In this document: positions 1-64,000 of the stretch, in pieces
Numbering within the stretch: position 1 is the stretch's first letter
How the letters are laid out: the number at the start of each line of letters is the position of its first letter
Source: Negativicoccus succinicivorans
GTDB taxonomy: Bacteria; Bacillota; Negativicutes; Veillonellales; Negativicoccaceae
DNA length: 64,000 bases
Assembly: GCF_014207605.1 (NCBI RefSeq)
Contig: NZ_JACHHI010000002.1
Span: forward strand, 15,005-79,004
Reading direction: 5' to 3'
The notes under the pieces: model-generated
What the model was told of the DNA's origin: nothing
What the model saw: the letters and a program-made list of their open reading frames with translations, nothing else
The model's database searches: none
Translations under genes and position numbers: made by a program

Positions 1-119
1 GGCAGCTTCGTGCTCATGCTCATGTTCTTCTTCGTGAACGGCAGCTTCGTGCTCATGCTCATGTTCTTCTTCGTGAACGGCAGCTTCGTGCTCATGTTCA
101 TGTCCTTCTTCGTGCGCGT
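1..119. repeat. 39-bp in-frame tandem repeat (His-rich coding)
   Basis: Two exact 39-base copies (1-39, 40-78) are followed by a third, diverged copy (79-119). The unit is 13 codons long, so repeat-number changes would keep the minus-strand permease in frame and only alter the length of its His/Glu loop. The array may extend beyond the left edge. Confidence 0.9.
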
Positions 120-783
120 CGGCGGCATGTTCGTGATCATGATCATGATGATGTTCATGCGCTATCCAGACGCTGCGGATATCCGTTAAAACGGCGTGAT
201 CGTACGGGCCTTCCACCGGCGCCAAAATGCCGACGATCGTGTAGGTTTGATCTTTGTGGACATGACCGTGCGCGGTCGCGCCGTGAATGGATTGGAATGT
301 GTCGCCGATTTTAGCGCCCAAAAGTTTCGCGGCGCCGTCGCCGATGACCGCTTCAAAAGGCGCGTTGAAACGGCGGCCCTCTGCGACTTTCAGCCATGGT
401 TCGCTTTGCGGCTTGACGCGATAGTCGAAAATCGTATTTTCGGTGCCGACGATGCGAAAGCCGCGCCAGTTGTCACCGAACGCCAGCGGGATCGCCTGCT
501 TCACCAAAGGATTATTTTTTACATCCTGATAGAGATCGCCGGATATATTACCGATCGGACGGTCTTTCAAATATACCGTGTTGAGTACCAACTGGTTGGC
601 GCTGCCTTTGGCGCCGACGATTTGTGGGAACGGTTCGGTCGCTTTCGTGAGTCCGTAATGCATGCCGAACGAAAGCGCGGCGATAAATACGGAGGAGGCG
701 ATCGCCAGCGCGATTAAAAGTGTCAGCAAAAGCGTTTGCCACGGCCGGTGGCGCAGTTCGCTCCAAGCTATTTGGCGCAGCAT
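1..783 (-). CDS. ABC transporter permease with His-rich loop (partial, C-terminus off the left edge)
   Basis: Reading the minus strand from an ATG at 783 gives 261 open codons to base 1 with no stop, so the 3' part lies outside the window. Residues about 16-38 form a transmembrane helix, followed by a MacB/FtsX-type extracytoplasmic domain (FRIVGTEN, VIGDGAAKLLGAKIGD and TIVGILAP motifs). From about residue 209 the protein becomes a His/Glu/Asp-rich tract with at least 19 His in some 53 residues, built from a 13-residue repeat (HEHEHEAAVHEEE) that continues past the edge. Such tracts bind zinc or nickel in other proteins. The start overlaps the upstream ATPase gene by 16 bases, so the two are probably coupled and form one transporter. 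FtsX/MacB-type permeases usually handle lipoproteins or peptides or work mechanically, so direct metal transport is not shown; the metal link is inference from the loop. Confidence 0.8.
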   Translation of the reverse strand, partial: MLRQIAWSELRHRPWQTLLLTLLIALAIASSVFIAALSFGMHYGLTKATEPFPQIVGAKGSANQLVLNTVYLKDRPIGNISGDLYQDVKNNPLVKQAIPLAFGDNWRGFRIVGTENTIFDYRVKPQSEPWLKVAEGRRFNAPFEAVIGDGAAKLLGAKIGDTFQSIHGATAHGHVHKDQTYTIVGILAPVEGPYDHAVLTDIRSVWIAHEHHHDHDHEHAADAHEEGHEHEHEAAVHEEEHEHEHEAAVHEEEHEHEHEAA

Positions 784-1439
784 AGGCGGCCTCCTTCCAA
801 ACGAATCGTGCCGTCGAGCTTCGCCGCGACGTCTTTATCATGGGTCGCCACAATCAGCGTGGCGCTCGCCGCGCGCGCGCGTTGCTGTAAAAGTTCGATC
901 ACGGCCATACCCGTGGCGCGATCCAGGCTGGCGGTGGGCTCATCGGCGAAAATATAATCAGGATTTTTGATGAGCGCGCGAGCCACCGCTACGCGCTGCT
1001 GTTCTCCCATGCTGAGTTCGCGCGGCAACTGATGACCGCGTTCCGGTAAACCGACCGAGCGCAAAAGTTCTTCCGCCGCGTCGGCACGGTCGCGATCAGA
1101 GGTGCGGGCGAAAAAAGCGCCGGCCAGGATATTATCCCGCGCGCGTAACGTCGGCAATAAAGAAAAGTTTTGCATGACGTAGCCGACATGCGCCGCGCGA
1201 AATTCATCAAGTTGGGATTCACGGCAAGCCGTAAGATCCGTGCCGTCGATCTGAATGACGCCTTCCTGCGCGCGCGTTAACCCCGCCAGTAAGTGCAGTA
1301 ACGTCGACTTGCCGCTGCCGCTGGGACCGACCAATGCCCATTGGCTGCAGTCACCAAGCTCCAGAGCTTCGATCGCCAACACGGTGCGTTCGTGATCGCC
1401 GTCGCGATATGATTTTTTCACATTACGTAAAGTGATCAT
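768..1439 (-). CDS. ABC transporter ATP-binding protein (LolD/MacB type)
   Basis: A 223-residue ABC ATPase with all motifs: Walker A GPSGSGKST at 38-46, Q-loop Gln90, signature LSMGEQQR at 142-149, Walker B YIFADEP at 162-168 and H-loop His200. It belongs to the LolD/MacB/FtsE-like group that pairs with FtsX-fold permeases, in line with the overlapping downstream gene. A Shine-Dalgarno AGGAAGGAA precedes the ATG. It is third in a minus-strand operon after the alkaline phosphatase and the small exported protein; 10 bases separate it from the latter. It should power the His-rich permease from the cytoplasmic side. The substrate is unknown. Confidence 0.92.
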   Translation of the reverse strand: MITLRNVKKSYRDGDHERTVLAIEALELGDCSQWALVGPSGSGKSTLLHLLAGLTRAQEGVIQIDGTDLTACRESQLDEFRAAHVGYVMQNFSLLPTLRARDNILAGAFFARTSDRDRADAAEELLRSVGLPERGHQLPRELSMGEQQRVAVARALIKNPDYIFADEPTASLDRATGMAVIELLQQRARAASATLIVATHDKDVAAKLDGTIRLEGGRLCCAK

Positions 1440-1449
1440 AAATTCCTTC

Positions 1450-1899
1450 CTATTGCGCGTTAACGCTGTAGGCGTTAATGCGAACTAATGATACAAAGCC
1501 CGTTTCCGCGTCGACCGCCGAACCGAGTTCGAGCGAACCGCGCACCGTGATAGGCGCGTCAAAAGGCAACGCGACAACGGGTTCCTGTAATTTTACGACA
1601 ACGATATTATTCGGCCAATCGGCGTCTGTCGAACAGAACGGACAAACAGACATCGGCACTTCCGTCAACACGAAAAAATTAATGGTCGGCGTTAACGGCG
1701 GGGCCATAAAGCCTGTCATCTCCACTTCCTGCCCGGCGAGACTTTGCAAATAATCGGACAAAACCAAGCCGCGAACGGTAGAGCCCGCGTACATTTGCCC
1801 AAAAGAAAGCGAAGCAGCGGCGTGAACTACTCCGCTGCTTGCTCCTAAAGCCACAACCAGAGCAAGAACGAGATGCAATAATTGACGTTGCATGGTCAT
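1450..1899 (-). CDS. small exported protein with CPFC motif (DUF3299-like)
   Basis: 149 residues with an N-terminal signal peptide (hydrophobic about 8-27, cleavage likely after VHA). The mature part reads like a small beta-barrel/OB-type domain: a GQEVEMTGFMAPP segment, then VPMSVCPFCS with Cys86 and Cys89, then PNNIVVVKL. This resembles DUF3299-type periplasmic proteins that occur beside ABC ATPase/permease pairs; the assignment is from memory of the family. The CxxC pair could bind a metal or be redox-active. It lies 24 bases after the alkaline phosphatase and 10 before the ATPase, so it is probably a periplasmic partner of the transporter. Confidence 0.65.
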   Translation of the reverse strand: MTMQRQLLHLVLALVVALGASSGVVHAAASLSFGQMYAGSTVRGLVLSDYLQSLAGQEVEMTGFMAPPLTPTINFFVLTEVPMSVCPFCSTDADWPNNIVVVKLQEPVVALPFDAPITVRGSLELGSAVDAETGFVSLVRINAYSVNAQ

Positions 1900-1923
1900 G
1901 CTCCTCTCGTACTATGTTGTTTG

Positions 1924-3789
1924 TTACTTCGTTGCGTCAATACCCAGAGCGCGCATGATCGCAAAGAAGATTTCGGTGTTGTCCATCAGACCGTGGAACT
2001 CTTCCGAGCCCGGACCGCCGGCCATGACGACGATGTCATCCGCGGAGTGGACTTCCTGCGTTTCCTTGGTCGAAGGCAACGAACCTTCAATGTAGCGAGC
2101 GCCTTTCGGTGCGCGATACGGGTTGCCGATAATCTTGCCGTTTTCGCCGGTAATCGCCGGTGACGTCGGTTTCGCTTGGAAGCGATAGTTTTCGTAGTGA
2201 TCCGGGAAGTTGGCGTATTGCAGAGCGAGCGTTACGTCAGCATCGGGATCATCCGGGTAGCCGTCGGCGTTGCGGTCCACGAATGTCGGCCAGCCGGCTT
2301 CCGCGTACGTGCGAACCGCGTCGCGACCTTTCACGCCGTCATGTTCGTGGTACGTGCCGGTCAGCGATACGCCGTGCGAGTGGTCGGCAATGACGACGAT
2401 CAAGGTATCGTCGCCGTTGGCTTTCGCCCAGTCGGTGGCGTAGGCTACGGCCTGGTCCAATTCGATCGTGTCGTAGGCGGCGCGCTGCCAATCCATCGTG
2501 TGCAACTGTTTATCAATGCAGGCGCCTTCGGACATCAGGTAGAAGCCGTTCGGGTTTTTCGAGAGAATATCGATCGCTTTCGCGGTCATTTCAATCAAGT
2601 TCGGCTGATCCGGGAAGTTTTTCAGAACTTCCGGATTCTTTTTGAATTCACGATCCATGTAGACGTTCATATGGTTCATCGTGAAGAGGCCGAGCAGGGG
2701 TTTATTGTCGTTGGCCGCCAACATTTCCTGACGGTTGCCGGCGAATTGGAAACCCGCTTTTTCAAAATCGGCGATGACGTTCTGTTCGTCTTTCCGTTTT
2801 GAACCGTTGGTGGAAAGCGGCAGGAAGAACTGCGCGCCGCCGCCGAGGATGACATCCGGACGATGGTATTCGGCGAGGTAGTCGGCGGCGATCGCCGGCT
2901 GTTCCGCGCGACGACGGGTGTGGGCAGTTACCGCGGCCGGTGTCGCGTCCGTAATGGCGGCCGTGGATACGATGCCGACGCCCATATCTTTGGTGCGTTT
3001 AACAATCTCGGCAATCGTTTCGACTTTCGGATCGTCCAGCGGATCTTTGGTGCGGTTTTCATACACGCCCATCGCGTTGACGACGGATTTGTGCCCTGTA
3101 TTGTAGGCCGATGCCGAGTTCGCGGAGTCGGTGACCAGCGAGTCATAACCCGACGTGGTGACAAAGGCCATGTTCGGCAAGTTTTCCATGGACAGATGAC
3201 CGTTGTAGCGGCCTTCGTAAATCCCTTTGGAAAGAATGCGCGCCGCTTCTTTGATCTGCGGGCTCATGCCGTCGCCGACAAAGAGGATGACGTTTTTCGC
3301 TTTTTTCTTCGCCTTTTCATCGACTACTTTGTAGTTGATTTGGCGTTTGAGCGCGCCTTTGGAAGTATTGGCGGCGACAGCGATGTCGATTTCGCCGCGC
3401 GCTTTGAAGCTGACGTTGTCGATCCGGTACGACGTGTAGTCGTCATGTACCGTAATCACCGGCTTTTTGCCGAAGTATTTAGCGGCGTCTTTGCCGTTGA
3501 CGGTGATGTTTAACGCCGTCGGATTATTGCCGTTGACTTCGACTTCAAAGTCAAAGCGTTGCCCCTTTAAAAACTTCGCCTGATCGATCGGCATGATCGC
3601 GATTCCCGTGCGGGCCGCGCTGCGGGATGCGAGCTTTTGACCGTGCTGCCAGTCCGCTTTGGCCTGCTGCGACATGTAAGTCGGCATCGGTTGGGATGCG
3701 AAACTTACGTCGGCGGGCATCGCCAACGAGAAAATTCCCGCGGCCAGGAACAGGCGCAAGGTGCATTTGGTAATACTGCGTGAGTTCAT
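1924..3789 (-). CDS. alkaline phosphatase, exported
   Basis: 621 residues with a signal peptide (hydrophobic about 11-25, cleavage near Ala31). An extra beta-rich domain of roughly 115 residues precedes the catalytic domain, which opens at VILFVGDGMSPQ (metal ligand Asp173). The nucleophile is predicted to be Ser222 in VTDSANSASAYNTG, and ADHSHGV further on supplies a His metal ligand. These are hallmarks of the PhoA superfamily, which uses two Zn and one Mg ion to hydrolyse phosphomonoesters outside the cytoplasmic membrane. GGGGAGG lies just upstream of the ATG. It is the first gene of a four-gene operon with the His-rich ABC system, which suggests shared zinc physiology or phosphate control; neither a Pho box nor a Zur box could be assigned confidently. 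Confidence 0.92.
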   Translation of the reverse strand: MNSRSITKCTLRLFLAAGIFSLAMPADVSFASQPMPTYMSQQAKADWQHGQKLASRSAARTGIAIMPIDQAKFLKGQRFDFEVEVNGNNPTALNITVNGKDAAKYFGKKPVITVHDDYTSYRIDNVSFKARGEIDIAVAANTSKGALKRQINYKVVDEKAKKKAKNVILFVGDGMSPQIKEAARILSKGIYEGRYNGHLSMENLPNMAFVTTSGYDSLVTDSANSASAYNTGHKSVVNAMGVYENRTKDPLDDPKVETIAEIVKRTKDMGVGIVSTAAITDATPAAVTAHTRRRAEQPAIAADYLAEYHRPDVILGGGAQFFLPLSTNGSKRKDEQNVIADFEKAGFQFAGNRQEMLAANDNKPLLGLFTMNHMNVYMDREFKKNPEVLKNFPDQPNLIEMTAKAIDILSKNPNGFYLMSEGACIDKQLHTMDWQRAAYDTIELDQAVAYATDWAKANGDDTLIVVIADHSHGVSLTGTYHEHDGVKGRDAVRTYAEAGWPTFVDRNADGYPDDPDADVTLALQYANFPDHYENYRFQAKPTSPAITGENGKIIGNPYRAPKGARYIEGSLPSTKETQEVHSADDIVVMAGGPGSEEFHGLMDNTEIFFAIMRALGIDATK

Positions 3790-3803
3790 AGTAACCTCCC
3801 CTT

Positions 3804-3839
3804 AATGGAAAATCCATTTTAGCTAAACGTATAATAGCA
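3804..3839 (-). promoter_or_regulatory. extended -10 promoter and small palindrome upstream of alkaline phosphatase
   Basis: On the minus strand TGC-TATTAT (3839-3831) forms an extended -10 about 40 bases before the ATG; no good -35 is visible. Downstream of it AATGGA-AAA-TCCATT (3804-3818) is a short perfect inverted repeat in the predicted leader, a candidate operator or small hairpin. The function of the palindrome is a guess. Confidence 0.4.
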
Positions 3840-4005
3840 ATCTGTCACCAAAATACGGTAAATTTTTCGCCGTTTCTGTGTAAACCTGAATGAGTATTCA
3901 AAAATGTTTTGTTTTCGCCGGAGACAGCGCGAATTTCCGCAATGATTTACGCAAGGGGAGAACAGCATTAACCAAAAAATGTATTGTTTTGTAAAATCCG
4001 CGTAA

Positions 4006-4036
4006 GCAAAAAGGCAGTCCGAGGACTGCCTTTTAT
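4006..4036 (-). terminator. rho-independent terminator of the alcohol dehydrogenase gene
   Basis: AAAGGCAGTCC-GA-GGACTGCCTTT forms a strong stem; on the minus strand it is followed by a T run. It lies 10 bases after the stop codon of the leftward alcohol dehydrogenase gene. Confidence 0.85.
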
Positions 4037-4045
4037 GTTTGTTTT

Positions 4046-5116
4046 TTATTTAGCGTCTTCGTCGATCAAAACGACGGGCTTAATCAAGTCTTTCGGCTTG
4101 TCGTGCATCAACTCAAGCGCTTCCGGCAAATGTTCCATGCCGTGGAATACGTGAGTGACGAGCTCGGCGATGCGTAAGCGTCCCGATTCGACCATGTCCA
4201 AAAGCTGTTCCATGCGCAGACGACCGCCCGGCGTGAGACCGCCGCGGATCTGTTTGTGCGCCATGCCGGCGCCCCACGCTTCGCGCGGGATTTCGAGATA
4301 ATCAGCGCCGCTGTAGTAGTTGACGGTGCTGACGATGCCGCCCGGTTTGACCATTTCAATCGCCTGACCAAGCGTTTTCGTTGTGCCGCCCGCGATGATG
4401 ACGCGATCGACGCCTTCGCCGTTCGTTAATTTGAGGATCTGTTCGGCGATCGGACCTTCTTTATAGTTCACGATGGTGTTGGCGCCGAACGCTTGCGCCA
4501 CTTTGACCGAAATGGGACGCGAACCGACGGCGTAGATGTGACCGGCACCGCGCAACGCGGCACCCTGCAGGGCCATCAAACCGACGGCGCCGATGCCGAT
4601 GACAGCGACGGAATGACCGAAACCGATATCGGCGAGTTCCGCGCCGTGCAGACCGGTAGTGGCCATGTCGCAGAGCATGACGGCGTGTTCCGGAGCGAGC
4701 CAATCCGGCAAGAGAGCGAGGTTGGCGTCCGCGTCGTTCACGTGGAAAACGTCGGCGAAAACGCCGTCTTTAAAGTTGGAGAATTTCCAACCGGCGAGCA
4801 TACCGCCCGAATGCATCGGGAACCCCGCCTGCGAGCGTTCCGCGCCCCAGTCCGGAGTAATCGCGGGCACGATGACGCGGTCGCCCGGCTTAAAGTCCTT
4901 GACCTCCGCGCCGACTTCGACGATTACGCCGACCGCTTCGTGACCTAAAATCATGTCATGGCGATCCCCCAGCGCGCCTTCGTAAACGGTGTGAATATCC
5001 GATGTGCAAGGCGATACCGCTAACGGCCGTACCAACGCGTCTTTGGCGCAGAGCGCGGGACGATCTTTTTCGGTAAAGCCGACTTCGTTCGGGGCAAGCA
5101 TTGCAAAACCTTTCAT
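4046..5116 (-). CDS. NADP-dependent secondary alcohol dehydrogenase
   Basis: 356 residues, a full-length medium-chain zinc alcohol dehydrogenase of the Clostridium beijerinckii/Thermoanaerobacter brockii type, beginning MKGFAML. The catalytic zinc ligands of that family are at the same positions: Cys37, His59 and Asp150. The Rossmann motif GIGAVGLM lies at 174-181, and the residues that select NADP(H) over NAD(H) in the family, Gly198-Ser199-Arg200 and Tyr218, are present. It should interconvert ketones such as acetone with secondary alcohols in the cytoplasm, recycling NADPH. TAAGGAGGA precedes the ATG. A perfect palindrome, AAGAGTACTCTT (5152-5163), lies about 36 bases upstream and may be an operator. 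Monocistronic, with its own terminator. Confidence 0.93.
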   Translation of the reverse strand: MKGFAMLAPNEVGFTEKDRPALCAKDALVRPLAVSPCTSDIHTVYEGALGDRHDMILGHEAVGVIVEVGAEVKDFKPGDRVIVPAITPDWGAERSQAGFPMHSGGMLAGWKFSNFKDGVFADVFHVNDADANLALLPDWLAPEHAVMLCDMATTGLHGAELADIGFGHSVAVIGIGAVGLMALQGAALRGAGHIYAVGSRPISVKVAQAFGANTIVNYKEGPIAEQILKLTNGEGVDRVIIAGGTTKTLGQAIEMVKPGGIVSTVNYYSGADYLEIPREAWGAGMAHKQIRGGLTPGGRLRMEQLLDMVESGRLRIAELVTHVFHGMEHLPEALELMHDKPKDLIKPVVLIDEDAK

Positions 5117-5151
5117 GAAAAATCCTCCTTATGTGAACAAAATTCTCCTAC

Positions 5152-5163
5152 AAGAGTACTCTT
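5152..5163. promoter_or_regulatory. 12-bp perfect palindrome in the divergent region
   Basis: AAGAGTACTCTT lies between the leftward alcohol dehydrogenase and the rightward metallo-hydrolase genes, close to the RBS of the former. A possible operator; palindromes of this length can also arise by chance. Confidence 0.3.
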
Positions 5164-5232
5164 ATTCTATCACAATATATTTTATTTATCATCTGTTGCG
5201 TGCGATAGATAGAAAGTACGATGAGGTTGCTG

Positions 5233-5241
5233 TGTTATAAT
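5233..5241 (+). promoter_or_regulatory. extended -10 promoter for the MBL/DUF445 run
   Basis: TGT-TATAAT is a perfect extended -10 hexamer about 107 bases before the chosen start of the metallo-hydrolase gene. The -35 region is weak. Confidence 0.5.
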
Positions 5242-5347
5242 AAATAGAAAAATAAAGTGATATCGCAGGCGGCCGTGGTTTACGCGGCGCGGTGCGGTGC
5301 TTTTCCGCATCCGCGAGAACGCTTGGCGGTCCACTATGGAGAATGGA

Positions 5348-6040
5348 ATGAATATTTATTTATTGGCCCACAGCGGCGTCGCGCTGGAAACGGACGACCG
5401 CGTGTTGGTGTTTGATCCCTGGCAAGATCCCGAAAACCATTTGAAAAGGTTGGCGCGGACGGAAAAACCTTTGTATTTTTTTGTCACGCATGCGCACGGC
5501 GATCATTTCGCACCGCGCTACGGGAAAGAATACGGCGAACGCGCGGCCCGTTTCGTGCTGGAAAACGATTGCCGCGATGCGGCGTATCCCGCGGCGAAAA
5601 CGGATTATGTCGGCGCGGGCGATACGTTGACGCTCGATGATATGACGATCCGCGTGTACGGCTCGACGGACGCGGGCGCGTCGTACCATGTGAGTTGGCC
5701 GGAACTGAGCGTGTTTCACGCGGGCGATTTGAACTGGTGGCATTGGACCGGCGATACGGACGCGGCGAATCGGGACATGCGCGCGCTTTTCTTCCGCGAA
5801 CTTGCGCCCGCGGTCGAACATGGCGCGGATATTGTTTTCTTCCCGGTCGATGATCGCCAAGGTCCGGCGCAGGAATGGGGCGTCATTGAATATTTGCAAA
5901 AGCAGACGCCGGCGCGTTTATTGGTGCCGATCCATCGCAACGGCGCGCCGTGGCAACCGTCACTGTATTTTTCCTGGCGTTTTGCCGATGTCGCGGTCTG
6001 GACGGGTCTCACCGACGGCGATGTGCGTAAAGGAGTGTAA
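5348..6040 (+). CDS. metallo-beta-lactamase-fold hydrolase
   Basis: About 230 residues from the ATG at 5348, chosen because GGAG at 5339-5342 is correctly spaced; an in-frame start at 5297 would add 17 unconvincing residues. THAHGDHF is the HxHxDH metal-binding motif of the metallo-beta-lactamase fold. FHAGDLNWWHW supplies the later metal Asp, and PIHRNG a C-terminal His. The pattern matches UlaG/RomA-like cytoplasmic members that act on phosphoesters or lactones; the substrate is unknown. The stop codon is one base before the next start, so it is cotranscribed with the small membrane protein and the two DUF445 genes. Confidence 0.85.
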   Translation: MNIYLLAHSGVALETDDRVLVFDPWQDPENHLKRLARTEKPLYFFVTHAHGDHFAPRYGKEYGERAARFVLENDCRDAAYPAAKTDYVGAGDTLTLDDMTIRVYGSTDAGASYHVSWPELSVFHAGDLNWWHWTGDTDAANRDMRALFFRELAPAVEHGADIVFFPVDDRQGPAQEWGVIEYLQKQTPARLLVPIHRNGAPWQPSLYFSWRFADVAVWTGLTDGDVRKGV

Positions 6041-6041
6041 G

Positions 6042-6335
6042 ATGACAAACAGTTGGTTATATATTCTGGTCGTCATGCTGGCCGGAAGTTTTATTATTCA
6101 TATGTACCCGACGCTGGTCGTGGCGATCGGCGTCAACGTGGGTATTTTTATCGCGAGCTATTTTATTTTGCGGCGCGATCCGCGCGTGGATATGCGGGCG
6201 GGCATGCTGTTTATTTTCGGTTTGACGGTGATTAATATTTTGGCGGCGCTCGGCTGGATGTCGAGCATGATGGCCAACCTCGCCTTTATCGCGCTCTTTA
6301 TCTGGTCGATGGCGGGCGGCGGCAGGAGTCGTTGA
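6042..6335 (+). CDS. small integral membrane protein
   Basis: 97 residues with three predicted transmembrane helices (about 5-22, 26-43 and 55-92, the last possibly a hairpin) and a basic segment RRDPRVD between them. The start follows AAAGGAG. Its stop overlaps the start of the first DUF445 gene (ATGA), which implies translational coupling. I do not recognise a family. It may help anchor or assemble the DUF445 proteins, but that is only from position. Confidence 0.7.
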   Translation: MTNSWLYILVVMLAGSFIIHMYPTLVVAIGVNVGIFIASYFILRRDPRVDMRAGMLFIFGLTVINILAALGWMSSMMANLAFIALFIWSMAGGGRSR

Positions 6336-7570
6336 TGACGCGTCGAAGGATCGCGACGGGCACGCTTTTGTTGTGTGCTGTCATCGTGCTTTCCTGCTAC
6401 CCCGCGCGATTTACGTTTTGGGGCGGTTTTGGCGTGCATACGGCACTGGCGGCATTAGTGGGCGGTCTGGCGGATTGGTACGCCGTGACCGCCCTTTTTC
6501 GTCGTCCTCTGGGGATTCCGTGGCAAACGGAGTGGTTGCCGCGCAGCCGAGAAAAAATCATGACGATGGCGGGCACGATGGTTAAAGATGAATTGTTGAC
6601 GCCGCGTCATCTCTATCGGGCGCTGAAGGCGCATTCTCCGTTGCCGTACCTGCTCACGCTTTGGGAACGCGATACGGAACGCTTTGTTCGGGCGCTTACA
6701 ACGCTTTTTGAAACCCTTCCCGACGGCCTTTCGCCGGATCTTTTGCAGCATGAATGGGAGCCGCTGCGTAAGCGGATTTTGACCGCGCAATGGCCGGCGG
6801 ATGTCGCGGCGGAAGCGTTATTGCTCTGGCAAAAGGAAGGCAATGCGAGCGGTCGCGAACGATTGGCGCAATGGTTGCAGTCGCGCATTAACGCGGCGCC
6901 GACGGCGGAATTTTTAACCGCGCAATACGAGCAATTCATGACGCTTTTGGCGGCGAAACATCCCGTGCGCGCGAAACTTTGGCAGGAAGCGTTGCGCACG
7001 CAGGGAGAAACGCCGAGTACTGTCGGCGTCTTCTTGCAGGAACGACTGGCCCGCGCCGCGGCGGATTTGGCTCAGCCGATGACGACGATCGGCGCGGCGT
7101 TTGACGACATGGTGACGATGGCGGTCACGCGCCTGCAAAATGATCGGCGTTTGCGTCAGCAAATTACGGACGCGGTCGCGCCGCTTTTGGCGACCAACAT
7201 ACCGACGGACAGTCAGGTTGTATTTGATCTGATTGTTACGCCGAAGCGTCGTCACGCGTTTGCGCAGACGCTCGCGACATTGGCGGTACGATGGCTCACC
7301 GCGGCGCGGCAGGATCCGGCGCGGATTCGTAAGTTGGAGCGGCTGCTCTTTGTGACGCTTGCCAAAATGTTGCCGCTGGTGCAGCCGTATTTCGGGACAT
7401 GGGCGCAGGCGGCGTTGGCGCCGTACAGCGCGCGCGAACTCTCCGACTTGATCGAAGCCAAAGTCAGTGACGATTTACAGATGATTCGACTCAACGGCAC
7501 GCTGATCGGCGGCGTGCTGGGCGCGGTTTTCTATGTGCTCGGGCACGCGATGTTGGGAGGCGGGTTCTGA
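6335..7570 (+). CDS. DUF445 family membrane protein, copy 1
   Basis: About 411 residues from the ATG at 6335. A TTG at 6332 is in frame, but GGCAGGAG is better spaced for the ATG. A hydrophobic N-terminus is followed by GGLADWYAVTALFRRPLGIPW, the DUF445 (YheB/YjiN-like) signature, then a long helical, charged middle and a C-terminal helix preceded by the family motif IRLNGTLIGGVLG. DUF445 proteins are membrane proteins of unknown role; YheB is linked to spore or envelope membranes in Bacillus. The stop overlaps the next start by one base. Confidence 0.88.
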   Translation: MTRRRIATGTLLLCAVIVLSCYPARFTFWGGFGVHTALAALVGGLADWYAVTALFRRPLGIPWQTEWLPRSREKIMTMAGTMVKDELLTPRHLYRALKAHSPLPYLLTLWERDTERFVRALTTLFETLPDGLSPDLLQHEWEPLRKRILTAQWPADVAAEALLLWQKEGNASGRERLAQWLQSRINAAPTAEFLTAQYEQFMTLLAAKHPVRAKLWQEALRTQGETPSTVGVFLQERLARAAADLAQPMTTIGAAFDDMVTMAVTRLQNDRRLRQQITDAVAPLLATNIPTDSQVVFDLIVTPKRRHAFAQTLATLAVRWLTAARQDPARIRKLERLLFVTLAKMLPLVQPYFGTWAQAALAPYSARELSDLIEAKVSDDLQMIRLNGTLIGGVLGAVFYVLGHAMLGGGF

Positions 7571-8817
7571 TGCGCACATGGCAACTGGCCCAACGTTTTT
7601 TGTGGGGGAGTGTCCTCTTTTTCGCCGCGGCGTTTGCTTTATTCGCATGGACGCGGCAATGGTGGAGCGAATGGCTTTACTATATCGCGCAAGCGGCGCT
7701 GATCGGCAGCGTCGCGGATTGGTTCGCGGTCATGGCGCTTTTCACGAAACCGCTCGGCATACCGTTTCACACGGCATTGATCCCGCGACAACGGGAAAAA
7801 TTAATTCGCGGCTTGCGGCAATTGCTGGAAGAAAAATTGCTGCGGCGTGAACTTTGGGAAGCGGAACTCAATCAATGGCAACCGACGAACTACCTCGCGC
7901 AGTGGTGGCGCGATCCGGAACATCGCCGTGCCTTTTGGGAGTGTACGCGCAGAAATGTTGAGCAGCGCTTGCCGTCGCCGCAACCGGAGGAATGGGCGCG
8001 CACGCTTGCCGCTTGGACGCGACAGGTGCTCGGAACGGTACCGATGGCCGCCACGGCGCTTGCGGAAGTATCGCAAGAGGACGCCGAAAATGTAGTTTGG
8101 CAACCCTTGCGCAAGCGTTTGTTACAGACCGTCGGGACGCCCGCGTTCGCCGCACGGCTGGCAAGTGAAATGCGTCGGCTGGCGCGCGCGGAAACAGAGG
8201 GCGTGACGAAGTGGGTACGCATCGTCGGTGAAGCGACGGGCATGGTCGATTACGACGCGCTGGCGCAAACCTTACAGACATTATTGCAGGAGGAATTGAG
8301 AAAACGGGACACGATGCCGCCGGCGGTCTTGCGCTATTGGTCGCAGTGGCGAACCGAATGGCAAACGCCCGCGCACGCGAACGATTTACTGTTGTGGCAG
8401 CGCCAGGCGGCGGCGCTGCTGCCGCTCGAGAAGTGGTGGGAAGTCATCGGGGACGATTTCGCCGAAAAATATCTCACGCCGAGTGCGTACGGATCACGCT
8501 TTTCACAAGTGGTGGCGGATGCGGTTTTGCACGGCATCGACCGTTTCTTCGCCGACGCGGAGCAGCGCTCCCGACTCGATCGCGCGCTGCGCGGTTATTT
8601 CGCGGAATGGTTGGCGCGCGAACACGGCCGTCTCGGCGAGGTGGCGGAACAGGTGCTCAGCGTTTACGATGAGAAGATGCTGAATCGTTTTATTTTCACT
8701 AAAGTGGCCGATGAATTGGCGAAGATACGCATCAACGGCGCGTACGTCGGCGCGGTCATCGGCGCGCTGGCATGGCTGGCGCTGACCGGTTACGGCGCAC
8801 TTTTGGAATATTTATAA
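7570..8817 (+). CDS. DUF445 family membrane protein, copy 2
   Basis: 415 residues, a diverged tandem paralogue of the preceding gene. The same layout is seen: N-terminal membrane helix, GSVADWFAVMALFTKPLGIPF, long alpha-helical middle, then IRINGAYVGAVIGALAWLAL and a final membrane helix. The ATG overlaps the upstream stop (TGATG), so the two are coupled and may form a hetero-oligomer with two membrane anchors each. The function is not known. Confidence 0.88.
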   Translation: MRTWQLAQRFLWGSVLFFAAAFALFAWTRQWWSEWLYYIAQAALIGSVADWFAVMALFTKPLGIPFHTALIPRQREKLIRGLRQLLEEKLLRRELWEAELNQWQPTNYLAQWWRDPEHRRAFWECTRRNVEQRLPSPQPEEWARTLAAWTRQVLGTVPMAATALAEVSQEDAENVVWQPLRKRLLQTVGTPAFAARLASEMRRLARAETEGVTKWVRIVGEATGMVDYDALAQTLQTLLQEELRKRDTMPPAVLRYWSQWRTEWQTPAHANDLLLWQRQAAALLPLEKWWEVIGDDFAEKYLTPSAYGSRFSQVVADAVLHGIDRFFADAEQRSRLDRALRGYFAEWLAREHGRLGEVAEQVLSVYDEKMLNRFIFTKVADELAKIRINGAYVGAVIGALAWLALTGYGALLEYL

Positions 8818-8824
8818 AATTCGA

Positions 8825-8853
8825 TTGAAAAGATTTCATCGGTACTCTACAAT
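8825..8853 (+). promoter_or_regulatory. sigma-70 promoter of mscL
   Basis: TTGAAA (8825-8830), a 17-base spacer and TACAAT (8848-8853) lie 45 bases before the mscL start codon. It begins right after the second DUF445 stop, so mscL can be expressed independently. Confidence 0.75.
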
Positions 8854-8898
8854 AGGAACATATGATCCTTTTTCATTCGCTTCAAAGGAGGAGCTTTT

Positions 8899-9345
8899 AT
8901 GTGGGATGATTTTAAAAAATTTATCATGCGCGGTAACGTTATCGACATGGCCGTCGGTATCATTATCGGCGGCGCATTCGGTAAAATCGTCAGTTCGTTC
9001 GTCAACGATATTGTGATGCCGCCGATCGGAGTGCTTTTGGCCGGCGTCGATTTCAAGGACCTGTATATGAACTTGTCGAAGACCCATTACGCATCGCTCG
9101 CGGACGCGGAAGCCGCCGGCGCGCCGGTAGTTAAGTACGGCCTTTTTATCAATAACTGCATTGATTTTCTGATTATCGCGTTGGTCATTTTCCTGGTCTT
9201 GCGCGCGTTGATGAAATTAAAAAAACCGGAAGTGGTCGAAGAGACGGAAAAAGAATGTCCGTTCTGCAAAACGAAGATCGCGATCGCCGCGACTCGTTGC
9301 CCGCACTGCACATCGCAGCTGAATGAATCTACGGAGGTGCGTTAA
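8899..9345 (+). CDS. mscL: large-conductance mechanosensitive channel MscL with C-terminal zinc ribbon
   Basis: 148 residues. [20 protein letters not shown] followed by [17 protein letters not shown] is the MscL N-terminus and pore helix; the second membrane helix is about 82-104. MscL opens under membrane tension to release solutes on hypo-osmotic shock and works as a pentamer in the inner membrane. The tail has CPFC and CPHC pairs (Cys120/123/134/137), a small rubredoxin-like zinc ribbon absent from E. coli MscL but which I recall in several Firmicute homologues. AAAGGAGGAG precedes the ATG. Three bases separate it from the next gene, so the two are cotranscribed. Confidence 0.95.
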
Positions 9346-9348
9346 GAG

Positions 9349-9867
9349 ATGAGTAAAGCGCTGATTGTGATCGATATGCTGGAAGATTTTATCGCGCCGG
9401 ACGGCAAATTGACTTGCGGACCGGCAGGACAGACGATTGTGCCCGCGTTGCAGGCGGAAATCGCGGCGGCGCGCAAAGAGGGCACGCCCGTCATTTATCT
9501 GTGCGATAATCACCGGGAAGATGATCCGGAGTTTGAAATGTTTCCGCCGCATTGCGTGGCGGGTACGCCGGGCGCGGAAATCATCGCGGAACTGGCGCCG
9601 CAAGCGGACGATATCGTTTTGCCGAAACGCCGTTACAGCGGCTTTTTCGGCACGAGTTTGGACCTTTGCCTGCGGGAACGCGGCGTGACCGAGCTCACGC
9701 TGAGCGGCGTCTGCACCAATATCTGCGTCTTTTTCACCGCCGCCGACGCGCGTAACTTCGGCTATGAGGTGCGCGTGCCGAAACATTTGGTCGCAAGCTT
9801 CGATGCCGAGGCGCACGCCTTTGCTCTGCGTCAAATGGAATCCGTTTTGGGTTGCCGTGTAGAATAA
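9349..9867 (+). CDS. isochorismatase-like cysteine hydrolase (nicotinamidase family)
   Basis: 172 residues with the family triad: Asp9 in IVIDML, Lys93 in LPKRRYSGFFGT and Cys126 in GVCTNICVFFTA. The family includes nicotinamidase (PncA) and isochorismatase. Nicotinamidase would feed nicotinate to the nicotinate phosphoribosyltransferase at 17.0 kb, a plausible but unproven link. The gene follows mscL closely and ends at a bidirectional terminator. Confidence 0.85.
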   Translation: MSKALIVIDMLEDFIAPDGKLTCGPAGQTIVPALQAEIAAARKEGTPVIYLCDNHREDDPEFEMFPPHCVAGTPGAEIIAELAPQADDIVLPKRRYSGFFGTSLDLCLRERGVTELTLSGVCTNICVFFTAADARNFGYEVRVPKHLVASFDAEAHAFALRQMESVLGCRVE

Positions 9868-9877
9868 AATACGCAAT

Positions 9878-9908
9878 AAAAAAGCACTCCGCGGAGTGCT
9901 TTTTTTAT
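9878..9908. terminator. bidirectional terminator
   Basis: AGCACTCC-GC-GGAGTGCT flanked by an A run on the left and a T run on the right, between convergent genes, so it can stop transcription in both directions. Confidence 0.9.
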
Positions 9909-9921
9909 TGTATTCAGAAGT

Positions 9922-11337
9922 TTACACGTTGTCGTAATCGTACAGCGGCAGACCGTCTTGACGTTTTTCATCGTAATCGCGCAACACGGCTTTGATTTCC
10001 TTATGCAAAAGAATCAGCGCGATCAAGTTCGGGATGACCATGATGCCGTTGAACATGTCGCTCATATCCCAAACGAGTTCGACCTTGCCCAGCGTACCGA
10101 GCACGATAAAAGCGAGCACGAGCACGCGGTAAACATTCAGAGCCGCGGGCGAACGGAAAAGGAAACGAATATTCGACTCGCCGAAGTAGTACCAGCCGAT
10201 GACCGTGGTGAAGGCGAAAAACGTGAGGCAAATCGCGATGATCATCGGACCGATTTCGCCGAACGCGGTGTGAAACGCTTCCTGCGTGACGAGCGCGCCG
10301 CTGAGACCGAGTTGATCCGCGCCGGTCAAAAGAATAATCAGCGCGGTCGAAGTGCAGACCAGCATGGTATCGACAAAGACGCCGATGAACGCGGTAAAAC
10401 CTTGCAACACCGGATGCGCGACGAGCGCGGTCGCATGCGCGTGCGGCGTAGAACCCATGCCGGCTTCGTTCGAAAAGAGGCCGCGGGCGACGCCGAAGCG
10501 AATCGCTTCTTTCATCGTGATACCCAAGACGCCGCCGCCGAGCGCTTGCGGATTGAATGCGCCCATCACGATATGTTGAATCATCGGCAAGATTTCTCCC
10601 GCGTAGAGGAACAGAATGGACAGCGCGCACAAAATATAAATCACCGCCATCAACGGCACGATGAGCTGCGCGAAATGCGCGATCCGATGAATGCCGCCGA
10701 TGAAGATTAAGCCCGCGAAGATCGCGATCACGACGCCGATCATCAGCGGGTCCAGACCGAACGCGTTGTTGACGGCGCCCGCGATCGAATTGGACTGCAC
10801 CATGATGCCGATAAAGCCGAGCGCGATGATAATCGAAACGGCGAAGAAACCAGCGAGAAATTTCGCCCACCCTTTGCCGATGACAGGCGCTAAACCGCGC
10901 GAGATGTAAAACGCGGGTCCGCCGATAAATTTACCCGCCACTTCCACGCGATATTTTTGCGCTAAAATCGCTTCGGCGAAGATCGTGCCCATGCCGAACA
11001 GCGCGGATACCCACATCCAGAAAATCGCGCCCGGGCCGCCCGCCATAATCGCGGTCGCGACACCGGCGACGTTGCCCGTGCCGACCTGGGCGGAAATGGC
11101 TACCGCCAGCGCTTGGAAAGAGGAGATCGTACGACCGTCGCGATCGGTGTGCTGCTCTTTATACAAGCGACCGAATACCTGCCGCACGGCCGGACCGAAA
11201 CGACGGAACTGCGGCGCGCCGAGATACACGGTAAAAAACAGACCGACGCCGACCAGCGCGTACATCAGTACGGAACCCCATAAAATTTCGTTGACAGATG
11301 CCACGAATTGGGACCACAGCCCCAAAAGCTCAGCCAT
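9922..11337 (-). CDS. sodium:alanine symporter family protein (AGCS), copy 1
   Basis: 471 residues from the ATG at 11337, chosen because GGAGGAGA is just upstream; in-frame codons further up lack an RBS. A polytopic membrane protein with the AGCS signature GGPGAIFWMWVSALFG and the conserved SNEAGMGSTPHAHA and GVFVDTMLVCTSTALIIL segments. The family imports alanine or glycine with Na+. It is very similar over its whole length to the copy at 12.5-14.0 kb, implying a recent duplication. With alanine dehydrogenase at 15.8 kb it suggests alanine catabolism. Confidence 0.93.
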   Translation of the reverse strand: MAELLGLWSQFVASVNEILWGSVLMYALVGVGLFFTVYLGAPQFRRFGPAVRQVFGRLYKEQHTDRDGRTISSFQALAVAISAQVGTGNVAGVATAIMAGGPGAIFWMWVSALFGMGTIFAEAILAQKYRVEVAGKFIGGPAFYISRGLAPVIGKGWAKFLAGFFAVSIIIALGFIGIMVQSNSIAGAVNNAFGLDPLMIGVVIAIFAGLIFIGGIHRIAHFAQLIVPLMAVIYILCALSILFLYAGEILPMIQHIVMGAFNPQALGGGVLGITMKEAIRFGVARGLFSNEAGMGSTPHAHATALVAHPVLQGFTAFIGVFVDTMLVCTSTALIILLTGADQLGLSGALVTQEAFHTAFGEIGPMIIAICLTFFAFTTVIGWYYFGESNIRFLFRSPAALNVYRVLVLAFIVLGTLGKVELVWDMSDMFNGIMVIPNLIALILLHKEIKAVLRDYDEKRQDGLPLYDYDNV

Positions 11338-11682
11338 AATATCTCCTCCACAAAAACAATTGACCGTGTTAAAAATACAAATAAATTGGATTAAGTGTAC
11401 CACGATCATTAAAAAATGGCAAGGAGAAAATAATTTATTTTACAAAATAAGTATCGACAGTGTTTTTCATCCTTCCGCGCCTTGTTTATTTCATGTGATT
11501 CGGCGTTGCTCTGCACAGGAAAAACACGCCTCAAAAAACACGTCGCGGATGACCGACAGCTTTTTGCAAAGTCTTTTTTGCGCGCTCGGCACATGAAAAT
11601 AAAATTTGCCAAAATAAAAATAACCCTATATACTTTCACCATATTCCGGAACAATGGAGTGCAACAGTAAAGGGGTGATACA
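11338..11682. promoter_or_regulatory. divergent intergenic region with FNT promoter
   Basis: 345 bases between a leftward symporter and the rightward FNT gene. A strong promoter points right: TTGCCA (11606-11611), 17-base spacer, TATACT (11629-11634). The AT-rich left part should hold the symporter promoter, which I could not pin down. No convincing gene, riboswitch or RNA is seen. Confidence 0.65.
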
Positions 11683-12474
11683 ATGCGCGTCAGTCAATTC
11701 AATGAAAAAGTCGCCGGAGCTTGCGGGAAAAAAGCCGTCCTTATGGACAAGAGTCCGGCCCGGTACATGGTTCGATCCGCGTTTGCCGGGGGATTTTTAA
11801 CGTTGACTTCCTTGGCGGGTTTTGCCATGGGTGATGTGTTTAATACGCTTCATCCCACCTTGGGAAGATTTATTTTTCCCTTCGTCTTTTGTTGGGGATT
11901 GATTTATATTTTATTTTTGAACGGAGAGCTTATCACCTCCAATATGATGTACTTGACGGCGGGTCTCTATCGTCAATGGATCGCGCCTCGCAAGGCGCTT
12001 AAAATGGTGATTTTGTGCACTGTGGGCAATATTGTCGGCGCGTATTTTGTCGCGTGGCTCGCTTCCTACACGTCGGCGCTGCAAGTGTACGACGTGACGG
12101 GCATGGCGGCGACCATGGTCGGAGGAAAACTCGCGAAATCCGGCATGGAAATCATCTTCGCGGGAACCTTGGCCAATCTTTTTGTCAATATTGCTATCTT
12201 GTCCTGGCTATTTATTGAGAACCAGGCGGCGCGCATGGCCACCGTCATGTCCGCCATTATCATGTTTGCATACTTGGGATTTGAACACGTGGTCGCCAAC
12301 TTCGGTTCGTTTGCGCTGCTGTACTTTTCGCCTGCCACGACCGCGGGATTTACCTTAGGCAATATTTTGCGGCAGTGGGGACTGGCCTATCTTGGAAACT
12401 ATATCGGCGGCGGACTGCTGATCGGCCTCGTCTACGCCTGGCTCAATCGCGGCGCGGATGAATATGTGGATTAA
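11683..12474 (+). CDS. formate/nitrite transporter (FNT) family channel
   Basis: 263 residues with six predicted membrane helices. FNT features are visible: NGELITSNMMY in the position of the family's ELFTGN loop, FEHVVANF with the central-pore histidine, and a C-terminal GNYIGGG motif. FNT pentamers pass formate, nitrite, lactate, acetate or hydrosulfide; the substrate cannot be read from the sequence. AAGGGGTG precedes the ATG. It is alone on this strand between two symporter paralogues, with a promoter upstream and a terminator downstream. Confidence 0.9.
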   Translation: MRVSQFNEKVAGACGKKAVLMDKSPARYMVRSAFAGGFLTLTSLAGFAMGDVFNTLHPTLGRFIFPFVFCWGLIYILFLNGELITSNMMYLTAGLYRQWIAPRKALKMVILCTVGNIVGAYFVAWLASYTSALQVYDVTGMAATMVGGKLAKSGMEIIFAGTLANLFVNIAILSWLFIENQAARMATVMSAIIMFAYLGFEHVVANFGSFALLYFSPATTAGFTLGNILRQWGLAYLGNYIGGGLLIGLVYAWLNRGADEYVD

Positions 12475-12515
12475 TTTGTGAGCGGAAAAGTCACACTGCT
12501 TGTCAAAAAAGAAAT

Positions 12516-12542
12516 AAAAACGCCCCGTACGGGGCGTTTTTA
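12516..12542. terminator. bidirectional terminator
   Basis: AAACGCCCC-GTA-CGGGGCGTTTTT-type hairpin between the convergent FNT and second symporter genes, with an A run on one side and a T run on the other. Confidence 0.9.
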
Positions 12543-13979
12543 TTATGCGACGCTGTCATAGTCATAGAGAGGGATGCCGTCCTGCCGTTTTTTGTCGTAA
12601 TCGCGCAAGATGCCTTTGACTTCTTTATGCAGGATGATGAGGGCGATTAAGTTCGGAAGGACCATAATGCCGTTGAACATGTCAATCATGCTCCAGATCA
12701 GGTCGACCGTGCCGAGCGTGCCGAGCACGATGAAAACCAGGACCAGCGCCCGATACGTGTAAAGAACGGCGTTTGATTTAAATAAATAGCGGACGTTTGA
12801 TTCGCCGAAATAATACCAGCCGATGACGGTCGTAAAGGCGAAGAATGTGAGGCAGATCGCGATGATTTTCGGTCCGATGGCGCCGAACGCGATGTGAAAT
12901 GCTTCTTGCGTGACCATCGCGCCGTCTAAACCGAGCTGATCCGCGCCCGTAAGTAAAATAATTAAAGCGGTCGAGGTGCACACCAGGATGGTGTCCACGA
13001 AGACGCCGATGAATGCGGTGAAGCCTTGCAGCACCGGGTGAGCGACCAGCGCCGTCGCGTGCGCGTGCGGCGTCGTGCCCATGCCGGCTTCGTTCGAAAA
13101 GAGGCCGCGGGCGACGCCGAAGCGAACGGCTTCTTTCATGGTGACGCCGAGTAAACCGCCGCCCAATGCCTGCGGATTAAACGCGCCGATAACGATGTGT
13201 TGAATCATCGGCAGAATGTGCTCGGCGAACAGGAACAGGATGACGACCGCGCAGAGAATGTACACTGCCGCCATTATCGGTACGATCAGTTGCGCGAAAC
13301 GCGCGATCCGATGAATGCCGCCGATGAAAATCGCGCCCGCGAACAGAGCGATGAGTACGCCGCACACGACCGGCGAAATACCGAACGCGTTGTTCACGGC
13401 GGTGGCAATCGAGTTCGACTGCACCATGCTGCCGATAAAGCCTACGGAGATAATAACAATGACCGCGAAGATACCGGCGAATATTTTGGCGTTTGTTCGG
13501 CCGATGTAGCTTTGCAGGCCGCGCGAGATGTAAAATGCCGGACCGCCGATAAATTTACCGGCGACTTCCACGCGATACTTTTGTGCCAAAACCGCTTCGG
13601 CGAAAATCGTACTCATGCCGAAGAGCGCCGACAGCCACATCCAGAAAATCGCGCCGGGACCGCCCGCCATGATGGCGGTCGCAACGCCCGCGACGTTACC
13701 GGTGCCGACTTGGGCGGAAATCGCGACGGCCAGCGCTTGGAACGAGGAGATGGATTTGCCGTCGCGATCGGTATGTTGATATTTATACAGTTTACCGAAG
13801 ACCTGACGCACCGCCGGTCCGAAGCGGATAAATTGCGGCGCGCCGAGATATATCGTAAAAAATAATCCCACGGCGACTAAACCGTACATGAGAACGGAGC
13901 CCCACAGTACCTCGTTGACAGCGGCAACGAATTGGGACCAATACGTGAGAAAATCGGATAAAAAGTGCTCTGTCGTCAT
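12543..13979 (-). CDS. sodium:alanine symporter family protein (AGCS), copy 2
   Basis: 478 residues from the ATG at 13979, chosen for AAGGAGA with good spacing; a further ATG eight codons upstream lacks an RBS. It has the same signature as copy 1 (GGPGAIFWMWLSALFG, SNEAGMGTTPHAHA) and long identical stretches, with differences concentrated at the N-terminus and in the middle membrane segments. Both copies end in YDYD followed by a few divergent residues. Duplicated symporters often differ in affinity or in alanine/glycine/serine preference. Confidence 0.93.
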   Translation of the reverse strand: MTTEHFLSDFLTYWSQFVAAVNEVLWGSVLMYGLVAVGLFFTIYLGAPQFIRFGPAVRQVFGKLYKYQHTDRDGKSISSFQALAVAISAQVGTGNVAGVATAIMAGGPGAIFWMWLSALFGMSTIFAEAVLAQKYRVEVAGKFIGGPAFYISRGLQSYIGRTNAKIFAGIFAVIVIISVGFIGSMVQSNSIATAVNNAFGISPVVCGVLIALFAGAIFIGGIHRIARFAQLIVPIMAAVYILCAVVILFLFAEHILPMIQHIVIGAFNPQALGGGLLGVTMKEAVRFGVARGLFSNEAGMGTTPHAHATALVAHPVLQGFTAFIGVFVDTILVCTSTALIILLTGADQLGLDGAMVTQEAFHIAFGAIGPKIIAICLTFFAFTTVIGWYYFGESNVRYLFKSNAVLYTYRALVLVFIVLGTLGTVDLIWSMIDMFNGIMVLPNLIALIILHKEVKGILRDYDKKRQDGIPLYDYDSVA

Positions 13980-14084
13980 GTGCTCGTCTCCTTGAAAATA
14001 CATATGTATAAATCGAATTCATCTTATCACAAAAGCGCATACACGACAATAAAATATCAAACGAATTTTATATTTTTAAAAAAT

Positions 14085-14113
14085 TTGCGAAAAAAATACT
14101 TTATGCGTACAAT
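14085..14113 (+). promoter_or_regulatory. sigma-70 promoter of fumC
   Basis: TTGCGA (14085-14090), 17-base spacer, TACAAT (14108-14113), about 105 bases before the fumC start. The leader contains a short open reading frame. Confidence 0.65.
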
Positions 14114-14146
14114 TAAGCCAAATCTGAAAATTTGGTGGTGAGGATC

Positions 14147-14233
14147 ATGCGCGCCCGACCGCGTCATTACGCAGACGGGGTAGCGTCGGTGCGGCATGGC
14201 CAAAGGGAGGGAAAGGCGTGGCTTATCGAGTAG
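14147..14233 (+). CDS. short upstream ORF overlapping the fumC start (possible leader peptide)
   Basis: ATG at 14147 preceded by GGTGAGG opens 28 codons (Arg/Gly-rich, beginning MRARPRHYADG) and stops with TAG at 14231-14233, 16 bases inside fumC in another frame. Translation through it would bring ribosomes to the fumC GTG start. Seen only from the sequence; it may simply be chance coding. Confidence 0.3.
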   Translation: MRARPRHYADGVASVRHGQREGKAWLIE

Positions 14234-15600
14234 AGCATGACACCATGGGAGAAGTGCGAGTTCCCGCGGAACGGAAATGGGGCGCGCAAACCGAGCGTTC
14301 GTTTGAAAATTTCAAAATCGGTCAGCAAATGCCGCAGGAAATTATTCGGGCGTTTGCGGTATTGAAAAAATGCGCGGCGAAAGTGAACGCGGATCTCGGT
14401 AAATTGGACGCGAAGAAAGCGGACGTTATCGAAACCGTGTGCGATGAAATTTTAGCGGGTCAATGGCCCGATGAATTTCCGCTGGTCGTGTACCAGACAG
14501 GTTCCGGTACGCAATCCAACATGAATGTGAACGAAGTAATCGCGCATATCGCCAATGAAAAATTGGCCGCGGAAGGCAATTCGCTACGGATTCATCCGAA
14601 TGATGACGTGAACAGTTCGCAGTCCTCGAACGACACGTTCCCGACCGCGATGCATATCGCCGCCGTTGTGGCACTGCACGAAAAATTGTATCCGGCGCTG
14701 GCGGAGCTGCACCGCATTTTAGAGCAAAAGAGTAAAGATTTCATGGACATTGTCAAAATCGGCCGCACGCATTTGCAAGACGCGACGCCCTTGACATTGG
14801 GCCAGGAAATTTCCGGTTGGGCGGCGATGCTGGAAGCTGCGGAAAAAATGATCAAGGAAAGCGAAGCGCATCTCTACCCCCTCGCGTTGGGCGGCACCGC
14901 CGTCGGCACGGGCCTCAATGCGCCGAAGGGGTTCGCGGAAGGCGTGGCGAAAGAAATCGCGCGCGCGACGGGCTATGATTTCGTTTCGTCCACCAATAAA
15001 TTCCACGCGCTGACCGCTCATGATCAATTCGTGTACAGCCACGGCGCTTTGGAAGCGCTCGCGATGAACGCATTCAAAATCGCCAACGACGTGCGGTTGG
15101 CGGCGTGCGGACCGCGCGCCGGGTTGGCGGAAATCACGATTCCGGAAAATGAACCGGGCTCGTCGATCATGCCGGGTAAAGTGAATCCGACGCAATGCGA
15201 AGCGCTTACGATGGTGGCCTGCCGCGTTCACGGCAACAGCGCTACGATCGCGCTGGCCTCGGCGCATGGTCAGTTTGAGTTGAACGTGTATAAACCGGTA
15301 CTCGTCGACGCGTATCTCGAATCCGTGCGTCTGCTGGGAGAAGCCTTGCATTCGTTTGCGGTTCATTGCGCGGAAGGTTTGGAACCAGATCGCGAACGCA
15401 TTGCGAAAAACGTGCAAAACTCGCTCATGCTCGTCACGGCGCTCGCGCCGAAAATCGGTTATGAAAAAGCCGCGGAGATCGCCAAAAAAGCGCATCATGA
15501 AGGAACCGACCTCAAGAGCGCCGCGCTCGACCTCGGCTATGTCATCGCGGAAGAGTACGACGAGATCGTCGTTCCCGCCGATATGGTGCATCCGAAATAA
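14218..15600 (+). CDS. fumC: class II fumarate hydratase
   Basis: 460 residues starting at a GTG with GGGAGGG upstream; the start matches the usual family N-terminus (YRVEHDTMGEVRVPA). QTGSGTQSNMNVNEV and the fumarase/aspartase signature GSSIMPGKVNP (about 314-324) are intact. It interconverts fumarate and malate without an iron-sulfur cluster. With malic enzyme at 61.6 kb it could join fumarate to pyruvate. Class II fumarase and aspartase are related; the SSNDTFPTAMH and GLNAPKGF segments favour fumarase. Confidence 0.93.
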   Translation: MAYRVEHDTMGEVRVPAERKWGAQTERSFENFKIGQQMPQEIIRAFAVLKKCAAKVNADLGKLDAKKADVIETVCDEILAGQWPDEFPLVVYQTGSGTQSNMNVNEVIAHIANEKLAAEGNSLRIHPNDDVNSSQSSNDTFPTAMHIAAVVALHEKLYPALAELHRILEQKSKDFMDIVKIGRTHLQDATPLTLGQEISGWAAMLEAAEKMIKESEAHLYPLALGGTAVGTGLNAPKGFAEGVAKEIARATGYDFVSSTNKFHALTAHDQFVYSHGALEALAMNAFKIANDVRLAACGPRAGLAEITIPENEPGSSIMPGKVNPTQCEALTMVACRVHGNSATIALASAHGQFELNVYKPVLVDAYLESVRLLGEALHSFAVHCAEGLEPDRERIAKNVQNSLMLVTALAPKIGYEKAAEIAKKAHHEGTDLKSAALDLGYVIAEEYDEIVVPADMVHPK

Positions 15601-15608
15601 ACATCTGC

Positions 15609-15634
15609 AAAAAGCCGCCGCGGCGGCTTTTTGT
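15609..15634 (+). terminator. terminator of fumC
   Basis: AAAAGCCGCC-GC-GGCGGCTTTTTG stem followed by T residues, directly after the fumC stop. Confidence 0.88.
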
Positions 15635-15641
15635 TTTGGCA

Positions 15642-15791
15642 AAATAGAGTATGCTGTTTTTATGGTATGCATTTTTATTATATGTATCGCATCGCATGCG
15701 AATTTAGAAAATACTTGAAAAATAGTGTTGTCATGTTGTTTGCGCGTGCGGAATAGTGGTATAATAATTTTGTTAATAGCATACTCTATTT
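15642..15791. repeat. 14-bp perfect inverted repeats bracketing the ald promoter region
   Basis: AAATAGAGTATGCT at 15642-15655 is found as its exact reverse complement at 15778-15791. The 150-base bracketed segment contains the ald promoter, and the right copy lies between the promoter and the RBS. This could be a two-site operator or the ends of a small MITE-like element. No target-site duplication is obvious. Confidence 0.6.
15736..15765 (+). promoter_or_regulatory. promoter of ald
   Basis: TTGTTT (15736-15741), 18-base spacer and a perfect extended -10 TGG-TATAAT (15757-15765), 44 bases before the ald start codon. Confidence 0.7.
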
Positions 15792-15808
15792 CATTAGGAG
15801 GTTACAAC

Positions 15809-16930
15809 ATGCGTATTGGTGTAGCAAAAGAAATCAAAAATAACGAATTTCGTGTAGGTCTTACCCCGGCCGGCGCGCACGCGTTAGTAGAAGCGGGACA
15901 TGAAGTATTCGTCGAAAAAGGAGCCGGTCTCGGTTCGTTCATTGAAGACAGCGAATACGAAGCGGTCGGCGCTAAAATCGTCGCGGATAAAAAGAAACTG
16001 TTCGACGATTCCGAAATGATTATTAAAGTAAAAGAACCGATCGCGGAAGAATACGATCTCTTCCACGAAGGTCAGATCTTGTACACGTACCTGCACTTGG
16101 CGGCGGAACCGGCATTGACCGAAGCGCTGTTGAAACATAAAGTCATCAGCATCGCGTATGAAACGGTTCTCGGTCGTGACGGTCGCAGCTTGCCGCTCTT
16201 GCAGCCGATGAGTGAAGTCGCGGGTCGTATGTCGATCCAGGTAGCGGCTCATTTCCTCGAAAAAATCAACGGCGGCAAAGGTAAATTAATGGGCGGCGTT
16301 GCCGGCGTACAACCGGCCAAAGTCACCATCGTCGGTGGCGGCACGGTAGGTACGAACGCGGCGAAAATGGCGGTCGGCATGGGCGCGATCGTCACCGTTA
16401 TTGATAACAACCTCGACCGTTTGCGTCAGTTGGATGACATCTTCGGCGCTCGCGTACATACGCTCGCGTCGAACCCGCTCAACATTGCGCAGTCCGTTAA
16501 AGAAGCGGACGTCGTTATCGGTTCGGTATTGATTCCGGGTGCGAAAACACCGCAGCTCATCACCACTGAAATGGTCAAAGAAATGAGCCCGGGTTCGGTC
16601 ATCGTCGACGTGGCGATCGACCAGGGCGGCGCGGTTCAATCGGTTGACGGCCCGACCACGCACGATGATCCGGTCCGCATGAAATTCGGCGTGGTTCACT
16701 ACTCGGTTGCAAACATGCCGGGCGCGGTAGCCAACACCTCAACCTACGCGTTGACGAACGCGACGCTGCCGTATGCGATCGCGATTGCCAACAAAGGTTG
16801 GAAACAGGCGCTCAAAGACGACAAGGGTCTGGCGAACGGTTTGAACACGTTGGACGGATACGTTACGTTCAAAGGCGTAGCGGAAGCGCTCAACAAAGAA
16901 TGCAAAGACGTCAACGATCTTTTGAAATAA
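15809..16930 (+). CDS. ald: alanine dehydrogenase
   Basis: 373 residues from the ATG after AGGAGG; upstream in-frame codons are in the promoter. [20 protein letters not shown] is the family N-terminus, catalytic Lys75 (IIKVKEP) and His96 (TYLHLA) are in place, and [18 protein letters not shown] is the NAD-binding loop. It converts L-alanine to pyruvate and ammonia with NAD+. The nearby AGCS symporters would supply alanine. It has its own strong promoter and terminator, consistent with high, regulated expression. Confidence 0.96.
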
Positions 16931-16939
16931 AAAGCGCAT

Positions 16940-16972
16940 AAAAAATCCCCTTGCATAAGGGGATTTTTTTTA
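16940..16972 (+). terminator. terminator of ald
   Basis: AAATCCCCTT-GCAT-AAGGGGATTT stem with a following T run. Confidence 0.9.
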
Positions 16973-16980
16973 CTTCCATT

Positions 16981-17009
16981 TTGTGAAATCGGACACAGAC
17001 GGTTATAAT
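16981..17009 (+). promoter_or_regulatory. sigma-70 promoter of pncB
   Basis: TTGTGA (16981-16986), 17-base spacer, TATAAT (17004-17009), 22 bases before the ATG, just downstream of the ald terminator. Confidence 0.75.
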
Positions 17010-17031
17010 AAGTGAAACATCTGGAGGGGAT

Positions 17032-18480
17032 ATGATGAATACAGGCTTGGTCACTGATTTTTATCAATTGACAATGGCGCAGGGACTTTGGCGCATCGGC
17101 GCGCATGATGTGCCCTGCGTATTTGATCGCACGTATCGCAACAATCCGTTTGGTGGCGGGTACACCGTCGTCGCGGGTCTGGAACACCTGGTCGATTTCA
17201 TTCAAAATTTCCGGTACGGCGAAAGCGAAATCGCGTACTTACGTTCGTTACATACCTTTGACGAAGGCTTTTTACAATGGCTCGCCGATTTTCGCTTTAC
17301 GGGAGACATTTACGCGATGACCGAAGGCACGATCGCGTTCCCCGGCGAAGTGCTGCTGCGAATGGAAGCCCCGAAAGCGCAAGCGCTGTTGATCGAAACG
17401 GGTCTGACGATGATCATGAATCACGAATCATTGATCGCGACCAAAGCGCGCCGCGTGCGTTCGGTAGCGGGCGATGACTTCTTGATGGAATTCGGCTTGC
17501 GGCGGGCGCAGGGCGAATCCGCCGGACATTATGGCGCGCGCGCGTCCATTGTCGGCGGCTTCAACGCGACGAGTAACGTCGAAGCGGCGCGACGTTTCGG
17601 TTTGTTGGCAGTCGGTACGATGGCGCACAGCTGGATCATGAGCTTTCCCGACGAACTTACCGCGTTTCGCGAGTACGCGCGGCAGTACGATAACGCGACG
17701 CTGCTCGCCGATACGTACAACACGCTCGAGTCGGGCGTTCCGAATGCTATCACTGTTTTTAAAGAATTGCAGGAAGCCAACCGCTTACCGGAAAAATACG
17801 GTATCCGTCTGGACAGCGGCGACATCGCCTACCTCTCTCGCAAGGCGCGTGAAATGCTCGATGCGGCGGGATTTACCACGGCCGGTATTACGGCATCGAA
17901 CGACATTGATGAACACACCGTGCTGAGTTTGAAACAGCAGGGAGCGGCGATCAACTCTTGGGGCATCGGCACCAAGATTATTACCGCGGACGGCACCTCG
18001 GCGTTGGGCGGCATTTATAAATTGGCGGGACAGGAAGAAAACGGCGTATTGATTCCGAAGATGAAATTCTCGGATCAGCCGGAAAAAATGACAGATCCGG
18101 GGCGCAAGGAAGTGTTCCGCATTTCTCATCGCGACAGCGGGAAATTGATCACCGACGTGTTGACGCTGGCGGATGAAGACATTTCCCCGGCGGAGGACTA
18201 CGAACTGATCACGTACGAATATCCGTGGCGGCGCAAAAAATTGGCGGCGAATTCGTTTGACGTGCGTCGCATGCTGGAGCCGATCATGCAAGGCGGCGAA
18301 CTCGTGTACGAACTGCCGAGCCTTGATGCGATCAAGACGTATGCCGACGCGCAATTCAAGCAACTTTGGCCGGAATATACGCGCTTGGACAGCCCCGAGA
18401 TACTTGAAATTAACCGTTCACCGAAATTGCAGCAATTGAAAGAGAAATTGATTCACGAACAGGTCGACAGCCTACACTGA
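17032..18480 (+). CDS. pncB: nicotinate phosphoribosyltransferase
   Basis: 482 residues. MNTGLVTDFYQLTMAQG is the typical start of Firmicute nicotinate phosphoribosyltransferase, with GFNATSNVEAARRFGL and GTMAHSWIMSF carrying family motifs, and IRLDSGDIAYLSRKAR and GIGTKI in the PRPP-binding barrel. It joins nicotinate and PRPP to form nicotinate mononucleotide, the first step of the NAD salvage pathway. GGAGGGG precedes tandem ATG codons; either could be used. Single gene with its own promoter and terminator. The isochorismatase-like protein at 9.3 kb could supply nicotinate. Confidence 0.94.
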   Translation: MMNTGLVTDFYQLTMAQGLWRIGAHDVPCVFDRTYRNNPFGGGYTVVAGLEHLVDFIQNFRYGESEIAYLRSLHTFDEGFLQWLADFRFTGDIYAMTEGTIAFPGEVLLRMEAPKAQALLIETGLTMIMNHESLIATKARRVRSVAGDDFLMEFGLRRAQGESAGHYGARASIVGGFNATSNVEAARRFGLLAVGTMAHSWIMSFPDELTAFREYARQYDNATLLADTYNTLESGVPNAITVFKELQEANRLPEKYGIRLDSGDIAYLSRKAREMLDAAGFTTAGITASNDIDEHTVLSLKQQGAAINSWGIGTKIITADGTSALGGIYKLAGQEENGVLIPKMKFSDQPEKMTDPGRKEVFRISHRDSGKLITDVLTLADEDISPAEDYELITYEYPWRRKKLAANSFDVRRMLEPIMQGGELVYELPSLDAIKTYADAQFKQLWPEYTRLDSPEILEINRSPKLQQLKEKLIHEQVDSLH

Positions 18481-18514
18481 AAAAAGCGTTGCCGCGCGGC
18501 AACGCTTTTTTCGT
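18481..18514 (+). terminator. terminator of pncB
   Basis: AAAAAAGCGTTGCCGC-GCGGCAACGCTTTTTT, an almost perfect 16-bp stem with a T run, immediately after the stop codon. Confidence 0.92.
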
Positions 18515-18655
18515 TCGCGAAATCTTAAAATTCTGTATGATGAAGACAAAATAATAGACCTTTGACATAATGGGCATGCAAATATGGATCTTTATTGTAC
18601 AAATAATAACTCCTGCTATGTTAATCATGGCATTGTATGAATGGAGGAGAAAATA

Positions 18656-18862
18656 ATGAAGCTTGATGATGTGATGGGCTTGGGTGAAGCCGCCGAACGT
18701 TGGAATATGGCGCGTATCACGTTAAAAAAAGCCTGCGCAGGACAAAACGGAAACGCGCCGCGCTTTATTGTGGGAGAAGAGTGTAAAAAATCGGGCGGAA
18801 TATGGCTTGTTACGCGCGCCGGTATGGAACGTTTATACGGAGAAGAGGAAAACTCGCTTTGA
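18656..18862 (+). CDS. small helix-turn-helix protein
   Basis: 68 residues from the ATG at 18656, spaced 8 bases after GGAGG. MGLGEAAERWNMARITLKKAC looks like a MerR/excisionase-type winged helix-turn-helix, and GGIWLVTRAGMERLYGE like the wing and C-terminal helix seen in small Firmicute HTH proteins. It probably binds DNA; a target is unknown. It stands alone between the pncB terminator and a long hairpin. Codon use matches its neighbours, so recent transfer is not indicated. Confidence 0.7.
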   Translation: MKLDDVMGLGEAAERWNMARITLKKACAGQNGNAPRFIVGEECKKSGGIWLVTRAGMERLYGEEENSL

Positions 18863-18868
18863 AAGGCT

Positions 18869-18918
18869 GAGTATTAATAAAAAGAGTTGGAAAACACCGG
18901 CTCTTTTTATTAATACTC
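18869..18918 (+). terminator. 18-bp perfect inverted repeat after the HTH gene
   Basis: Arms at 18869-18886 (GAGTATTAATAAAAAGAG) and 18901-18918 are exact complements around a 14-base loop. The stem contains the T-rich stretch itself, so as a terminator it would be atypical; it could also be a DNA-level binding site or the source of a stable RNA hairpin. Confidence 0.6.
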
Positions 18919-19032
18919 GTATTGAAATAATCTCCCCAAATTTTTCCCGAGCGATATTTTCTCATGGAAAGCGCCTGTTTGTGGGGTTCTTTATGATCTT
19001 TATTGTATAATGAAAGGAAAAGGAGGCAATGC

Positions 19033-19962
19033 ATGGCAAAGCATTTGACATATCTTACCGCGGCATTACTCGCGGCCTTGGCGGTCACGACAAACGTGAG
19101 TTACGCGGCGGCGCCTGTCGTCGCGAGTGAACCCGCGGCGCTTACGACCGCGACCGAAAACGCGCCGGCGCAGACCGTCTGGCAGGCCGCTTGGCAGGCG
19201 CAGCGACCGCAAGTCGTAACGCGCAAGCAGGAAATGAAAAAAACCTATTTTCAATCGACTTGGCGGGGACCCGACGCAGGTAAAGAATTGGCTCGCGCGC
19301 TGGCGGAATATGCCGATAGCGGCTTGTTGCCGCCGCAGCAATATATGACGACGGCGCAACGCGAAACATTTTTGCAAAATGCCGATGTATTTCAAGCCGC
19401 ATTTGTCGACGGCAACGTGGCGGATGTACTTATGATGCGCATGACGACTGCGGAGTTTCAGCGGGCGTTGGGGAAACGGTCTGCGCAGGCTTTGCGCGAC
19501 GGCTTGGGACCGGCGCCGAGCGCAGCCGCGAAGCAGGTGCTCGCGACGCTTATGCCAAGTCGCGCCGACGTGCAAAAACAACTGGATCGCGCGGTGCGAC
19601 GCCTCGATGAACGGTTGACGGAGGACATTTTTGTCGCCAGGCTCATGCAGGTCCGAGCCGAAGGAAAAATATTGCAAATGCGCGCCGATTTCGCGCCGAT
19701 TATGGATGTAAAAATCACGGCGTATACGCCGTTGACGCGCCGTTTGGCAAACGGTCAGCCGTATTGGGAGCAAAGCGCACGCTACCGTGAGCGGGTGATC
19801 ACGAAACCGGGCGAGCCGCCGATGGAAGCGGTCGTGACATGTATTGTGCAACTGTTTCCGCGAGAAGACGGCTGGGATATCGCGTATACGCTCATTGATG
19901 GCGACAGTAAGGAAAAATCAACGCAAACAAGTAAACGGATCGGTGTGCTTTTAATTTTTTGA
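19033..19962 (+). CDS. exported protein of unknown function, member 1 of 3
   Basis: 309 residues from the ATG at 19033 after AAGGAGGCA; a TATAAT lies at 19005-19010. A signal peptide (hydrophobic about 9-22, cleavage near SYA-AAP) is followed by a largely helical Ala/Arg-rich domain, then a beta-rich C-terminal part (VVTCIVQLFPREDGWDIAYTL then IDGDSKE). I do not recognise a family. The general layout (signal peptide, helical middle, final beta segment near a short Asp-rich motif) recurs in the next two genes, which suggests a diverged gene set acting in the periplasm. Confidence 0.65.
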   Translation: MAKHLTYLTAALLAALAVTTNVSYAAAPVVASEPAALTTATENAPAQTVWQAAWQAQRPQVVTRKQEMKKTYFQSTWRGPDAGKELARALAEYADSGLLPPQQYMTTAQRETFLQNADVFQAAFVDGNVADVLMMRMTTAEFQRALGKRSAQALRDGLGPAPSAAAKQVLATLMPSRADVQKQLDRAVRRLDERLTEDIFVARLMQVRAEGKILQMRADFAPIMDVKITAYTPLTRRLANGQPYWEQSARYRERVITKPGEPPMEAVVTCIVQLFPREDGWDIAYTLIDGDSKEKSTQTSKRIGVLLIF

Positions 19963-19985
19963 CGTTCTCGTTGTATGCATTATAT

Positions 19986-20014
19986 TTGCGACGTGAAAAG
20001 CGATAGAGTATGAT
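19986..20014 (+). promoter_or_regulatory. promoter of the second exported protein gene
   Basis: TTGCGA (19986-19991), 17-base spacer, TATGAT (20009-20014), 91 bases before the start codon at 20106. Confidence 0.5.
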
Positions 20015-20105
20015 GAAAGCGCTAAAAGACGGATAGTATGCAGGGGTTGATTATCCTGCAAAACGAAATTAAATTAAAACGGATCGCGATAAAGGAGGAG
20101 CGGGC

Positions 20106-20894
20106 ATGCATCGGATATTGTGGAGCGTGAGCTTGACGCTGGCGCTGTTGGGCAACGGTTGCGCGCAGGCGGCGTTGCCGAAGGACGCGCCGGCGCCGGT
20201 GAAAACGCATGCCGTGACGGACGGCTATTGGGGTAAGCAACTGTGGCAAAGCGACGTATTGAAAACGGCGTACGCGTCGGCGCTTTCATCCGCCGCCGCG
20301 GCCAGTGGAGAAATAGGCCAGGACGAAGTTACGCCGCGCATCGTCAAGGCGGTAATGGATTCGCTGATGTGGACGCAGTGGCAGGCGGAGGATCATCGCG
20401 GCGTGCATGTGGCGTATGTGGTGACGGCGCAGGTGCCGTTGGATCTCATGGCGCGGAGCCAAGCCGCGAAAGGAAATCGCGCGGCCGAGTTTTGGGCCAC
20501 CGCGTTTAAAAATACCGACGCGCGGGAGTTGCCGGAATATCTCTTGACGCAACCGCGCACGAAAGAAGAGGTGCAGGCGCAAATGGATCAGGCGAAGGCT
20601 TCGCTTATCGCGGAAAACGCCGAGGCGTCGGAGCTCGTGCCGACATTGACACTGCGTTCGTACCAGCCGCTGATTCGTTATCGTGACGGGCAGGGCGGCG
20701 TTTACTACGGACAACATATGCGCCTTGTTATCGATACGGGGGGAGTCGTTTGGCCGATCGCCGTATTTTCCGATGTTCGCAAGACGGCGGACAATATTCA
20801 GTGCACGTGGCTGATTACGGCGGATACGGAGTACGCGTATTTCGCGCGAATTTGGAACCGATATGTGGGAATAGGAGGCGATCGCGATGCGTAA
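20106..20894 (+). CDS. exported protein of unknown function, member 2 of 3
   Basis: 262 residues; AAAGGAGGAG lies upstream of the ATG. The signal peptide spans about 1-22 (LTLALLGNGCAQA-ALP). The Cys at about 19 does not fit a good lipobox, so signal peptidase I cleavage is more likely. A helical middle is followed by a beta-rich C-terminus ending WLITADTEYAYFARIWNRYV. That segment resembles the last residues of the next protein (LLVSDTDREYFARYL), so these two look paralogous. The stop overlaps the next start by 8 bases. Function unknown. Confidence 0.65.
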   Translation: MHRILWSVSLTLALLGNGCAQAALPKDAPAPVKTHAVTDGYWGKQLWQSDVLKTAYASALSSAAAASGEIGQDEVTPRIVKAVMDSLMWTQWQAEDHRGVHVAYVVTAQVPLDLMARSQAAKGNRAAEFWATAFKNTDARELPEYLLTQPRTKEEVQAQMDQAKASLIAENAEASELVPTLTLRSYQPLIRYRDGQGGVYYGQHMRLVIDTGGVVWPIAVFSDVRKTADNIQCTWLITADTEYAYFARIWNRYVGIGGDRDA

Positions 20895-21615
20895 AGTGGC
20901 ATGGTTGCTCAGCGGCTTGCTCGCGCTGACGACGGCGGCGTACGCGGCGACGCCCATCGCGGTGCCGCCGATGGGCACACTGCAATGGCCGGATACGATC
21001 ACGGCGGCGTCCCTTGCGGATGGCTTCATGGATTCGCAGAAAGGCTCGGTTGCGCAGGAGCCAATGGCGGCGGTCGATGAAAATTTGACGCCAACGGAGG
21101 GTTGGTTTGTTTACCAGCTGCAGGCGGAGCGGCCGGAAGGATTGGCGACGGCGTGGCTGGTCAGCTTTGCCGTGCCGATGGACGACCCCGCTGAGCTCGA
21201 GCCGTTTTTCCGTTCATCATTGGGCGATGAGGAGCGCGCTGCATTGGCGCATTTTAATGTCATGCTCTACGGCTTGGAAACGAAATTAAATCAGCAAATC
21301 GCCGCGCACTGGGCGAGTATGGTGAAAGACAATCCGCAGTTACGCGGCGCGAACGAAATGCAAAATCAGCCGCCTCTTTATGTGCGTATCCGCGAGATCG
21401 ATTCGCTCGTGCGGGTCACGCAAGCGCATGAAGTGATGTACCGCGTGGGCGCGCGACTGGCGCCGGAGATTGATGGCGGCTGGGTGCTTCCGTACTATGC
21501 GCAGTGTTACATTATTCGCCGCGATGATCAGTTGGCGGGCGTGCTGCTCCTGGTAAGCGATACGGATCGTGAATATTTTGCCCGCTATTTGGCGAAAGCC
21601 GTTCTGACTTTATAG
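20887..21615 (+). CDS. exported protein of unknown function, member 3 of 3
   Basis: 242 residues with a clear signal peptide (MRKVAWLLSGLLALTTAAYA, cleavage before ATP). The mature protein has a WFVYQLQAERPEG beta segment, an amphipathic helical region, and a C-terminal YYAQCYIIRRDDQ-LLVSDTDREYFARYL block like that of the preceding gene. GGAGG lies inside the 3' end of that gene, so the two are translated together. It ends at a bidirectional terminator. Function unknown; a periplasmic location is the only firm inference. Confidence 0.65.
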   Translation: MRKVAWLLSGLLALTTAAYAATPIAVPPMGTLQWPDTITAASLADGFMDSQKGSVAQEPMAAVDENLTPTEGWFVYQLQAERPEGLATAWLVSFAVPMDDPAELEPFFRSSLGDEERAALAHFNVMLYGLETKLNQQIAAHWASMVKDNPQLRGANEMQNQPPLYVRIREIDSLVRVTQAHEVMYRVGARLAPEIDGGWVLPYYAQCYIIRRDDQLAGVLLLVSDTDREYFARYLAKAVLTL

Positions 21616-21637
21616 CTTGCTACATAAAAAAGATAAA

Positions 21638-21667
21638 CAAAAAAGACCGCGTTGCGGTCTTTTTTCA
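21638..21667. terminator. bidirectional terminator
   Basis: AAAAAGACCGC-GTT-GCGGTCTTTTTT between convergent genes; the right side overlaps the last codons of folA. Confidence 0.88.
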
Positions 21668-22156
21668 TGCGTGGCGCACGTAAGTCACGAAACGATGCGC
21701 CAACGGATTTTTGGCATTTACTTCGCCCTCTTCGACACGCGTTTTTTCCCAGACGGTTTCATCTATCACGGGGAAATACGTGTCCGCCTCCGGTTCGCTG
21801 TCCACTTCGGTGATGTGCAGTTGCTCCGCGTACGGGAAAAAGGCGCGATAGATTTCGCCGCCGCCGATGACGAAGTAATCCTCATTTTGCTGCAGCGCTT
21901 GCAGCACCTCAGCGACGCTCGCGAAACATTGGACTTCGGGGTGCGCCGCGGCCCAGTTGCGGTCGCGGGTGAGCACCCAGTGCGCGCGGCCCGGCAGCAT
22001 GCCCGGCAGACTTTCAAAAGTTTTACGACCCATGATGATCGGGTGTCCGGTCGTTATTTTTTGAAAGCGTTTCAAATCATCGCGTAAGTGCCAAAGCAGT
22101 TGATTGTCTTTGCCGATCGCCTGATTTTTCGCGACCGCGACGATGATGTGCAGCAT
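21665..22156 (-). CDS. folA: dihydrofolate reductase
   Basis: 163 residues, normal length. Family motifs are in order: IVAVAKNQAIGKDNQLLWHLRDDLKRF, IMGRKTFESLP and VIGGGEIYRAFFPYAEQLHITEV. It regenerates tetrahydrofolate with NADPH. The ATG overlaps the thyA stop codon (TGATG), as expected for a pathway in which thymidylate synthase makes dihydrofolate. Last gene of a recQ-thyA-folA operon. Confidence 0.96.
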   Translation of the reverse strand: MLHIIVAVAKNQAIGKDNQLLWHLRDDLKRFQKITTGHPIIMGRKTFESLPGMLPGRAHWVLTRDRNWAAAHPEVQCFASVAEVLQALQQNEDYFVIGGGEIYRAFFPYAEQLHITEVDSEPEADTYFPVIDETVWEKTRVEEGEVNAKNPLAHRFVTYVRHA

Positions 22157-22947
22157 CAGACGGACACCTCCATGGCCAATTTGCCGAGATGTTCATAATT
22201 TTCCAAATAAATATCGTCCGGCGTAAATTCATAGAAATTTTGCACGTCGGGATTGAGGACCAGCCGCGGCGCCGCCAGCGCTTGATCCCGGCGCGCGAGT
22301 TGCGCGGTGAGTGCGTCGACATGGTTATCGTAAATATGCGCGTTGTTGATGACATGCGTGAACAAGCCCGGCTGCAAGCCCGCGTGCCGCGCGATTAAGT
22401 GCACGAGCACGGCGTACTGCGTGAGGTTGAACGGCACGCCGAGGCCCATGTCGCCCGACCGCTGCACAAGCATGCAATTCAGGCGGCCGTCAGCGACGTC
22501 CCACATGGTGAGAAACGCGCAGGGGTATAATGCCATCTCCGGCAGATCTTCCACGTTCCAAAGCGACACGACCATGCGGCGGCTCTCCGGATTTTCGCGG
22601 AGCGTTTGCAATAGGGTGTCAACCTGACCGTATTTTTTTAACTGGTAACCGTAGGCTTTACCGATCGTGCCGTCAGGTTGCATCCATTCATCCCAAATGT
22701 GGCAGTTCCAATCCTGCAAAACGCGCACATCGTTTGACTGCTTCTGCCAAATCCAGAGCAGTTCTTTGACGGCGGTTTTGAACGCGACAAACTTTGTCGT
22801 GAGAATCGGAAATTCCCGCGCCAGATCAAATTGCATGATTTGGTGCGGCAATTTATAGGCCGGCATACCGGTGCGGTTGTTGCCGTGCGCGCCGGTTTTC
22901 AAAATGGCTTCGACAATGTTGAGATATTGCTGATCGGCAAGGCTCAT
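22156..22947 (-). CDS. thyA: thymidylate synthase
   Basis: 263 residues. [55 protein letters not shown] and [13 protein letters not shown] are ThyA motifs, and Cys143 is the predicted nucleophile. It methylates dUMP to dTMP using methylene-tetrahydrofolate. The catalytic loop reads YPCAFLTMW rather than the common PPCHxxFQF: the His after the Cys is Ala here. I recall a clostridial-type subgroup with PCA, so this is probably a lineage variant and not damage. The start overlaps the recQ stop by four bases. Confidence 0.94.
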
Positions 22948-24758
22948 AGGGATTCCTCCGGATGGTTTTGAATAAGATCGAGAAAGACGGGTGCGTAGTT
23001 AATCAGTTTAAACGGGCCGACGCCGCTGACTTGCGCCATGTCGTTCAGCGTTTGCGGACGCTTTTCGCACATTTCGAGCAGCGTCGCGTCGCTGAAAATG
23101 ACGTAGGGCGGCACGTTGCGTTTTTCGGCCAGCGTTTTGCGCGCCGCGGCGAGACGGGTGAAAAGCGGATCTTTACGCGGCGCGGCGTGCGTTTTCGGCA
23201 GGGCCGTTGCGCCGCGGCGGCGCGGACTTTGCGGGATCGGCATGGTCACCGTCTGCGTGCCGCGCAATACTTCTTCACCGCTTACGGTCAGCGCCAGCAG
23301 CGGATACTTGGCGCCGCGCTTATATAAATAACCGTCGGCGATATACTGCTCGATTTCCCGGCGCAAATCGCGTTCGCTTTCCCCGCTGCGCGCGCCGTAG
23401 TAGCGGCAGTACTCAAATTCGCGAGCGCGATCTTTGGCCTGCAATGCGCCGCGTAAAATGCGAACTACGGTCGCGATGCCGTAGCGCTCTTTGATTTCTT
23501 CGACGGTTTTGAAAACCGTACGCGCGTCGCCCGTCACATCGCAGGTTGCCGTCGGGGTTTCGCATTGACTGCAATGACCGCAAGGCGCGGTGTCGGTCGC
23601 GCCGAAGTGTTGGAGAATCTGCGCGCGCAGGCAGCGGTTCGTCTGGCAATACGCTTCCATTTCCTCCAAGCGATCACGGGCGGCGGTATCGATAACGCCG
23701 GTTTCCTGTTCCGTTTGTTCGATTAAAAATCGTTGCGTACGCACGTCCTGACCGCTGTATAAAAGAATGCATTCCGCCGGCGCGCCGTCACGTCCGGCGC
23801 GGCCCGCTTCCTGATAATACGCTTCAATGCTTTTCGGCAATTGGTAGTGGAGCACGTATCGCACATCGGGTTTATCGATGCCCATGCCGAACGCGTTCGT
23901 CGCTACGATCACGGACGCTTTGTCACGCACGAACGCGTTTTGCGCGCGCGTGCGCACCGTCTCGCTTAAGCCGGCGTGGTAGCGCACGCAGGGCACATTG
24001 GCGCGGGTGAGATCATGGTACACTTCATCGACGGCTTTGCGCGTCGCGCAATAAATAATGCCGGCTTCGCCGCGATGCGCCGCGACATACATGCGCACGT
24101 AATCCTTTTTCTTCGCGCCGCGGACCACGCCGAAATACAAATTGGGTCGGTCAAAACCGGTCACGAAAATCGCGGGCTTTTCCAACTGCAGGAACGTCAT
24201 GATGTCCTGTTGCACCTGCGGCGTCGCCGTGGCCGTGAAGGCGCCGATGACCGGCCGCTCGGGCAACGTTTGCAACGCGGCGGCGATAGTGCGATAGCTC
24301 GGCCGAAAATCATGACCCCACTCGCTGATGCAATGGGCTTCATCGACGACGCACATCGTCACATTGAGTTTACTGAGAAAATTGAGAAATGACGACGAGG
24401 TCAGCCGTTCCGGCGCGATATAGAGCAGCCGATACGCGCCGCGCAAAAGCGCGCGCATGCGTTCCCGATACGTTTCATCATCCAAGCTGGAATTCAAATA
24501 CGTCGCGGGAATTTCGTTGGCGACCAAGGCGTCGACCTGATCCTTCATCAACGCGATTAACGGCGAGATGACAAGCGTCAGCCCGCTTTGTACGAGCGCC
24601 GGCAACTGGTAGCAAAGCGACTTGCCGCCGCCGGTCGGTAAAATCGCGAGCGTGTCGCGTCGCGCGAGGAGCGATTGCACGATGTCGGCCTGCGCCGGAC
24701 GAAATGATGTGAAGCCGAAATAGTGTTGCAGATATTGATGCAAAGTCGTGGTACTCAT
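22944..24758 (-). CDS. recQ: ATP-dependent DNA helicase RecQ
   Basis: About 604 residues from the ATG at 24758 after AAGGAGGAG; an in-frame start at 24791 lies in the promoter. Domains in order: helicase core with [17 protein letters not shown] (Walker A), [20 protein letters not shown] (DEAH) and [10 protein letters not shown]; a RecQ zinc-binding domain with Cys in [13 protein letters not shown] and CGHCSQC; winged helix; and a C-terminal HRDC domain ([12 protein letters not shown] then GVGPFKL). RecQ unwinds 3'-tailed DNA in recombination repair. Its placement ahead of thyA and folA ties DNA repair to dTMP synthesis. Confidence 0.95.
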
Positions 24759-24777
24759 CGCTCCTCCTTTCGGAATT

Positions 24778-24786
24778 ATTATAGCA
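24778..24786 (-). promoter_or_regulatory. extended -10 promoter of recQ-thyA-folA
   Basis: On the minus strand TGC-TATAAT, a perfect extended -10, lies about 20 bases before the recQ start codon. The -35 is weak. Confidence 0.55.
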
Positions 24787-24870
24787 GACAAAAAGTGAAA
24801 TCTTTTTCGCTTTCATTTCCCGTAATAAAAAACACGCCGTAGGCGGCGTTCAAAGAAAAAATCGGGACAG

Positions 24871-24899
24871 AAAAAAAGAGCATGTACATGCTCTTTTTT
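24871..24899. terminator. strong bidirectional hairpin not next to any gene end
   Basis: AAAAAAAGAGCATG-TA-CATGCTCTTTTTT, a perfect palindrome flanked by A and T runs. It lies 112 bases upstream of recQ and 645 bases before the response-regulator gene, so it does not end a recognised gene; it could stop an unannotated leftward transcript from the region to its right. Confidence 0.75.
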
Positions 24900-24954
24900 C
24901 TCCACTTACCTTCTGCCCAAAGTCATAATAACACGGAAAATATAATAATGCAAT

Positions 24955-24992
24955 TATATTTATGTAATAATATATAATATTACATAAATATA
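24955..24992. repeat. 15-bp perfect AT-rich inverted repeat
   Basis: Arms TATATTTATGTAATA (24955-24969) and its exact complement (24978-24992) surround ATATATAA. Too AT-rich for a stable terminator; more like an operator or a DNA-melting site. Confidence 0.65.
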
Positions 24993-25415
24993 TAAGGGAA
25001 GCGAATGAAGCCGTTTTTCGCAAGTTAAAAAATGACTGCGGTCAAGATTGTGCGCCAACGGAGTTTCCGACGGCTGAAAACGGTAAGCAACGTCGGCGCA
25101 AGCTTTATTGCTAACGCGGTTACGCAGCGCGGCGGCGGTGGTGGGACGCGAACGCGCGCGTAAAATATGGATGGTCGCTGCGTTGAAGAAAATTTTTCGT
25201 AAAATAAAATAAAAAGTCAAAAAATTTTTTCTGAGAAAAAACGATCATTATACGCCGGTCAATTTACCTCGCGGGATAAAAATAAATCTGAAAAAAGTCC
25301 GCGGCAGTCGTTTTCAGTGTGTAATACAAGGAATTAAAGTTTTAGGCCCTGCTTTTTTATAAAAATATTGTCAACATATATTTTTTAATAAACAAACGAA
25401 TTTTAAAAAATGCGA
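24993..25415. other. gene-poor region with GC-rich island; possible small RNA
   Basis: No gene is convincing on either strand. Bases about 25005-25175 are GC-rich inside AT-rich flanks and hold inverted segments such as CCGACG/CGTCGG. Short reading frames exist on both strands (an Arg-rich 43-codon frame on plus, an 86-codon frame on minus) but lack RBSs and sensible composition. A terminator and palindrome lie just to the left. A structured RNA is possible; I could not match it to a known family. Confidence 0.3.
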
Positions 25416-25444
25416 TTGAATTATCGCCGACGGTTCGGTATAGT
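25416..25444 (+). promoter_or_regulatory. sigma-70 promoter of the two-component operon
   Basis: TTGAAT (25416-25421), 17-base spacer, TATAGT (25439-25444), 101 bases before the response-regulator start. The leader has a small hairpin, GGCATT/GATGCC. Confidence 0.65.
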
Positions 25445-25544
25445 AAACACAGAAGCGGCATTTCGCAGGAGATGCCCTGACTATTATCGAATCATTGCTA
25501 TTACTTATTCGGAACGGAGTAGGAACCTGTTAGGAGGAACCGAA

Positions 25545-26225
25545 ATGAACGGAAAAATTTTAATTGTAGAAGACGAAAAGAAAATCGCCCGCTTTTTACA
25601 GCTGGAATTGGAACACGACGGCTATGAATGCGTGCTCGATTTTACCGGTGGCGGCGTTATCGACCATATCGGCCAGGGGCACTTTGACTTGATTTTGTTG
25701 GACTTGATGTTGCCGGAGGAAGACGGCTTTTCCATTATCAAACGCGTGCGCGAGATGAGCAATATACCGATTCTCGTGCTTTCGGCGAAAGACGATGTCG
25801 ATTCCAAAGTGAAGGGTTTGGATCTTGGCGCAGATGATTATCTCACCAAGCCGTTCTCGAGCAAAGAACTTTTGGCGCGTATTCGCGCGTTGCTGCGCAA
25901 AAAGGTCGGCGGCGACAAACTCAATGAATCTTCGTACCACATCAAAGATTTGTACATTTTCCCGGATCGGCATGAAGTGCAGGTCGGCACGACGATCATC
26001 AATTTGACGAAAAAAGAATTCGAATTGTTGACGTATCTTGCGAAAAACAAAAACATCGTGTTGGGACGCGATCGCATTCTGGAAGATGTTTGGGGTTATG
26101 ATTATGTCGGCGACACCAATATCGTCGACGTGTATATCCGTTATCTGCGCAGCAAGGTGGATGAAGTAGTCGGCAAGAAGTACATCCACACGGTGCGGGG
26201 CATCGGTTATGTCGCCCGCGATTAA
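25545..26225 (+). CDS. OmpR/ArlR-type response regulator
   Basis: 226 residues from the ATG at 25545 after AGGAGGA; in-frame codons upstream are in the leader. Receiver domain with Asp10/Glu11, phosphoacceptor Asp53 in LLDLMLPE and Lys102 in TKPF, then an OmpR-type winged-helix domain (LTKKEFELLTYLAKN, GRDRILEDVWGYD, VDVYIRYLRSKVD). Among Firmicute regulators it is most like ArlR. It controls transcription after phosphorylation by the sensor kinase encoded next, whose start overlaps it by 17 bases. Confidence 0.93.
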   Translation: MNGKILIVEDEKKIARFLQLELEHDGYECVLDFTGGGVIDHIGQGHFDLILLDLMLPEEDGFSIIKRVREMSNIPILVLSAKDDVDSKVKGLDLGADDYLTKPFSSKELLARIRALLRKKVGGDKLNESSYHIKDLYIFPDRHEVQVGTTIINLTKKEFELLTYLAKNKNIVLGRDRILEDVWGYDYVGDTNIVDVYIRYLRSKVDEVVGKKYIHTVRGIGYVARD

Positions 26226-27678
26226 GGGATGGCTGCGTAAACTTCAAAAATTTAATCAATCGTTGTCCGTCAAGTTGACGTTTATGTACGGCGGGATGAT
26301 GTTTCTCATCCTGATTTTTACCGCGTTTCTTGCGATCGGTAGCGTCCATTACCTCTTGATGCGACAGCTTCAATTTGACGTGCGCATGAGCGCACGTCAA
26401 ACTGTTTTTTACCTCGATCATCACGGTCAGGTGGACGCGAGTATTTTCCAAGGGCAAAACGTGCTGACGTACGTCAATCTTGTGGTGTACAACGACAAAG
26501 GGCGTCCGATTCTTGACAATATAGCCCGTTACGAGCCCGGAGAGCCGCTGACGCCGGGGCAGCTGCGCCAGCTGAACGAAACGGATCCCGACGGCGCTCA
26601 CTTTGAGATTATTGATACGGAAAATGAATTTACCTATCGTTACCTCAAACGCTGGGAATCGGCGGACGGCAAGGTCTACTACCTGCAGTTTATCCGCGGC
26701 GCGCAACGCGAACGCTTTTTCATTGAGCTTTTGATTCGCCAGATCCTCGTGACGGTGCTCGCCAGCTTGGGCGTTACGATTTTAGCGGGCGTGGTACTGA
26801 CGAATAAAGTGCTCGCCCCGCTGCGCGCGATGAAAGAGCCGCTGAAACATATCGAAGTCAATGAAATGGGCTACCGCATTCCGTTGCCGGAATCACGCGA
26901 CGAACAGTATGAACTGGCGGTGACGATTAACCGCACGCTCGATCGTATCGAGCACGGGGTCGCGCAGCAGCGGCAGTTCGTCAGCGACGCGTCGCATGAG
27001 TTGCGTACGCCGATTACGGTGATCAACGGGTATACGGATCTGTTGATTCGCTGGGGGGCGCAGGATCCCGAGACGCTTTCGGAATCGTTGGCGGCCATTC
27101 AGGCGGAAACGGAATACATGCGGCAGCTGATTGAGCATTTGCTCTTTATCGCGCGCGCGAGCGCCGGCGAACTCAATATTCGCTTGCGGCCGCTGGAAAC
27201 GTCGGAGATTGTGCGGGAAGTGTGGAACGGTCTGCAGATCGCGGATCGACAGGGACCGCACCACGAGTTGTATTTAGCGGCGAATGAGTCGGCGCTGATT
27301 GAGGCGGACGATGCGCTCTTCAAACAATTGTTGCGTATTTTCCTCGACAATGCGGTGAAGTACACGCCGGAAGGTCGACGGATCATGCTTTCGGCAACGG
27401 TCACGGGCGCGCAATACATTGTCTCGATCATGGACGAAGGCGTCGGCATTTCGGAAAAAGATTTACCGAATATCTTCACTCGTTTCTATCGTGTCGATTC
27501 CTCCCGAACCAAAGCGACAGGAGGTACCGGTTTGGGATTGGCGATCGCGCGTGACATCATCGACATGCATCACGCGGCGATTGAAGTTACATCGGAGCTC
27601 GGTTCCGGTACGACATTTACCATTACGTTCCCGCTGCTTTCTGAAGACGATTCAGAGGATATTTCACCGGAAGAATAA
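26209..27678 (+). CDS. sensor histidine kinase (ArlS-like)
   Basis: 489 residues. Two membrane helices (about 25-49 and 172-197) enclose an extracytoplasmic sensor of roughly 120 residues. A HAMP linker follows, then HisKA with His263 in SDASHELRTPI, and HATPase motifs DNAVKYTPEGR, DEGVGI and GTGLGLAIA. It phosphorylates the upstream response regulator. The start codon lies within the regulator gene, giving strong coupling. The signal is unknown. Confidence 0.93.
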   Translation: MSPAIKGWLRKLQKFNQSLSVKLTFMYGGMMFLILIFTAFLAIGSVHYLLMRQLQFDVRMSARQTVFYLDHHGQVDASIFQGQNVLTYVNLVVYNDKGRPILDNIARYEPGEPLTPGQLRQLNETDPDGAHFEIIDTENEFTYRYLKRWESADGKVYYLQFIRGAQRERFFIELLIRQILVTVLASLGVTILAGVVLTNKVLAPLRAMKEPLKHIEVNEMGYRIPLPESRDEQYELAVTINRTLDRIEHGVAQQRQFVSDASHELRTPITVINGYTDLLIRWGAQDPETLSESLAAIQAETEYMRQLIEHLLFIARASAGELNIRLRPLETSEIVREVWNGLQIADRQGPHHELYLAANESALIEADDALFKQLLRIFLDNAVKYTPEGRRIMLSATVTGAQYIVSIMDEGVGISEKDLPNIFTRFYRVDSSRTKATGGTGLGLAIARDIIDMHHAAIEVTSELGSGTTFTITFPLLSEDDSEDISPEE

Positions 27679-27706
27679 AAAAAGGAGGTCACGACCTCCT
27701 TTTTTT
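27676..27706 (+). terminator. terminator of the two-component operon
   Basis: AAAAAAAGGAGGTC-AC-GACCTCCTTTTTTT directly after the kinase stop codon. Confidence 0.92.
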
Positions 27707-27741
27707 ATATTTTAATTGTTATCTTTTGCAACTTTCTAATG

Positions 27742-27771
27742 TTGATTGTGGTAAAATGGATAAGATATAAT
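27742..27771 (+). promoter_or_regulatory. promoter of the ecfA1A2T-truA operon
   Basis: TTGATT (27742-27747), 18-base spacer, TATAAT (27766-27771), 25 bases before the ecfA1 start. No riboswitch-sized leader is present. Confidence 0.65.
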
Positions 27772-27796
27772 TTTGTTTTTAAAGGAAAGGAACGGT

Positions 27797-28651
27797 ATGG
27801 AACAACCGTTAATGTTTGATATTCATCATATGGCGCATGCCTATGTCGATGAAGAGGGCAACACGGGATACGCGATCCGTGATGTCAGCGTGCAAATCAA
27901 ACGCGGCGAATTTGTGGCTGTCATCGGTACGAACGGCAGCGGCAAGTCGACGTTTGCCAAACATTTGAACGCACTTTTGCTGCCCACGGAAGGGGACGTC
28001 TTGGTGGACGGCATCTCGGTGCGCGATGAAGCGAGAGTTTGGGATATTCGCAGCCGCGTCGGCATGGTTTTTCAAAATCCGGACAACCAAATTGTCGCGG
28101 CGGTCGTCGAGGAAGATGTGGCGTTCGGCCCGGAAAATCTCGGCGTGCCGCGGGAACAACTGCAGGAGCGCGTCGATGAGGCGCTGGCGGCGGTCGATAT
28201 GACGGCGTATCGCAAGCATGCGCCGCATATGCTTTCGGGCGGGCAAAAACAGCGCGTAGCGATCGCGGGCGTATTGGCGATGCAACCGGAATGCATCGTT
28301 CTTGACGAACCGACGGCGATGCTCGATCCGCGCGGTCGTGAAGAAGTCATGCATACGGTGCAGGCCTTGCATGACAAACGCGGTATGACCGTCGTGTACA
28401 TTACGCATTTTATGGAAGAGGCCGCGCAAGCCGATCGTATTCTTGTCATGATTAAAGGAGAGCTGGTCATGGACGGCACACCGCGCGAAGTGTTTGCCGA
28501 TGTGGATCGCTTAAAGGAACTCGGGCTCGATGTTCCGGTCGCCTCCGAAGTGGCGCACGATTTGCGCGCGGCGGGCATACCTTTGCGGGAAGACATCATC
28601 ACGGATGAAGAATTGGGAGAGGCGCTATGTCAATACAACTCAAAGGGGTAA
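27797..28651 (+). CDS. ecfA1: ECF transporter energy-coupling ATPase EcfA1
   Basis: 284 residues from the ATG at 27797 (AAAGGAAAGGA upstream). Walker A GTNGSGKST, Q-loop FQNPDNQIV, signature LSGGQKQRVAIAGVLA, Walker B CIVLDEPT and the EcfA-type C-terminal region. With EcfA2 and EcfT it forms the shared energy module that drives separate S-component proteins for vitamins or metals. It overlaps ecfA2 by 25 bases. No S-component gene is next to it, typical of group II ECF transporters whose module serves several S-components elsewhere. Confidence 0.95.
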   Translation: MEQPLMFDIHHMAHAYVDEEGNTGYAIRDVSVQIKRGEFVAVIGTNGSGKSTFAKHLNALLLPTEGDVLVDGISVRDEARVWDIRSRVGMVFQNPDNQIVAAVVEEDVAFGPENLGVPREQLQERVDEALAAVDMTAYRKHAPHMLSGGQKQRVAIAGVLAMQPECIVLDEPTAMLDPRGREEVMHTVQALHDKRGMTVVYITHFMEEAAQADRILVMIKGELVMDGTPREVFADVDRLKELGLDVPVASEVAHDLRAAGIPLREDIITDEELGEALCQYNSKG

Positions 28652-29526
28652 GTTATACCTACGGCGCCGGCACTCCTTACGAAAAGAAGGCCCTGCGCAA
28701 TATTAATCTGGAAATTAAAGAAGGCGAATTCGTCGGCATTATCGGTCATACCGGCTCGGGAAAATCGACATTGGTGCAGCATTTGAACGGTTTGCTGCTG
28801 CCGACTTCGGGGACGGTCACGGTCGACGGCGTCGACCTCACCGGTAAAACCGCCGCGGCGCGCAAGGCGCGACACAGCGTCGGCATGGTATTTCAGTATC
28901 CGGAGCATCAGCTCTTTGAAGAAACGATTCGCGCTGATATTGCGTTCGGCCCGACGAACCTGGGGCTTGACGCGGCGAAGATTGATGAACGGGTCCATGT
29001 GGCGATGCGCTTTGTGGGCTTACCCTATGATGAATTCGCGGAACGTTCACCGTTTCGTCTTTCCGGCGGTCAGCAACGGCGCGTGGCGATCGCGGGCGTG
29101 ATTGCGATGCACCCGCGCTACCTCGTTTTGGATGAACCGTCGGCGGGTTTGGATCCGATCGGTCGGCAGGCGATTTTTGATCGCGTGAAAGCGTGGCATG
29201 AAGATCGGCGCTTTACGGTGATCTTGGTGTCTCATAATATGGAAGATATTTCCCGCTTGGCATCCCGTGTAATTGTCTTGAACAAAGGGGAAATCATGCT
29301 CGACGGCAACCCGTTGGACATTTTCATCAACCACAGCGCGGAACTCGCCGCGGCGGGCGTGGAAGCACCGCCGGTGTCGCGCCTTTTAGCGCGCATCAAT
29401 GAGTGCGGTTGCGCGGTCGATGAACGCGCGATTGAACCGGAAGAGGCGACGGCCAATATTTTGGCGGCGCTTGGAAAAATACCGCCGTCGAACGCCGCTC
29501 ACGATGCGTTGCAGGGGAGACAATGA
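28627..29526 (+). CDS. ecfA2: ECF transporter energy-coupling ATPase EcfA2
   Basis: 299 residues with Walker A GHTGSGKST, FQYPEHQLFEETI (the Q-loop form seen in EcfA2), signature LSGGQQRRVAIAGVIA and Walker B YLVLDEPSAGLDP. Second ATPase of the ECF module, paired with EcfA1. The start lies inside ecfA1 and the stop overlaps ecfT by four bases, so the three are translated as a coupled set. Confidence 0.95.
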   Translation: MSIQLKGVSYTYGAGTPYEKKALRNINLEIKEGEFVGIIGHTGSGKSTLVQHLNGLLLPTSGTVTVDGVDLTGKTAAARKARHSVGMVFQYPEHQLFEETIRADIAFGPTNLGLDAAKIDERVHVAMRFVGLPYDEFAERSPFRLSGGQQRRVAIAGVIAMHPRYLVLDEPSAGLDPIGRQAIFDRVKAWHEDRRFTVILVSHNMEDISRLASRVIVLNKGEIMLDGNPLDIFINHSAELAAAGVEAPPVSRLLARINECGCAVDERAIEPEEATANILAALGKIPPSNAAHDALQGRQ

Positions 29527-30326
29527 TGCTGGGCAATATTACATTAGGACAATACTATCCGACAAAATCATTTATGCATCGCCTCGATCCGCGCACGAAG
29601 ATTCTCTGCACGATGATTTTCATCGTCGGGATTTTTCTCGCCGATACCTGGGTCGCGTACGGCGTGGTGACGGCATTTGTACTGCTGGGCATCGCGCTTT
29701 CGAATTTGCCGTTATCACTCATATGGAAGGCAGTCAAACCGCTTTGGATTATTATCGTTTTCACGATGGTGATTCATGTCTTCACCACTCCGGGCACGCT
29801 CGTTTGGCAATGGGGCTGGCTGCATGTGACGGAAGAAGGCTTGCGGCAAGGCGCGATGATGACGATGCGGCTGGTCTATTTAATCAGCTTTTCCGCGCTG
29901 CTTACGTACACCACGAGCCCGATTGTTTTGACCGACGGCATTGAGCAGCTGTTGAATCCGTTCCGCGGCATCGGCGTGCCGGCGCATGAATTGGCGATGA
30001 TGATGACGATCGCGCTGCGGTTTATCCCGACGCTGTTGCAGGAAACGGAACGCATCATGAAAGCGCAAAAAGCGCGCGGGGCCGACTTTGAATCCGGTAA
30101 CCTGATCCGCCGCGGCAAGGCGTTGGTGCCGCTGATGGTGCCGCTGTTTGTGAGCGCGTTTCGGCGCGCGGATGAACTCGCGACCGCGATGGAAGCGCGT
30201 TGCTATCGCGGCGGTGAAAATCGGACGCGACTGCATGAATTGCATTACGAAAATGTGGACATGGTCGCGTTTGCGGGAACGATCGCGGTCGTTTTGGTGC
30301 TGGGAATTCTGCGATGGCTGCACTGA
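29523..30326 (+). CDS. ecfT: ECF transporter membrane component EcfT
   Basis: 267 residues with several membrane helices. GNITLGQYYPTKSFMHRLDPRTKI is the EcfT N-terminus. The coupling helices that dock on the two ATPases carry their characteristic motifs: QKARGADFE and MEARCYRGG, the second being the ARG-type motif with Cys in place of Gly. Tandem ATG codons at 29523/29526 overlap the ecfA2 stop. It overlaps truA by 13 bases. Confidence 0.95.
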   Translation: MMLGNITLGQYYPTKSFMHRLDPRTKILCTMIFIVGIFLADTWVAYGVVTAFVLLGIALSNLPLSLIWKAVKPLWIIIVFTMVIHVFTTPGTLVWQWGWLHVTEEGLRQGAMMTMRLVYLISFSALLTYTTSPIVLTDGIEQLLNPFRGIGVPAHELAMMMTIALRFIPTLLQETERIMKAQKARGADFESGNLIRRGKALVPLMVPLFVSAFRRADELATAMEARCYRGGENRTRLHELHYENVDMVAFAGTIAVVLVLGILRWLH

Positions 30327-31120
30327 GAAATATCCACATCACCGTCGCGTATGACGGCAGTCCTTTTGTCGGTTTTCAACGACAGTTGAACGGCATGGCG
30401 GTGCAGGAAGTGATCGAAGATGTACTGCAACGCATTTTAGGAGAGAAAACGACGCTGTACTTCGTGGCGCGCACCGACTCGGGCGTGCACGCGTGGGCGC
30501 AGGAATGCACTTTTTATACGACCGGCACGATTCCCGGCGAACGGTTCGCGTCCGCCATGAACGCGCTTTTGCCGCCGGCCGTGCGCGTGCGAAAAAGCCG
30601 TGAAGTGCCGGAAGATTACAGCGTGCGTCGGCAAAATACGGGCAAGACCTATCTTTACCAGATTTTACGCGGCCGCGACGACGACCCGTTTCGTTACCGC
30701 TACGTCTGGCGACTTGGGTACGCGCTTGACGTGGCGACTATGCGCGCGGCGGCGCAAGTATTATGCGGCACGCATGATTTTACGGCGTATCGCGGTAACA
30801 ATTCCGTGCCGAGCAATCCGGTGCGCACGATTTACGATATTCATCTCGAGGAAGCGGGCGACCTGCTGAAAATTTACGTGACGGGCGACGGTTTCCTGTA
30901 CAAAATGGTGCGCAATATTGTCGGGGCGCTCGTCGATTGCGGACGCGGCCGTAAAACGCCGGCGGATCTTGTCGCGATCGGGGAGAGCAAGGATCGCCGC
31001 CGACTCGGCATGACCGCGCCGGCGCAGGGACTCTGCCTTTTGCATGTGTATTTTGACGCCGTCACGCCGGAGGCGATCGCCGAAGTGCGGGCGCTTGCCG
31101 TGCCGTTATGGCAAATGTAA
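30314..31120 (+). CDS. truA: tRNA pseudouridine synthase A
   Basis: 268 residues, full length. ITVAYDGSPFVGFQRQ is the family N-terminus, and RTDSGVHAWAQ carries the catalytic Asp. FLYKMVRNIVGALVDCGRG is the C-terminal RNA-binding motif. It makes pseudouridine at positions 38-40 in tRNA anticodon arms. The ecfA1A2T-truA order is common in Firmicutes. It ends the operon, with a terminator 40 bases on. Confidence 0.95.
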   Translation: MAALRNIHITVAYDGSPFVGFQRQLNGMAVQEVIEDVLQRILGEKTTLYFVARTDSGVHAWAQECTFYTTGTIPGERFASAMNALLPPAVRVRKSREVPEDYSVRRQNTGKTYLYQILRGRDDDPFRYRYVWRLGYALDVATMRAAAQVLCGTHDFTAYRGNNSVPSNPVRTIYDIHLEEAGDLLKIYVTGDGFLYKMVRNIVGALVDCGRGRKTPADLVAIGESKDRRRLGMTAPAQGLCLLHVYFDAVTPEAIAEVRALAVPLWQM

Positions 31121-31160
31121 ATACCAACCGATGCGGCGATGTACAACGTTATAAATGAAA

Positions 31161-31188
31161 TGAAAACAGACCTTTGCGGTCTGTTTTT
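31161..31188 (+). terminator. terminator of ecfA1A2T-truA
   Basis: AAAACAGACC-TTTGC-GGTCTGTTTTTT hairpin with a T run. Confidence 0.88.
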
Positions 31189-31478
31189 TGTTTTCTGCCG
31201 GGCATCATGTGCGCATGTCGGGGCAGCGCATGCGTCGGACGTAAAAGCGGCGCTGTATTCCGCGCTTGTCACCCGCGTACCGTCCGACAGAGGGGCCGCC
31301 GTTGTTCCGCTTTGGAAAAAGAAATAAATCATTGTAAAATAAAAGTAACGAGCTTAGGCACGTATTGACGCAGAGCCTGCGTGAAAAGTTTTTTTACAAC
31401 CTTGCTTTAGGGTGGCATACCTGCGTCGAATAGCGTACACTTATAAGAGAGAGTTTTGTAAAAGAACGGAGGAATCCC
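31189..31478. other. intergenic stretch without a recognised gene
   Basis: 290 bases. The left half is GC-rich and lies in a 62-codon plus-strand frame that begins before the terminator and has no RBS, so I do not call it. The right half is AT-rich and includes TAAAAT and a small hairpin ACGCAG-AGC-CTGCGT near 31369-31383. The promoter for the lipoprotein gene at 31479 must be here but is not clear. Confidence 0.5.
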
Positions 31479-32114
31479 ATGAAAAATCTACGTAAATTAA
31501 CTTTACTTTGCGGTTTACTGACCGCGGTTTCACTCAGCGCCTGCGCGATGCCGACGACGACAACGACATGGAGTCAGAGTGAGGTAAAAATCTCCGGTCA
31601 ACCGGTCGCTTCCACGAGCATTAATAAAGCATTGGCTCATTATGCGAGTGAAGCGCGCCAAAATGGCGAAAAAATTCAGGCCGAAGCGAAAAGCATGCAG
31701 GAACGCAGCTGGTCGTACGAACATAACTACACGCAAAAAGCGACGTACTGCGGAGATCAATATATTTCCTTTTTGACGGAGGAATATACGTACGAAGGCG
31801 GTCCGCACGGCTATACCGAAACGCGCGGACTCGTGTTCGCCACGAAGACGGGCGAGAAAGTCACGCTGGAGCAATATCTCGGTCGTTCCCGCGCGGAGTT
31901 GCAGACACTGCTGGGAGATGTGGTCCGCAACGATTTGGACGCGCGCAATGTAGCGTATTTTGAAGACGAGTTGCCGGCGGCGCTGGCGACGGATGCGCCG
32001 TACAATTACTACCTCGATCAGGCGGGACACGCGATTTTGCTGTTCAACCAGTATGAAATCGCGCCGTACTCCTCGGGACTGATCAGTATCGACGTATCGT
32101 CGCTGCGCAAATAA
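31479..32114 (+). CDS. DUF3298/DUF4163-like lipoprotein
   Basis: 211 residues. A lipoprotein signal ends in LSAC with Cys22 as the lipidation site. A DUF4163-like N-terminal part (YCGDQYISFLTEEYTYEGGPHG) is followed by a DUF3298/RsiV-like C-terminal part (GEKVTLEQYLG, YYLDQAGHAILLFNQYEIAPYSSG). Such domains occur in extracytoplasmic proteins, including anti-sigma RsiV and peptidoglycan deacetylase PdaC, and can bind wall fragments. No enzyme domain is attached. ACGGAGG precedes the ATG. The next gene is a paralogue. Confidence 0.75.
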   Translation: MKNLRKLTLLCGLLTAVSLSACAMPTTTTTWSQSEVKISGQPVASTSINKALAHYASEARQNGEKIQAEAKSMQERSWSYEHNYTQKATYCGDQYISFLTEEYTYEGGPHGYTETRGLVFATKTGEKVTLEQYLGRSRAELQTLLGDVVRNDLDARNVAYFEDELPAALATDAPYNYYLDQAGHAILLFNQYEIAPYSSGLISIDVSSLRK

Positions 32115-32185
32115 ATCGGACAGATACGCTGCCTGTCGGCGGCAGTCATTAAAAATTATGGAATGCGAACACAGGAGGATTCTTT

Positions 32186-32818
32186 ATGAAAAAATTATTT
32201 CTTTTAGCCGGCGTCATGATGACGCTCGCGCTCGGCACGGCGAGCGCCAACGATTACAATGATGTGGCGGGGGTCAGCGTAAGCCTTTCCGAGCGTCCGC
32301 GCGTGGAAGCGAAGATCAACGCGACGCTCGCGAAAGATGTGGCGCGCGCGCAGTATGCGGGTGCGCAATTACTGGCTAAAGAAGCGCCGGCGACGGGTCC
32401 CGTAGCGGACCACTGGCAGATGTACAGTCAGCAAGTGACCTACCAGAGCGACCGCTATCTTTCCGTGGTAGCGAAAGGCACCTCGTTTGACGGCGGCGCG
32501 CATCCCGATACGCAATGGCGGGCGTGGGTGTTTGATAAACAAAACGGTCAAACCGTAAAATTGGCGGACTTTTTAGGAGAACGCTCCAACGCCGCGACCA
32601 ATCGGTTGGTACGCGCTTACGTGCAACGCGCGCTGGCGGCACGGGCGATTGAATACTGGCCGGAAGAACTTGCCAAAGCGACGGCCGTCTACAATGATTT
32701 GCCGTACTATTTGAATGATCACGGCGACGCCGTGGTGATTTTCAACCCGGCGCAAATTGCTCCGTACGCGACGGGCGTGTTGGAAGTCGTCGTACCGGCG
32801 CGCTTGCAACATAACTGA
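32186..32818 (+). CDS. DUF3298-like exported protein
   Basis: 210 residues, a paralogue of the preceding lipoprotein with a normal signal peptide (cleavage after TASA) and no lipid Cys. Shared features are SDRYLSVVAKGTSFDGGAHPD, GQTVKLADFLG and YYLNDHGDAVVIFNPAQIAPYATG. It is 71 bases downstream of its relative and is preceded by AGGAGG. Probably a periplasmic, soluble partner of the lipid-anchored copy. Confidence 0.75.
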   Translation: MKKLFLLAGVMMTLALGTASANDYNDVAGVSVSLSERPRVEAKINATLAKDVARAQYAGAQLLAKEAPATGPVADHWQMYSQQVTYQSDRYLSVVAKGTSFDGGAHPDTQWRAWVFDKQNGQTVKLADFLGERSNAATNRLVRAYVQRALAARAIEYWPEELAKATAVYNDLPYYLNDHGDAVVIFNPAQIAPYATGVLEVVVPARLQHN

Positions 32819-32849
32819 ACCATAGCAGTCAGTGAAGGAGGGTTTTACT

Positions 32850-34598
32850 TTGCAGACGAGAGAAGATTTTGTCTGGAAGATGGGCGGCCAGCAGGGCGAA
32901 GGAATTGAATCGGGCGGTGAAATTCTTGCCAAAGTGCTTGCCGCGCTTGGCTACTCCCTGTTTTCCCAGCGTTTATTCGCCTCGCGCATCAAGGGCGGCC
33001 ATACGACCTTTGCATTGCGGATCGCCAGTCACCAGTTGGGAACGATCGGCGAAGGCGTGGACAACCTGATCGCGCTCGATCAGGAAACGATTGATCAGCA
33101 CGGCCACGAATTGCGTTCGGGCGGCGTGTTGATCGCCGATACGAAATTCGCTCCGAAAGGCGATGATTTGCCGGCGGGCGTTACGCTCCTGGCTTTGCCG
33201 ATCACGGATACCGCGAAAGAATGCGGCTCGCTGCAAATGAAAAACATTGTGGCGCTCGGCATGTCGGTCGCGTACCTGGGTTTCCCGCGTGAACGTTTCA
33301 TCGCGGCGATTTCGGATCGCTTCGCGAAAAAGACGCAGGAAGTGATTGCGGCCAACGTGCGCGCATTCAACGAGGGGGCGCGTCTGGTCGATGAACAGAA
33401 AGATAATTTTGCCGCGCCCGGAAGCTTGCCCGAACCGCCGGATGCCGATCTGCTGTTTTTGATGGGTAACGAAGCGATCGCGCTCGGCGCTCTCGCGGCG
33501 GGCGCTCGTTTCATGGCGAGCTACCCGATTACGCCGGCGTCCGAAATCATGGAATACATGATTCAGGCGATTGACCGCGTGCACGGCGCCGTTGTGCAAA
33601 CGGAAGATGAACTGGCGTCTTGCATGATGGCGATCGGCGCGAACTTCGCCGGCGTCCGCGCGTTCACCGCGACATCGGGTCCGGGTCTGTCGCTGATGGC
33701 GGAATCGATTTCGCTGGCGACGATCGCGGAAATTCCGATGGTCATTATTGATGTCATGCGAGCCGGCCCGTCGACGGGCATGGCGACCAAGGTCGAACAA
33801 AGCGACATCATGGCGGCGATTTACAGCGCGCATGGCGACGTGGGCAAAATTGTCGTCGCGCCGACCTCCACCGAGGAATGCTTCTACGTGACGGCGGAAG
33901 CATTCAATCTCGCGGAACAATACCAATGTCCGGTCATTGTCTTGGCCGATTTGCAGCAGGGCTTGAATAAACAGAGCGTACCGGCGCTCGACCTCAGTCG
34001 CGTCAAAATTGAACGCGGCAATTTGCAGACGAAGGATTTGCCGGAACTGATACGACCGGATTATTTCGCGCGTTTCGCCGATACCGAATCGGGCATTTCG
34101 CCGCGAACGATTCCGGGCACGCCGAACGGCATGTTCCTGTCCACCGGTTTGGAACACGACACGGTCGGTAAGCCGGCGGAAGCGCCGTCGAATCGCGTCG
34201 TGCAGACGGATAAGCGTTTGCGTAAATTTACGACGGTGGCCGATCATTTCGCGCCTCTGGCCATTGATGCGCCGACCGAAGAGGCCGACGTACTGTTGAT
34301 TTCGATTAATTCCGCCTGCGGCGCGGCCGCGGAGGCGGCGGAACCGTTGCGCAAGGAAGGCATTAAAGTCAACCGCATCGGTTTGCGACTCCTGGAGCCG
34401 TTCCCGACCGAAGCCTTGCGCCCGTATGTCGAAAAGGCGAAAAAAGTGCTCGTACTCGAGCAAAATGCGACGGGGCAGCTTACACAGCTCCTGACGATGC
34501 ATTTGCCCGAATTGGCGCCGTTTTCCATGTTGAAACGTTATGACGGCCTGACACTGACACCGAGTCAGATTGCGGCCCGCGTCAAGGAGGTGCTCTGA
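32850..34598 (+). CDS. korA: 2-oxoacid:ferredoxin oxidoreductase, gamma-alpha fused subunit
   Basis: About 582 residues from a TTG at 32850, 7 bases after GGAGGG. An in-frame GTG at 32832 lies upstream of that RBS and is less likely. The N-terminal third is the gamma domain (KMGGQQGEGIESGGEILA, FASRIKGGHTTFALRI). The rest is the alpha domain (ASYPITPASEIMEYM, ATSGPGLSLMAESISLA, DVMRAGPSTGMATK). With KorB it oxidises 2-oxoglutarate or a related 2-oxoacid to the acyl-CoA, reducing ferredoxin. The gamma-alpha fusion is usual for the KorAB type; the exact substrate is not certain. Confidence 0.92.
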   Translation: MQTREDFVWKMGGQQGEGIESGGEILAKVLAALGYSLFSQRLFASRIKGGHTTFALRIASHQLGTIGEGVDNLIALDQETIDQHGHELRSGGVLIADTKFAPKGDDLPAGVTLLALPITDTAKECGSLQMKNIVALGMSVAYLGFPRERFIAAISDRFAKKTQEVIAANVRAFNEGARLVDEQKDNFAAPGSLPEPPDADLLFLMGNEAIALGALAAGARFMASYPITPASEIMEYMIQAIDRVHGAVVQTEDELASCMMAIGANFAGVRAFTATSGPGLSLMAESISLATIAEIPMVIIDVMRAGPSTGMATKVEQSDIMAAIYSAHGDVGKIVVAPTSTEECFYVTAEAFNLAEQYQCPVIVLADLQQGLNKQSVPALDLSRVKIERGNLQTKDLPELIRPDYFARFADTESGISPRTIPGTPNGMFLSTGLEHDTVGKPAEAPSNRVVQTDKRLRKFTTVADHFAPLAIDAPTEEADVLLISINSACGAAAEAAEPLRKEGIKVNRIGLRLLEPFPTEALRPYVEKAKKVLVLEQNATGQLTQLLTMHLPELAPFSMLKRYDGLTLTPSQIAARVKEVL

Positions 34599-35461
34599 TG
34601 GCGAACGCACGAGAGTATAAAAATGCGATTCAGCCGAACTGGTGCCCCGGCTGCGGCGACTTCGGCATTCAGATGGCGATTCAGGAAGCCGCTTCGAAAC
34701 GCAACATTCCTTTTGAAAAATTAATGCTGATTTCCGGCATCGGCTGTTCGAGCCGCATCGGCGGTTACCTGTACTGCTACGGCGCGCATACGACGCACGG
34801 TCGCGCGTTGCCGTTCGCGCAGGGCGTGAAATTGGCGAACCGCGATTTGGAAGTGGTGGTTTGCTCGGGCGACGGTGACGCGTACGCGATCGGCATGGGG
34901 CATACGATTCATGCGATCAAACGCAATTTGAACATCACCTACATCGTTTTCGATAACCATGTTTACGGTCTTACCAAAGGTCAGACCAGTCCGCGCAGCT
35001 CGCTCGGCTTCGTAACCAAGACAACGCCGCACGGCAATGTGGAAACGCCGCTGGCGGTATCGTCGATGGCGCTGGCCGCCGGCGCGGGATTTGTGGCGCA
35101 GGGATACGCGCTGGACCGGCGAGGGCTCGTGGATATCATCATGCGCGGCATGGATTACCAAGGTTTCTCTTTCATCAACGTCTTTACGCCTTGCGTCACG
35201 TACAATAAATACAATACGTACGAATGGTTCAAAGAACATCTCACCGATGTGAACGATGTGGCCGATTACGATCCCGCCGACAAAGCGCGCGCGTTGACGC
35301 TGTTGAATGAACGCGAAGGCTTGATCACCGGCGTGCTCTACGAAGAAAAAGATCGTCCGAGTTATGAAGACTTGATTCATCTCGCCGAAGAGCCGTTGGC
35401 CGCCAAGGTCGAAACGATAAATGAAAAAACATTTACCGATTTCATTGCGGCGTTTCGCTAA
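34598..35461 (+). CDS. korB: 2-oxoacid:ferredoxin oxidoreductase, beta subunit
   Basis: 287 residues. WCPGCGDFG (Cys16, Cys19) with Cys50 and a later Cys in FTPCVTYN are the iron-sulfur ligands. GDGDAYAIGMGH starting at 90 and DNHVYGLTKGQTSP bind thiamine diphosphate. The start overlaps the korA stop, and the two subunits form the enzyme. It supplies reduced ferredoxin and acyl-CoA under anaerobic conditions. A terminator follows. Confidence 0.94.
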   Translation: MANAREYKNAIQPNWCPGCGDFGIQMAIQEAASKRNIPFEKLMLISGIGCSSRIGGYLYCYGAHTTHGRALPFAQGVKLANRDLEVVVCSGDGDAYAIGMGHTIHAIKRNLNITYIVFDNHVYGLTKGQTSPRSSLGFVTKTTPHGNVETPLAVSSMALAAGAGFVAQGYALDRRGLVDIIMRGMDYQGFSFINVFTPCVTYNKYNTYEWFKEHLTDVNDVADYDPADKARALTLLNEREGLITGVLYEEKDRPSYEDLIHLAEEPLAAKVETINEKTFTDFIAAFR

Positions 35462-35488
35462 CCCCCTGAAACAGGGACAAAATAATAC

Positions 35489-35520
35489 AAAAGCAGCTGG
35501 TATTACACAGCTGCTTTTAA
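35489..35520 (+). terminator. terminator of korAB
   Basis: AAAAGCAGCTG-GTATTACA-CAGCTGCTTTT, an 11-bp perfect stem ending in T residues. Confidence 0.82.
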
Positions 35521-35598
35521 AATTCCGGAAAAACGACCCGCGCGCCGGTCGGAAAAATGAAAAGTGCGCGTTATACGGGAACGTCAGACCGCTAAATG

Positions 35599-35607
35599 TG
35601 TTAAAAT
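35599..35607 (+). promoter_or_regulatory. extended -10 promoter of the mla-tolC-tamB operon
   Basis: TGT-TAAAAT, 34 bases before the mlaE start; no strong -35. It is the first promoter-like site after the korAB terminator, and no terminator is seen from here to lpxD at 52.2 kb. Confidence 0.45.
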
Positions 35608-35641
35608 AAAACATAATAATGTTTTTAGGAGGATGCGCGTT

Positions 35642-36406
35642 GTGAACGAATTTTTGACCTCGCTCGGGCGCTCAACGATCTATGTTTTGGCGCAGATCGG
35701 CGCCGCCGTTCAATTATTGATCGCGGCGTGGCAGCGCATTACTTCGCTCAATATGCGCCAGACAATTAAACAGATGGCGCTGCTGGGCGTCGGCTCGTTT
35801 CCGATTGTCGCGCTGACGCTGCTGTTCACCGGCATGGTGCTGACCTTGCAGATCGCCACCGAACTCTCGCGTTTCGGCGCGCAATTTTCCATCGGCGCGA
35901 TCGTCTCACTCGGGATGGGCCGCGAATTGGGGCCGGTATTATGCGGCGTCGTTTTAGCGGGCCGCGGCGGTGCGGCGATTACGGCCGAGATCGGCACGAT
36001 GAAAGTCACCGAGCAGATCGACGCCTTGCGCGTGCTGGCGACCGATCCGATCAGTTACCTGGTGGTGCCGCGCATGGCAGCATGCATGATCATGCTGCCG
36101 CTTTTAAATGTATTGGGACTGATTGTCGGCACCTTCGGCGGCGTTTTGGTCTGCACATTGAATAACGGTATTTCCGCCTACACGTTTTGGCGTTCGATTG
36201 AGATGTTTGTCACGCCGAGCGACGTCTATCTCGGGATGATTAAAGCGGTCGTCTTCGGGATGATTGTCGCGGTCGTCGGCTGCAGTCGCGGCATGCTCGC
36301 GACCGCCGGCGCAGAAGGCGTCGGCAAAGCGGCGACCGAAACCGTGGTGTATTCGATTATGATGATTTTTGCCGTCAACTATTTGTTGTCGAGCGTTTTA
36401 TTTTAA
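35642..36406 (+). CDS. mlaE: phospholipid transport permease MlaE
   Basis: 254 residues from a GTG at 35642, nine bases after GGAGG; the ATG at 35633 directly abuts the RBS and is unlikely. MlaE-family motifs are MALLGVGSFPIVALTLLFTGMVL, FSIGAIVSLGMGRELGPVL, AGRGGAAITAEIGTMKVTEQIDAL and DPISYLVVPR. It is the inner-membrane subunit of the MlaFED ABC transporter that moves phospholipids between membranes. First gene of mlaE-mlaF-mlaD-tolC-tamB, with mlaF 9 bases on. Confidence 0.95.
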   Translation: MNEFLTSLGRSTIYVLAQIGAAVQLLIAAWQRITSLNMRQTIKQMALLGVGSFPIVALTLLFTGMVLTLQIATELSRFGAQFSIGAIVSLGMGRELGPVLCGVVLAGRGGAAITAEIGTMKVTEQIDALRVLATDPISYLVVPRMAACMIMLPLLNVLGLIVGTFGGVLVCTLNNGISAYTFWRSIEMFVTPSDVYLGMIKAVVFGMIVAVVGCSRGMLATAGAEGVGKAATETVVYSIMMIFAVNYLLSSVLF

Positions 36407-36415
36407 GAGGCGAAG

Positions 36416-37168
36416 ATGATTGAATTACAGGACGTGACGGTGCGCTTCGACGAACGCGAAATCCTGCGCGGCGTGGATCTGACCGTGGCGGCGGGCGAAA
36501 CGCTCGTTATTTTGGGCGCATCCGGCTCGGGCAAATCGACGATTCTCCGCGTCCTCATCGGTTTGGTCAAACCGACCTCGGGACGCGTTTTGATCGACGG
36601 AGTCGATGTGACGGATTACAGCGAACGGCAGTGGAACGAAGTGCGTCGGCACATGGGCTATGTATTCCAATACTCCGCGCTGTTTGATTCGATGACCGTC
36701 GGCGAAAATGTCGCCTTCGGTCTGGTGCGGCAAAATGAATTAAGTAAAGACGAAATCGCAGCGAATGTGCGCGAACGTTTGCAACTGGTGGGACTGGCGG
36801 AGTGGCAAGATGCGTTGCCGCAGCAGTTGTCGGGCGGCATGAAAAAACGCGTCGCGTTGGCGCGCGCGCTGGCGACCGAACCGAAAGTCGTTTTATATGA
36901 CGAACCGACGGCGGGGCTCGATCCGATCAGCGCGGCGACGGTCGATCGTCTGATCCGCCGCGCGCAGCATCAATACGGCACGAGCGGCGTGGTCGTTACG
37001 CATGAACTCGATTCGGCCCGAACCGTCGCCGATCGTCTCGCGTTTTTACATCAGGGGCGTTTTATTGCGGATGCTCCGGCCGATACATTTTGGCAATCGG
37101 ACAATCCGCTCGTACAGAATTTTTTACAGGGCAAGAGCGAATTGGATGAGGAGGAGCGGCGTCCATGA
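36416..37168 (+). CDS. mlaF: phospholipid transport ATPase MlaF
   Basis: 250 residues with Walker A GASGSGKST at 34-42, Q-loop Gln85, signature LSGGM at 138-142 followed by KKRVALARAL, Walker B VVLYDE at 158-163 and an H-loop THEL. LSGGMKKRVALARA is the form seen in MlaF/MCE-linked ATPases. It energises MlaE from the cytoplasm. The small MlaB subunit of proteobacteria has no gene here. The stop overlaps mlaD by four bases. Confidence 0.95.
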   Translation: MIELQDVTVRFDEREILRGVDLTVAAGETLVILGASGSGKSTILRVLIGLVKPTSGRVLIDGVDVTDYSERQWNEVRRHMGYVFQYSALFDSMTVGENVAFGLVRQNELSKDEIAANVRERLQLVGLAEWQDALPQQLSGGMKKRVALARALATEPKVVLYDEPTAGLDPISAATVDRLIRRAQHQYGTSGVVVTHELDSARTVADRLAFLHQGRFIADAPADTFWQSDNPLVQNFLQGKSELDEEERRP

Positions 37169-38277
37169 AGTGGTCAACAGAGGCCAAGGTCGGAGCGTTT
37201 ACCTTAGCGGGGCTGATCGCGACGGCGATCGTCTTGGCACAACTTTCAAACTTTGTATTTTTCGGCAAAAAAGGCTACGACGTCTATGGCATTTTTCCGG
37301 AAGTGAACGGTTTGGCGCAGGGCAACCAGGTGCGCTATTCCGGCGTGGAAGTCGGAAAAGTCGAAGAGGTGTCGTCACTGCCGCACGGCGCGAAAGTGCG
37401 GTTGCGCATTTACGACGGCATTTCGATTCCGAAAGATTCTTATTTTGCGGTCGAAGCGGACGGCGTGATGGGCGAAAAATTTATTCGCATTACGCCCGGC
37501 GATTTAAAAAACGGCGCGCTGCAACCGGGTGATACGATCACAGGCGGCATGCCCGGCGGTATTGATGCGATCATGCGGGAAACCAACCGCTTGCTGGCCA
37601 AGACGCAGGAAGCGATGGACAGTGTCAACAAAGTGATCGGCGACCCCGTCATGCAAGAGCAGTTGCGCGCCACGGTGGCCAACGCCAATGACATGACGGC
37701 GCGGATGATCGTGCTGACATCTTCGCTGCAGCAAATGACCGACGATGTGAATTTACTGCTCGCGCGCTTGGATGCCGACGGTAAATTAACCGACGATTTG
37801 CGGGCGACCGCGGAAAACTTTCGCGTGACGAGTGAAAACGCGCGGCAGATTTCCAGTCGCATCGGCGGAATCCAACGGTCGTCGCTCACCATGCCCGGCG
37901 AAGTCGAGATGTTATATAATACGGATAAGCATAAAGCCACACTGAACGCCAATTGGCGCATCGGTAATGAAAATGCGTTCGGACTGATCGGCGCGGAAGA
38001 TATCGGTAAAGGTACGCTGGCCAACTTGCAATACGGTAAGCACAACGGCCGTTGGTCGTTGCGGGCCGGTTTGATTCGCGGCGAGGTCGGAGCGGGGGCG
38101 GATTATGAGATCGGCAAAGGCCTGCTCACGGTCGATGCGTATAATTTAGAGGATTCCGAATATCGGTTGCGCGCGCGTTGGCCGGTAGCGGAAGACTGGT
38201 CGGCAGTCGCCCAGTCGATTTTCCCGGAAAGTGCGCCCAACGGCGGTTACTATTTCGGTGTCAACCATACCTTTTAA
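37165..38277 (+). CDS. mlaD: MCE protein MlaD with C-terminal beta-barrel extension
   Basis: 370 residues, about twice the E. coli MlaD length. Domains in order: membrane anchor about 9-33; one MCE domain about 38-120 (GLAQGNQVRYSGVEVGKVEEV, MGEKFIRITPG); a long helical segment about 130-235; and a beta-rich C-terminal part from about 245 (TLNANWRIGNENAFGLIGAED, LTVDAYNLEDSEYRLRARW) ending in NHTF with a terminal Phe, the usual last residue of outer-membrane barrels folded by BamA. An MlaD spanning from inner to outer membrane has been reported in Veillonella parvula, and this fits the same type. No MlaC or MlaA gene is present here. Confidence 0.92.
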   Translation: MKWSTEAKVGAFTLAGLIATAIVLAQLSNFVFFGKKGYDVYGIFPEVNGLAQGNQVRYSGVEVGKVEEVSSLPHGAKVRLRIYDGISIPKDSYFAVEADGVMGEKFIRITPGDLKNGALQPGDTITGGMPGGIDAIMRETNRLLAKTQEAMDSVNKVIGDPVMQEQLRATVANANDMTARMIVLTSSLQQMTDDVNLLLARLDADGKLTDDLRATAENFRVTSENARQISSRIGGIQRSSLTMPGEVEMLYNTDKHKATLNANWRIGNENAFGLIGAEDIGKGTLANLQYGKHNGRWSLRAGLIRGEVGAGADYEIGKGLLTVDAYNLEDSEYRLRARWPVAEDWSAVAQSIFPESAPNGGYYFGVNHTF

Positions 38278-38304
38278 GAGTGTAGAGAGTAAGAGGAGAT
38301 CAAT

Positions 38305-39957
38305 ATGAACTATGTAAAAATTGCCGCGGTACTCGCGGCTGTCGCTTTAGTCGGACAAGGATCGGTATTCGCGGCGGATAACCCGCTTTTGGCGACGAAG
38401 AAGATCGTCAATACGACGGACGCGCTGCAACGGGAAAGCATCCCGACGCTTGTCGATCCGAACGAAGAGCTGGCGCCGCAGACACTGGAACTGTCTTTAT
38501 CGGAAGCGGTACAGATCGCCGTGGTCAATCATTATGCCGTGCATATCGCGGAAGCGAAATGGCAGGCGGCTAATGCGGCCGTCAGCGAAATAGCGGCGAA
38601 AAAGAATCCGAGTTTTGATTTCCAGTTCGGCGCGTCGAAATTTAAAGAAAAAAGCCAGACGGTCGCCGTGCCGCGTCCGCTCGGACCGGAACATGCCGCT
38701 AAAGTCGACGCGACCGCGCAGACGATGTTGAACGCGTTGCAGCAGGTGAATCCGGGGGCTAATCTGACGCTCGAAGATCTGAAAAAGACCGACTTGTATA
38801 AAGGTCTCACAACGCAAACGGTACCGATGACGTTTGCGCAGGATCGCGGTTTTCAAAACACGCTTTCGGTCACCTGGCCGATTTGGACGGGCGGTCGTGT
38901 CGAAAGCGCGGTAGCGGCGGCGCGTTACGGCCGTGACGCGGCGGAATGGGGCATCTATAAAGAAGAAGCGGATTTGAAATACAAAGTCACGCAAGGTTAC
39001 TATCAGTTGATGGAGGCGCAGCATTTTGCCGACATCGCCAACACCGCCGTGGAAAATCTGACGGCGCACGTCAAAAACGTGACGCAGATTTATAACGCGG
39101 GCGTCGTGGCGCGGATCGACGTGCTTTCGTCCGAAGTCGCTTTAGCGCAGGCGCGGGAAAAACAAATTAAAGCGCAAAACGCCGTGCAACTCGCGCGCGC
39201 CAACATGAGCAATCTTTTGCGTCTGCCGACGGTCACGACAGTCGTACCGGACACTAATGAATTGCCGCACCGCGCGATTACGATCCAGCGGGCGCAGGCG
39301 ATCGACTATGCGCTGGCGCATCGTTGGGAATTGCAGCAGGCGGCGTTGAATGTCAAAGCCAGTGAAGAAAAATTAAATGTCGCGAAAGCCGGCAACAAAC
39401 CGACCGTTGCGCTGACGGCGAACATGAGTTGGCAGGACAAGGATTTTCCGGGCTTTGAAAATGAAGACTGGAAAGTCGCCGGCGGCGTGAGCTGGCCGCT
39501 CTATGACGGCGGCGCCACTACAGGAAAAGTAAAAGGCGCTAAGGCGGATCTCGCCGCGGCGGAAGAAACGTACTTGCAAGCGCGCGGTCAAATCGAATTG
39601 GATGTGACGCAGGCCTACTTGAATATCGACAGCGCGGAAGAACGGATTCAATCCACCGCGCAGGCGGTAGAGCAGGCGCGGGAGGCGTACAAGATCGCGC
39701 GCATCCGTTACCGTGCCGGCGTCGGCATCAACTTGGACGTTTTGGATGCGCAACTCGCGTTGGATCAGGCGCGTACGAATTACATCACCGCATTGTACGA
39801 TTACAACACGGGTCTCGCTCGTTTGGAACAGGCGATGGGCGTACCGGCTGTCGTGCGTTACGATGAAAGCGGCAAGGTGATCGCGCCGATTGAACCGATC
39901 ACGCTGAGCAATGATGAAGCGATCCTGGTGACGCACAAACGACAGGTGGAACAATAA
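38305..39957 (+). CDS. tolC: TolC-family outer-membrane efflux protein
   Basis: 550 residues with a signal peptide (cleavage after FAA near 24). The two-fold repeated TolC layout is visible: LSLSEAVQIAVVNHYAVHIAEAKW in the first half and ALAHRWELQQAALNVKASEEKLNVAK in the second, with long Ala/Gln-rich coiled helices and a RIRYRAGVGINLDVLDAQLALDQARTNYI end motif. TolC trimers form outer-membrane and periplasmic tunnels. AAGAGGAG precedes the ATG. It lies 27 bases after mlaD, so it may work with the Mla/TamB set or with other exporters such as the HlyD system at 62.9 kb. Confidence 0.92.
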   Translation: MNYVKIAAVLAAVALVGQGSVFAADNPLLATKKIVNTTDALQRESIPTLVDPNEELAPQTLELSLSEAVQIAVVNHYAVHIAEAKWQAANAAVSEIAAKKNPSFDFQFGASKFKEKSQTVAVPRPLGPEHAAKVDATAQTMLNALQQVNPGANLTLEDLKKTDLYKGLTTQTVPMTFAQDRGFQNTLSVTWPIWTGGRVESAVAAARYGRDAAEWGIYKEEADLKYKVTQGYYQLMEAQHFADIANTAVENLTAHVKNVTQIYNAGVVARIDVLSSEVALAQAREKQIKAQNAVQLARANMSNLLRLPTVTTVVPDTNELPHRAITIQRAQAIDYALAHRWELQQAALNVKASEEKLNVAKAGNKPTVALTANMSWQDKDFPGFENEDWKVAGGVSWPLYDGGATTGKVKGAKADLAAAEETYLQARGQIELDVTQAYLNIDSAEERIQSTAQAVEQAREAYKIARIRYRAGVGINLDVLDAQLALDQARTNYITALYDYNTGLARLEQAMGVPAVVRYDESGKVIAPIEPITLSNDEAILVTHKRQVEQ

Positions 39958-39994
39958 TTTTTGTCAAACAATACATGGACAATAGCGAGGGGGC

Positions 39995-42900
39995 ATGTCC
40001 GTGCGACGTTGGCTTTTGACGGGAGCCACGGTACTCGCCATCGGTGCGGGCGCGTTCGAGTTCTATGTGAAACCGACCGTGCTCGAGCAGACGCCGGCAC
40101 TTGTGGACGAGGCCTTGGCGACGAGCGTCAACGGCACAGTCCGTTACGATAAACTGGATATAGACTGGGCTTGGAACGCGCATGTGAAAAATGCGACGGT
40201 CACCGATGCCAAGGGAATGACGGTAGCGCGCATTCCGGATATCGAAGTCAGCTGGAATCTGTGGCGGGCGCTCGAATATGCCATGGGTAAGCGCGCTGCT
40301 TTAGGCGTCATTGACGGCATTACGATTGAACAGCCGGAAGTTTGGTTGCGGGAAGAACCGGACCGTTCTTGGAATATTGCCCATTTGATCCGTCCGCAGG
40401 AAACGCAGACGGAGTTCTCTTTGCGCGCCAAAATCATGATTAATCGCGGTTTGGCGCATTTGGAATTTTTACAGGATCCCACCATCGATCTGACCGATGT
40501 CACGTGCGGGATGGATTTAAATGATTATCCGATCGTTACCGGCAGAGCGAAATTTTTATATAATAACGAACCTGTCACGCTGACCGGAAACTATACTTCG
40601 GCGGACGATTTTAACGCACACGTGACGGCGAAACGCTTGCCGATCACGCTCGCGAATTACGTGCTGCGCGATGCGGCGCCGGACATCGCGTTGCAGGCGG
40701 GTGAAATTCACAACACCGATTTGAACGTCAGCGCTGACGCCACCGGTTTGCGTTATGACGGCACTACGGAATTGCGCGACGGCGCGCTGCAATACGACCG
40801 GTATAATGTCACCGACGCCAAGGCCGCCGTGCGTCTGGCGACCCGCCGCCTGTCCGTTGCCGATATGCAGGCGCAAGTGAACGGGCAACCGCTGACGGCC
40901 AACGGTACGATATTACTTAATGATGATCCGGCGTTGGATCTGCATTTGGCGACGACGGGCGCGGAAGTGGCGGCGCTTGCCGATGTGCCTCTTTACGGGC
41001 CGGTCGCGGCCAATGTGCATGTGGGCGGCACGGTGGCGGCGCCGACGGCGGAAGGCGTCGCGATGCTGCAACAGGGGCGCTACGGCGCGACGCCGTTGGA
41101 AAATGTTTTTACCAAGTTTGTCTATCGCGGGGATGTTGTAAACCTGCCGGAAGTGGTGGCGGGAATCGGCGACGGACGAGTCCGCGGCAGCGGTTATTAT
41201 AATGTTGTAACGAATACCGGCGCCGGTGAATATGCGGCGGACAATATTGATTTGGCGCAGCTTCCGGAAACGGACGGCGCGTACGCCGGTACGGTGAACG
41301 GCCGCGGCGCGGTCGAATTTCATAACGGGGAAATGGCGTTGGCGACGTTTACCGGTTCCGGAACGGGCGTAAGCGGCGCGGGTATCATGACCGATTCGCT
41401 GCGCGCGTCGTTGCGCTATGAAGCGGGCGCGCTTGCGTTGCATTATCTGAACGGCACCATGGGTGACGGCGCATTTACGGCGTTCGGCAGCATGGATACG
41501 CCGCAGGGTATTCAAGTGGCCGCGCATCATTTACCGCTTTCGTATCTTTCCGGTTTGGTCGGTGTCACTATGTCGGGCGCGGCGGATCTCACAGGACAAC
41601 TTACCGGCAGCGTCGCGGCGCCGCAATTCGTCGGCACGGTGAGCGCGCGTGACGGCTCTGTGCACGGTCTCGCATATACGTCGATTCACGGCGATGTGGC
41701 GTATGTCGACGATACGTTTACCACAGATCGTCTTGTCTGGCAGGATGCCGAAGGCGGTCATGTCGTTTCCGGCAGCGCGCAGCTGACCGGAACGAAAGCA
41801 CTGGATCTTACGGTTCAAAGCGACAACATCCGCCTGGAATCGTTACTGCGGGCCGCCGACTTGCCGTTGGACGCCACCGGTTGGGCCACCAATTCGCTGA
41901 CCGTGCGCGGCACCCTCGATCAGCCGGAAGCGAGCGGTGAACTGCATCTTTGGGACGGTTCGGTGATGGGCGAACTCTACCAAGACGTAGTCGCCCGTTA
42001 TCGTTACAATGGCGATATTTTATATTTGGATGAGGCGCTGGCCTCGATGTACAACGGTACTTTGTACGCGTCAGGCACGATCGCACCGAACGCGTTGAAT
42101 ATTCAGTTGAAGGCCAGCGAAATTGATATTGATCGCGTATTGCGCGAAAAAAATACATACCGACTGGCGGGCACCGTATCCGCCGAGGGAACACTGCGCG
42201 GCACGCCGGCCGATCCGCGCTTGGAAGCCGATTTTTGGGGTCATAATTTATATGCCAACGGCGAACCGATCGACGGTTTGCGCGGTCATTTAGCTTACGC
42301 CGAAGGCGTGGCGGCTTTGACCGATACGACGCTGACGCAGCGCGACGGCGTCTATCGTTTGAACGGCACGTATCGCTTGGACGGCGGCGTGTTCCGCGGG
42401 GCCGGCGACGTGGAGGGAGCGGATATTGCGCGCCTTTTGCGTCTGGCGAATATCCCGTATGAGAACTTGGCCGGTCAGGTGACGGGGCATGTCGAGCTCA
42501 ACGGCACGGCCGCCAACCCGAGTTTGCGCATCAACGGCAAACTGGAAAACGGCAGCATTGACGGCAAACCTTTCGGCACGACGGAAATCGACGCGGATTA
42601 CGCCAATCGCGTGGCGACCGTTCGCAAATTGCATATGCCGATCGGCGCGGGCGTGCTCGCCGCCGCCGGCACGGCCGATCTCGACGGTGAAATCGATATG
42701 CAGCTGGCGGCGAAAGATGTCGATGTCACTTACGTCACGGCGCTGGCGGGACAGCCGCTTGATCTCACGGGGAATTTGAATGTGAGCGCGGTCTTTACCG
42801 GACCGACGAAAACACCGGTGATGGATATGTCGTTCGAACTTTCGAACGGCGCATTCGCAGGTGTTGCCTTTGATCGTTTCATCGGCTTGTTGAATATGCG

Positions 42901-44263
42901 CGATCAAATCATCGAAGTCAACCAGACCTTGCTGCAACGTGAACCGTATCAATTAAGCATGTACGGTAAAGTTCCGGTCGCCGCGTTGACGAAAGCGGGA
43001 CGGGCGACGCAATCGAATGAATCAATGAACTTGGAAATCCGCCTGGATAAAGCGGATTTGGAACTGCTGCGCGCGTTATCGCCCGCGGTTCTTTCCGCCG
43101 CAGGCGAAACCAAAGGCGGCATCACGGTCACCGGCACGCTTGCGGATCCGCACATCAACGGGCGCATTTTTGTCGCGGACGGTGCGGCGACGATAGAAAC
43201 GATGAAAAGTCCGCTGGAACATATTCACGCGGAGTTGAAGTTTAACGGTAAATCCGCCACCTGGCGCGGCCAAACGACCATCGGCGGAGGCGATCTTACC
43301 ACTGCGGGCGAAGTTCGCTGGACCGACTTTACCGATACGCGCTATGAAGGGACGCTTGACGCTGACGCGATCAATCCGCAGAGCTCGTACTACTCCGGTC
43401 CATTGACGGCGCATTTGCAACTTACGCAACAGGCGGGCGTGCCGTATCTTACCGGCGATGTTCTGGTGGAAAAATCTCGTTTCGATGTTCCGCTGACATT
43501 TACGGATGGCGGCTCGTCGCTGTTGATGGGATTTGATGTGAACGTCAGCATAGGCGAAAAGACACGTCTTTACAACAGCTATCTCTATGATTTGACATTG
43601 GCCGGCGATTTGCACGTCGGCGGCACGACTGCGGCGCCGGATGTTGACGGCAAAGTAGTCGTGAACCACGGGTACTTGCGGTATCTGAGCAATAAATTCA
43701 AGGTCGAGGAAGGCGTGGCCGATTTCAATCGCACGCAGAGCTTCCTGCCGAATCTGCACGTGCTCGCGACGACAAAATTTAATCGTTACCGTATTCATAT
43801 GCAGGCGGACGGCTTACCGACGGAGCTCGATCTGAAACTTACTTCGGAACCGGCGTTAAGCCAGGAAGAAATCGTCATGATGCTTACCTTGCACACGCAG
43901 GGAGATATCAACGATCTCGGCCGGGCGGACGCCAACGCCGCCTTGGCGTCCGCGGCGCAGACATTGGTTTTCGGCACGCTCGAAAATCGCCTGCAGGATG
44001 TGTTGGGCCTCGACATGATCCAGGTCACGACCGGTTCGGTCGACCCATTTGAAACATCAACGGTCGCCAACCAAAGCTTTTACAACCTGCAAATCGGCAA
44101 ATATCTGTTCGACGATTTTATGTTGGTGCTGACAACCGGCGTCAACAATGAACAGCAAAGCGCCGGTTTCCGTTACGACATTAACCAAAACTTCCAAGCG
44201 GAAGCGTGGCTGAATAATGAAGACAACTACTATATCGGCGGTAATTGGCAGTATCGATTCTAA
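39995..44263 (+). CDS. tamB: TamB/YdbH-type AsmA-like intermembrane bridge protein
   Basis: 1422 residues, the longest gene here. An N-terminal membrane anchor (LLTGATVLAIGAGAFEFYV) precedes a very long series of beta-strand repeats (LNVSA, GTVRG, GSG and similar Gly/Thr-rich patterns) and a C-terminal DUF490/TamB domain (VNHGYLRYLSNKFKVEEGVADF, LTSEPALSQEEIVMMLTLHTQG) ending NWQYRF. TamB-like proteins form a hydrophobic groove from inner to outer membrane and carry phospholipids or assist barrel assembly. No TamA gene lies beside it; BamA at 45.6 kb is the nearest Omp85 protein. The RBS is GAGGGGG. The stop is nine bases before the sigma factor gene. Confidence 0.93.
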   Translation: MSVRRWLLTGATVLAIGAGAFEFYVKPTVLEQTPALVDEALATSVNGTVRYDKLDIDWAWNAHVKNATVTDAKGMTVARIPDIEVSWNLWRALEYAMGKRAALGVIDGITIEQPEVWLREEPDRSWNIAHLIRPQETQTEFSLRAKIMINRGLAHLEFLQDPTIDLTDVTCGMDLNDYPIVTGRAKFLYNNEPVTLTGNYTSADDFNAHVTAKRLPITLANYVLRDAAPDIALQAGEIHNTDLNVSADATGLRYDGTTELRDGALQYDRYNVTDAKAAVRLATRRLSVADMQAQVNGQPLTANGTILLNDDPALDLHLATTGAEVAALADVPLYGPVAANVHVGGTVAAPTAEGVAMLQQGRYGATPLENVFTKFVYRGDVVNLPEVVAGIGDGRVRGSGYYNVVTNTGAGEYAADNIDLAQLPETDGAYAGTVNGRGAVEFHNGEMALATFTGSGTGVSGAGIMTDSLRASLRYEAGALALHYLNGTMGDGAFTAFGSMDTPQGIQVAAHHLPLSYLSGLVGVTMSGAADLTGQLTGSVAAPQFVGTVSARDGSVHGLAYTSIHGDVAYVDDTFTTDRLVWQDAEGGHVVSGSAQLTGTKALDLTVQSDNIRLESLLRAADLPLDATGWATNSLTVRGTLDQPEASGELHLWDGSVMGELYQDVVARYRYNGDILYLDEALASMYNGTLYASGTIAPNALNIQLKASEIDIDRVLREKNTYRLAGTVSAEGTLRGTPADPRLEADFWGHNLYANGEPIDGLRGHLAYAEGVAALTDTTLTQRDGVYRLNGTYRLDGGVFRGAGDVEGADIARLLRLANIPYENLAGQVTGHVELNGTAANPSLRINGKLENGSIDGKPFGTTEIDADYANRVATVRKLHMPIGAGVLAAAGTADLDGEIDMQLAAKDVDVTYVTALAGQPLDLTGNLNVSAVFTGPTKTPVMDMSFELSNGAFAGVAFDRFIGLLNMRDQIIEVNQTLLQREPYQLSMYGKVPVAALTKAGRATQSNESMNLEIRLDKADLELLRALSPAVLSAAGETKGGITVTGTLADPHINGRIFVADGAATIETMKSPLEHIHAELKFNGKSATWRGQTTIGGGDLTTAGEVRWTDFTDTRYEGTLDADAINPQSSYYSGPLTAHLQLTQQAGVPYLTGDVLVEKSRFDVPLTFTDGGSSLLMGFDVNVSIGEKTRLYNSYLYDLTLAGDLHVGGTTAAPDVDGKVVVNHGYLRYLSNKFKVEEGVADFNRTQSFLPNLHVLATTKFNRYRIHMQADGLPTELDLKLTSEPALSQEEIVMMLTLHTQGDINDLGRADANAALASAAQTLVFGTLENRLQDVLGLDMIQVTTGSVDPFETSTVANQSFYNLQIGKYLFDDFMLVLTTGVNNEQQSAGFRYDINQNFQAEAWLNNEDNYYIGGNWQYRF

Positions 44264-44272
44264 AGGAGCGCC

Positions 44273-44905
44273 ATGTTAAAAGAATATTTTCAGGAACTTG
44301 CCAAAATTGAATTATTGGATTCCGAAACGGAAGCTTCTTTGTGGCGCGCCTATAAAGAAAACCAGGATCGCGGCGCCCGCCAGACGCTGATCGAGCATTA
44401 CCAGCCTTTGGTCGTCAAAGAAGCGATGCGTTGGCAGCTGCAGGAAGCGACTTTGCTGGATCTTTTGCAGGAGGGGACCGTCGGCTTGATGGAAGCCGCG
44501 GAACGGTATGAACCGGCGCGGTCGGTCGCGTTTTCACTCTTTGCGCGGCACCGCATTCGCGGACGCATGCTCGATTACATTTATAAAAACGGAACCGATA
44601 TCCCGGTGAAAGACAGCGCCTGGGCCGAAAGCCGCGCGCAATTCAACAGTCTCGTGACGGAGGCGACGGATGCGTTTGAGGCGGCCGATCGGACGTTTTT
44701 GTGGGAAGCGGTACGTAGCGCCGTGCATCGTTTGCCGCCGAAAGAACAGCAGGTGGTCGACGGCATTTACATGCAAAATCGTGAGCCGAAAGAGCTGGCG
44801 CTCGAATTACAAGTTTCTAAAACTTACATTTATAAATTGCAAAAAACCGGCATACGCCGCTTGCGCGGCATGTTGTCGCGTTTGATGCACGAACGGCGCG
44901 AGTAA
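44273..44905 (+). CDS. sigma-70 family RNA polymerase sigma factor
   Basis: 210 residues. Region 2 is clear (LIEHYQPLVVKEAMRW, DLLQEGTVGLMEAAERYEPARSVAFSLFARHRIRGRMLDY). A short region-3-like part follows, and region 4 (HRLPPKEQQVVDGIYMQNREPKELALELQVSKTYIYKLQKTGIRRLR) has the -35-binding helix-turn-helix. The layout is closer to the FliA/SigB/SigF group than to ECF factors. AAAGGAG precedes the ATG. Its position directly after tamB and before bamA suggests it controls envelope genes, but that is inference; target promoters are unknown. Confidence 0.9.
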   Translation: MLKEYFQELAKIELLDSETEASLWRAYKENQDRGARQTLIEHYQPLVVKEAMRWQLQEATLLDLLQEGTVGLMEAAERYEPARSVAFSLFARHRIRGRMLDYIYKNGTDIPVKDSAWAESRAQFNSLVTEATDAFEAADRTFLWEAVRSAVHRLPPKEQQVVDGIYMQNREPKELALELQVSKTYIYKLQKTGIRRLRGMLSRLMHERRE

Positions 44906-45051
44906 ACGAAGATACATTGGCTATAATTTGCGAGAATTCGCTCAAAAACACGAGTATTATTCAGAAAAAGGATGCTGAATGCGGTTGCAAAGAAAATTCA
45001 AAAAGCCGACTTTAAATTGATTAGGAAATTTTACAAGAAAGGAGCACACGC

Positions 45052-45570
45052 ATGAGTCTTTCCCGAGATGAGCTTGTCCGTCGCGTTGAAACGGCGCGTC
45101 GCTGGTTGGAACAGGCGGAGCATTCATTTCATGACGAAACGCCTCTGAAAGGTGAACTGAACTTGCTTTTAGCCCAAGCCGAAATGCAAAAACTTCGGGA
45201 AGACCGCGGCATGTCCCGACAGTGGCAACGTTGGCAACGCGCTCTCGCGTTGGTGACAGCGCTCGTTATGGTGAGCGGTTTCGGCTGGTGGTGGCAAAAG
45301 GATGATGACGCTCCCGCGCCGGTTACGGCTCCCGCAACGGTGGTGAAAACGGTTCCTTTGGAACACTCGGCGACATGGCCGCCACCGACCGTTTCGCAAA
45401 CATCGCAACCAACACCGGCGGTAAGCACAGCGGTACCGGAGACGAGTGCACCGGCAGTGCATGCGCCGCCACCGGTCAAAACGGCAGCGGCAGCGCCAAC
45501 AGTGCAACTTGCTCCGGACGAGATGCAGGCAGTGGTCAGCGATGCGGCGAAGGTGTTGCGTACACCGTAA
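45052..45570 (+). CDS. single-pass membrane protein with Pro/Ala/Thr-rich tail
   Basis: 172 residues after AAAGGAG. An amphipathic, charged N-terminal part (about 1-62) precedes a basic patch (RQWQRWQR), one membrane helix (about 64-81) and a Pro/Ala/Thr/Val-rich tail of about 90 residues. The positive-inside rule places the N-terminus in the cytoplasm and the tail in the periplasm. I do not recognise a family. This topology is shared by anti-sigma factors, and the upstream neighbour is a sigma factor, but a structural envelope role near BamA is equally possible. 146 bases separate it from the sigma gene. Confidence 0.65.
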   Translation: MSLSRDELVRRVETARRWLEQAEHSFHDETPLKGELNLLLAQAEMQKLREDRGMSRQWQRWQRALALVTALVMVSGFGWWWQKDDDAPAPVTAPATVVKTVPLEHSATWPPPTVSQTSQPTPAVSTAVPETSAPAVHAPPPVKTAAAAPTVQLAPDEMQAVVSDAAKVLRTP

Positions 45571-45638
45571 TTATCAAGTAAACTAAACCTATCATTCGGA
45601 GGAATGGATACCATTTGCAATTAGGAGGATATGACTAT

Positions 45639-47855
45639 ATGAAACATGGCAAACAGGCACGGCAATGGCTTGTCGCTGCAGTCACGTTGGCAACGTTGGG
45701 GGTTACCCAAGGATTCGCGGCGGATGCGCCGACAACGGTTTCCGAGCAGCATATGCCGTACACGGAAGCGGCGATCGCCACCGAAGTGGCACCGGGAGCA
45801 AGAGACTCGCTTGCGGCGCAGGGATTGATTGACAACCCGGCGCTGACCGTCGGCCAGACGACCGAGACGAGCAATGTACAGGCGCTGTATGTAGCCAAAG
45901 CGGATCAGGCGGCGATTGATGCGCAGGTCGGCAAAACGGTTACAAAAGTAGCGTTGGCAGGCGTTCCTGACGGAGTCGCACAGCAGATATTGCCGCGTTT
46001 GACGACCAAAGTCGGCGACAAAGTATCGTCGGAAGCGATCGCGGCCGACATCAAAGCCATTGGCGACAGCGGCATCTTTGCGCAAATCGCGCCGGTTTTC
46101 ACCGCGGTGCCGGAAGGCGTGCAGTTGACGTACCAGGTCGCGACGAACCCGGTGGTCAATCAGGTTCGCGTGGAAGGCGTGTCGGCGTTTGATGCCGAGT
46201 ACCTTGCGCAGATGTTGGCCATTCCGCAAGGCAGCGTTTTGAATACGGTGGAAGTGGGCGAAAAAGTTCGCGCGATTGAAGATCTCTACGTGAAGCAGGG
46301 TTACATTTTGGCCTCCGTTTCCGACGTGCAGGTCGCGCCGGACGGAACATTGACGGTCAAGGTCGATGAAGGTATTGTCGAAGATATTGTCATCAAAGGC
46401 AATAAAAAGACTAAAGATTATGTCATCACTCGCGAACTGCGCTTCAAAGAAGGGGATCCTTTCAATAAATATCTGGCGCAACGCAGCTTGGAACGTCTTT
46501 ACAACCTGGGTTACTTTGAAGACGTCAACGTGCGTTTGCTGCCGGGCAAAGTCGATCATCAGGTCGTTGTGGAAATCGACGTGCTCGAACAAAAAACGGG
46601 CGTTGTTACCTTGGGCGCCGGCTACTCAAAGTCGGACGGCTTTGTCGGGATCGTGGAATTCGGTGAAAACAACTTCCGCGGCACGGGCGACAAGATCAAT
46701 GTCCACTGGGAATTCGGCGGCAAGGGCAGCGATAAGAACTACCAGATTTCGTACACGCGTCCGTGGCTTGACGATAAAGGTACGTCGCTCGGTTTCTCGT
46801 TCTACAACCGCGTGGTGGAATATGATGATTACAACGAAGACGGCAGCACTGTCGCCACTTATGACAAGCGTCGCAAAGGTTACAACCTGACCCTGGGACG
46901 CGCGCATGGTGAATATCGTACGACATCGCTCACCTGGGAAAGCCGTGACGATAAGTATGATGAATATAAGGGCGGCTTCAACTACGGCGAAAACGCGGTC
47001 ATTCCGCTGGTCGGCATGCAGCGCACGGAAGACGGCAAGTTGAAGCTGGATGCCAACGGCAAACCGATTCCGGTCGTTAACTTTGCGTTGAATGCGCCGC
47101 AGCCGACGCTTTTGGAACCGGGCGCGGCGGCATCCCTGCTTGGCAGTGTAACGCTTCCGGAAGCACCGAAACTGACCGGTGACGAGAACGCGGATATCGA
47201 AGCGCTCAACCAATGGCGCGATGACTTGCGCACGGCGGTGGCCAAAGTCACTCCGCAGGGTTACTACAATTTCAAAGACATGGACTACATCGGCAAAAAC
47301 TTCGGTAGAACGAACAGCCTGTCCGTTACTCATGTGTTTGATAACCGCGACAATTACTTCAACCCGACCCGCGGCTACCGTTACTCGGTAACCGGCCAAT
47401 GGGCGGGCCACGGCTTGGGCGGCGATTTCGACTTCTATAAAGTCAACGCCGAAGGACGTTTTTATAAGAAACTGAAAAATAACCACGTCTTGGCGCTGCG
47501 CGTCATGGGCGGTTACGCCAACGGCGAAATCGGTTATTCAGAACTCTTCAGCTTGGGCGGCGCGTACAACTTGCGCGGCTTTGAAGATGACCAGTTCAAA
47601 GGCAGCAACATGTATGCGGCTACCTTGGAATACCGCTTCCCGATCATCAAGAAAGTGGACGGCGTCGTCTTTACCGATGTCGGTAACGCGTGGGGCATTG
47701 ATGAGTCGCGCGTTCCCTGGTACCATGACAGCAATAAGGTGCATTGGTCGACCGGTGTCGGCTTGCGTGTACAGACTCCGATCGGACCGATCCGACTCGA
47801 CTACGCGCATGGTGACAAGAATAAATTCCACTTCAGCTTCGGCGGCCAATTCTAA
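45639..47855 (+). CDS. bamA: outer-membrane protein assembly factor BamA
   Basis: 738 residues from the ATG at 45639 after AGGAGG; another ATG eight bases earlier is out of frame. Signal peptide to about 28. A low-complexity linker leads to POTRA domains (VRVEGVSAFDAEYLAQMLAIPQG, IVIKGNKKTKDYVITRELRF, LYNLGYFEDVNVRLLPG), then the Omp85 barrel from about 330, with GENNFRGTGDKINVHWEFGG, the lid-loop motif region NLRGFEDDQFKGS and a C-terminal FSFGGQF ending in Phe. It inserts barrel proteins such as TolC and probably MlaD's C-terminus. A 70-residue loop (about 455-560) near the barrel middle looks lineage-specific. Confidence 0.95.
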   Translation: MKHGKQARQWLVAAVTLATLGVTQGFAADAPTTVSEQHMPYTEAAIATEVAPGARDSLAAQGLIDNPALTVGQTTETSNVQALYVAKADQAAIDAQVGKTVTKVALAGVPDGVAQQILPRLTTKVGDKVSSEAIAADIKAIGDSGIFAQIAPVFTAVPEGVQLTYQVATNPVVNQVRVEGVSAFDAEYLAQMLAIPQGSVLNTVEVGEKVRAIEDLYVKQGYILASVSDVQVAPDGTLTVKVDEGIVEDIVIKGNKKTKDYVITRELRFKEGDPFNKYLAQRSLERLYNLGYFEDVNVRLLPGKVDHQVVVEIDVLEQKTGVVTLGAGYSKSDGFVGIVEFGENNFRGTGDKINVHWEFGGKGSDKNYQISYTRPWLDDKGTSLGFSFYNRVVEYDDYNEDGSTVATYDKRRKGYNLTLGRAHGEYRTTSLTWESRDDKYDEYKGGFNYGENAVIPLVGMQRTEDGKLKLDANGKPIPVVNFALNAPQPTLLEPGAAASLLGSVTLPEAPKLTGDENADIEALNQWRDDLRTAVAKVTPQGYYNFKDMDYIGKNFGRTNSLSVTHVFDNRDNYFNPTRGYRYSVTGQWAGHGLGGDFDFYKVNAEGRFYKKLKNNHVLALRVMGGYANGEIGYSELFSLGGAYNLRGFEDDQFKGSNMYAATLEYRFPIIKKVDGVVFTDVGNAWGIDESRVPWYHDSNKVHWSTGVGLRVQTPIGPIRLDYAHGDKNKFHFSFGGQF

Positions 47856-47861
47856 ACCGCG

Positions 47862-47887
47862 ACAGGCGACAAATTCTTGTCGCCTGT
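47862..47887 (+). terminator. hairpin between bamA and the next gene
   Basis: ACAGGCGACAA-ATTC-TTGTCGCCTGT, an 11-bp perfect stem without a long T run. Possibly an attenuator or an mRNA-stability element that lowers expression of the following genes. Confidence 0.55.
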
Positions 47888-47915
47888 TCACTGTTTATAA
47901 GAAAAGAGGGGATGT

Positions 47916-49184
47916 ATGAGCAAGCGGCTTACCGGTCTCTTGAGTGCGGCTTTGGTCGCGCTGCCGCTGACTCTTTGGGCGGCGCCGATTCAGACGGTGG
48001 ATGTCAGCGTGCAAACCGGTACGGGACGATTAGCGCCTTCGGTGGCCGACCGTATTGAGGCCAGTGTCAAAGTGATCGGTGAACGCGTTTTGATCGGTCA
48101 GCCATCGGAAACGGTGGCGGCTCATGCCGGAGAATACGGCAAAGTGTTGGCGGATGTCGCCGGACGTGTCATTTCGGGGTACGTGGTGACCGATGTCGAG
48201 GTGCACGCTGACGCAGCGACCCGACTGGTTCTCGTTCTGACACCCTACGGTGAGCACGTGCAAGAGGTGCACACGGCGGTTGACTACGGTAATTTATCGC
48301 CGACGGTGCATGCTTTGATGGCAAGTGATCTGGCGGCGATCGATGAAAGAATTAATGCGCTTTTGATTGGCTTACCGCTCGGCGCGTTGGATTGGGTGGG
48401 GGGCATTTCAGACACGCTCGTAAAAGATGAATTTGCCCGTCGTTTGCCGGAATTCAATGCCAAGCTTGAAATTATACCGGCGGCGACAACGAGCGCTAAA
48501 ATCTACCTTTTACCGCAAGGACCGACGGTTCGTACCTATCAGGTGCGCACTGCTTCCGAAACAGTCCCGCGGATCTTCATCAACGGCGCGGCGGAACGTG
48601 TTCGGAAGGTCTTGCCGGAATACATCGGCGCGCCGCAGGCGTTTTTGCAACGTCACCGTGAAGAGATCGCAACGCGTTTGCTGGAGACGGCCAAAGAAGA
48701 TCCCTTTGTCAGTCGTTACGATTTGGATTTGACAGGCGCGCTTACGATTGGCGAAGAACTTACCTATACGTTACATGCGGCCACGGATACGTGGTTGATT
48801 GACGCCAATGTCGCTCTGGATTTGGGACGGGAAGAAAAAAACACGCGGGTCCGCGGCACGCTCGGGAAACGGGCGACGGATCACGATACTTTCTTCGTCG
48901 ATGTGGATTTTTTCCCGCATGATGTGAGTTGGGACGTTTCCACCGGTTACATGCACCGTTTTGGCGCGGGCACCTACTTGGGTTACCGTTACGAATGGAC
49001 GGAACCGCAGCAAACGGCATTTTTGCGACAAGAATTCAGTCCGCGCTGGTATCTCCGGTGGGACCATGACTTGTCGCCGTCGGCGGACAGCGTTGCCGTC
49101 GGCTATCGTCTTCAGGATTATCTCGGTGTGGAGCTGATCCGCGACGAAGACGATTATTGGGTCCGTGTCATCGGACATATCTGA
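47916..49184 (+). CDS. exported beta-rich protein, putative outer-membrane barrel
   Basis: 422 residues with a signal peptide (cleavage after LWA). The first half has two alternating beta/alpha segments (VISGYVVTDVEVHADAATRL, TVRTYQVRTASETVPRIFIN) that resemble POTRA folds in pattern. The last 130 residues or so are alternating polar/aromatic strands (FFVDVDFFPHDVSWDVSTGYM, GTYLGYRYEW, WYLRWDHDLS) like an eight-strand barrel, ending in VIGHI. I do not recognise the family. It lies between bamA and ompH, so a role in barrel assembly or as a small Omp85 relative is plausible. GAGGGG lies before the ATG. Confidence 0.65.
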   Translation: MSKRLTGLLSAALVALPLTLWAAPIQTVDVSVQTGTGRLAPSVADRIEASVKVIGERVLIGQPSETVAAHAGEYGKVLADVAGRVISGYVVTDVEVHADAATRLVLVLTPYGEHVQEVHTAVDYGNLSPTVHALMASDLAAIDERINALLIGLPLGALDWVGGISDTLVKDEFARRLPEFNAKLEIIPAATTSAKIYLLPQGPTVRTYQVRTASETVPRIFINGAAERVRKVLPEYIGAPQAFLQRHREEIATRLLETAKEDPFVSRYDLDLTGALTIGEELTYTLHAATDTWLIDANVALDLGREEKNTRVRGTLGKRATDHDTFFVDVDFFPHDVSWDVSTGYMHRFGAGTYLGYRYEWTEPQQTAFLRQEFSPRWYLRWDHDLSPSADSVAVGYRLQDYLGVELIRDEDDYWVRVIGHI

Positions 49185-49207
49185 GGAATTAAAGGAGTCG
49201 ATTGATT

Positions 49208-49729
49208 ATGATGCGAGCAATGCGTAATAAGTACAATGTGAAAGTGGTTTCGTTCGTCGTCGCGGCGGTGTTCGTTCTCGGTATCGCGGCGTATGCCATG
49301 ATGGGCATGGGGAATGTTGCGCAGGCGGCACCGACCTCGTCCATCGGCGTGGTCGATCAGGCCAACATTATTAAAGATACCTCCAGCTTAGGCGTGGAAT
49401 ACCAGCAGCAAATGGCGGCGGCGGCGCAGCAATTACAAAGCGAGTTTGACGCGAAATCGGCGAACATGTCGGACGCGGAAAAGCAGCAGTATTTCCAGGA
49501 AATGCAAAAACAGTTCAACGCCAAACAGGCTGAAATCCACAAAAACATTCAAGGTAAGATTGACAATGCCGTTAAAGAAGTAGCGGATAAAAAAGGCTTG
49601 TCGCTGGTTGTCGACAAAGCGGCTGTGCTTTACGGCGGCGTCGATATCACTAGCGAAGTGCAGACGGCGCTCAATAATGCTCTGACAAAAGAAGCGGGTA
49701 AAGAGCAGTCGGCAGAAACCAAGAAGTAA
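49208..49729 (+). CDS. ompH: OmpH/Skp-family periplasmic chaperone
   Basis: 173 residues from the ATG at 49208 (AAAGGAG upstream; a TTG at 49202 is also possible). Long N-terminal signal (cleavage after AQA). The mature protein starts SSIGVVDQANIIKDTSSLG, has a coiled-coil helical hairpin rich in Gln/Ala/Lys, and ends with the OmpH motif GLSLVVDKAAVLYGGVDIT. Skp trimers hold unfolded outer-membrane proteins for BamA. It is the first of three OmpH-like genes here. Three bases separate it from the next. Confidence 0.92.
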   Translation: MMRAMRNKYNVKVVSFVVAAVFVLGIAAYAMMGMGNVAQAAPTSSIGVVDQANIIKDTSSLGVEYQQQMAAAAQQLQSEFDAKSANMSDAEKQQYFQEMQKQFNAKQAEIHKNIQGKIDNAVKEVADKKGLSLVVDKAAVLYGGVDITSEVQTALNNALTKEAGKEQSAETKK

Positions 49730-49732
49730 TCT

Positions 49733-50692
49733 ATGCAAAGGTCAACGCATGGAGCCCTGAGTGTACTTCTGGCCGCGTGTCTTTTGCTGAGCGGTTGCGG
49801 TATTGGCGGTTGCTCCCGTACGGAGCAGGCACCGCAAGCACCGCAGTACGGTGTGGCGGATATGGAAAAATTAGTGCACGCCCATCCGCGCTACAGTGAT
49901 TATTTTCGTCTGGAGCAGGAGTACAAAAACCTGGTGGCCACGTATGACGCCGAACGCGAACAACTGATTCGCCGTTCCGCGCAGGCGCAGGAAACATTGC
50001 GCGAGCAACTTTCCTCCGGGGCCATCGAAAAGGGACTCAACACGGAATACCGGGCCAAAATGACGGCCCGTGAAACCGCATGGAACCAAAAGTTGGAAGC
50101 GTTGTATCGTGAGTGGATGGCGCGCGCGCCGCAACCGGCGGATGAAGCATTACAACAGGCGGATTTGGAAATCGTCAATCTGCAGCTGAAACTTCGGGCG
50201 CTCCATTTACCCGCGGCCGAACGTGAAACCATGGAAGCGCGGTTGCAGGAATTGCTCGCGGAACGCGCTGCTCTGACGGATACAGCGGTGGCGTTGCCGG
50301 AAGAAGGGCAAAAAGAGATTGCCGCTTTGAAAGCAAAAGCGCAGGCGGATCTGGCCCGATACAGCGACGAAGTGATCGCGGAACTGAGCGCCAAACGGGA
50401 GTCGGCGCAGCAGCAGCTCCACGATGAGATGGCGGCGCAACTGATGTCTGACGGCGCCGGTTGGAATCACGAATGGCGCGAAACACTCGCGACCAAACAA
50501 AATGAAATGAACCAAGTCAAAGAGGCAATCACCCAAGATATTCGTCACGAGGCGCAGGCGGTAGCGGAGGCCAAAAATCTCGAAGTGATTTTCGCCGAGT
50601 ATCGCGCCAATATTTCCGCGCAAGATGTCACGAATGATATTTTGCAGAAATTGGGGACGAATCCTAAGGAGGTAAGTAACAGTGGTAAATAA
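49733..50692 (+). CDS. OmpH-like lipoprotein, long form
   Basis: 319 residues, twice the usual OmpH length. The signal ends in LLSGC (Cys22), a lipobox, with a second Cys nearby (GGC). The GVADMEKLVHAHPRYSDYFRLEQEYKNLV segment matches the OmpH start, followed by about 200 residues of almost continuous coiled coil, then AKNLEVIFAEYRANISAQDVT, the OmpH end motif. The extra length is in the helical hairpin, so its tentacles would be longer than those of Skp. Lipid-anchored, probably in the outer-membrane assembly path. The stop overlaps the next start by 11 bases. Confidence 0.8.
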   Translation: MQRSTHGALSVLLAACLLLSGCGIGGCSRTEQAPQAPQYGVADMEKLVHAHPRYSDYFRLEQEYKNLVATYDAEREQLIRRSAQAQETLREQLSSGAIEKGLNTEYRAKMTARETAWNQKLEALYREWMARAPQPADEALQQADLEIVNLQLKLRALHLPAAERETMEARLQELLAERAALTDTAVALPEEGQKEIAALKAKAQADLARYSDEVIAELSAKRESAQQQLHDEMAAQLMSDGAGWNHEWRETLATKQNEMNQVKEAITQDIRHEAQAVAEAKNLEVIFAEYRANISAQDVTNDILQKLGTNPKEVSNSGK

Positions 50693-51173
50693 ATGGTGGC
50701 GGTCATTCGCGCTGGTCGGAATGCTGGCCGGCGTCATGCTGATGAGCGGCTGCGGCAATGATGAGAAAGTCGGCGTTGTCGATTTTGAACGCATCGCACG
50801 GGAAAGCGGCCAGGCGCAGCAGATCACTCAGGAAATCATGACCAAGCAGGCGGAAATCGCAGCGCGTCTGCAGCAGGCGCAGGCGACTTCCTCGCCGGAA
50901 GAATTCGCCGTGACGGAACAGACGGCCAAACGTGAATTACAAGTATTTCAGATGGCCAAACAACAGCAATTCCAGGCGCTGATCGAAAGTCAGTCCCAAC
51001 TGATCGCCAAGGAAAAAAAGCTCGGCATTATTATGCATAAGAATGCCGTTCATTACCAAGGTGTGGACGTGACGGAAGAATTGCTGGCGAAACTCAAAGC
51101 CAACGACAACACGAATAAAAAACAGAATCAAGAGGCGCAACCGGCCTCCGCAGAGAAAAGCGGGCAAAAATAA
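50682..51173 (+). CDS. OmpH-like lipoprotein, short form
   Basis: 163 residues from a GTG at 50682 (AAGGAGG upstream, inside the previous gene). Lipobox LMSGC with Cys24. The mature part begins KVGVVDFERIARESGQAQQI, the OmpH/Skp start motif, has a Gln/Ala-rich helical hairpin and ends LGIIMHKNAVHYQGVDVTEELL, the usual OmpH end, plus a polar tail. A lipid-anchored Skp relative. The stop overlaps the lpxD start. Confidence 0.85.
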   Translation: MVNKWWRSFALVGMLAGVMLMSGCGNDEKVGVVDFERIARESGQAQQITQEIMTKQAEIAARLQQAQATSSPEEFAVTEQTAKRELQVFQMAKQQQFQALIESQSQLIAKEKKLGIIMHKNAVHYQGVDVTEELLAKLKANDNTNKKQNQEAQPASAEKSGQK

Positions 51174-52195
51174 TGGCATACACAGTAGCGGATCTGGCTA
51201 AACGAGTCAACGGTAAAGTATACGGCGACGGAAATAAAACAATCACCGGCGTTGCGGGCGTGGAAACGGCCGGCCCGAACGACATTGCTTTTTTACTGGA
51301 CGAATACGCCGCGCAATTGCCGCTGGTGAAAGCGGGCGCGGTACTGATGACAAGCGCGCCGGAAGAAACGGTGGCAACGACCGTGATCGTCACGGAAAAT
51401 CCGAAATGGGCATTCGCGGAACTGGTCGATGTATTGAAACCCTTGTACGTGCCGCCGGTCGGCATTCATCCGACGGCCGTTGTCGATGCAACGGCGGAGA
51501 TTGATCCGCAGGCGACGATTTTACCGTATGTGGTGATCGGTGCCGGCACTGTTGTCAAAGCGGGTGCTATTTTACATCCGCATGTCGTGTTGGGACGTGA
51601 CGTGACCGTCGGTTGCGATACGGAAATTCATCCCGGCGCGGTGCTTCACGATCGGACCGAAGTCGGTGATCGGGTTATCATTCGCGCCAACGCCGTGATT
51701 GGCGGTGAGGGTTTCGGATTTGCTACCGAAGACGGTAAACATACGCGGATTCGCCAAATCGGTCGCGTCGTCATCGGCGACGATGTTGAAGTCGGCGCCG
51801 GCACGACGATCGACAACGCGACATTCGGTGAAACCTCGATCGGCCGCGGCACGAAGATTGACAACCTTGTGCATCTCGGTCACAATGTCCAAATCGGTGA
51901 AGACTGCTTTATCATTGCTCAGGTGGGCGTGGCGGGTTCGACCGCGATCGGTAACCACTGTATTTTAGCGGGGCAGACCGGCGTTTCCGGACATCTTACG
52001 ATTGCCGATCATGTTACCTGCGGCGGTAAGACGGGCGTCGTGGGTAGCATTAAAGAGCCGGGCACATATGTGGGCTTTCCGGCCCGTCCGCATCGTCAGT
52101 GGGGACGGATTGAAGGAACACTCAATCATTTGCCCGAACTGATGAAACGCGTGAAACGTTTGGAAAAAGCGTTGGAGAAAACTACGAAAGAATAA
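51173..52195 (+). CDS. lpxD: UDP-3-O-acylglucosamine N-acyltransferase
   Basis: 340 residues. An N-terminal uridine-binding domain (about 1-98) precedes a left-handed beta-helix of hexapeptide repeats (IGAGTVVKAGAILHPHVVLG onwards) and a C-terminal helix. The general base is predicted as His237 in NLVHLGHNVQIG. It adds the N-linked acyl chain in lipid A synthesis, the third step. Its presence shows that the organism makes lipopolysaccharide. Last gene of the bamA-ompH run; a terminator follows. Confidence 0.96.
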   Translation: MAYTVADLAKRVNGKVYGDGNKTITGVAGVETAGPNDIAFLLDEYAAQLPLVKAGAVLMTSAPEETVATTVIVTENPKWAFAELVDVLKPLYVPPVGIHPTAVVDATAEIDPQATILPYVVIGAGTVVKAGAILHPHVVLGRDVTVGCDTEIHPGAVLHDRTEVGDRVIIRANAVIGGEGFGFATEDGKHTRIRQIGRVVIGDDVEVGAGTTIDNATFGETSIGRGTKIDNLVHLGHNVQIGEDCFIIAQVGVAGSTAIGNHCILAGQTGVSGHLTIADHVTCGGKTGVVGSIKEPGTYVGFPARPHRQWGRIEGTLNHLPELMKRVKRLEKALEKTTKE

Positions 52196-52223
52196 AAAAT
52201 GCCGTCGCAGACGGCATTTTTTT
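52195..52223 (+). terminator. terminator of the bamA-lpxD run
   Basis: AAAAATGCCGTC-GCAG-ACGGCATTTTTTT, strong stem and T run right after lpxD. Confidence 0.92.
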
Positions 52224-52237
52224 GACGGAGGCGGGAT

Positions 52238-53164
52238 ATGTATTTTTGGCTACAATTAGGGCGTCGTTGGGCATGCGGTTTGCCGGCCGGCGCCGCGCGT
52301 CATTGGGGGGATCGCCTGGGGCGGTTTTTCTGGCGCGTGCTGCCGCAAAAACGGAAAGATATTGCCGTGGAAAATATTTTGCGGGCCGAGCTGGCTGATT
52401 CGCCGGAGCAGGCGCGGGCGATCGCGAAAACATCCGCTGTTCGTTTGGGGCGGATCGCGCTCGATGTGCTGCGTTTTCCGCTGTACACCGAGGGCCGCAT
52501 TTTAGAGCAGATGCATTTCACCGGCACGGAGGAACTCGACGCCCTTTACCGCAACGGCGGCGGCTGCATTATTGCGGCTTCGCACACGGACAACTGGGAG
52601 ATGCTGGGCGGAGCGCTGGCGAGCAAATATCCCGGCAAAATTGTCGCCGTCGGTTTCAAACAGTCAAATGAAGGTTTCGATCGGTTCATTCGCGAGTCGC
52701 GCGCGATGCTCGGCGAAGAAGTGCTGTATCCGAAAAACATGCGGGAAATTTTGCGGCTTTTGGAAGAGGGCAAATGGATTTGCCTTTTGTACGATCAGGA
52801 CGGCGGCGGCAAAGGAATGCTGGCGCAACTGTTTCGCACACTGGCGCTTTCCGTTACCGGACCGGCCGTTTTTTCCTATGCGCGCAAAGTGCCGATCGTG
52901 CCTGTGCAGATCTATACGCGTGACGAAGGTTTTGATGTGGTCGTGCAAAAATCGCTCCGGACGCGTCAGGATTTGAAAAAAGCGGTCGCGGTACGGGAAA
53001 TGACCGATACCTTGAATGCGATTTTGGCAGAGCGCGTGAGCGAGCGTCCGGCAGATTGGTTTTGGATCCACAATCGTTGGAAATGGACGAAACGCATCTA
53101 TGGAGATCCGCATGACCTGTGGCGCAAAGAACAGGCGCAACGGGCAAAGGAGGACGAAGCATGA
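52238..53164 (+). CDS. LpxL/HtrB-like lipid A acyltransferase
   Basis: 308 residues. The lysophospholipid acyltransferase motif HTDNWE (His116, Glu121) follows GGGCIIAASH, and GKWICLLYDQDGGGKGM and SYARKVPIVPVQIY match the family's later blocks. Enzymes of this family add late (secondary) acyl chains to lipid A at the inner membrane. N-terminal hydrophobicity is modest. ACGGAGG lies just before the ATG, so it can be translated separately from lpxD; its 3' end overlaps deoC (ATGA). Whether it is LpxL-, LpxM- or LpxP-like cannot be told. Confidence 0.88.
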   Translation: MYFWLQLGRRWACGLPAGAARHWGDRLGRFFWRVLPQKRKDIAVENILRAELADSPEQARAIAKTSAVRLGRIALDVLRFPLYTEGRILEQMHFTGTEELDALYRNGGGCIIAASHTDNWEMLGGALASKYPGKIVAVGFKQSNEGFDRFIRESRAMLGEEVLYPKNMREILRLLEEGKWICLLYDQDGGGKGMLAQLFRTLALSVTGPAVFSYARKVPIVPVQIYTRDEGFDVVVQKSLRTRQDLKKAVAVREMTDTLNAILAERVSERPADWFWIHNRWKWTKRIYGDPHDLWRKEQAQRAKEDEA

Positions 53165-53817
53165 TTGCAAGTTATATTGACCACACGCTGCTGGCGCCCG
53201 ACGCGAGTGCCCGCGCTATCGAAACGCTTTGTGAAGAAGCCAAGACGTATCATTTCGCCACCGTTTGCGTCGCGCCGTATCGCGTGCGACAGGCGGCGCA
53301 GGCGCTTGCCGGCAGCGGCGTCGGCGTGACGACGGTCGTCGGTTTTCCGCACGGCGCGAACGGCGGTCCGATGAAAGCGGCGGAAGCGAGCTGGGCGTTG
53401 GCGCAGGGCGCGACCGAAATTGACATGGTGCAAAATATCGGCGCGGTGAAAGACGGCGCGTGGGATATGGTGGCGAAGGAAATTCGCCAGGTGCGTGCGG
53501 CGATCGGTGATGTTACACTCAAAGTGATTTTGGAAACGGCGTTGTTGACGCCGACGGAAATTGTGAATGCCTGCAAGCTGGCCCAAGAAGTCGGCGCGGA
53601 CTTTGTGAAAACCTCGACCGGTTTTGCCGGTGCAGGCGCCACCGTAGCGAACGTGAAACTGATGCGCGACACCGTGGGACCCCATTTTGGAGTCAAAGCC
53701 GCCGGCGGCATTCGCGATTTTGCGACGGCGCGCGCGATGCTTGACGCGGGCGCGAATCGGCTCGGCGTCAGCGCGGGCGTTGCGATTGCGCGGGCGGAAA
53801 ACGCTGAAAGCAAATAA
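53161..53817 (+). CDS. deoC: deoxyribose-phosphate aldolase
   Basis: 218 residues from the ATG at 53161 (AAAGGAGG upstream). YIDHTLLAPDAS, VVGFPHGANGG, EIDMVQNIGAVKDG and DFVKTSTGFAGAGA are DeoC motifs; Lys150 forms the Schiff base. It splits deoxyribose 5-phosphate into glyceraldehyde 3-phosphate and acetaldehyde, feeding nucleoside sugars into central metabolism. It overlaps the acyltransferase gene by four bases but is unrelated in function. Confidence 0.95.
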   Translation: MIASYIDHTLLAPDASARAIETLCEEAKTYHFATVCVAPYRVRQAAQALAGSGVGVTTVVGFPHGANGGPMKAAEASWALAQGATEIDMVQNIGAVKDGAWDMVAKEIRQVRAAIGDVTLKVILETALLTPTEIVNACKLAQEVGADFVKTSTGFAGAGATVANVKLMRDTVGPHFGVKAAGGIRDFATARAMLDAGANRLGVSAGVAIARAENAESK

Positions 53818-53840
53818 AAAGACCGCAAGGTCTTTTTTAT
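53815..53840 (+). terminator. terminator of deoC
   Basis: AAAAAGACC-GCAA-GGTCTTTTTT directly after the stop codon. Confidence 0.88.
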
Positions 53841-53892
53841 TTTCACGAATAACAAAGATTTGACGAAACGATTACGCGTTTTTTCCGATGTG

Positions 53893-53901
53893 TGATATAA
53901 T
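53893..53901 (+). promoter_or_regulatory. extended -10 promoter of typA
   Basis: TGA-TATAAT, 32 bases before the typA start; no strong -35. Confidence 0.55.
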
Positions 53902-53933
53902 ATTAAAGTTATTAAAAATCAGGAGGAACATCT

Positions 53934-55748
53934 ATGCAACGGCAAGATATACGTAATGTCGCGATCATCGCTCACGTTGACCACGGCAAAACTACATTGG
54001 TCGACGCCATGCTGCGTCAAAGCCACGTTTTCCGTGAGAATGAACGCGTTGCCGAACGCGTTATGGACTCGAATGATCTTGAACGCGAACGCGGGATCAC
54101 CATTTTGTCCAAAAATACCGCTGTCATGTACAACGGCACGAAAATCAATATTGTCGACACACCCGGCCACGCCGATTTCGGCGGTGAAGTCGAACGTATT
54201 TTGAACATGGTCGACGGCGTCGTGTTGCTGGTCGACGCTTTTGAAGGCCCGATGCCGCAGACGAAGTACGTGCTGCGCAAAGCCTTGGAGCAAAATTTGA
54301 AGCCGATCGTCGTCATCAACAAGATCGACCGCCCGGATCAACGCGTCGAGGAAGTCGAAGGGGAAATCATCGACCTCTTTATTGAACTGGATGCGAGCGA
54401 CGAACAGCTCGACTTCCCGGTCATTTACGCGTCCGCTCGCGCGGGGATTGCCAAATTGTCAATGGATGACAGCAGCGACAGTGTCGAGCCGCTTTTCCAA
54501 ACGCTTTTGGATTACATTCCGGCGCCGGAAGGCGACATGGAAGCGCCTCTGCAGATCATGGTTACGACGCTGGATTACGATGATTACGTCGGCAAAATCG
54601 CCATCGGTCGTATCGTGCGCGGTTTCGTCCGTTACGGTCAGCCGGTCGCGATCATGAACGGCGATCAGGTGCGCCAGGATAAAATCGGCCGTCTGTACAC
54701 GTACAACGGTTTGGCGCGCGTGGAAACGAACGACGCGAAGATGGGCGACATCGTCGCGATCACCGGTTTCAAAGACATCAACATCGGCGAGACCATCACC
54801 GATCCGGAACATCCGGAAGCATTGCCCTCGATCAATATCGACGAACCGACATTGTCGATGGTATTTTCCGTCAACGACAGCCCGTTCGCGGGCCAGGACG
54901 GCGAATACGTCACCAGCCGTCATTTGCGCGCCCGCCTTTTGAAAGAAGTGCAGACGAACGTCGCGATGAAAGTGGAAGAAACCGATTCCGCCGACGCGTT
55001 CAAAGTGTCCGGTCGCGGCGAATTGCATTTGTCGATTTTAATCGAAATGATGCGCCGCGAAGGCTATGAATTGCAGGTCGGCAAACCGATGGTCATCATG
55101 AAAATGATCAACGGTCAGAAATGCGAACCGTTGGAACGCTTGAATGTCGACGTGCCGCAGGAATTCATGGGCACCGTTATGGAAAGTCTCGGACCGCGTA
55201 AAGCGGAACTCATCAGCATGAATGAGCTGTCGGGTTACCTGCGCATGGAATTTATCATTCCGGCGCGCGGTCTGATCGGCTTCCGCAGCGAGTTTTTGAC
55301 GAATACCAAAGGCAACGGTGTTATGTACCACGTATTCCACGGGTACGCTCCTTTCAAAGGGGAGATTCCGATGCGGACGCGCGGCGCGCTGGTCGCTGTC
55401 GAACCGGGCGAAACCACCGCGTACGGCTTGGGTAATATCGAAGAACGCGGTACGCTTTTCCTCGGACCGAATGAATCCGTGTATGAAGGCCAAGTAGTCG
55501 GCGAAAACGCTCGCGATACCGATATGGACGTCAACCCGTGCAAGAAAAAACACGTATCCAACATGCGCGCGTCGGGCTCCGATGATACGATTCGCTTGAC
55601 TCCGCCGCGTCAATTTACGTTGGAAGAAGCGCTGGAATGGATCAACGACGACGAAACGGTCGAAGTGACCCCGCACGCCATCCGCATTCGCAAACGTATT
55701 TTGAGCCAGCAGGCCCGTTACAAAGCGGCGAAGAAAAAACAGCAATAA
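53934..55748 (+). CDS. typA: ribosome-associated GTPase TypA/BipA
   Basis: 604 residues. GTPase motifs: [10 protein letters not shown] (G1), ERGITI (G2), [14 protein letters not shown] (G3) and NKIDRPDQR (G4). EF-G-like domains follow, then the BipA-specific C-terminal domain with [27 protein letters not shown] and [27 protein letters not shown]. It binds the ribosome in stress and cold and helps 50S assembly. AGGAGGA lies 8 bases before the ATG. Single gene with its own terminator. Confidence 0.97.
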
Positions 55749-55777
55749 TAAAAAGACCTCGCAAGAGGTCTTTTTTG
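55749..55777. terminator. bidirectional terminator after typA
   Basis: AAAAAGACCTC-GCAA-GAGGTCTTTTTT between typA and the convergent membrane protein gene; the A/T runs allow use from both sides. Confidence 0.9.
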
Positions 55778-55783
55778 CGTGCA

Positions 55784-56422
55784 TCAGGAATGTGTCACTC
55801 GGCGCCGGCTGATGAAACGGAGCAGCCACCAACCGAAGTAGGCGAAGAGAATAAAGATCGCGAAATAGTCAACGAAAAATAAAATCGCGCTCGGTTCCGC
55901 TTTTGGGTGTTTTAAATACAAATACGCCATTTTCAAAAAGAAATTACGAGCGACCGCGATATACAAGCCGTACAGACTGATCGCGCCGAGCACCGCATGC
56001 CATTTCGCACCGAGCGGCGGCAAAACACGTCGCATTGTGTGACGCAAACTGTCCCAATAAAAGCCGGCGTGCATCGCGACAAGCGCGTAAAACCAAGAAG
56101 ACGAACAGATGTGAACGTACTTGGCATAGCGTAACACTTCACGGCCCGGATGCGGGATCAGCGATGAAAATAAAAATCCCGAAAGGAAACAAATGACGAA
56201 CACCGCGCAAAGCACATAGTTCGCTGCGCGCAGAAAACGAGTTCTCGGCGTCGCGCGCCGGGCTAATTTTCCCAAGGCGCGGCGATGTTCGTAGACATGG
56301 TAGCCGACAATCAACGCGAAAAGATAGGCGATCCACTCATGACCGCTGAGTTTCGTCAACGGATACGCCATAGTGGCAAAGAGGCTGACCAAAAGCCCGA
56401 TGTGCATAATGCGTCGTTGCAT
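55784..56422 (-). CDS. heme-type membrane protein (DUF4405/cytochrome b561-like)
   Basis: 212 residues from the ATG at 56422 after GGGAGGA; codons further up are not preceded by an RBS. Four to six membrane helices with His at helix ends: SGHEWIAYLFALIVGYHVYEHR, YVHICSSSWFYALVAMHAGFYW and KWHAVLGAISLYGLY. The paired His spacing fits the heme-binding four-helix core of DUF4405/cytochrome b-type proteins. It may carry electrons across the inner membrane; partner and substrate are unknown. It lies alone on the minus strand. Confidence 0.7.
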   Translation of the reverse strand: MQRRIMHIGLLVSLFATMAYPLTKLSGHEWIAYLFALIVGYHVYEHRRALGKLARRATPRTRFLRAANYVLCAVFVICFLSGFLFSSLIPHPGREVLRYAKYVHICSSSWFYALVAMHAGFYWDSLRHTMRRVLPPLGAKWHAVLGAISLYGLYIAVARNFFLKMAYLYLKHPKAEPSAILFFVDYFAIFILFAYFGWWLLRFISRRRVTHS

Positions 56423-56528
56423 AATTCCTCCCTCGCGACCATTTCCCCGTGGCCGCTTTACTTTCATTATACCAGCAGAAAGGCGCGCGGCAACCGTCGT
56501 CAAAAGACCGCAAAGGCGATTCTTACTA

Positions 56529-56537
56529 TGCTATAAT
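56529..56537 (+). promoter_or_regulatory. extended -10 promoter of the YihY-family gene
   Basis: TGC-TATAAT, about 63 bases before the chosen GTG start; -35 weak. Confidence 0.5.
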
Positions 56538-56599
56538 AAAACCAGCTGTTTTACGTCTGCGTTGACGTAATTGTCATGGTTGTAGAAAGGGGAAAGAAC

Positions 56600-57550
56600 G
56601 TGGACCCTTGGGTAGTCATGCGGCATCGTCTTAACGAAGCGCAATGGTTCAAACGTCTGCGTGATTCGCGGGCTTTATATATTGGTAAACGTTTATATCA
56701 GCGGTATATGGATGATGATGTGGGGATGCTGGCCGCGGCCGCGACCTACTACCTGATTTTGGCGCTGGTGCCGTTTATGATTTTCCTGTTTAATATCATA
56801 TTGTTCGTGGCGGCGTCGCAAATCGATACGGTGTTGCGTTACATGCAGTACCTGCCGGGCGATGTGCCGGCGACGCTCGCGCCGGTGGTTACCGATATTA
56901 TCGAGCAACGTTCGACCACGGTATTGTCCATCGGTCTTTTATTGGCGCTGTGGTCGTCATCCAAAGGCATCGACACCTTGATCCGCGCGACCGATATCGC
57001 GTTTCAGACGGGCAAAAATGTCCAGTCCTATATTCGCGTCAAAACGAAATCGATCCTGTTCACCTTGCTGATTGTCGGGACGATGCTGGCGTCGCTCGGC
57101 ATTACCGTATTCGGCAATCTGATCGTGAAAACATTTATGGGAGTGCTCGGTTTGACGAAAGAATTTCTCTTCTTTTGGAGAATCGGCACCTACCTGATTC
57201 CTTTTGTGGCGATGATTTTGGTGTTGGCGGTTTTCTACCGTTACGCGCCGCGTTTTGTCGAACACGAGGGGCGCACGCCCTGGTCGCACACGCTCACCAG
57301 CGCCGCGATCGTGACGACGATTTGGGTCGCTATGACGGGGGCGTACGGCTTTTATGTGAGCAATATCGCCAATATGGGCGCGACCTACGGCTCGCTGGTC
57401 GGCTTGATGATTCTTTTCATCTGGCTCAATTTGACCTCGCTCATTTTCATTATGGGCGCGGAATTTATCGCGGCGTTTGACGATATGCATTTGTTTTTCA
57501 CGGTTCCGCGTCGTAAAGATTACCAAACGGAAGACTTTCGGATTGTCTGA
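56600..57550 (+). CDS. YihY/BrkB-family inner-membrane protein
   Basis: 316 residues from a GTG at 56600, 7 bases after AAAGGGG; an in-frame ATG at 56576 has no RBS. Six predicted membrane helices and family motifs DDDVGMLAAAATYYLILALVPFMIFL, LWSSSKGIDTLIRATDIAF and YGSLVGLMILFIWLNLTSLIFIMGAEF. YihY proteins were once called ribonuclease BN, wrongly; recent work links the family to phospholipid transport in envelopes, which would suit this organism, but the role here is not shown. Confidence 0.88.
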   Translation: MDPWVVMRHRLNEAQWFKRLRDSRALYIGKRLYQRYMDDDVGMLAAAATYYLILALVPFMIFLFNIILFVAASQIDTVLRYMQYLPGDVPATLAPVVTDIIEQRSTTVLSIGLLLALWSSSKGIDTLIRATDIAFQTGKNVQSYIRVKTKSILFTLLIVGTMLASLGITVFGNLIVKTFMGVLGLTKEFLFFWRIGTYLIPFVAMILVLAVFYRYAPRFVEHEGRTPWSHTLTSAAIVTTIWVAMTGAYGFYVSNIANMGATYGSLVGLMILFIWLNLTSLIFIMGAEFIAAFDDMHLFFTVPRRKDYQTEDFRIV

Positions 57551-57580
57551 CGCGACATGTTTCGCACGCCGGATATCCTG

Positions 57581-57589
57581 TGTTACAAT
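57581..57589 (+). promoter_or_regulatory. extended -10 promoter of the trmL-ylbF-murB run
   Basis: TGT-TACAAT, 37 bases before the trmL start. Confidence 0.5.
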
Positions 57590-57625
57590 ACACTGTATTG
57601 AAAGATTTCTATGTAGGAGGCAAGT

Positions 57626-58132
57626 ATGCACATTGTTTTAGTCGAGCCGGAAATTCCCGGTAATACCGGCAATATCAGTCGCTTATGCGCGGCCAATCAT
57701 CTTGTCTTGCACTTGGTGAAACCGCTCGGATTTTCGATTGATGACAAGCATTTGAAGCGTGCCGGGTTAGACTATTGGGATTTGTTGGAAGTTCATATTC
57801 ACGAAAATTATCAGGCGTTGGTCGAATATCTCAAGGGCCGACGTTTCTGGTTTAATACGACGAAAGCGGAAAAAAGCTATACCGATGTCCGCTTCACTGA
57901 TGAAGATGTCCTGGTATTCGGCAAGGAGACCAAAGGACTGCCGGAAGAATTATTGGCCGCGCATCCGGAGCAATGCATTCGGATTCCGATGCGGGCCGAA
58001 GCCCGTTCATTGAATTTATCGAACGCGGTGGCGATTGTTTCGTACGAGGCCTTGCGTCAGTTAGATTTTCCCACGCTGGCGCAAAAAGGACATTTACCCG
58101 AAGGGAAAGGAGATTCCCATGAATATGTATGA
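57626..58132 (+). CDS. trmL: tRNA (cytidine(34)-2'-O)-methyltransferase
   Basis: 168 residues. SPOUT methyltransferase motifs are intact: LVEPEIPGNTGNISRLC, HLVKPLGFSIDDKHLKRAGLDYWD, VLVFGKETKGLPEE and IPMRAEARSLNLSNAVAIVSYEALRQ. It methylates the 2'-OH of the wobble base in tRNA-Leu using S-adenosylmethionine. AGGAGG precedes the ATG. It overlaps ylbF by 14 bases. Confidence 0.95.
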   Translation: MHIVLVEPEIPGNTGNISRLCAANHLVLHLVKPLGFSIDDKHLKRAGLDYWDLLEVHIHENYQALVEYLKGRRFWFNTTKAEKSYTDVRFTDEDVLVFGKETKGLPEELLAAHPEQCIRIPMRAEARSLNLSNAVAIVSYEALRQLDFPTLAQKGHLPEGKGDSHEYV

Positions 58133-58490
58133 TGACGCTTATAATTTAGCGAAAAGTATTCGCGAAAGCGCGGAAATGAAACAGCTGATCGCGGCGAAAG
58201 AAAAACTGGCGCAGGACGCGTCGGCGAAAGATCTGGCGGAAGAATTTCTCGCCTTGCAGATGGAAGCGGAATACCGTCGCATGCTGCAGAAAACAGACGG
58301 CTGGGACGGCATGGAAAAGTTACAGAGTTTGCAGGTGATGGTGCAAAATAACTCGCTTGCGAGTGAATATCTGCACGCGTTCATGCGTTGGCAGCAGGTG
58401 GCCGCCGATATTCAAAAAATTGTTAGCGATGCTATCAGCGAAGGCGTTCCCGATTTATCCCGCTTTGCGCCGGCGGAGGGAAAGCAGTGA
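58119..58490 (+). CDS. YlbF/YmcA-family protein
   Basis: 123 residues from the ATG at 58119 after AAAGGAG. Almost entirely helical; DDAYNLAKSIRESAEMKQLIAAKEKLAQD and LQVMVQNNSLASEYLHAFMRWQQVAADIQKIV match the Com_YlbF family. In Bacillus, YlbF, YmcA and YaaT form a complex that affects RNase Y and mRNA processing. Only one member is visible here. The stop overlaps the murB start. Confidence 0.8.
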   Translation: MNMYDDAYNLAKSIRESAEMKQLIAAKEKLAQDASAKDLAEEFLALQMEAEYRRMLQKTDGWDGMEKLQSLQVMVQNNSLASEYLHAFMRWQQVAADIQKIVSDAISEGVPDLSRFAPAEGKQ

Positions 58491-59431
58491 CTAAAGAGTA
58501 TTGGGAAGAGTTGTTTTCCGGCGTTGTCCCCAAGAGCGCGTTGCATTTTGCCGAGCCGATGGCGCGGCATACGACCTTTGCGATCGGCGGACCGGCGGAT
58601 CTTTATATCGAGCCGGCGACCGAGGCGGAACTGGCGGGCGTATTGCGCGTTGTCGCCAATGAAAAATGCCCGCTGATGATTCTCGGCGGCGGGGCGAATG
58701 TGTTGGTGCGCGACGGCGGTGTGCGCGGCGTTGTGGTCGGTCTTTCACGGCTGGTGCGACCCTGCTACACCGACGGCACCCGACTTGTCGTGGCCGGCGG
58801 CGTGCGTTTGGCGCAGGCCTCTCGCGCCGCGGCGAAAGCGGAACTGTCCGGTTTGGAATTCGCTTGCGGTATTCCCGGTACGATCGGCGGCGCCGTGTGG
58901 ATGAATGCGGGCGCGTATGGCGGCGAGATGCAACAGATCGTGACGGAAGTGACGGCGCTCACGCGCGCGGGCGAACGGGTCGTCTACGCGGGAGATCAGC
59001 TGCATTTCGCGTATCGCCACAGCGTGTTCCAGGAAACGGGCGATATCATCACGCAGGTGACGATGGAGCTGCAACCGGGGAATGCGGCGGAGATTCGCGC
59101 GAAGATGGCGGATTATACGCAACGGCGGACGACGAAACAGCCGCTCGATATGCCGAGCTCTGGCTCCACATTTAAGCGGCCCGTCGGCTACTATGCGGGG
59201 ACATTGATTGAAACGACGGGACTCAAAGGTTTGACGGTCGGCGGCGCGCAGGTTTCCATGCGTCACGCGGGCTTTATCGTCAATTGCGGCGGCGCGACCG
59301 CGGCCGATGTGCTGGGCTTGATTGCCGAAGTGCAGCGGCGTGTTTTCGCGGCGCATGGCGTAACGCTGGAGCCGGAAGTACAAATTTTCGGTGAAGATGA
59401 ACAAAGGAGTGAGACCGACGATGCGTATTGA
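58487..59431 (+). CDS. murB: UDP-N-acetylmuramate dehydrogenase
   Basis: 314 residues from a GTG that overlaps the ylbF stop. FAD-binding motifs [27 protein letters not shown] and [21 protein letters not shown] are present, as is [10 protein letters not shown] with the proton-donor Ser and a C-terminal LEPEVQIFG with the catalytic Glu. The short SGSTFKRP form marks type II MurB. It reduces UDP-N-acetylenolpyruvylglucosamine to make UDP-MurNAc for peptidoglycan. It overlaps the rph-rdgB gene by 11 bases. Confidence 0.96.
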
Positions 59432-60752
59432 CGGTCGCGAAACAAATGAATTGCGTCCCGTGACAATTGAACGGGGCGTGAATAAATATGCGGAAGGTTC
59501 GGCGCTGATTACCTGCGGCGATACGAAAGTATTGTGCACGGCGTCCGTGCAGCCGCGCGTGCCGCGCTGGTTGCGCGGCGCAGGACGCGGCTGGGTGACG
59601 GCGGAATACCAGATGTTGCCGCGCGCGACGAAAGACAGAAATCAGCGTGAAGCGGTACGCGGCAAATTGTCCGGCCGCAGTCAGGAAATCCAACGACTGA
59701 TCGGCCGCGGCTTGCGGCAGGCGGTCGATTTGGAGGCGCTCGGTGAAGTCGCTATCACGTTGGACTGCGATGTGTTGCAGGCCGACGGCAGTACGCGCAC
59801 GGCGTCGATTACGGGCGCGTATGTCGCGCTCGTGGAAGCGATTGCCGGCATGTGGAACGGCGAAGGGCCGTTTCCGGTGAAAGATTTCTGCGCGGCGGTT
59901 TCCGTCGGTGAACTGGCGGGCGTGCCGCATTTGGATCTCTGCTACGAAGAAGACAGCACGGCCGATGTCGACATGAATGTGGTCGCTTTGCAGTCGGGCG
60001 AACTGGTCGAGGTGCAGGGCACGGGCGAAGGCGCGACATTTTCGCGCGCGCAGTTAAATGAGCTCTTGGATCTGGCGCAAAAAGGCATTGCAGAATTGAT
60101 CGCGGCGCAACAGGAAGCGCTCGGTGATTTGGCGGATCTCGTCGGCAGCGTCGGACGGCGCGGCATCTTGCTGGCGACGCATAACGAAGGGAAAATTCGC
60201 GAGATGCAGGCGATGCTTGCCGAAGTCGGTTACCAAGGCATTCCCGTGACGGAGGTGGCGGATCTTCCGGATCCGGAAGAAACCGGCACGACATTTGCGG
60301 AAAACGCGCTCATAAAAGCGCGCTACTATATGGAAAAAACCGGACTCCCCGCGTTGGCGGACGACTCGGGTCTGGCGGTTGACGCGCTCGACGGCGCGCC
60401 GGGCGTGTACTCGGCTCGCTACGCGGGCACGCATGGCGATGATGCGGCCAACAATGCGAAACTGGTCGCGGAAATGACAGCGGTCGCGCCGCAAGATCGC
60501 GGCGCCGAATACGTTTGCGAATTGGCGCTGGTGTATCCGGACGGCACCAAACGCACGGCGCGCGGCATTTGCCGCGGCGAAATCGTGCTCGAACCGCGCG
60601 GCACGGGTGGATTCGGCTATGATCCGTATTTCTACCTGCCGGAACGTGAAAAAACGATGGCGGAACTCACTTTAGAAGAAAAGAATCGCATCAGTCATCG
60701 AGGCGAAGCGTTGCGCATTCTCAGTGAACGCTTGCGGGAACAGTCCGAGTAG
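59421..60752 (+). CDS. rph-rdgB: RNase PH fused to XTP/dITP diphosphatase
   Basis: 443 residues from the ATG at 59421 (AAAGGAG upstream, inside murB). Residues about 1-240 are RNase PH ([49 protein letters not shown]), the 3' tRNA-trimming phosphorolytic exonuclease. Residues about 248-443 are a complete RdgB/HAM1 pyrophosphatase ([61 protein letters not shown]), which removes deaminated purine nucleotides. One open frame covers both without a stop or frameshift. The two are separate, often adjacent, genes in many bacteria. Confidence 0.95.
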
Positions 60753-60772
60753 CGGGCGCGGGGCGGAAAAGC

Positions 60773-61558
60773 ATGACAACCAAAAAAACGCGGAAATTAA
60801 AATTATACGGTTTCAATAACCTGACCAAGACGCTCAGTTTCAATATGTATGATGTTTGCTACGCGACCAGCGAAGAGCAGCAGGAACAATACATCGCGTA
60901 TATCGATGAGATGTATAACGCCGAAAGGCTCACGGAAACATTGTGTGAAGTGTCCGACATCATCGGCGCGCATGTCTTAAACATCGCCGCGCAGGATTAC
61001 GATCCGCAAGGCGCCAGCGTAACCATGCTGATCGCCGAAGGGCATCCGGGCATAGCGAAAGAAGATGTGGTCGCGCATTTGGATAAAAGTCACATCACGG
61101 TGCATACCTATCCGGAACGCCATCCGCAACGCGGCGTGTGCACGTTTCGCGCCGACATTGATGTCTCGACCTGCGGGGAAATTTCACCGCTCAAAGCGCT
61201 CAACTTTTTGTTGAAACGCTTTGCGCCGGATATCGCGATCATGGATTATCGCGTGCGCGGATTCACGCGGGATGTCAACGGTAAAAAGATTTACATCGAC
61301 CACCGCATGCAGGCCATTTCCCACTATATTGAAGCGGCTTTGCGCAACCGTTATAATATTGTCGATGTCAATATGTACCAGGAAAATATTTTCCATTGTA
61401 AAATGATGGTAAAGGATTTCGATCTTGACGACTATCTCTTCGATCAGACGCGCGCGGACCTATCCGCAAGCGCGGCGCAAAAGGTCCGGCGACAGTTACG
61501 CCAGGAGATGACGGAGATTTATTACGGTCGCAACTTACCGGCGATCAAGGGTGTGTAA
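60773..61558 (+). CDS. speD: S-adenosylmethionine decarboxylase proenzyme
   Basis: 261 residues, E. coli-type (class 1A) length. [14 protein letters not shown] holds the self-cleavage site, Lys105-Ser106, giving the pyruvoyl group on the alpha chain; [20 protein letters not shown] is conserved. It makes decarboxylated S-adenosylmethionine for spermidine synthesis. No speE lies beside it in the window. RBS is weak (GGGCGGAAAAGC). It is 20 bases after rph-rdgB. Confidence 0.93.
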
Positions 61559-61575
61559 CCAGAGGAGGGATTACT

Positions 61576-62772
61576 GTGGATTTGAAACAAGAATCAATGG
61601 CAATGCGAAAACAGCACAACGGCATTTTAACGACGGGGCTCAAGATGCCGATCAATGATCGGCACGCGCTGGCGGTTGCGTATACGCCCGGTGTCGCCGA
61701 ACCGTGCTTGCATATTAAAGAGGATGAGGATCTGTCGTTTTCGCTAACCTTGCGCGGTAACGTGATCGCCGTTATTTCGGACGGCACGCGCGTGCTTGGC
61801 TTGGGGGATATCGGCGCGGCGGCCGCCATTCCGGTCATGGAAGGTAAAGCGGCGATTTATAAACGTTTCGCGAACATCGACGCGTTGCCGGTCGTTATCA
61901 ACACCAAGGATCCGGAAGAATTTATTCGCACTGTCAAATTGTTGGAGAAAAATTACGCGGGCATCAACCTCGAAGATATTTCTTCGCCGAAATGCTATGA
62001 CATCGAAGACCGTTTGATTGAAGAAATGGAAATTCCGGTTTTCCACGATGATCAGCACGGCACGGCGATCGCCGCCTTGGCGGCCTTGCTGGGCGCGCTG
62101 CGCTTCGTGAAAAAAGATATTTCCAAAGTTAAAATCGTCATCAACGGCGCGGGCGCGGCGGGCACCGCGATCGCCAACATGATTTTGGCGGCCGGCGCGA
62201 CCGATATGACGATGCTCAACAGCAAAGGGATTTTGCATGACAACGGCAAATTGAACCGCGTGCAGAAAGACCTTGTCGATCGGATCAATCCGGAAAACCG
62301 TCAGGGCACGTTCCAAGACGCGATCAAGGGCGCGGACGTTTTGCTCGGCGTTTCGAAGGCGGGCGCGTTCAAACCGGAAGACATGAAACTTTTGGCCAAA
62401 GACAGCATCGTCTTTGCCATGGCGAACCCCGTTCCGGAAATCATGTACGAAGACGCTATCGCGGCCGGCGTCGCCGTTTGCGGTACGGGTCGCAGCGATA
62501 TGCCTAACCAGGTCAACAACTCGAGCGTGTTCCCGGGTCTGTTCCGCGGCGCGATCGACGTGCATTCGCGGCGAATCAATATGGAAATGAAATTGGCGGC
62601 GGCGTATGCGCTGGCCGATTTGGTCGACGACAAAGACTTGCGGCAGGATAATGTCGTCATCGACGTCTTCGATGAACGCGTGCCGCTTGCAGTCGCGAAA
62701 GCGGTCGCGAAAAAAGCGATCGAAACGGGCGTGGCCCGCATGAAGGAACTGCCGGCGCAGTATCGCGACTAA
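61576..62772 (+). CDS. malic enzyme (NAD(P)-dependent malate dehydrogenase, decarboxylating)
   Basis: 398 residues from a GTG after GAGGAGGG. AVAYTPGVAEPC, ISDGTRVLGLGDIGA, INLEDISSPKCYDIE and PVFHDDQHGTAIAALAALLGAL are malic enzyme motifs, and VINGAGAAGTAIANMIL is the dinucleotide-binding loop. It converts malate to pyruvate and CO2. With class II fumarase it can link fumarate to pyruvate. It is the short form without a phosphotransacetylase tail. Coenzyme preference cannot be read safely. Confidence 0.93.
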   Translation: MDLKQESMAMRKQHNGILTTGLKMPINDRHALAVAYTPGVAEPCLHIKEDEDLSFSLTLRGNVIAVISDGTRVLGLGDIGAAAAIPVMEGKAAIYKRFANIDALPVVINTKDPEEFIRTVKLLEKNYAGINLEDISSPKCYDIEDRLIEEMEIPVFHDDQHGTAIAALAALLGALRFVKKDISKVKIVINGAGAAGTAIANMILAAGATDMTMLNSKGILHDNGKLNRVQKDLVDRINPENRQGTFQDAIKGADVLLGVSKAGAFKPEDMKLLAKDSIVFAMANPVPEIMYEDAIAAGVAVCGTGRSDMPNQVNNSSVFPGLFRGAIDVHSRRINMEMKLAAAYALADLVDDKDLRQDNVVIDVFDERVPLAVAKAVAKKAIETGVARMKELPAQYRD

Positions 62773-62783
62773 GTGAATGAAAT

Positions 62784-62818
62784 AAAAAAGCACTCTCTTT
62801 TGCGGAGAGTACTTTTTT
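62784..62818 (+). terminator. terminator of the malic enzyme gene
   Basis: AAAAAAGCACTCTC-TTTTGCG-GAGAGTACTTTTTT, one mismatch/wobble in the stem, T run on the right. Confidence 0.82.
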
Positions 62819-62846
62819 ATGTAGCGATGCGCAAGTCGGGGCGTAC

Positions 62847-62875
62847 TTGTCGGGTGTATTCAACTATGTAATAAT
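62847..62875 (+). promoter_or_regulatory. possible promoter of the HlyD/ABC operon
   Basis: TTGTCG (62847-62852), 17-base spacer, AATAAT (62870-62875), 46 bases before the start codon. Confidence 0.4.
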
Positions 62876-62921
62876 TAAACCAAGCAAATGAACCGAAATG
62901 TGTGCGCAAGTGGAGGGCTTT

Positions 62922-63896
62922 ATGCAAAAGAAGGGAAAGATTATCCTTGCCGTCATCGCGCTGCTGGTATTGTGCGGACTGCTTTACTGGGTCACTCGTC
63001 CGCAGGATAAAGGTTTGACGGCGACGGGCACGGTCGAAGCGACGCGGTATGATGTCACCGCCAAAGTGCCGGGATACGTGCGCGAACTTACTTTGCAGGC
63101 GGGCGATACGCTGAACGAGGGAGATCTTGTCTGCCGTATCGATCGTGAAGATCTGCGCGCGCAAGTGCTTGCCGCCAACGCCGGTTTGGCCGCCGCGCGA
63201 GCTCGCTTAGCGGATCTGGAAAGCGGCGCGCGGCCGGCGGAGATTTCCGCGGCGCAGGCGCAAGTAGCGAGCGCGCAGGCGCAAGCGAACAAAGCGTCTG
63301 CTGATTTCGACCGCTATCGCCAGCTTTATGATCAGGACGCGATTTCCGCGCAACAACTCGACGCGGCGCGCACGCAGGCCCAAGTGGCTCAGCAGGCGCT
63401 GACTGCGGCGCAGGATCAGTTGACCATCGTGCAGGACGGCGCGCGCAGCGGGCAAGTGGAAGCGGCTCGCGCGGAAGTGGAACGCTTGCAGGCCCAGGTG
63501 GATGCGCAACAGGCGCAGGCGGACGGGATTGATGTGGAAAGTCCGGCGAGCGGCACGGTTTTGAGCAAAAATTTTGAAAATAACGAATTCGCTCCCGCCG
63601 GTGTTCCAATCGTCACCGTCGGCGATTTAGACAACTGCTATGTGCGGGTGTATGTGCCGAGCGAAGATCTCGCGCGCATTCAGGTCGGTCAGGCGGTGAA
63701 CGTATATGTGGACGCCTATCCGGGTCGCGCGATCGCGGGCACGATTCAGGAAATCAGTCAGCAGGCGGAATATACGCCGCGGCAAAGCATCACGGCGCGA
63801 GAACGGGCCAACCTGGTATTCGCCGTTAAAGTCGCCGTGCAAAATCAGGAGCGGATCGTCAAACCAGGCATGCCGGCGGACGTTGATTTCGAATGA
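62922..63896 (+). CDS. HlyD-family membrane fusion protein
   Basis: 324 residues from the ATG at 62922 after GGAGGG. N-terminal membrane anchor (KIILAVIALLVLCGLLYWV), a barrel-sandwich lipoyl part (GTVEATRYDVTAKVPGYVREL), a long Ala/Gln-rich coiled-coil hairpin (about 75-205), the second half of the lipoyl domain (VESPASGTVLSKNFENNEF) and a beta-barrel domain (VTVGDLDNCYVRVYVPSEDL). Such adaptors link an inner-membrane ABC exporter to TolC; the TolC at 38.3 kb is a candidate partner. It overlaps the following ATPase gene (ATGA). Confidence 0.92.
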   Translation: MQKKGKIILAVIALLVLCGLLYWVTRPQDKGLTATGTVEATRYDVTAKVPGYVRELTLQAGDTLNEGDLVCRIDREDLRAQVLAANAGLAAARARLADLESGARPAEISAAQAQVASAQAQANKASADFDRYRQLYDQDAISAQQLDAARTQAQVAQQALTAAQDQLTIVQDGARSGQVEAARAEVERLQAQVDAQQAQADGIDVESPASGTVLSKNFENNEFAPAGVPIVTVGDLDNCYVRVYVPSEDLARIQVGQAVNVYVDAYPGRAIAGTIQEISQQAEYTPRQSITARERANLVFAVKVAVQNQERIVKPGMPADVDFE

Positions 63897-64000
63897 TTAC
63901 CTTTCAAGATATCAGTAAGTCCTACGGAGAGGTGCAAGCTTTACACGATGTCAGCTTCACGATTCAGGACGGCGAGGTATTCGGCTTTGTCGGCGCGGAT
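63893..64000 (+). CDS. ABC transporter ATP-binding protein (partial, C-terminus off the right edge)
   Basis: Only the first 36 residues are in the window: ITFQDISKSYGEVQALHDVS, then GEVFGFVGAD, the start of a Walker A loop. The GFVGAD form before the cut is like YbhF-type drug exporter ATPases (GADGAGKT), which pair with HlyD-like YbhG. The ATG overlaps the upstream stop by four bases, so it shares an operon with the adaptor. Confidence 0.85.
   Translation, partial: MITFQDISKSYGEVQALHDVSFTIQDGEVFGFVGAD

Follow-up and report, generated by a model that had tools for sequence, protein, structure and literature searches.

The alkaline phosphatase gene of Negativicoccus succinicivorans lies in a cassette together with genes for a small exported protein carrying a CPFC motif, an ABC ATPase and a ZrgB-like permease, and we put at roughly 0.5 the probability that this cassette is a zinc-handling module for PhoA, that is, a phosphatase-linked version of the Zrg system which serves under phosphate scarcity. 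It is poorly known how alkaline phosphatase and other exported zinc enzymes acquire their metal, and the way in which a MacB-type protein such as ZrgB could move zinc is unexplained. The cassette links a transporter of the ZrgB type with a single exported zinc enzyme, which provides a candidate client together with an easy enzyme assay and makes both questions testable, and it joins phosphate starvation and zinc supply within one operon. Word searches of the open-access literature, with subscription journals mostly outside their reach, returned no description of such a cassette.

Gene Organization and the Assembly Gap

The window, i.e., the whole stretch of 64,000 nucleotides that was analysed, carries the four genes on the minus strand, and all of them are present as the first-pass annotation had placed them, both as open reading frames and by Pfam. 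The first is phoA (1924–3789), which encodes a PhoA-type alkaline phosphatase that carries a Sec-type signal and additional N-terminal sequence (Alk_phosphatase, 3e-79). It is followed after 24 nt by the gene of the small exported protein, a ZrgE/DUF3299-like OB-fold protein (1450–1899), and after a further 10 nt by the gene of a LolD/MacB-type ABC ATPase (768–1439; ABC_tran, 3e-32), the end of which overlaps by 16 nt the start of its partner, the ZrgB-like FtsX/MacB-type permease (1–783; MacB_PCD, 2e-11, and FtsX, 3e-11). A putative operon promoter region (3790–4008, minus strand) precedes phoA, and a terminator-like hairpin at 4009–4034 parts phoA from the upstream dehydrogenase gene. Only codons 1–261 of about 519 of the permease lie in the window, because the assembly has a gap of 97 N directly before the window start (L004:9909-10005), within a run of 39-bp His/Glu repeats. 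The missing 3' end was located outside the window: the complete reading frame in the genome comprises 519 codons, including 33 X, with the remainder on G000:C2 (L004:9229-10005), and a terminator-like hairpin of 14 pairs (L004:9213-9181) stands directly behind its stop codon. Since hairpins lie on both sides of the unit, the predicted operon appears to consist of exactly phoA, the CPFC gene, the ATPase gene and the permease gene, and nothing more; terminator-like hairpins are only slightly more numerous in the whole region than in shuffled sequence.

The repeats at the window edge (1–114, minus strand; 2.9 copies, 97% match) encode 13-residue units rich in His and Glu, located in the loop that follows H209 of the permease. 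Beyond the gap, 2.5 further copies continue in an unchanged 39-bp register, and the length of the gap itself preserves this register (5 units apart). Permease residues 209–261, encoded by the repeat, contain 19 His in 53 positions, as the earlier estimate of at least 19 in about 53 had it, as well as 22 Asp/Glu. The closest relative, Negativicoccus massiliensis, is free of a gap here and has a 75-residue loop with 20 His.

The Permease and Its Relationship to ZrgB

The predicted model of the permease has the MacB/LolC fold, with four transmembrane helices and a MacB-like extracytoplasmic domain, and places the His-rich loop, disordered in the model, between transmembrane helices 1 and 2, so that the loop does lie in the extracytoplasmic part to which it had first been assigned. 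A full-length profile of the cassette permeases scores 147–188 bits against seven ZrgB proteins, defined here as permeases that adjoin ZrgA genes and often also have zur or COG0523 genes close by. The same profile reaches only 8–11 bits with E. coli LolC, LolE and MacB, and in contrast to MacB and LolCDE (type VII ABC), with which the fold, the helix number and the extracytoplasmic domain are shared, the cassette operon has neither a MacA gene nor a second permease. Assignment as a LolC/LolE orthologue was rejected, as TIGR02212 gives a score of 35 vs. a cut-off of 362 and the cassette profile 10–11 bits. In the permease tree, which includes one mistranslated sequence (L136) that we disregard, the PhoA-linked set stands apart from ZrgB and the outgroups with a support of 0.955. 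Judged by these profile scores and by the neighbouring clades, a ZrgB-type MacB-like permease, which is a feature of the Zrg system, is present in the cassette, and the nearest sequence group of the PhoA-linked permease is ZrgB of ZrgABCDE. The ZrgB of this zinc-regulated system has been described as MacB-like (PMC9820375, PMC9817125). The initial remark, that the classic metal importers do not include proteins of the FtsX/MacB type, holds for the classic families, but ZrgB, being MacB-like and part of a zinc system, offers a precedent.

Two His residues are invariant in 48 PhoA-linked and 6 ZrgB permeases, namely H167 in an HG motif (codon at 283–285, minus strand) and H209 (codon at 157–159, minus strand). 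The column of H176 (codon at 256–258, minus strand) holds His in 25 of the 48 PhoA-linked rows and in 6/6 ZrgB, and in the remaining PhoA-linked rows the His is often displaced by one residue. The loop behaves differently from the invariant pair. His/acid-rich loops occur at one shared place in Negativicoccaceae, Taylorella, Rhizobiales and Sporomusaceae, and are very rich in His in Taylorella, rich in Negativicoccaceae and many Rhizobiales, and moderately so in Sporomusaceae; Dialister and some Veillonella have no His-rich loop and keep the cassette. Being hypervariable and absent in several lineages, the loop is thus an accessory element and not part of the conserved core. The permease of Taylorella asinigenitalis (L047) contains 58 His.

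The CPFC Protein and the Phosphatase

The small exported protein belongs to no Pfam family, and its profile gives only short matches to unrelated chains in the PDB. Its structural model, a predicted OB fold, is best matched in the PDB, by both aligners, to PA4066 of Pseudomonas, a DUF3299/ZrgE protein (Foldseek 8e-6; Z 10.7 over 114 residues). By sequence, DUF3299 was matched neither by the window protein nor elsewhere in its genome; two relatives match it at E of about 0.03, and hhalign gives E 0.001 with a probability of 20%. These sequence links between the CPFC protein and DUF3299 are weak, but they agree with the fold match. The CPFC motif itself (C86–C89; 1633–1644, minus strand) is invariant in 67 relatives.

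In the phosphatase, the catalytic Ser and the zinc and magnesium ligands are present: D173, S222, T283, E421, D426, H430, D469, H470 and H581 are invariant in 16 relatives and align to solved PhoA, and from positions matched to E. coli PhoA we take them to correspond to its nucleophile and metal ligands. The catalytic domain and metal ligands are shared with the E. coli enzyme, whereas in the window protein about 140 residues precede this domain, and its operon also contains ABC genes. The signal peptide, inspected by eye, has no lipobox, and the release of PhoA as a lipoprotein was therefore rated low.

Distribution of the Cassette

Of 60 sampled relatives, 16 have the CPFC protein, and the order phoA, CPFC gene, ATPase, permease is kept in 16/16. 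A wider scan, over one genome per species, detected 341 relatives; in the best 80, some of which share a genome, phoA lies directly upstream in 80/80 and all four genes are present in 77/80. The three incomplete loci are two at a contig edge (L066, L104) and one that looks broken or misassembled (L056). The cassette ranges over Negativicutes, Synergistaceae, Betaproteobacteria, Rhizobiales and metagenome-assembled genomes labelled Planctomycetes and Deltaproteobacteria. In a separate alphaproteobacterial sample, the CPFC protein occurs in 8 of 289 genomes: three loci (L168, L169, L171) adjoin an alkaline phosphatase, with the ATPase gene rearranged in L168, two contigs are too short to judge, and the two weakest matches are without a phosphatase. 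The same PhoA type occurs without the ABC cassette in six genomes (L146–L151) that belong to a single genus, probably Megasphaera, so PhoA has no strict need of it. In the tree, the permeases of T. asinigenitalis and of a member of the Alcaligenaceae (L059) cluster with those of Negativicoccaceae (support 0.998), and this grouping suggests that the cassette has passed between Betaproteobacteria and Negativicutes. One cassette, in a record titled Bacillus subtilis SK6B4 (L111), is Brucella/Ochrobactrum-like, and that assembly is probably mislabelled or contaminated.

Regulation

In a box search for control by Zur, as expected for a zinc-linked operon, no Zur-like palindrome was seen before phoA in Rhizobiales or in Negativicoccus, whose Zur motif may differ, and several lineages have phosphate-starvation boxes instead. 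In 22 Rhizobiales loci, a PhoB-box match lies on the strand of the gene, 134–150 bases before a conserved PhoA motif, and at most 2.6% of same-locus control windows score as high in 21 of them (6.4% in L100); outside Rhizobiales, scoring for the PhoB box (7-4-7) gave no consistent site. PhoP-type boxes, TTWACA-N5-TTWACA, are found in Sporomusaceae (8/8) and Synergistaceae, above both reversed and scrambled controls, and in Veillonella at a constant −104, with a reversed control nearly as high. In several lineages the cassette thus looks to be under phosphate-starvation control, not under Zur. Negativicoccaceae and Dialister-like loci have no clear Pho box, and none is significant in the phoA promoter of the window. 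The N. succinicivorans genome encodes pst, phoU and phoB/phoR-like genes and has a perfect TTTACA-N5-TTTACA before pstS; its TTWACA repeat count of 27, below the control value of 48, is uninformative apart from that site. Negativicoccus itself may share the Pho control of the other lineages.

Comparison with Known Zinc Systems

ZrgABCDE of Vibrio cholerae and PA4063–PA4066 of Pseudomonas aeruginosa resemble the cassette in having a ZrgB-group permease and an ABC ATPase, and H167 and H209 of the permease are common to both; ZrgE (DUF3299), their exported OB-fold protein, probably has its counterpart in the CPFC protein, going by the predicted fold. Unlike Zrg, the cassette has no ZrgA: the model for this protein (DUF2796, PF10986) finds no match in the N. 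succinicivorans genome or in 15 cassette genomes, and among 143 genomes belonging to another class it detects ZrgA above cut-off in 14. The His-rich stretch lies inside the cassette permease, where it may take the place of a separate ZrgA-type binding protein. In V. cholerae, the His-rich loop of ZrgA adds zinc sites and is not essential (PMC9820375), and the permease loop is like it in being both His-rich and accessory. The small proteins differ too, with CPFC in the cassette where Zrg has an ACIHxPPPP motif, and so do the linked genes, since the partner of the cassette is phoA, with Pho boxes in several lineages, while Zrg is tied to zur and Zur boxes. The cassette probably works like Zrg and is related to it; we do not count it as a member because ZrgA is missing, the linked gene is another one, and the regulon in several lineages is different. 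With ZnuABC the cassette shares a putative zinc function and the presence of His-rich loops, but the two differ in their permease and binding-protein families, and ZnuA proteins are encoded elsewhere in the same genome.

Proposed Function and Alternative Explanations

The link to zinc that was proposed at the outset stands in so far as the permease is of the ZrgB type, the small protein has a ZrgE-type fold and the zinc ligands of PhoA are intact; the His-rich loop is not a conserved core feature. According to the mechanism we propose, each active site of the exported PhoA should require two Zn and one Mg, as is usual in its family. The permease and ATPase would form a MacB-type (type VII) ABC machine, the extracytoplasmic domain of which would collect zinc through the conserved His residues and, in many species, also through the His/Asp/Glu-rich loop. 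The OB-fold CPFC protein would be the periplasmic partner of this machine, and ATP hydrolysis would drive the handover of the metal, most likely to supply PhoA in the periplasm under phosphate scarcity. That zinc is the ligand, that its flow serves PhoA, the direction of transport, and Pho control in Negativicoccus itself are points that we infer. In favour of a zinc module for PhoA speak the conserved gene order, the kinship to ZrgB with the two invariant His, the fold match of the CPFC protein, the His/acid-rich loops, the Pho boxes of several lineages and the aid that zrg genes give to growth of V. cholerae in low zinc (PMC9820375). A distant CPxC relative (L173:4974-5429, minus strand), encoded divergently to a ZnuA zinc-binding protein (5621-6544, plus strand), points the same way. 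The absence of ZrgA, the lack of the loop in several lineages, the Megasphaera-like genomes with this PhoA type and no cassette, the ZnuA-type proteins of the genome and the want of a clear Pho box in Negativicoccaceae and Dialister-like loci argue against it. The L173 relative is also located beside a NicO transporter, and a phosphatase is absent there.

The main rival to a supply of zinc to PhoA is import to the cytoplasm, as has been proposed for Zrg; a system of that kind would not directly feed a periplasmic enzyme. The cassette would then be a Zrg-like importer, placed in the phosphate-starvation regulon since PhoA drains periplasmic zinc; it would replenish the zinc of the cytoplasm, and PhoA would remain unserved. 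The homology to ZrgB and the fact that zrg genes aid growth of V. cholerae in low zinc speak for it (PMC9820375; for the system also PMC9817125), but the cassette has no ZrgA-type binding protein, no Zur site was seen, classical ZnuA-type proteins are encoded in the genome, and the tight linkage is to phoA and not to zur or znu genes, so we regard this explanation as unlikely. A somewhat poorer prospect is that the ABC unit is a device for the maturation or release of PhoA, acting in folding, disulphide formation or membrane release, with CPFC as a redox or holdase site and the metal incidental. Fold relatives such as LolCDE (type VII ABC) do handle proteins on the membrane's outer face, CPFC is invariant and resembles a redox CxxC, and the linkage is to PhoA alone. 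Against it, the OB fold of the CPFC protein is nearest to DUF3299 and is not a thioredoxin fold, the phosphatase signal lacks a visible lipobox, and the closest permease family is tied to zinc. That the unit moves an organic phosphate, as product or substrate of the phosphatase, would fit the Pho boxes and the linkage to phoA but is the most doubtful proposal, as the His-rich loops and the kinship to ZrgB suggest a metal and, to our knowledge, such small-molecule uptake is not established for MacB-type permeases.

The supply of zinc to PhoA could also be part of a wider scheme, which we advance tentatively and with a good deal of doubt, in which the Zrg core (ZrgB, ATPase and ZrgE-type protein) does not import zinc but allocates it in the periplasm, loading exported metalloenzymes; here it would be dedicated to PhoA and, in several lineages, recruited to Pho control. 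If this were true, the cassette would be an ATP-driven metallation system devoted to one secreted enzyme.

ZnuA-Type Proteins of the Genome

Two ZnuA-type binding proteins are encoded in the N. succinicivorans genome. One (G000:C2, near 119911-120900; L152:2412-3401) likewise carries a long loop rich in His and Asp, and the 6 kb read showed neither a permease nor an ATPase gene next to its own. The other (G000:C4:128268 region; L153) has an ATPase gene and two permease genes alongside, and its promoter contains a perfect palindrome, TGAAAATCATTTTCA, which is perhaps a Fur-family site.
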